Source of the DNA: Anaerolineales bacterium
GTDB lineage: Bacteria; Chloroflexota; Anaerolineae; Anaerolineales; Anaerolineaceae
Direction: 5' to 3'
Assembly (NCBI GenBank): GCA_020060485.1
Contig: JAGVAB010000086.1
Coordinates: 1 to 14,564, forward strand
Length of the DNA stretch: 14,564 nucleotides
Shown in pieces: positions 1-14,564 of the stretch; the first letter of the stretch is position 1; every line of letters begins with the position of its first letter. A model generated the notes under the pieces. The model had not been told where the DNA came from. It searched no databases and worked only from the letters and a program-made list of their open reading frames with translations. Both the position numbers and the translations under genes were made by a program.

Positions 1-105
1 GATGGGGTCTTTTTCGCAATTTAGATTTTCTCTACGAGGACGATAGACTTATTCCATCTCTGTTCGGTTATCATTATCTTATACCAAGTCTAATGGAGGA
101 CGCAG

Positions 106-334
106 GACGAAGCAATCTCACCCACTGGCTTGGGGATTGCCACGTCGCGGCTGCGCCGCATCTCGCAAAGACAGATCATGATGTTCGCCGCCTTGTAATG
201 GCCGCGCAGCACGTCTCCATTGTCGTTGCGAAGGTTTCACCCGACGTGGCAATCCCCATCACGGCTTGGACGCTTCGCGGCCACAGTCGCTCATCTGCCC
301 CACCGCAGGTGCGGGTCGCTCCTTCGCAACGACA
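106..334. repeat. Intergenic inverted-repeat cluster upstream of the permease gene
   Basis: This gene-free stretch is built from repeat units. The unit at 221-334 has perfect 14-bp terminal inverted repeats (tgtcgttgcgaagg at 221-234, its reverse complement at 321-334). A second, oppositely oriented unit lies at about 106-174. It shares an exact 15-bp core in inverted form (ggggattgccacgtc at 132-146 against 243-257) and a related end, tctcgcaaagaca. Sequences of the style TTGCGA...CAATCCCC are a familiar class of short dispersed intergenic repeats (MITE- or REP-like) in bacteria. The same words recur in the arms that flank the large kinase gene (for example gcggccacag at 277-286 and 11406-11415). 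No transposase or target-site duplication is visible. Positions 1-105 hold nothing I can name, and I do not believe the short open frames across the repeats are genes. Confidence 0.7.
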
Positions 335-411
335 GTAATTTGGGCGCGATTTTCTACATACTTTTCGTGCACCCGACACACCCAAAACAACCTCATTTTC
401 CTCATCTTCTG

Positions 412-417
412 TATAAT
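412..417 (+). promoter_or_regulatory. Putative -10 box for a leaderless permease transcript
   Basis: A perfect TATAAT lies at 412-417, only 8 bases before the ATG at 426. A sigma-70-type start about 7 bases downstream would place the first nucleotide at or next to the A of the ATG. No Shine-Dalgarno motif lies between the box and the ATG. No convincing -35 hexamer is visible 16-18 bases upstream. The promoter assignment is inference from motif and spacing only. Confidence 0.4.
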
Positions 418-425
418 CAGGTTCT

Positions 426-1280
426 ATGGTTTTATCCAGCGTTTTTGGCATGTTTTTGGCCCTGGCTTCGGCCAATTTGATCGGCGCCAGTGATTTTTGC
501 GGCGGTCTGGCTTCGCGGCGCGGCGGCGGTCTGCGGGTGGTGGTGGTCTCCAGCCTGGCTGGCACCATCCTGCTATTCGTTTTCAGCCTCATTTGGGATG
601 AAACCCGGCTTCCCGTGGGGGATGTGGTATGGTCGCTGCTGGCCGGGATCAGCGGCTCGCTGGCGGTGATCACCATCTACCGCGGTCTGGTGATCGGCAA
701 TGCCGCAGCGGTGGCGCCCATCGCGGGGGTGATCGGTGCAGCCCTGCCGGCAGCCTTTGGTATGCTCACCCTGGGCTTGCCTCCTGCCAGTCAACTGGCA
801 GGTTTCTTGCTGGCCTTTCCCGGCATCGCTCTGGTCAGCCGTTCTCAAACGGAATCCGGACAAGTGAAAAAAGAAGCCTTGTTGATGGCCGTGCTTTCGG
901 GCATCTTTGCGGCAGGTTTTTTCACCTGTTTGTCTCAGGTTGCGCCTGGCACAGTAGTGCTGCCCTCACTGGTTGCCAAGCTGGGCTCGTTCGGCACAGC
1001 CTTGCTGCTGGCATTATTGCAGCCAAAAACTGCTGCTACGCTGCCATTTCGCCAGATCAGCCCGCTCGCCATTCTGGGCGGCGCACTGGATTCCATAGCC
1101 AGCGCCCTGTATGTCATGGCCCAGCAATACACCCGCCTGGACGTGGCAGTGGTGCTGACCTCGCTTTACCCGGCGGCCACCATTATCCTGGCCTATTTCA
1201 TTCAGAAGGAACACATCTCCCGCTGGCAATGGGTGGGCGTTGTACTCTGCCTGGTTGCCATTGTGCTGATCGTTCTATGA
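426..1280 (+). CDS. EamA/DMT-superfamily permease (10 TM)
   Basis: The 284-residue product is almost wholly hydrophobic and shows two halves of about five membrane helices each, the layout of EamA (DUF6) drug/metabolite transporters. The first half (about residues 4-138) contains a Gly/Ala-rich stretch ending in IYRGLVIGNAAAVAPIAGVI. The second half (about 148-284) carries the matching segment ALYVMAQQYTRLDVAVVLTSLYP, typical of the paired EamA repeats, and ends with a final hydrophobic helix. Family members export or import small metabolites such as amino acids, nucleosides or drugs at the cytoplasmic membrane, and the substrate cannot be read from sequence. The length is normal for the family. 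The ATG at 426 is chosen because the first helix follows at once. A TATAAT box sits only 8 bases upstream and no Shine-Dalgarno is seen. The SRP RNA gene follows about 20 bases after the stop. Confidence 0.85.
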   Translation: MVLSSVFGMFLALASANLIGASDFCGGLASRRGGGLRVVVVSSLAGTILLFVFSLIWDETRLPVGDVVWSLLAGISGSLAVITIYRGLVIGNAAAVAPIAGVIGAALPAAFGMLTLGLPPASQLAGFLLAFPGIALVSRSQTESGQVKKEALLMAVLSGIFAAGFFTCLSQVAPGTVVLPSLVAKLGSFGTALLLALLQPKTAATLPFRQISPLAILGGALDSIASALYVMAQQYTRLDVAVVLTSLYPAATIILAYFIQKEHISRWQWVGVVLCLVAIVLIVL

Positions 1281-1300
1281 TCGGGAATGTTTTTTTAAAC

Positions 1301-1503
1301 GAACGGGGCCTGTGAGGTTGCTTGTAAAAAACCATGCAGCCATGCAGCAACCAGGTTGACAGGCGGCCAGCCTCGCGGTATGCTTATGCCGCGTTCGAGT
1401 GGGACCGGCGCGGCAGAGCCCTGCGAATCCCGCCAGGTCCGAGAGGAAGCAACGGTAAGGAGGTTTCTCTGGGCGCCGCCGGAGCACCTGCTCGAACGCT
1501 CTT
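1301..1503 (+). ncRNA. Signal recognition particle RNA, long bacterial type with Alu-like domain
   Basis: This is the RNA scaffold of the SRP, which binds Ffh (SRP54) and targets nascent membrane proteins. The diagnostic helix-8 block is at 1431-1460: the strand ccaggtcc, a GNRA tetraloop gaga at 1441-1444 in place of the commoner GGAA, then ggaagcaacggtaagg, the conserved asymmetric-loop strand. The long S-domain hairpin is closed by a perfect 9-bp stem, 1391-1399 with 1491-1499. Upstream an Alu-like fold is visible: cctgt (1309-1313) pairs with acagg (1359-1363), and ggttgct (1316-1322) pairs with agcaacc (1346-1352), with a tgtaaa element in the loop. E. coli 4.5S RNA lacks this Alu part, whereas Bacillus scRNA has one. 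A T-rich tract after 1499 may end the transcript. The exact 5' end is uncertain. A possible promoter (TTGCCA 1255-1260, TATGAT 1276-1281, 15-bp spacer) overlaps the end of the permease gene. Confidence 0.9.
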
Positions 1504-1543
1504 TCTTTAACCCGCCAATTCTTTTTGAAGGTGAAATAAATTC

Positions 1544-2434
1544 ATGAATACTCCACCCGTTTGTGATTATGAAGGGTCTGATTACCAGGCATCTTTTTGG
1601 GATCAGGGCGGCAGAGCCTATGAAGATGCAGCGGAAGCGGTCGCCTTGAAGCGCCTGCTGCCGCGCAGCGGAAAATTGATGCTGGAATTGGGCGCCGGCG
1701 CCGGACGCAACACCCACCGCTATCAGGGTTTTGAACAGGTGGTACTGCTGGATTACTCCTTCTCCCAGTTGCAGCAAGCCCGCCAGCGCCTGGGCGGCAG
1801 TGAGCGCTATATCTATGTGGCGGCCGATGCCTATAAACTGCCCTTTGTAAATGGCCTGTTCGATGCGGCCACCATGATCCGTACCCTGCACCACATGGCT
1901 GATGCCCGTCTGGCCCTGTCCCAGGTGCGGCGCGTGCTGCAATCCAAAGCCATCTTCATCCTGGAATTTGCCAACAAGCGCAATCTCAAATCCATCCTGC
2001 GCTACACCTTTAAGCGCCAGAGCTGGAACCCGTTCTCCCCCGAGCCGATTGAATTTGCAGCCCTGAATTTTGACTTTCACCCGGCCACAGTGCGCACCTG
2101 GCTGCGGCTGTGCCAGTTTTCGGTGGAACGCCAGTTGGCCGTCTCCCATTTTCGCATCCCTTTGCTGAAGCGCATCCTGCCGCTGCGTTTGATGGTGTGG
2201 ATGGATACTTTAATGCAGCCATCCGGCAATCTCTGGCAGCTCAGTCCAAGTGTCTTCGTACGCAACCGGGCAGTGGGCGAAACCCATCCTGCACCGGTGG
2301 GAGCCTTCTTCCAGTGCCCGGCCTGCGCTGCCCCTCTGGACAACACGCCCCCCGAACTGGTCTGCCCATCTTGCGGACACACCTACCCGGTGCAGGATGG
2401 CATCTACGATCTGCGCATCAAAGATGAGGAATAA
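1544..2434 (+). CDS. Class I SAM-dependent methyltransferase with C-terminal Trm112-like zinc ribbon
   Basis: The 296-residue protein is predicted to be a soluble Methyltransf_11-type enzyme. Motif I (LELGAGAGRN, residues 47-56) is the SAM-binding glycine loop. D70 ends the second strand (VVLLDYS), and AADAYKLPF (93-101) is the next SAM-contacting segment. TLHHMADA (114-121) is the motif IV region. After the Rossmann core and a basic, partly hydrophobic middle, the last 40 residues form a small zinc-ribbon-like tail, CPAC (258-261) and CPSC (274-277), followed by YPVQDGIYDL. This resembles the Trm112/YcaR domain often fused to methyltransferases. The substrate is unknown; such proteins act on quinones, lipids, sugars or RNA. 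The ATG at 1544 follows a GAAGGTG ribosome-binding site (1527-1533) at good spacing. It lies directly after the SRP RNA and ends before a terminator hairpin, so it is probably transcribed alone or by read-through. Confidence 0.85.
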   Translation: MNTPPVCDYEGSDYQASFWDQGGRAYEDAAEAVALKRLLPRSGKLMLELGAGAGRNTHRYQGFEQVVLLDYSFSQLQQARQRLGGSERYIYVAADAYKLPFVNGLFDAATMIRTLHHMADARLALSQVRRVLQSKAIFILEFANKRNLKSILRYTFKRQSWNPFSPEPIEFAALNFDFHPATVRTWLRLCQFSVERQLAVSHFRIPLLKRILPLRLMVWMDTLMQPSGNLWQLSPSVFVRNRAVGETHPAPVGAFFQCPACAAPLDNTPPELVCPSCGHTYPVQDGIYDLRIKDEE

Positions 2435-2445
2435 AAACCAGCGAA

Positions 2446-2478
2446 CTTCCGCCTGAAATTCAGGTGGAAGCTGCTTTT
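2446..2478 (+). terminator. Intrinsic terminator after the zinc-ribbon methyltransferase
   Basis: An 11-bp hairpin, cttccgcctga (2446-2456) with tcaggtggaag (2460-2470), has one G-U pair and a 3-base loop. It is followed within a few bases by tttt (2475-2478). It lies 12 bases past the methyltransferase stop codon. Confidence 0.65.
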
Positions 2479-2524
2479 AATTGGGAATGATGCTGCACTC
2501 ATTTCATCAACAGGAGAAAGAAAC

Positions 2525-2940
2525 ATAGACAACCGCATCTACGCCATTTTTTTGGTGCTGGCCCTTGACCTGGCAGCCATTTGGCTGCTCTGGCCAAACA
2601 TCGAAAAGTGGATGCCTCTCCCCCGCAACAGGCTGCTCTGCAATTTCTTGGCACGCCGATTCTGATGGGCGTGGCCATCTTGCTGTTGACCAGTTTTCTG
2701 CAAAACCTGGTCACGGGCGGCCGGGCTGCCCGCTTCCTGGTCCACCTTTTCCGTTTTGCGATGATTACCGTATTCCTATCGGCAGGCGCCAATAGTATGC
2801 TGAACGCCTTTTTTTGGCCGCAAAGATCCCAATCCCAAGACGGCCAGAAGGTGTGCTATCATTTTCTGGCCATCCTGCCATCTTTGATCCTGCTCGTGCT
2901 GGGCGTCATTCTGTTAATGCGCTTCTTTGCATTCTACTGA
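2525..2940 (+). pseudogene. Small membrane protein gene with frameshift and ATA start
   Basis: A strong ribosome-binding site (AGGAG, 2512-2516) sits 8 bases before an ATA codon at 2525. From there frame 2 reads DNRIYAIFLVLALDLAAIW and LLWPNIEKWMPLP, a clear first membrane helix, then stops at 2663-2665. The adjoining frame 1 continues naturally with PPQQAALQFLGTPILMGV and three further hydrophobic segments to the stop at 2940. Adding one C to the run of five at 2620-2624 joins the frames into a protein of about 138 residues with four helices. The sequence therefore shows either a true one-base deletion (pseudogene), a homopolymer sequencing error, or frameshifting. The alternative intact reading is a 119-residue product from TTG at 2581, but that has no ribosome-binding site and loses helix 1. 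I do not recognise the family. The gene lies between a terminator and the convergent methyltransferase. Confidence 0.6.
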
Positions 2941-2981
2941 AACACCTACACAAAAAATTCTTTGCTGTGTGGGCAGGCTGT

Positions 2982-3020
2982 AAAAACTCTCCCGCAAGTT
3001 CTGACTTGCGGGAGAGTTTT
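2982..3020. terminator. Bidirectional terminator between convergent genes
   Basis: A perfect 17-bp stem, 2983-2999 with 3004-3020, has the loop tctg and contains ctcccgcaag. The stem ends in tttt on the + strand, and the A run at 2982-2986 gives a T run on the - strand. It can therefore stop both the small membrane-protein transcript and the - strand kinase-methyltransferase operon, whose stop codon is at 3031-3033. Confidence 0.85.
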
Positions 3021-3030
3021 GCGTGTTACG

Positions 3031-3786
3031 TTATGCGGTTTGTTCCCCTGTTTTTTCGACCACCCAGAAATGGGAAAGCCCCAACACTTGCAGAGGCGTT
3101 TTCTCCAAAAATTGCAGGGCAGCCCGCAAGAATTTACCGAACGCCGGGCGGCGGGCAATGATATTGTCGTATGCGCCGAAAATGGTTGTACACTCAATCA
3201 TCTGCACCGGCAGGCCGGCAAACAGGCGTTTCAGGTCGCGGCGGGTGTACACATTGACATGCGGGGCCAGCCGGTCGCGCCAGGGGCGCGGCAGGTAATT
3301 GACCAGCGGCTTGTTGCCAAAATGGTAGTGGCCGCGCCAGTAAATGCCGTGGGTTTCAAAGGGATAGCCGCGGTTGGGCACGAACAGCACCAATCTTCCG
3401 CCAGGGCGCAGGGTGCGCACCATCTCGCAAACGCATTGGCGGTCGTCCTGCACATGCTCCAACACCTCGTGGCTGATGATGAGATCAAAGCGGTCATCAG
3501 GGAAAGGCAAGCTTTCTCCAACCCCGCACACCACGCCCACCCCTGGCTGAAGCGCCTGGCGGCCGCGTTCCCATTCAATCTCCAGGCCAATGACCTGGGC
3601 AGCATCTTCGGCCAGGCGGGTCAGGTAAGCCCCCACCCCGCAGCCGTCTTCCAGAATGCGTCCGCGCCGCCGTTCACCGGCAGCCTGGCGGATCATGGCC
3701 AGGCGGCGCTCCTGTCCGGCGCGCCAAACATAAGAGGGCTCACCGCGCAGGGCGGCCTTGTCGGAGTGCTGGCTCATTTGGATCAT
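3031..3786 (-). CDS. Class I SAM-dependent methyltransferase
   Basis: The 251-residue protein has the Methyltransf_11 core. Motif I is ILEDGCGVGAY (residues 44-54), and an acidic strand end follows at IGLEIE (66-71). The block GESLPFPDDRFDLIISHEVL (90-109) continues into EHV, and the post-motif strand LRPGGRLVLFVPNRG is at 126-140. Residues 140-180 are rich in aromatic residues and His (GIYWRGHYHFGNKPLVNYLP), as in methyltransferases acting on lipids, sugars or quinones, but the substrate cannot be assigned. It is the second gene of an operon: the kinase stop TGA (3785-3783) overlaps its ATG (ATGA), indicating translational coupling. A GAGGG motif at 3791-3787 is too close to that ATG but ideally placed for the in-frame ATG at 3777, so the true start may be three codons later. 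A shared hairpin terminator follows the stop. Confidence 0.85.
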   Translation of the reverse strand: MIQMSQHSDKAALRGEPSYVWRAGQERRLAMIRQAAGERRRGRILEDGCGVGAYLTRLAEDAAQVIGLEIEWERGRQALQPGVGVVCGVGESLPFPDDRFDLIISHEVLEHVQDDRQCVCEMVRTLRPGGRLVLFVPNRGYPFETHGIYWRGHYHFGNKPLVNYLPRPWRDRLAPHVNVYTRRDLKRLFAGLPVQMIECTTIFGAYDNIIARRPAFGKFLRAALQFLEKTPLQVLGLSHFWVVEKTGEQTA

Positions 3787-5441
3787 CCCTCGTTGGTAAA
3801 TGGCACCCAGGCCAGAATGCTGGTACCTTTGCCCGGTTCGGTGCTGATGTCCACATCCCCACCCACGTTGCGGGCGCGGGTTTGCATGTTGGGCAGACCG
3901 TGCCCCAGGGTGAACTTGACCTTGTTCAGGTCAAAGCCGCGCCCATCATCACGGATCTCCAGCAGCGCCCGTTCAGCAGTGGCCCACAACGATACATCGA
4001 CATTCATCGACTGGGCATGTTTGGCCACATTGGCCAATGCTTCCTGGCAAATGTGGAACAAGACACTCGCCCGTTCGCCCGACAAGCTGATCAGCTCTTC
4101 ACTGGGCGTATGCAGAACAGCGTTGACCAGGGTATTGGCGCGAAATTCGATCACCAGCCGCTTGATGCCCTGGATCAAGTCCTCATCATGCAACTGGTGC
4201 GGACGCAGGTCGAGGATGTAGGCGCGGATATCGCGGATGGTGCTGTTCAGATCATTGACCGCCTGTTCAATTCGAGCCCGGGCGCGCTGCGGTTCTGTTT
4301 CCATCAACAAACGGGAGTGTTCCAGGATCAGGCCGACAGCATAGATCGACTGGATGACGCCGTCATGCAGATCCATGCCAATGCGTTCACGCTCTTCCAG
4401 CACGGCAATGCGCCGTTGCTGCAAATTGAGCTGCACATTCTCGATGGCCGTACCCACCCAGGAGCTGAGTGCCGAAAGGAATTGCATCTCCATTTCATCC
4501 AGCGAGCGATGGTCACAGGTGGACACACACAATACCCCCAGTACCCCCTGCCGGCCGTTCAACGGACAGCAGGCCACCTGGTACAACCCGCTGGTCAGAG
4601 CTTCTTTGGACAGCCCGTGGCCGTTGTTGGGTTGCAGCACCATGTGCTGGGAATGACCGAGCTCGGCTGTAGAGCCCACAATCCCCTCGCCGAATTTAAA
4701 GCCTTGTTTCTTCCACAGATGATCCACGGCCGTGCCGCGGTGCCGCGCCAGACGCAGCACCTTGCTATCGCCCTGGCGCAAGTAGATCTCCCCCACATCC
4801 AGCTTGAGGTAGTCCATCACCTGTTGCAGCGAGCTATCCAGAATCTGGTCAATATCTGCGGAGGAAGCCAGTGTGCCCACCAATTCATTGAGCAAAGCCA
4901 GGTTCTCGTTGCGGCGGGTGAGAACGCGGTCGCGCTGGACAAGCTGTTTGTACAGGCGGGTATTGGCAATGGCAATGGCGGCGTAAGCGGCCAGGGTCTC
5001 GATCACCTGCTGGTCATCAAGGCTGAAACTTTCGGTTTCGCTTTTATCTGTCAGGTAGATTTGCCCCAACTGGTTCTTCCCCAGTTGGATGGGCACCGCC
5101 AGGAAGGAATTGATGGCCGGGCGGCAGTCACGCATTTCCACAATGTCCACCGGCTGCCGGTTATTGAGAAAAGTGTTGATCACACACTCATCCTGCTGGG
5201 AACGTTCCAGACGGCAGATATCACCATTCACCATGCCAACCGGGATGAATTGTTCCAGCTTGTTGTTTTCGCCAATCACCCCCACTGCCGCAAAATTGGC
5301 GCCGGCCTGTTTGCAGGCTTCGACACCAATCCGCTCCAGCAAGGTTTCCAGGGGAATATCCTTGATACGCACCAGGTCCAGGCTGGCCCGGTGCAGCGCC
5401 ACCAAACGTTCTTCCAGTTGTTCGCGTGTGAGAATGACCAT
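3783..5441 (-). CDS. Soluble GAF-GAF sensor histidine kinase of the NarL-partner (HisKA_3) type
   Basis: The 552-residue protein has no membrane segment or signal peptide, so it should sense a cytoplasmic signal. Two GAF domains occupy about residues 30-162 and 190-338, joined by a helical linker; their ligand is unknown. The dimerisation and phosphoacceptor helix follows at 345-380 with ERIGMDLHDGVIQS, phospho-acceptor His359. The HATPase domain shows the N box CQEALANVAKHA (Asn471), the G1 box RDDGRGFD (497-504) and GHGLPNMQTRA (513-523). This is the HisKA_3 subfamily, which normally phosphorylates NarL/FixJ-type DNA-binding regulators. No such regulator is encoded in the window, so it is an orphan here. 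It is co-transcribed with the downstream methyltransferase through a 4-bp overlap. The ATG at 5441 is used because the N-terminal helix starts there; no strong ribosome-binding site is seen. Confidence 0.92.
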   Translation of the reverse strand: MVILTREQLEERLVALHRASLDLVRIKDIPLETLLERIGVEACKQAGANFAAVGVIGENNKLEQFIPVGMVNGDICRLERSQQDECVINTFLNNRQPVDIVEMRDCRPAINSFLAVPIQLGKNQLGQIYLTDKSETESFSLDDQQVIETLAAYAAIAIANTRLYKQLVQRDRVLTRRNENLALLNELVGTLASSADIDQILDSSLQQVMDYLKLDVGEIYLRQGDSKVLRLARHRGTAVDHLWKKQGFKFGEGIVGSTAELGHSQHMVLQPNNGHGLSKEALTSGLYQVACCPLNGRQGVLGVLCVSTCDHRSLDEMEMQFLSALSSWVGTAIENVQLNLQQRRIAVLEERERIGMDLHDGVIQSIYAVGLILEHSRLLMETEPQRARARIEQAVNDLNSTIRDIRAYILDLRPHQLHDEDLIQGIKRLVIEFRANTLVNAVLHTPSEELISLSGERASVLFHICQEALANVAKHAQSMNVDVSLWATAERALLEIRDDGRGFDLNKVKFTLGHGLPNMQTRARNVGGDVDISTEPGKGTSILAWVPFTNEG

Positions 5442-5479
5442 ATACCACTATCTACCGAATTAAAATTTAACCCTGAATG

Positions 5480-5504
5480 CCTGTAACAAATACAGGTTAT
5501 TGTA
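5480..5504 (-). promoter_or_regulatory. Possible promoter and operator of the GAF kinase operon
   Basis: On the - strand a TACAAT box (5504-5499) is followed by an inverted repeat, CCTGTA-acaaa-TACAGG (5480-5496), that would cover the predicted start site. It lies about 40 bases upstream of the kinase ATG. The position suits an operator or a short 5' hairpin. No good -35 element is visible, so this is a weak call. Confidence 0.25.
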
Positions 5505-5694
5505 ATCATGGGTATTAAGATGTATTTTAGCATATATTTACCGGCCGAAAAAAATTCCTTTGCAGCCTGCTCTGTGGAATGCAATTTGCGCGGCCACCTC
5601 AGCAAACATCTCTTTCACGGCGATTCCCAGAGAACCCTCAAAATTGGTTGCCCATTAATCCAAAAATCTGCTATGCTCAGTAAAAGGAAATTTA

Positions 5695-5896
5695 CTGGCT
5701 GCCTGACAGTTTTGCATTAGCTCATTTCAAAAAAACAGATCAATCTGCCTCGCGAAGCCCGAGTGCTTTTCTCGGGCTGTGGCGATCTCCAAAACAGATA
5801 AGGAAGATTGCCTCAACGTGGCGAAAGCCTTAAAATAACCAAAAAGGATGTCCATTTCCGTCCCGTTTCGCAATGACGCTTAAAGCGTCAGGTGGC
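5695..5896. repeat. Left arm of a ~200-bp inverted repeat flanking the giant hybrid kinase gene
   Basis: This 202-bp stretch is an imperfect reverse complement of 11296-11496 along its full length. Exact shared blocks, in matching order, are cctgacagttttgcat (5702-5717 with 11474-11489), ctcgggctgtggc (5771-5783 with 11409-11421), ccaaaacaga (5789-5798 with 11392-11401), cccgtttcgcaa (5862-5873 with 11317-11328) and gtcaggtggc (5887-5896 with 11296-11305). It fills much of the 562-base gap between the two kinase genes. The rest of that gap (5505-5694, 5897-5990) shows no gene, RNA or clear promoter. Arm words resemble the repeats at 106-334, so the arm is probably a member of a dispersed intergenic family. 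Confidence 0.8.
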
Positions 5897-6003
5897 CAGG
5901 AAAATTTTACCCGGAATTAATCCACAAAACCCTTATTGCCCGCTAAACTAATGATTGGGGTTGTTGCTTTTTTGGGTAAAGTTTTCAGGGAAAGGAGTGC
6001 AAG

Positions 6004-9000
6004 GTGGGACTGCTTCCATATTTTCCAGCCATGGTTTCCGGGGCAATGTTTGCCATTGGCTTTTACCATCTGGCGTTGTTCTACAAGCGCTCTCGCTGCC
6101 CGCAATACCTTGCGTTTTCTGCCTTCAGTCTTTTTGCCGGCTTGTTCATGTTGTCCACAGCCGGCATTTCCGTCTCCGAGCAGCTTTTCCAGGTCATCTT
6201 CTGGCAGCGGATTGATGTCGTCGCCCAATCGTTGACCATTTTGGCGTTCCTGTTGTTCATCCATACCACCATTCCCACCCTTTCAAAAAAATGGGTTCTC
6301 TTTTTCAGTATCACCCTGGGCCTGTTCATCCTTGTGCAAATCCTCAATCCCCGAGGTCTGGTGTGGGATACAGAACACATCACCTTGCGCCGCATCAGCC
6401 GTATCTTCCTGCCAACCATATATATCCCTGGCGCCACCCCCGGCCCATTGATCAACCTGATCAGCTATTTTTCATTTTTCATTGGAGCTTATGTCAGCTT
6501 CGGTATCTGGAAATTCAAACAACGGACCTCGTTTCAGGAAGCATTGCCCTACCTCATCTCCATAACGTTGCTGATTCTGGCCGGTGTGCTTGACCTGTTG
6601 AAGTTCATGGATTTTTTTGCCGGTCTGCCCTACCTGATGGAATTTGCATTTTCCATCGTGGTTTTTCTGCTGTCATCGGCCACATCAATGGCAATCATCA
6701 ATGCCGCCGCAAATACAGCTGTTCTGGCCGACCAGAATTTGGAGCTCCAGAAAGCCAAGGCTATCTTGAAAGACAACGTGGAAGCAAGCGCCGCCGAGAT
6801 ACGCCAACAACAGGAATATTTTCAATCCCTGTTTGAATACAGCCCGCTGGCCATCATCACACTGGATAACAACGAGAATATCGCCGCAGCCAATCCCGCT
6901 TTTTCCAAATTGTTCGGTTACGCCCATGATGAACTGATTGGCAAAAAACTGGACGAATTGATCTCATCTCCAGCCTTGCGTGATGAAACGCTGGAACTTA
7001 CCCGAAATGTGAAACAAGGACTTCCTGTGCAATTGATCACCCGCCGCATTCACAAGGACGGCCGCCAAATTCCAGTTGATGTGCATGGCGTACCGATCAT
7101 CATTGACGGCAAGACACAGGGTGCGTTGGGCATCTACCGGGATATCACAGAACGCCTGCATGCCGAAGCAGAACTGCGCCGCCAGAAATACCTGGAGCAG
7201 AAATATTTCGATGCCGCAGGCGTGATCCTGATGGCCTTGAATGACACCGGTGAAGTGCTGCGCATCAACCGCAAGGGCTGTCAATTGCTGGGCTTGAAAG
7301 AGAACGAGATCGTTGGCAAGAACTGGATTGAACATTTTATTCCTGAAGATGACTACATTACTATTCAAAAAATCTTCACAGAGGTTCTGGAAGGCAACCA
7401 GCAATCCTCTGAAGGTTTTGAAAATACAATTCTGACAGCCTCCGGCGAAAGGCGGCTGATCTCCTGGAATAGCACGGTTTTGATTGGGGAAGATAACAGG
7501 ATGACCCTCATAACCTCGGGTCGCGACATCACCGAGCAACGCCAGACTGAACTGGCCCTCAAAACCAACGAAGCCCGTTTTCGATCCCTGTTTGAGGACT
7601 CTCCCATCGCACTCTGGGAAGAAGATTTCTCAGCTCTCAAGAAACATTTTGACGATCTGAAGCAATCTGGCGTCACGGATTTCGCCGCCTATTTTGACCA
7701 AAACCCCCAGGAAGTGACCTTCTGCGCCAGCCTGGTGCGGGTCATCAATATCAACCGGGCCACCCAGCTTTTATACAAGGCTGAAACCAAAGACCTGATC
7801 TACAACGATCTGCAGCGCATCCTGGGGCCTGAATCACAGGAAGCCTTTAAACAGGAACTGATCGCCCTGGCAAATGGCAATCATCGCTTTACCCTGGAGA
7901 TCCGGCAGTACACTTTACAAGGGGAACTGATCGATGTGTTGATGCGGTTATCTGTGGCGCCAGACTACGAAGACAGTTGGGAGGAAGTATTCATCTCTGT
8001 GCAGGATATCACCGAGCGCAAGCAGGCAGAACGCTCTCTGGCTGAAAACGAAGCGCGCTTCCGCACGCTGGTTGGTGCTGTGCCGGATATGATCTTCCGC
8101 TTTGATACTACAGGCAAATTTGTGGACTATAAAAGCGCTGAAAGCGGCACCTATGTTCCGCCGGAAGTCTTTCTGGGGAAACATTATTCCGAAGTGCTGC
8201 CTCCAAACGTGGCGGCGCTGACCAAGGAAGCCCTTGAAAAGGGTGGTGCTGACAAGAAAACGCAGACATTCGAGTATCAACTGCCAAATGAAGCGGGCGG
8301 TCAGGATACATTTGAAGCCCGTATCATTACCAATGAAACTGGCGAAGCAGTGGGGCTTATTCGAGATGTGACCGAACAAAGAGCTGCAACAGTGTTACTC
8401 GGCAAGCGCGCCCAGGAACTGGCCACGGTGGCGGAAGTGGGCACGGCGGTATCAACGGTGCTGGATCCGGAAGAAATGCTGCAAAGCGTGGTGGAGTTGA
8501 CCAAGGAACGCTTTGGCCTGTACCATGCGCATGTGTTCCTGCTGGATGAGAGCGGCGAAACGCTGGTGCTGCGCTCCGGGGCAAGCGAGGTAGGGCGGCA
8601 GATGGTGGCCGAGAAGCGCTCAATCCCGCTGAACAACGAGCAATCGCTGGTGGCACGGGCTGCCCGCACGAGGCGGGGCGTAACGGTGAACGATGTGCGC
8701 AGCGACCCGGACTTCCTGCCGCACCCGCTGCTGCCGGAGACGCGTTCAGAACTGGCCGTGCCGCTGGTGGTGGGTGGTCAGGTGTTGGGGGTGCTGGACG
8801 TGCAGTCGGAGCAGGTTGGGCGGTTCACGGAAGAAGACATTCGCATCCAGGCCACGCTGGCTTCACAGGTGGCGGTGGCCTTGCAGAACGCAATGCAGTA
8901 TACAGCGTTAGGCGCTATCCGAAAACAACTGGACGAGGCATCGGACATTGCTGCACTGGCATACTGGGAATTAGATATTGCCACCTTCACTTTTCTGTTC

Positions 9001-11283
9001 AATGATGATTTATATGAGCGCATTTTGCACATTACGGTAGAAGAAGCTGGTGGATACTTAATGCCGGCGCAGAAGTTTGCATCAACCTATTTGCATCCAG
9101 ATGATGCGTCGTTGGTGGCAACTTTGACGCAGGCAGCCATAGAAACTGACGATCCCAATTATGAGAATTCTGCAGAAGTGCGTTATCTGTGTGGTGACGG
9201 CAAGGAACGCAATATTTTCATGCGTTTCAGAATCGCCAAGGATGCAGAAGGCAAAACCATTCGCACCTATGGAACCAATCAGGACATCACCGAGCGCAAG
9301 CGCATGGAAGAAAACCTGAAACAGGCCAAGGAAGCCGCTGAAATGGCGGCCAGTGCCAAGTCGGAATTCCTGGCGACCATGAGTCATGAGATCCGCACTC
9401 CAATGAACGGGGTGATCGGCATGACCGGCCTGCTGCTGGACACCCGGCTTACACCTGAACAAATGGAATATGTGGAAACCATCCGCATCAGCGGCGAAAG
9501 CCTGTTGACCATCATCAATGACATCCTCGACTTCTCCAAGATCGAATCCGGGCGCATGGAGCTGGAAGAGCAGCCTTTCAATCTGCGCTCCTGTATGGAA
9601 GACGCGCTGGATCTGCTCAGCGCCAAAGCCTTTACCAAGAAGCTGGAACTGCTGGGCAGCATCGACGCCGATGTCCCTGAATACATCCTGGGGGATGTCA
9701 CCCGGCTGCGACAAATCCTGGTCAATCTGATCGGCAATGCCGTCAAGTTCACCAGCCAGGGGGAGGTGGTGGCATCTGTGCATCAGGTGCCCGGCCAGAA
9801 AGACCGGCTGTTGTTCAAAGTACGGGACACCGGAATTGGTATTCCCGCGGATCGAATGGGCCGACTGTTTAAATCCTTTTCGCAGATCGATTCCTCCACC
9901 ACCCGTCATTTTGGCGGCACCGGTTTGGGATTGGCAATTTCCAAACAATTGGCAGAATTAATGGGTGGCAAGATGTGGGCCGAAAGTGAGCCAGGACAGG
10001 GATCCACCTTCCTGTTCGAGATCCAGGCCCCGGCTGTAGCCCTCGAGGAAGCCGAAGAACATAAAGTAATTGATGTGAGCCAGGTGCAGGGAAAACGGGT
10101 ACTGATCGTGGATGACAACCCCACCAACTGCCGCATTCTCGTGCAGCAATGCCGCAAATGGGGTCTGGAAGCGCAGGCGGTGCCAGGGGGCGAAGAGGCA
10201 CTGACCCTCATGAAACGAGAACCACCATTCGACCTGGGCATTCTGGATATGCAAATGCCCGGCATGGATGGCATAGACCTGGCTCTGGCCATCCGCTCCC
10301 TTGAAAACGGCGGCAACCTGCCTTTGATCATGTTAAGCTCGGTGGGCAAGCCCGAACAAAGAAAATCAGATCTGCAGGTTACCCGCTTCAAATCCTTTCT
10401 TTCCAAACCGGTCAAGCAGCTGCGCCTCTACCGCGCCATCCTCGAAGCCCTGAATGCCAGCGAGTGGCAGGGCGAGATGAAAGATGCCAGCGCAGACTTT
10501 GTGCTGGATCACGACCTCGGCAGCCGCAAACCACTGCGGATAATGGTGGCAGAAGACAACCCGGTCAACCAGAGACTTGCCCTGCGCGTGCTGGAGAAAC
10601 TGGGATTCCGGGCAGATGCTGTCGGCAACGGGCTGGAGGCCATCGAATCATTGGCCCGGCAATTGTATGATGTTATCTTTATGGATGTGCAAATGCCGGA
10701 GATGGATGGTCTGGAAGCCACCCGGCGTATCCGCCAGAATTTTGCCAAAGAAGACCAGCCTATGATCATCGCCATGACGGCCAACGCCATGACGGGGGAC
10801 CGCGAGCGCTGCATGGAAGCCGGCATGGACGCCTACATCAGCAAACCCATCCGCTTCGGCGAAATCCAGACCATTCTGGAACAATGCATACCCCTGCAGA
10901 CACAGCAAAACGACCAGGAGGAACAACCTCCTGAAGAACTGCAACAGCCTGCGCTGGATATGCACGCCTTGAACTCGCTAAAACAGGAAATGGGCGATGA
11001 GGTACTGGTTGAACTTGTCCAGCTTTACGTGGATGAATCCAAAGAAATTCTCATGGAGATCCAGAAAGCAGCCGATGCCCGGCAGGCAGATGCCTTGCGC
11101 TCGGCAGCGCATTCCCTTAAAGGCGCCAGCTTGAATATGAGCGCCCTGGCTCTGGCAAAAACCTGCGAGACCATCGAACAGAGCGCCCGTGAGAACAACC
11201 TGAACGATATGCAATCACTTGTGCAACTGGCAACGGATCAGCATGAAACAGCCTGCACTGCATTGCTGGCAGTGATTGAGTGA
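6004..11283 (+). CDS. Giant membrane-bound hybrid histidine kinase with complete phosphorelay (7TM-PAS5-GAF-HK-REC2-HPt)
   Basis: The 1759-residue sensor starts with about seven membrane helices (residues 8-232) and a coiled linker. Five PAS domains follow, each closed by a D-I/V-T-E-R/Q linker: about 273-385, 398-513, 525-674, 680-793 and 975-1100. A GAF domain (805-963) is inserted before the last PAS. HisKA has ATMSHEIRTPMNGVIGM with phospho-acceptor His1128. HATPase has Asn1245 (N box), DTGIGI (1275-1280) and GGTGLGLAI (1304-1312). Receiver 1 has D1370/D1371, phospho-Asp1415 and K1468. Receiver 2 has E1517/D1518, phospho-Asp1561 and K1614. The C-terminal HPt has AAHSLKGAS with His1703. 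All catalytic residues are present, so one chain can relay His-Asp-His, presumably to a separate regulator not found here. The GTG start has AAAGGAG (5991-5997) six bases upstream. The gene stands alone between inverted-repeat arms. Confidence 0.93.
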   Translation: MGLLPYFPAMVSGAMFAIGFYHLALFYKRSRCPQYLAFSAFSLFAGLFMLSTAGISVSEQLFQVIFWQRIDVVAQSLTILAFLLFIHTTIPTLSKKWVLFFSITLGLFILVQILNPRGLVWDTEHITLRRISRIFLPTIYIPGATPGPLINLISYFSFFIGAYVSFGIWKFKQRTSFQEALPYLISITLLILAGVLDLLKFMDFFAGLPYLMEFAFSIVVFLLSSATSMAIINAAANTAVLADQNLELQKAKAILKDNVEASAAEIRQQQEYFQSLFEYSPLAIITLDNNENIAAANPAFSKLFGYAHDELIGKKLDELISSPALRDETLELTRNVKQGLPVQLITRRIHKDGRQIPVDVHGVPIIIDGKTQGALGIYRDITERLHAEAELRRQKYLEQKYFDAAGVILMALNDTGEVLRINRKGCQLLGLKENEIVGKNWIEHFIPEDDYITIQKIFTEVLEGNQQSSEGFENTILTASGERRLISWNSTVLIGEDNRMTLITSGRDITEQRQTELALKTNEARFRSLFEDSPIALWEEDFSALKKHFDDLKQSGVTDFAAYFDQNPQEVTFCASLVRVININRATQLLYKAETKDLIYNDLQRILGPESQEAFKQELIALANGNHRFTLEIRQYTLQGELIDVLMRLSVAPDYEDSWEEVFISVQDITERKQAERSLAENEARFRTLVGAVPDMIFRFDTTGKFVDYKSAESGTYVPPEVFLGKHYSEVLPPNVAALTKEALEKGGADKKTQTFEYQLPNEAGGQDTFEARIITNETGEAVGLIRDVTEQRAATVLLGKRAQELATVAEVGTAVSTVLDPEEMLQSVVELTKERFGLYHAHVFLLDESGETLVLRSGASEVGRQMVAEKRSIPLNNEQSLVARAARTRRGVTVNDVRSDPDFLPHPLLPETRSELAVPLVVGGQVLGVLDVQSEQVGRFTEEDIRIQATLASQVAVALQNAMQYTALGAIRKQLDEASDIAALAYWELDIATFTFLFNDDLYERILHITVEEAGGYLMPAQKFASTYLHPDDASLVATLTQAAIETDDPNYENSAEVRYLCGDGKERNIFMRFRIAKDAEGKTIRTYGTNQDITERKRMEENLKQAKEAAEMAASAKSEFLATMSHEIRTPMNGVIGMTGLLLDTRLTPEQMEYVETIRISGESLLTIINDILDFSKIESGRMELEEQPFNLRSCMEDALDLLSAKAFTKKLELLGSIDADVPEYILGDVTRLRQILVNLIGNAVKFTSQGEVVASVHQVPGQKDRLLFKVRDTGIGIPADRMGRLFKSFSQIDSSTTRHFGGTGLGLAISKQLAELMGGKMWAESEPGQGSTFLFEIQAPAVALEEAEEHKVIDVSQVQGKRVLIVDDNPTNCRILVQQCRKWGLEAQAVPGGEEALTLMKREPPFDLGILDMQMPGMDGIDLALAIRSLENGGNLPLIMLSSVGKPEQRKSDLQVTRFKSFLSKPVKQLRLYRAILEALNASEWQGEMKDASADFVLDHDLGSRKPLRIMVAEDNPVNQRLALRVLEKLGFRADAVGNGLEAIESLARQLYDVIFMDVQMPEMDGLEATRRIRQNFAKEDQPMIIAMTANAMTGDRERCMEAGMDAYISKPIRFGEIQTILEQCIPLQTQQNDQEEQPPEELQQPALDMHALNSLKQEMGDEVLVELVQLYVDESKEILMEIQKAADARQADALRSAAHSLKGASLNMSALALAKTCETIEQSARENNLNDMQSLVQLATDQHETACTALLAVIE

Positions 11284-11295
11284 AAGACATCATTT

Positions 11296-11496
11296 GCCAC
11301 CTGACACTTTGTGTCTTTGCGAAACGGGGTGAAAAAATGCAATTTTTGGGGTGCCTTCCAGCGTATTCGCCCCGTTGAAGCAATCCCCCTCTCTGTTTTG
11401 GCCCTGCGGCCACAGCCCGAGGAAAGCACCCGGTTTCACATTGACAGATCAATTTGTTTATTGAAACGAGCTTATGCAAAACTGTCAGGTAGCCAG
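11296..11496. repeat. Right arm of the inverted repeat flanking the giant hybrid kinase gene
   Basis: This 201-bp stretch begins 12 bases after the kinase stop codon and is the inverted partner of 5695-5896. The longest exact block is atgcaaaactgtcagg (11474-11489). A weak hairpin, gacac-ttt-gtgtc (11303-11315) followed by ttt, lies inside it and might terminate the kinase transcript. No other gene or RNA is seen between 11284 and 11556. Confidence 0.8.
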
Positions 11497-11550
11497 AGAT
11501 ATATCCAGGTAACCAAACCCTATCCACGATATGCGCAATCCGCAGTTTGC

Positions 11551-11588
11551 TAAAAGGCCAGCGGCGGGCAAATTTGCCCGCCGCTGGC
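11551..11588 (-). terminator. Terminator of the Nramp operon: 32-bp perfect palindrome
   Basis: The stretch 11557-11588 is a perfect palindrome (gccagcggcgggcaaa and its exact reverse complement). On the - strand it is followed by CTTTTA (11556-11551). It lies 20 bases past the stop codon of the Nramp gene. On the + strand no T run follows, so it appears to act for the - strand operon only. Confidence 0.85.
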
Positions 11589-11608
11589 GTGTGTGCGATC
11601 TCAGTATG

Positions 11609-12847
11609 TCAAAAAGCGAAAACTAGCAAGGCCAGGGTAATCACACTGATCAAACCCGTTAAACTGACTGCAAAGACATTTTGCAGCTTGCGATTCACCC
11701 ATTCCCCCATCAAGCGTTTGTCATTGGCCAGTTTGATCACCAGCACCAGCAATACCGGCAGCAAGATGGCGTTCAAGGATTGGGAGAAAACCATGATCTT
11801 GAACAAGGGAATGCTGGGAATGAAAACCACCAGCACACTGACAACGATCATAATGGCGTACAATCCAAAAAAGAATGGGGCATCGCTGCGCCGCTGGTTC
11901 AAACCGCGTTCCCAGCCAAAGGCTTCACATACCGCATAGGTAGTAGACAGGGGCAGCACCGAGGCTGCCAGCAAGGATGCCCCCAGCAATCCGGCGGCAA
12001 AGAGGTATTTTGCGCCTTCGCCGGCAATGGGCAGCAGCGCCCGGGCTGCTTCTTCAGCCGAGTCCACGGCAATACCATGCACAAAGAGCGTGGCGGCTGT
12101 GCAGATTACGATAAAGGCCGAAATCACATTTCCCCAGATGGCGCCGCTAACCACATCCACCCGGGTCAGCCGATAGGCTTTGGCGTCCACGCCCTTGTCC
12201 ACCACCGAGGCCTGCATATAAAAGATGCCCCAGGGCGTGATGGTAGTACCGATGGTCGCCAAAACAGCCAGAATATAATCCGGGTCGGATTGAAAAGAAG
12301 GCCGCAGCGTGCTTTGCAGGATCTCTTCCCACGGCGGTTTGATCACAAAAGCCGAGATGACATAGCTTAATGCGGAGAGACACAACACCAGGAGGATCTT
12401 TTCCACATAGCGGTAAGAGCCTTGCAGAACGGTGAAGCTGATCAACAAGGCAGCAACAGGCACAGCGATGAAACGACTGACTCCCAGCAGTTCGGCGCTG
12501 GCGGCAATGCCGGCAAACTGGGCAATGGTGGTGCCCATGTTAGCCGCCAGCAGGCATAGCATGGCAAAGAAGGTGATCTTGACCCCAAAGCGTTCGCGGA
12601 TCAGATCGGCAGTGCCTTTGCCAGTCACGGCACCCATGCGGGCTGCCATGGCCTGCACCACCACTTCACCGATGGTAATCACCAGCAGCAGCCACAGGAA
12701 CTGATACCCATATTTGGAGCCCGCCATGGAATACGTGGCAATGCCGGGGGCGTCATTATCGGCGCTGGCGGTGATCAAACCCGGACCCAATACAGCCAGG
12801 TAGACCCACAACCGCGCAAACATGGTTTTGAATGCTTTCTTCTGCAT
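11609..12847 (-). CDS. Nramp-family divalent metal carrier with altered metal-site motifs
   Basis: The 412-residue protein has about 11 membrane helices and clear Nramp landmarks: GPGLITASADNDAPGIATYS in helix 1, then GYQFLWLLLVITIGEVVVQ, ANMGTTIAQFAGIAAS in helix 3, and FSQSLNAILLPVLLV in helix 10. Classical Mn/Fe Nramp carriers have DPGN in helix 1 and MPHN in helix 6. Here the aligned residues are DAPG (32-35) and TPWG (204-207), so the helix-1 Asp remains but the Asn and the metal-ligating Met are lost. This places it in a divergent branch, and Mg2+ or another ion may replace Mn2+/Fe2+ (inference). It is the second gene of an operon, 18 bases after the MgtE_N-CBS gene, with AAGGAA as ribosome-binding site ahead of ATG 12847. 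Length is normal. It is followed by a strong terminator. Confidence 0.88.
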   Translation of the reverse strand: MQKKAFKTMFARLWVYLAVLGPGLITASADNDAPGIATYSMAGSKYGYQFLWLLLVITIGEVVVQAMAARMGAVTGKGTADLIRERFGVKITFFAMLCLLAANMGTTIAQFAGIAASAELLGVSRFIAVPVAALLISFTVLQGSYRYVEKILLVLCLSALSYVISAFVIKPPWEEILQSTLRPSFQSDPDYILAVLATIGTTITPWGIFYMQASVVDKGVDAKAYRLTRVDVVSGAIWGNVISAFIVICTAATLFVHGIAVDSAEEAARALLPIAGEGAKYLFAAGLLGASLLAASVLPLSTTYAVCEAFGWERGLNQRRSDAPFFFGLYAIMIVVSVLVVFIPSIPLFKIMVFSQSLNAILLPVLLVLVIKLANDKRLMGEWVNRKLQNVFAVSLTGLISVITLALLVFAF

Positions 12848-12865
12848 AGCGGATTTCCTTGGCTT

Positions 12866-14125
12866 TTAATAGAAGCGCGGCAAGCGTTTCTTCCAGGTGG
12901 TGGGCAGCACTGCATCCACAGCGTCATCCACGGTGACAATGCCGAGCATTTCCTCGGTTTCTTCTTTGACAACCGGGACGGCCAGAAGGTCATACTTGGC
13001 CACCAGATACGCCACTTCCTGCTGCGGGGTCAGGGGGCCAACACAGATCGGGCGGGTATCGAGCCATTCATCCAGGCTTTCATCCGGCGCAGCCATCACA
13101 AGGTCGCGCAGCGTGATCACCCCGTGCAGTTTCCAGGCGGGGTCAACCACATAGACGTAATACATCTCCTCATCTTCCTGGGCATCATCTGAGCTGCGCA
13201 AGAAACTTAAGGCTTCGCTGGCCGTCAGTCCTGAAGGGATCCAGGCAAATTCGGTGGTCATGATCCCGCCAGCCGAATCCTCCGGGAAGTCCAGCAAGCT
13301 GCGCATTTCCTTTGCTTCATCGGCTTCCATCAAATCCAGCAATTGATGGCTGGTTTCTTCGGGCAGATCAGCCAGCAAGTCGGCAGCTTCATCAGGGTCC
13401 ATTTCTTCCAGGATATCGGCGGCGCGCTCCGAATCAAGCTGTGAGAGAATGGCCACCTGGGTCTTGGACGGGCTTTCTTCCAGGGTGTCAGCCAGCGTTT
13501 CATTGTCCATCTGCGCCAGCAGCGCCTGGCCGGTATTGCGGTCCAGATCATTGAGGATGGTGGCGATGTCCACCGCGGGCAATTTGCTGATCTTCTCGCG
13601 GGAGATGCTCAAACGGATCGGGTCACCTTCCTGCAAATAGGCGATATCCTGCCAGGGAACTACGGCTTTGGGCAGCGGTCGCTTCAACCATTTGGAAATT
13701 CCCACCGCTGCAGATTCAATCCCCAGGCGGCGCAATAATCCCCGTCCGCTGACATCCACACCGATGACACAATACTTGTCTTTGACGCGAGCCAGCTGCA
13801 GATCATTGACGCGCACCACCCGGCGGCCTTCAATATCCACAATCTGATGGTCCATCATCTGGTCTGCCAGCCACAATTCCTGTCCATTGGGCTGATAGGT
13901 TTTGACCTCATCTTTGGGTACGTTGAGCACGATCGAGGGGTACAGACTGGTGATCTGGTCTGCACAGATGAATCTGTCCTCGCGGTCTCCATCTTTTAAT
14001 ACCAGCGCCAGAAGATGCGGAAAAGGCTTTTCAACGTAATTTGCAAGTACGTCCTTGCAACGGCCAATGGGTTGGCCCCACGAGTCCCAAACTCGCTGTC
14101 CTTCAAGTTGACTTACATACAGCAT
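12866..14125 (-). CDS. PRC-barrel / MgtE_N / CBS-pair protein, an MgtE sensor domain without the channel
   Basis: The 419-residue soluble protein has an N-terminal PRC-barrel-like region (about 1-75: VSQLEGQRVWDSWGQPIG) and a second similar segment (about 92-170: DIEGRRVVRVNDLQLARV). An acidic, leucine-rich MgtE_N superhelix follows (about 180-282), with repeats such as DSERAADILEEMDPDEAADL. The MgtE signature SAGGIMTTEFAWIP (284-297) leads into two CBS domains (about 288-345 and 355-408) with GVITLRDLV and GIVTVDDAVDAV. In MgtE these parts bind Mg2+ and gate the channel, but here the chain ends at 419 with no membrane domain. The downstream Nramp carrier is the likely partner, so a regulatory subunit sensing cytoplasmic divalent ions is inferred. 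The ATG at 14125 has a strong AGGAGGAA site (14135-14128). Confidence 0.88.
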   Translation of the reverse strand: MLYVSQLEGQRVWDSWGQPIGRCKDVLANYVEKPFPHLLALVLKDGDREDRFICADQITSLYPSIVLNVPKDEVKTYQPNGQELWLADQMMDHQIVDIEGRRVVRVNDLQLARVKDKYCVIGVDVSGRGLLRRLGIESAAVGISKWLKRPLPKAVVPWQDIAYLQEGDPIRLSISREKISKLPAVDIATILNDLDRNTGQALLAQMDNETLADTLEESPSKTQVAILSQLDSERAADILEEMDPDEAADLLADLPEETSHQLLDLMEADEAKEMRSLLDFPEDSAGGIMTTEFAWIPSGLTASEALSFLRSSDDAQEDEEMYYVYVVDPAWKLHGVITLRDLVMAAPDESLDEWLDTRPICVGPLTPQQEVAYLVAKYDLLAVPVVKEETEEMLGIVTVDDAVDAVLPTTWKKRLPRFY

Positions 14126-14174
14126 GGTTCCTCCTGATGGTTTAGTCCCGGACGAAACCCAGTCAAGACAGACG

Positions 14175-14202
14175 CAAAAGGCCGCAGTGTGAACTGCGGC
14201 CT
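14175..14202 (-). terminator. Terminator-like hairpin in the leader of the metal operon (possible attenuator)
   Basis: A 10-bp perfect stem, aggccgcagt (14179-14188) with actgcggcct (14193-14202), has a 4-base loop. On the - strand it is followed by TTTT (14179-14176, the first T also closing the stem). It lies 53 bases upstream of the MgtE_N-CBS start codon and in the same orientation. It could therefore end a leader transcript before the operon, or mark the end of a separate small gene. Confidence 0.65.
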
Positions 14203-14243
14203 CCCAATTGTTCTCATTCCAAGGGGGTCATCAGATCATACTG

Positions 14244-14336
14244 CTAGAGCCTCCAGCGTCGCTTGAAGCTGGTACGTTCAGGGTCTACATCGTCACTATT
14301 GCTACAATTTGAATCTTCAAGCGGTAGTGCCATCAT
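14244..14336 (-). CDS. Possible 30-codon leader ORF
   Basis: A 30-codon frame reads MMALPLEDSNC, a Ser/Asp-rich middle, and ends in the basic tail TSFKRRWRL before TAG. The purine tract AAAAAGGAG (14346-14338) precedes it, but spacing is short: 1 base to the first ATG and 4 to the second at 14333. It lies between a promoter-like TATAAT and the leader hairpin, upstream of the metal operon. I do not recognise the peptide. The same DNA contains a perfect 9-bp inverted repeat (cgcttgaag 14260-14268, cttcaagcg 14315-14323), so it may instead be structured leader RNA. The frame stays open further upstream to the window edge, but that part precedes the putative promoter. Confidence 0.3.
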   Translation of the reverse strand: MMALPLEDSNCSNSDDVDPERTSFKRRWRL

Positions 14337-14421
14337 GCTCCTTTTTAGATTATGATCCCTTTCAGCCTGCGAAAGTTCTCGTGATTTAATCCAGCCTGAC
14401 CTGTCAGATTGGATTGAATCT

Positions 14422-14427
14422 ATTATA
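14422..14427 (-). promoter_or_regulatory. Putative -10 box for the metal operon leader
   Basis: On the - strand a perfect TATAAT (14427-14422) lies about 300 bases upstream of the MgtE_N-CBS start codon. At 17 bp upstream the hexamer is TGTCCA, a poor -35. A start near 14415 would give a leader of about 290 bases containing the small ORF, the long-range inverted repeat and the terminator-like hairpin. Confidence 0.4.
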
Positions 14428-14545
14428 GTCCCAGATTGATTAATTGGACAGAATAGACCGCAAAATGGGTGTACTAAAAAGTTGTTAGAGGGATAGCAAA
14501 AAGAGAGCCAACCTGTTAAGATAGCGGTTCCAACACCAAAATCAA

Positions 14546-14564
14546 ACAGGAGGCTCACAATGGA
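14546..14564 (+). CDS. Start of a further + strand gene, cut off by the window end
   Basis: The last bases carry a strong ribosome-binding site (AGGAGG, about 14548-14553) followed by ATG at 14560 and one more partial codon. Only the start is visible, so no product can be named. The 100 bases before it (from about 14466) change in character to A-rich and purine-rich, and include cctgtt/aacagg words in inverted orientation. This would suit the left end of an insertion sequence with its transposase start, but terminal repeats cannot be tested within the window. Confidence 0.4.

Follow-up and report, generated by a model that had tools for sequence, protein, structure and literature searches.

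The two inverted arms on either side of a sensor kinase gene in the window (the whole stretch of DNA analysed, 14,564 nucleotides from an Anaerolineales bacterium) are best explained, with a probability of about 0.9, as two old, non-autonomous MITEs of IS4 type, which sit in neighbouring gaps and bracket the kinase gene by chance. The left arm is a complete MITE-like element of 205 bp at 5695-5899 (plus orientation) and the right arm one of 204 bp at 11293-11496 (minus orientation). Between them lies only one annotatable gene, at 6004-11283 on the plus strand, which encodes a hybrid sensor histidine kinase of 1759 amino acids with matches to PAS, GAF, HisKA, HATPase_c, two receiver and Hpt domains.

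The preliminary description had reported arms of about 200 bp that match in inverted orientation, and this was borne out when the left region was locally aligned with the right region in reverse complement: 158 of 210 columns were identical (75%) and the score was 138, whereas 500 dinucleotide shuffles reached at most 31. The identical blocks of 10-16 bases that it had listed were recovered too, as the exact blocks of at least 9 bases common to both arms measure 16, 13, 12, 10 and 10 bases; the arms have diverged by 25% and share no exact run of more than 16 bases. The single enclosed gene was also found as described, but the spacing of the right arm had to be corrected: with the element boundaries defined by the terminal inverted repeats, 9 bases and not 12 separate the right element from the stop codon of the kinase gene (11281-11283).

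Each arm is bounded on both sides by terminal inverted repeats of its own and is thus a short element complete in itself, rather than just one terminus of something larger. In the left arm, the terminal repeats are CTGGCTGCCTGACAGTTT / AAAGCGTCAGGTGGCCAG, with the left-type end facing outward at 5695 and the right-type end at 5899. In the right arm, the left-type end, which also faces outward, is at 11496 and the right-type end, which is degenerate, is at 11293. Elements of this kind have the ends CTRGCYRCCTGACAGTTT / AAAGYGTCAGGTRGCYAG. Mismatches to the end pattern number 0 and 1 in the left arm and 2 and 0 in the right arm. Neither arm, at about 205 bp each, contains a transposase gene, and both are predicted to fold as single strands into hairpins (z -3.2 for the left arm and -3.1 for the right), with none of 200 shuffles as good in either case. 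The window thus contains two copies. The available part of the text of PMC3733652 describes bacterial IS-derived MITEs as elements of 70-300 bp with terminal inverted repeats and without coding capacity. The arms resemble them in size, terminal inverted repeats, lack of a gene, intergenic position and hairpin folding, and their relatives resemble them in their target duplications. Measured against that portion of the source, nothing essential differs, the interior of the arms apparently being another dispersed palindrome.

In other genomes, single elements with these ends adjoin other open reading frames, and many of them carry target duplications, which supports the earlier suggestion that two members of a dispersed intergenic family had landed on either side of the gene. 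The 15-base end word GCYRCCTGACAGTTT gave 83 matches in 36 of 396 genomes, compared with 6 for the reversed control; many genomes had only one match, and some of these single matches are probably due to chance. The loci examined (L166-L215, some places twice) cover a part of the 83 matches and, together with L159, yielded 20 candidate elements outside the window. Fifteen of the 20, with lengths of 114-254 bp and from 9 genomes that are probably Anaerolineae, were taken into the profiles and duplication counts. Those left out were L166 (718 bp, weak), L172 (two mismatches), the 1481-bp row of L177, the transposase-bearing L185 and its deleted relative L193. Several copies can occur in one genome, and the 15 elements are therefore not all independent, five having come from G015 and three from G126.

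An abutting 9-bp direct repeat was perfect in six of the 15 elements and matched at 8 of 9 positions in four more, and duplications had played no part in choosing the elements. The remaining five matched at 1, 2, 5, 6 and 6 of the 9 positions directly beside the ends, and an automatic search found a shifted repeat of 7-8 bases in three of them. Ten of the 15 elements were clear of any reading frame of at least 100 residues, while a predicted frame overlapped the element in the other five, which may reflect extension of the frame. In several of the 15, a reading frame ends 9-60 bases away, which is also the case for the right arm.

The two ends of these elements differ regularly. In 10 of the 12 elements that were aligned with the arms, the left end reads ...GACAGTTT and the right end (A)AGTGTC or a close variant, L186 and L174 being the two without this asymmetry; both window arms show it, with the left type outward. 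End profiles built from the 15 elements were scored against the window and 60 random windows. The best four sites in the window were 33.3, 29.7, 19.5 and 14.5 for the left-end profile (next 6.2, random best 9.9) and 24.9, 22.3, 22.1 and 21.4 for the right-end profile (next 8.7, random best 18.3). For both profiles these four sites were the four ends of the arms, in a test that is partly circular, as the loci had been fetched with the left-end word of the window and right ends had been accepted by a similar pattern. With the whole arms as DNA queries, no match reached E 0.001 in sets of 11, 48 and 396 genomes (the 11 lying within the 48), and the best in six further genomes was E 0.06; such blanks carry little weight, as they came without a genome known to match. 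Of the arm sequences used as queries, the shorter end word alone gave matches. Exact words from the arm blocks had no match in viral_contigs or genome_contigs, and the left arm had no match among plasmids.

The likely source of the transposase is indicated by longer elements in other genomes. L185 contains an element of 1188 bp (142-1329) with the same ends as the arms and a transposase of 363 residues, which was assigned to the IS4 family (NF033591, 159 bits with a cut-off of 152) and matched Pfam DDE_Tnp_1; no clear target duplication was found at this element. A 55% relative lies between similar ends in L216 (393-1579), and a 36% relative lies between diverged ends in L217. The arms thus share their ends with elements that encode an IS4-family transposase, and differ from such insertion sequences in having no transposase gene. 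At L193 (1498-2032), an element of 535 bp has kept both ends and retains its transposase gene in pieces only, and is an internally deleted insertion sequence, apparently intermediate between IS and MITE. In G291, G204 and G314 (L202-L208 and L211), contigs stop within elements that have such ends, some 110-140 bp in, which suggests recent multi-copy insertion sequences.

Based on these comparisons, the ends of the gene-free arms would have been recognised in trans, by a transposase encoded in an IS4-family insertion sequence that shares their terminal repeats. The two MITEs would have been inserted separately, each with a 9-bp target duplication, into the intergenic gaps that flank a resident kinase gene, and their opposite orientation would be happenstance. 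Any two insertions in neighbouring gaps would have one gene between them, and inverted pairs should make up half of the cases. We infer that mobilisation occurred in trans, that the right arm was inserted separately and that the bracketing is due to chance. The last of these is argued for by a target duplication that belongs to the left arm itself, the poor match of the outer flanks (5/9), the 25% divergence of the arms and the codon usage of the kinase gene, which is like that of its neighbours.

The presumed left copy of the left-arm duplication, GGAAATTTA at 5686-5694, matches the presumed right copy, GAAAATTTT at 5900-5908, at 7 of 9 positions, with a P of about 0.004 under local composition. 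The left arm thus has, in degenerate form, its own target duplication, which suggests a separate insertion. The flanks of the right arm match at 1 of 9 positions, and the outer flanks of the pair at 5 of 9. The preliminary description had also considered a gene-sized mobile cassette. In its present form this would be a composite, non-autonomous transposon, TIME-like though outside the Tn3 family, in which the outermost MITE ends are used jointly by a transposase acting in trans and the 5.3-kb kinase gene travels as cargo. The left-type ends of both arms do face outward, and TIMEs (Tn3-derived inverted-repeat miniature elements with 38-bp Tn3-type ends and duplications of 5 or 6 bp) are able, according to the part of PMC4133298 available, to mobilise DNA between two copies. 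The arms are likewise short elements, two copies of which could enclose a gene, but they differ from TIMEs as that part presents them in having IS4-type ends and a duplication length of 9 bp, and a joint transposition of the arms is unsupported. The outermost ends of the pair lack the duplication that a single composite insertion would leave (5/9, with decay possible), whereas the left arm has a better one of its own. Each arm is complete in itself, none of the seven window proteins scanned was a transposase or recombinase, and E 1.6 was the best that the L185 transposase reached against the window. Taken with the divergence between the arms, this makes a composite transposon improbable. If true, it would mean that a sensor gene has been packaged for transfer by two non-coding elements.

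The kinase gene itself is probably resident and not cargo, as its codon usage agrees with that of the other six genes (r 0.93). On the other side, a full-length match to the kinase was absent, and only parts of it were present, among the matches listed for 48 genomes of the presumed order, with at most 10 candidates scored per genome (the presumed class and order are those of genomes G003 and G281). Relatives of the window proteins point to Chloroflexota, probably Anaerolineae, and one strain (P0001, on a 26-kb contig) has a kinase of 1759 amino acids that is 97% identical over the part searched. The neighbouring genes had no syntenic match in the 80 loci retrieved by the kinase, and no kinase match was found in 20 short Nramp/MgtE loci, the best 20. 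Since kinase matches were only partial or absent in the loci compared, there was no empty site for comparison. With neither a syntenic kinase locus nor an empty site found, there is room left for the composite transposon, which is not favoured.

The right arm sits between two convergent genes, the kinase gene and an Nramp gene. The Nramp gene and an MgtE_N/CBS gene (11609-14125) form a conserved pair, which 19 of the 20 best loci in the presumed class also have, L098 being the exception, and gene order beyond Nramp varied among the three relatives examined. At the other end of the window, a gene for the bacterial small signal recognition particle RNA was found at 1397-1496 on the plus strand (Rfam RF00169, 56.6 bits). 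The convergent arrangement, with the right arm so close behind the kinase stop codon, and the hairpins predicted for both arms could mean that the pair is kept for control or termination of the kinase and the convergent Nramp transcription. We consider this very unlikely, as the hairpins follow from the terminal repeats themselves and copies at other loci are about as far from their adjacent reading frames. In addition, a search for terminator-like sites gave none in 5440-6010 and a single one in 11200-11640, which is outside the arm, at 11623-11635.

RecA-type exchange needs longer identity than the arms offer, for which 16 bases are short. An invertible segment, in which recombination between the related, inverted arms would flip the 5.8-kb kinase segment, one of the possibilities in the preliminary description, can be practically dismissed, since at 75% identity the arms are a poor recombination substrate, neither near-identical arms nor recombinase sites with a recombinase (0/7 proteins) were found, and the arms are independently explained as transposable elements.

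The two MITEs seem to contain a second repeat. Palindromes of the form TCATTGCGA...GAAGCAATC were found in 9 of 48 genomes of the presumed order, with none for the reversed control, and reached 112 matches in G126, 58 in G290 and 24 in G375. They often occur in inverted pairs, 16-25 bp apart, and in three elements of G126 (L159, L178 and L214) they lie inside the terminal repeats. An nhmmer model of the palindrome, built from 25 pairs from other loci, gave weak matches to the arms (E 0.017 for the left and 0.14 for the right); judged from sequence resemblance, it is likely that the arms share this palindrome as their interior. The same model identified a family member without MITE ends at 105-170 in the window (E 3.5e-7), and a stretch of 44 bp resembling it is present in G401. 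The related words noted earlier at 106-334 are thus real in so far as 105-170 belongs to the palindrome family, but the four best terminal-repeat sites all lie elsewhere, and 106-334 was rejected as a third copy of the arms, having only the palindrome parts in common with them. Like the REPs in the available portion of PMC3733652, the palindromes are dispersed, have a high copy number in some genomes and are often in inverted pairs; they differ in that some of those in G126 sit within IS4-type ends. No literature on dispersed repeats in Anaerolineae was found, and among the listed literature matches to the palindrome letters none was, by its title, apparently about this repeat. One paper from the literature on MITEs and Chloroflexi (PMC12542641) concerns, in the part of its text available, contigs for dioxane degradation.

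To summarise, an eye-catching structure can be explained as ordinary mobile DNA. For this MITE family, in genomes that are probably Anaerolineae, the ends, the duplication length and the likely partner transposase can now be given, and with these, further genes bracketed by inverted repeats in this group should be quickly recognisable.
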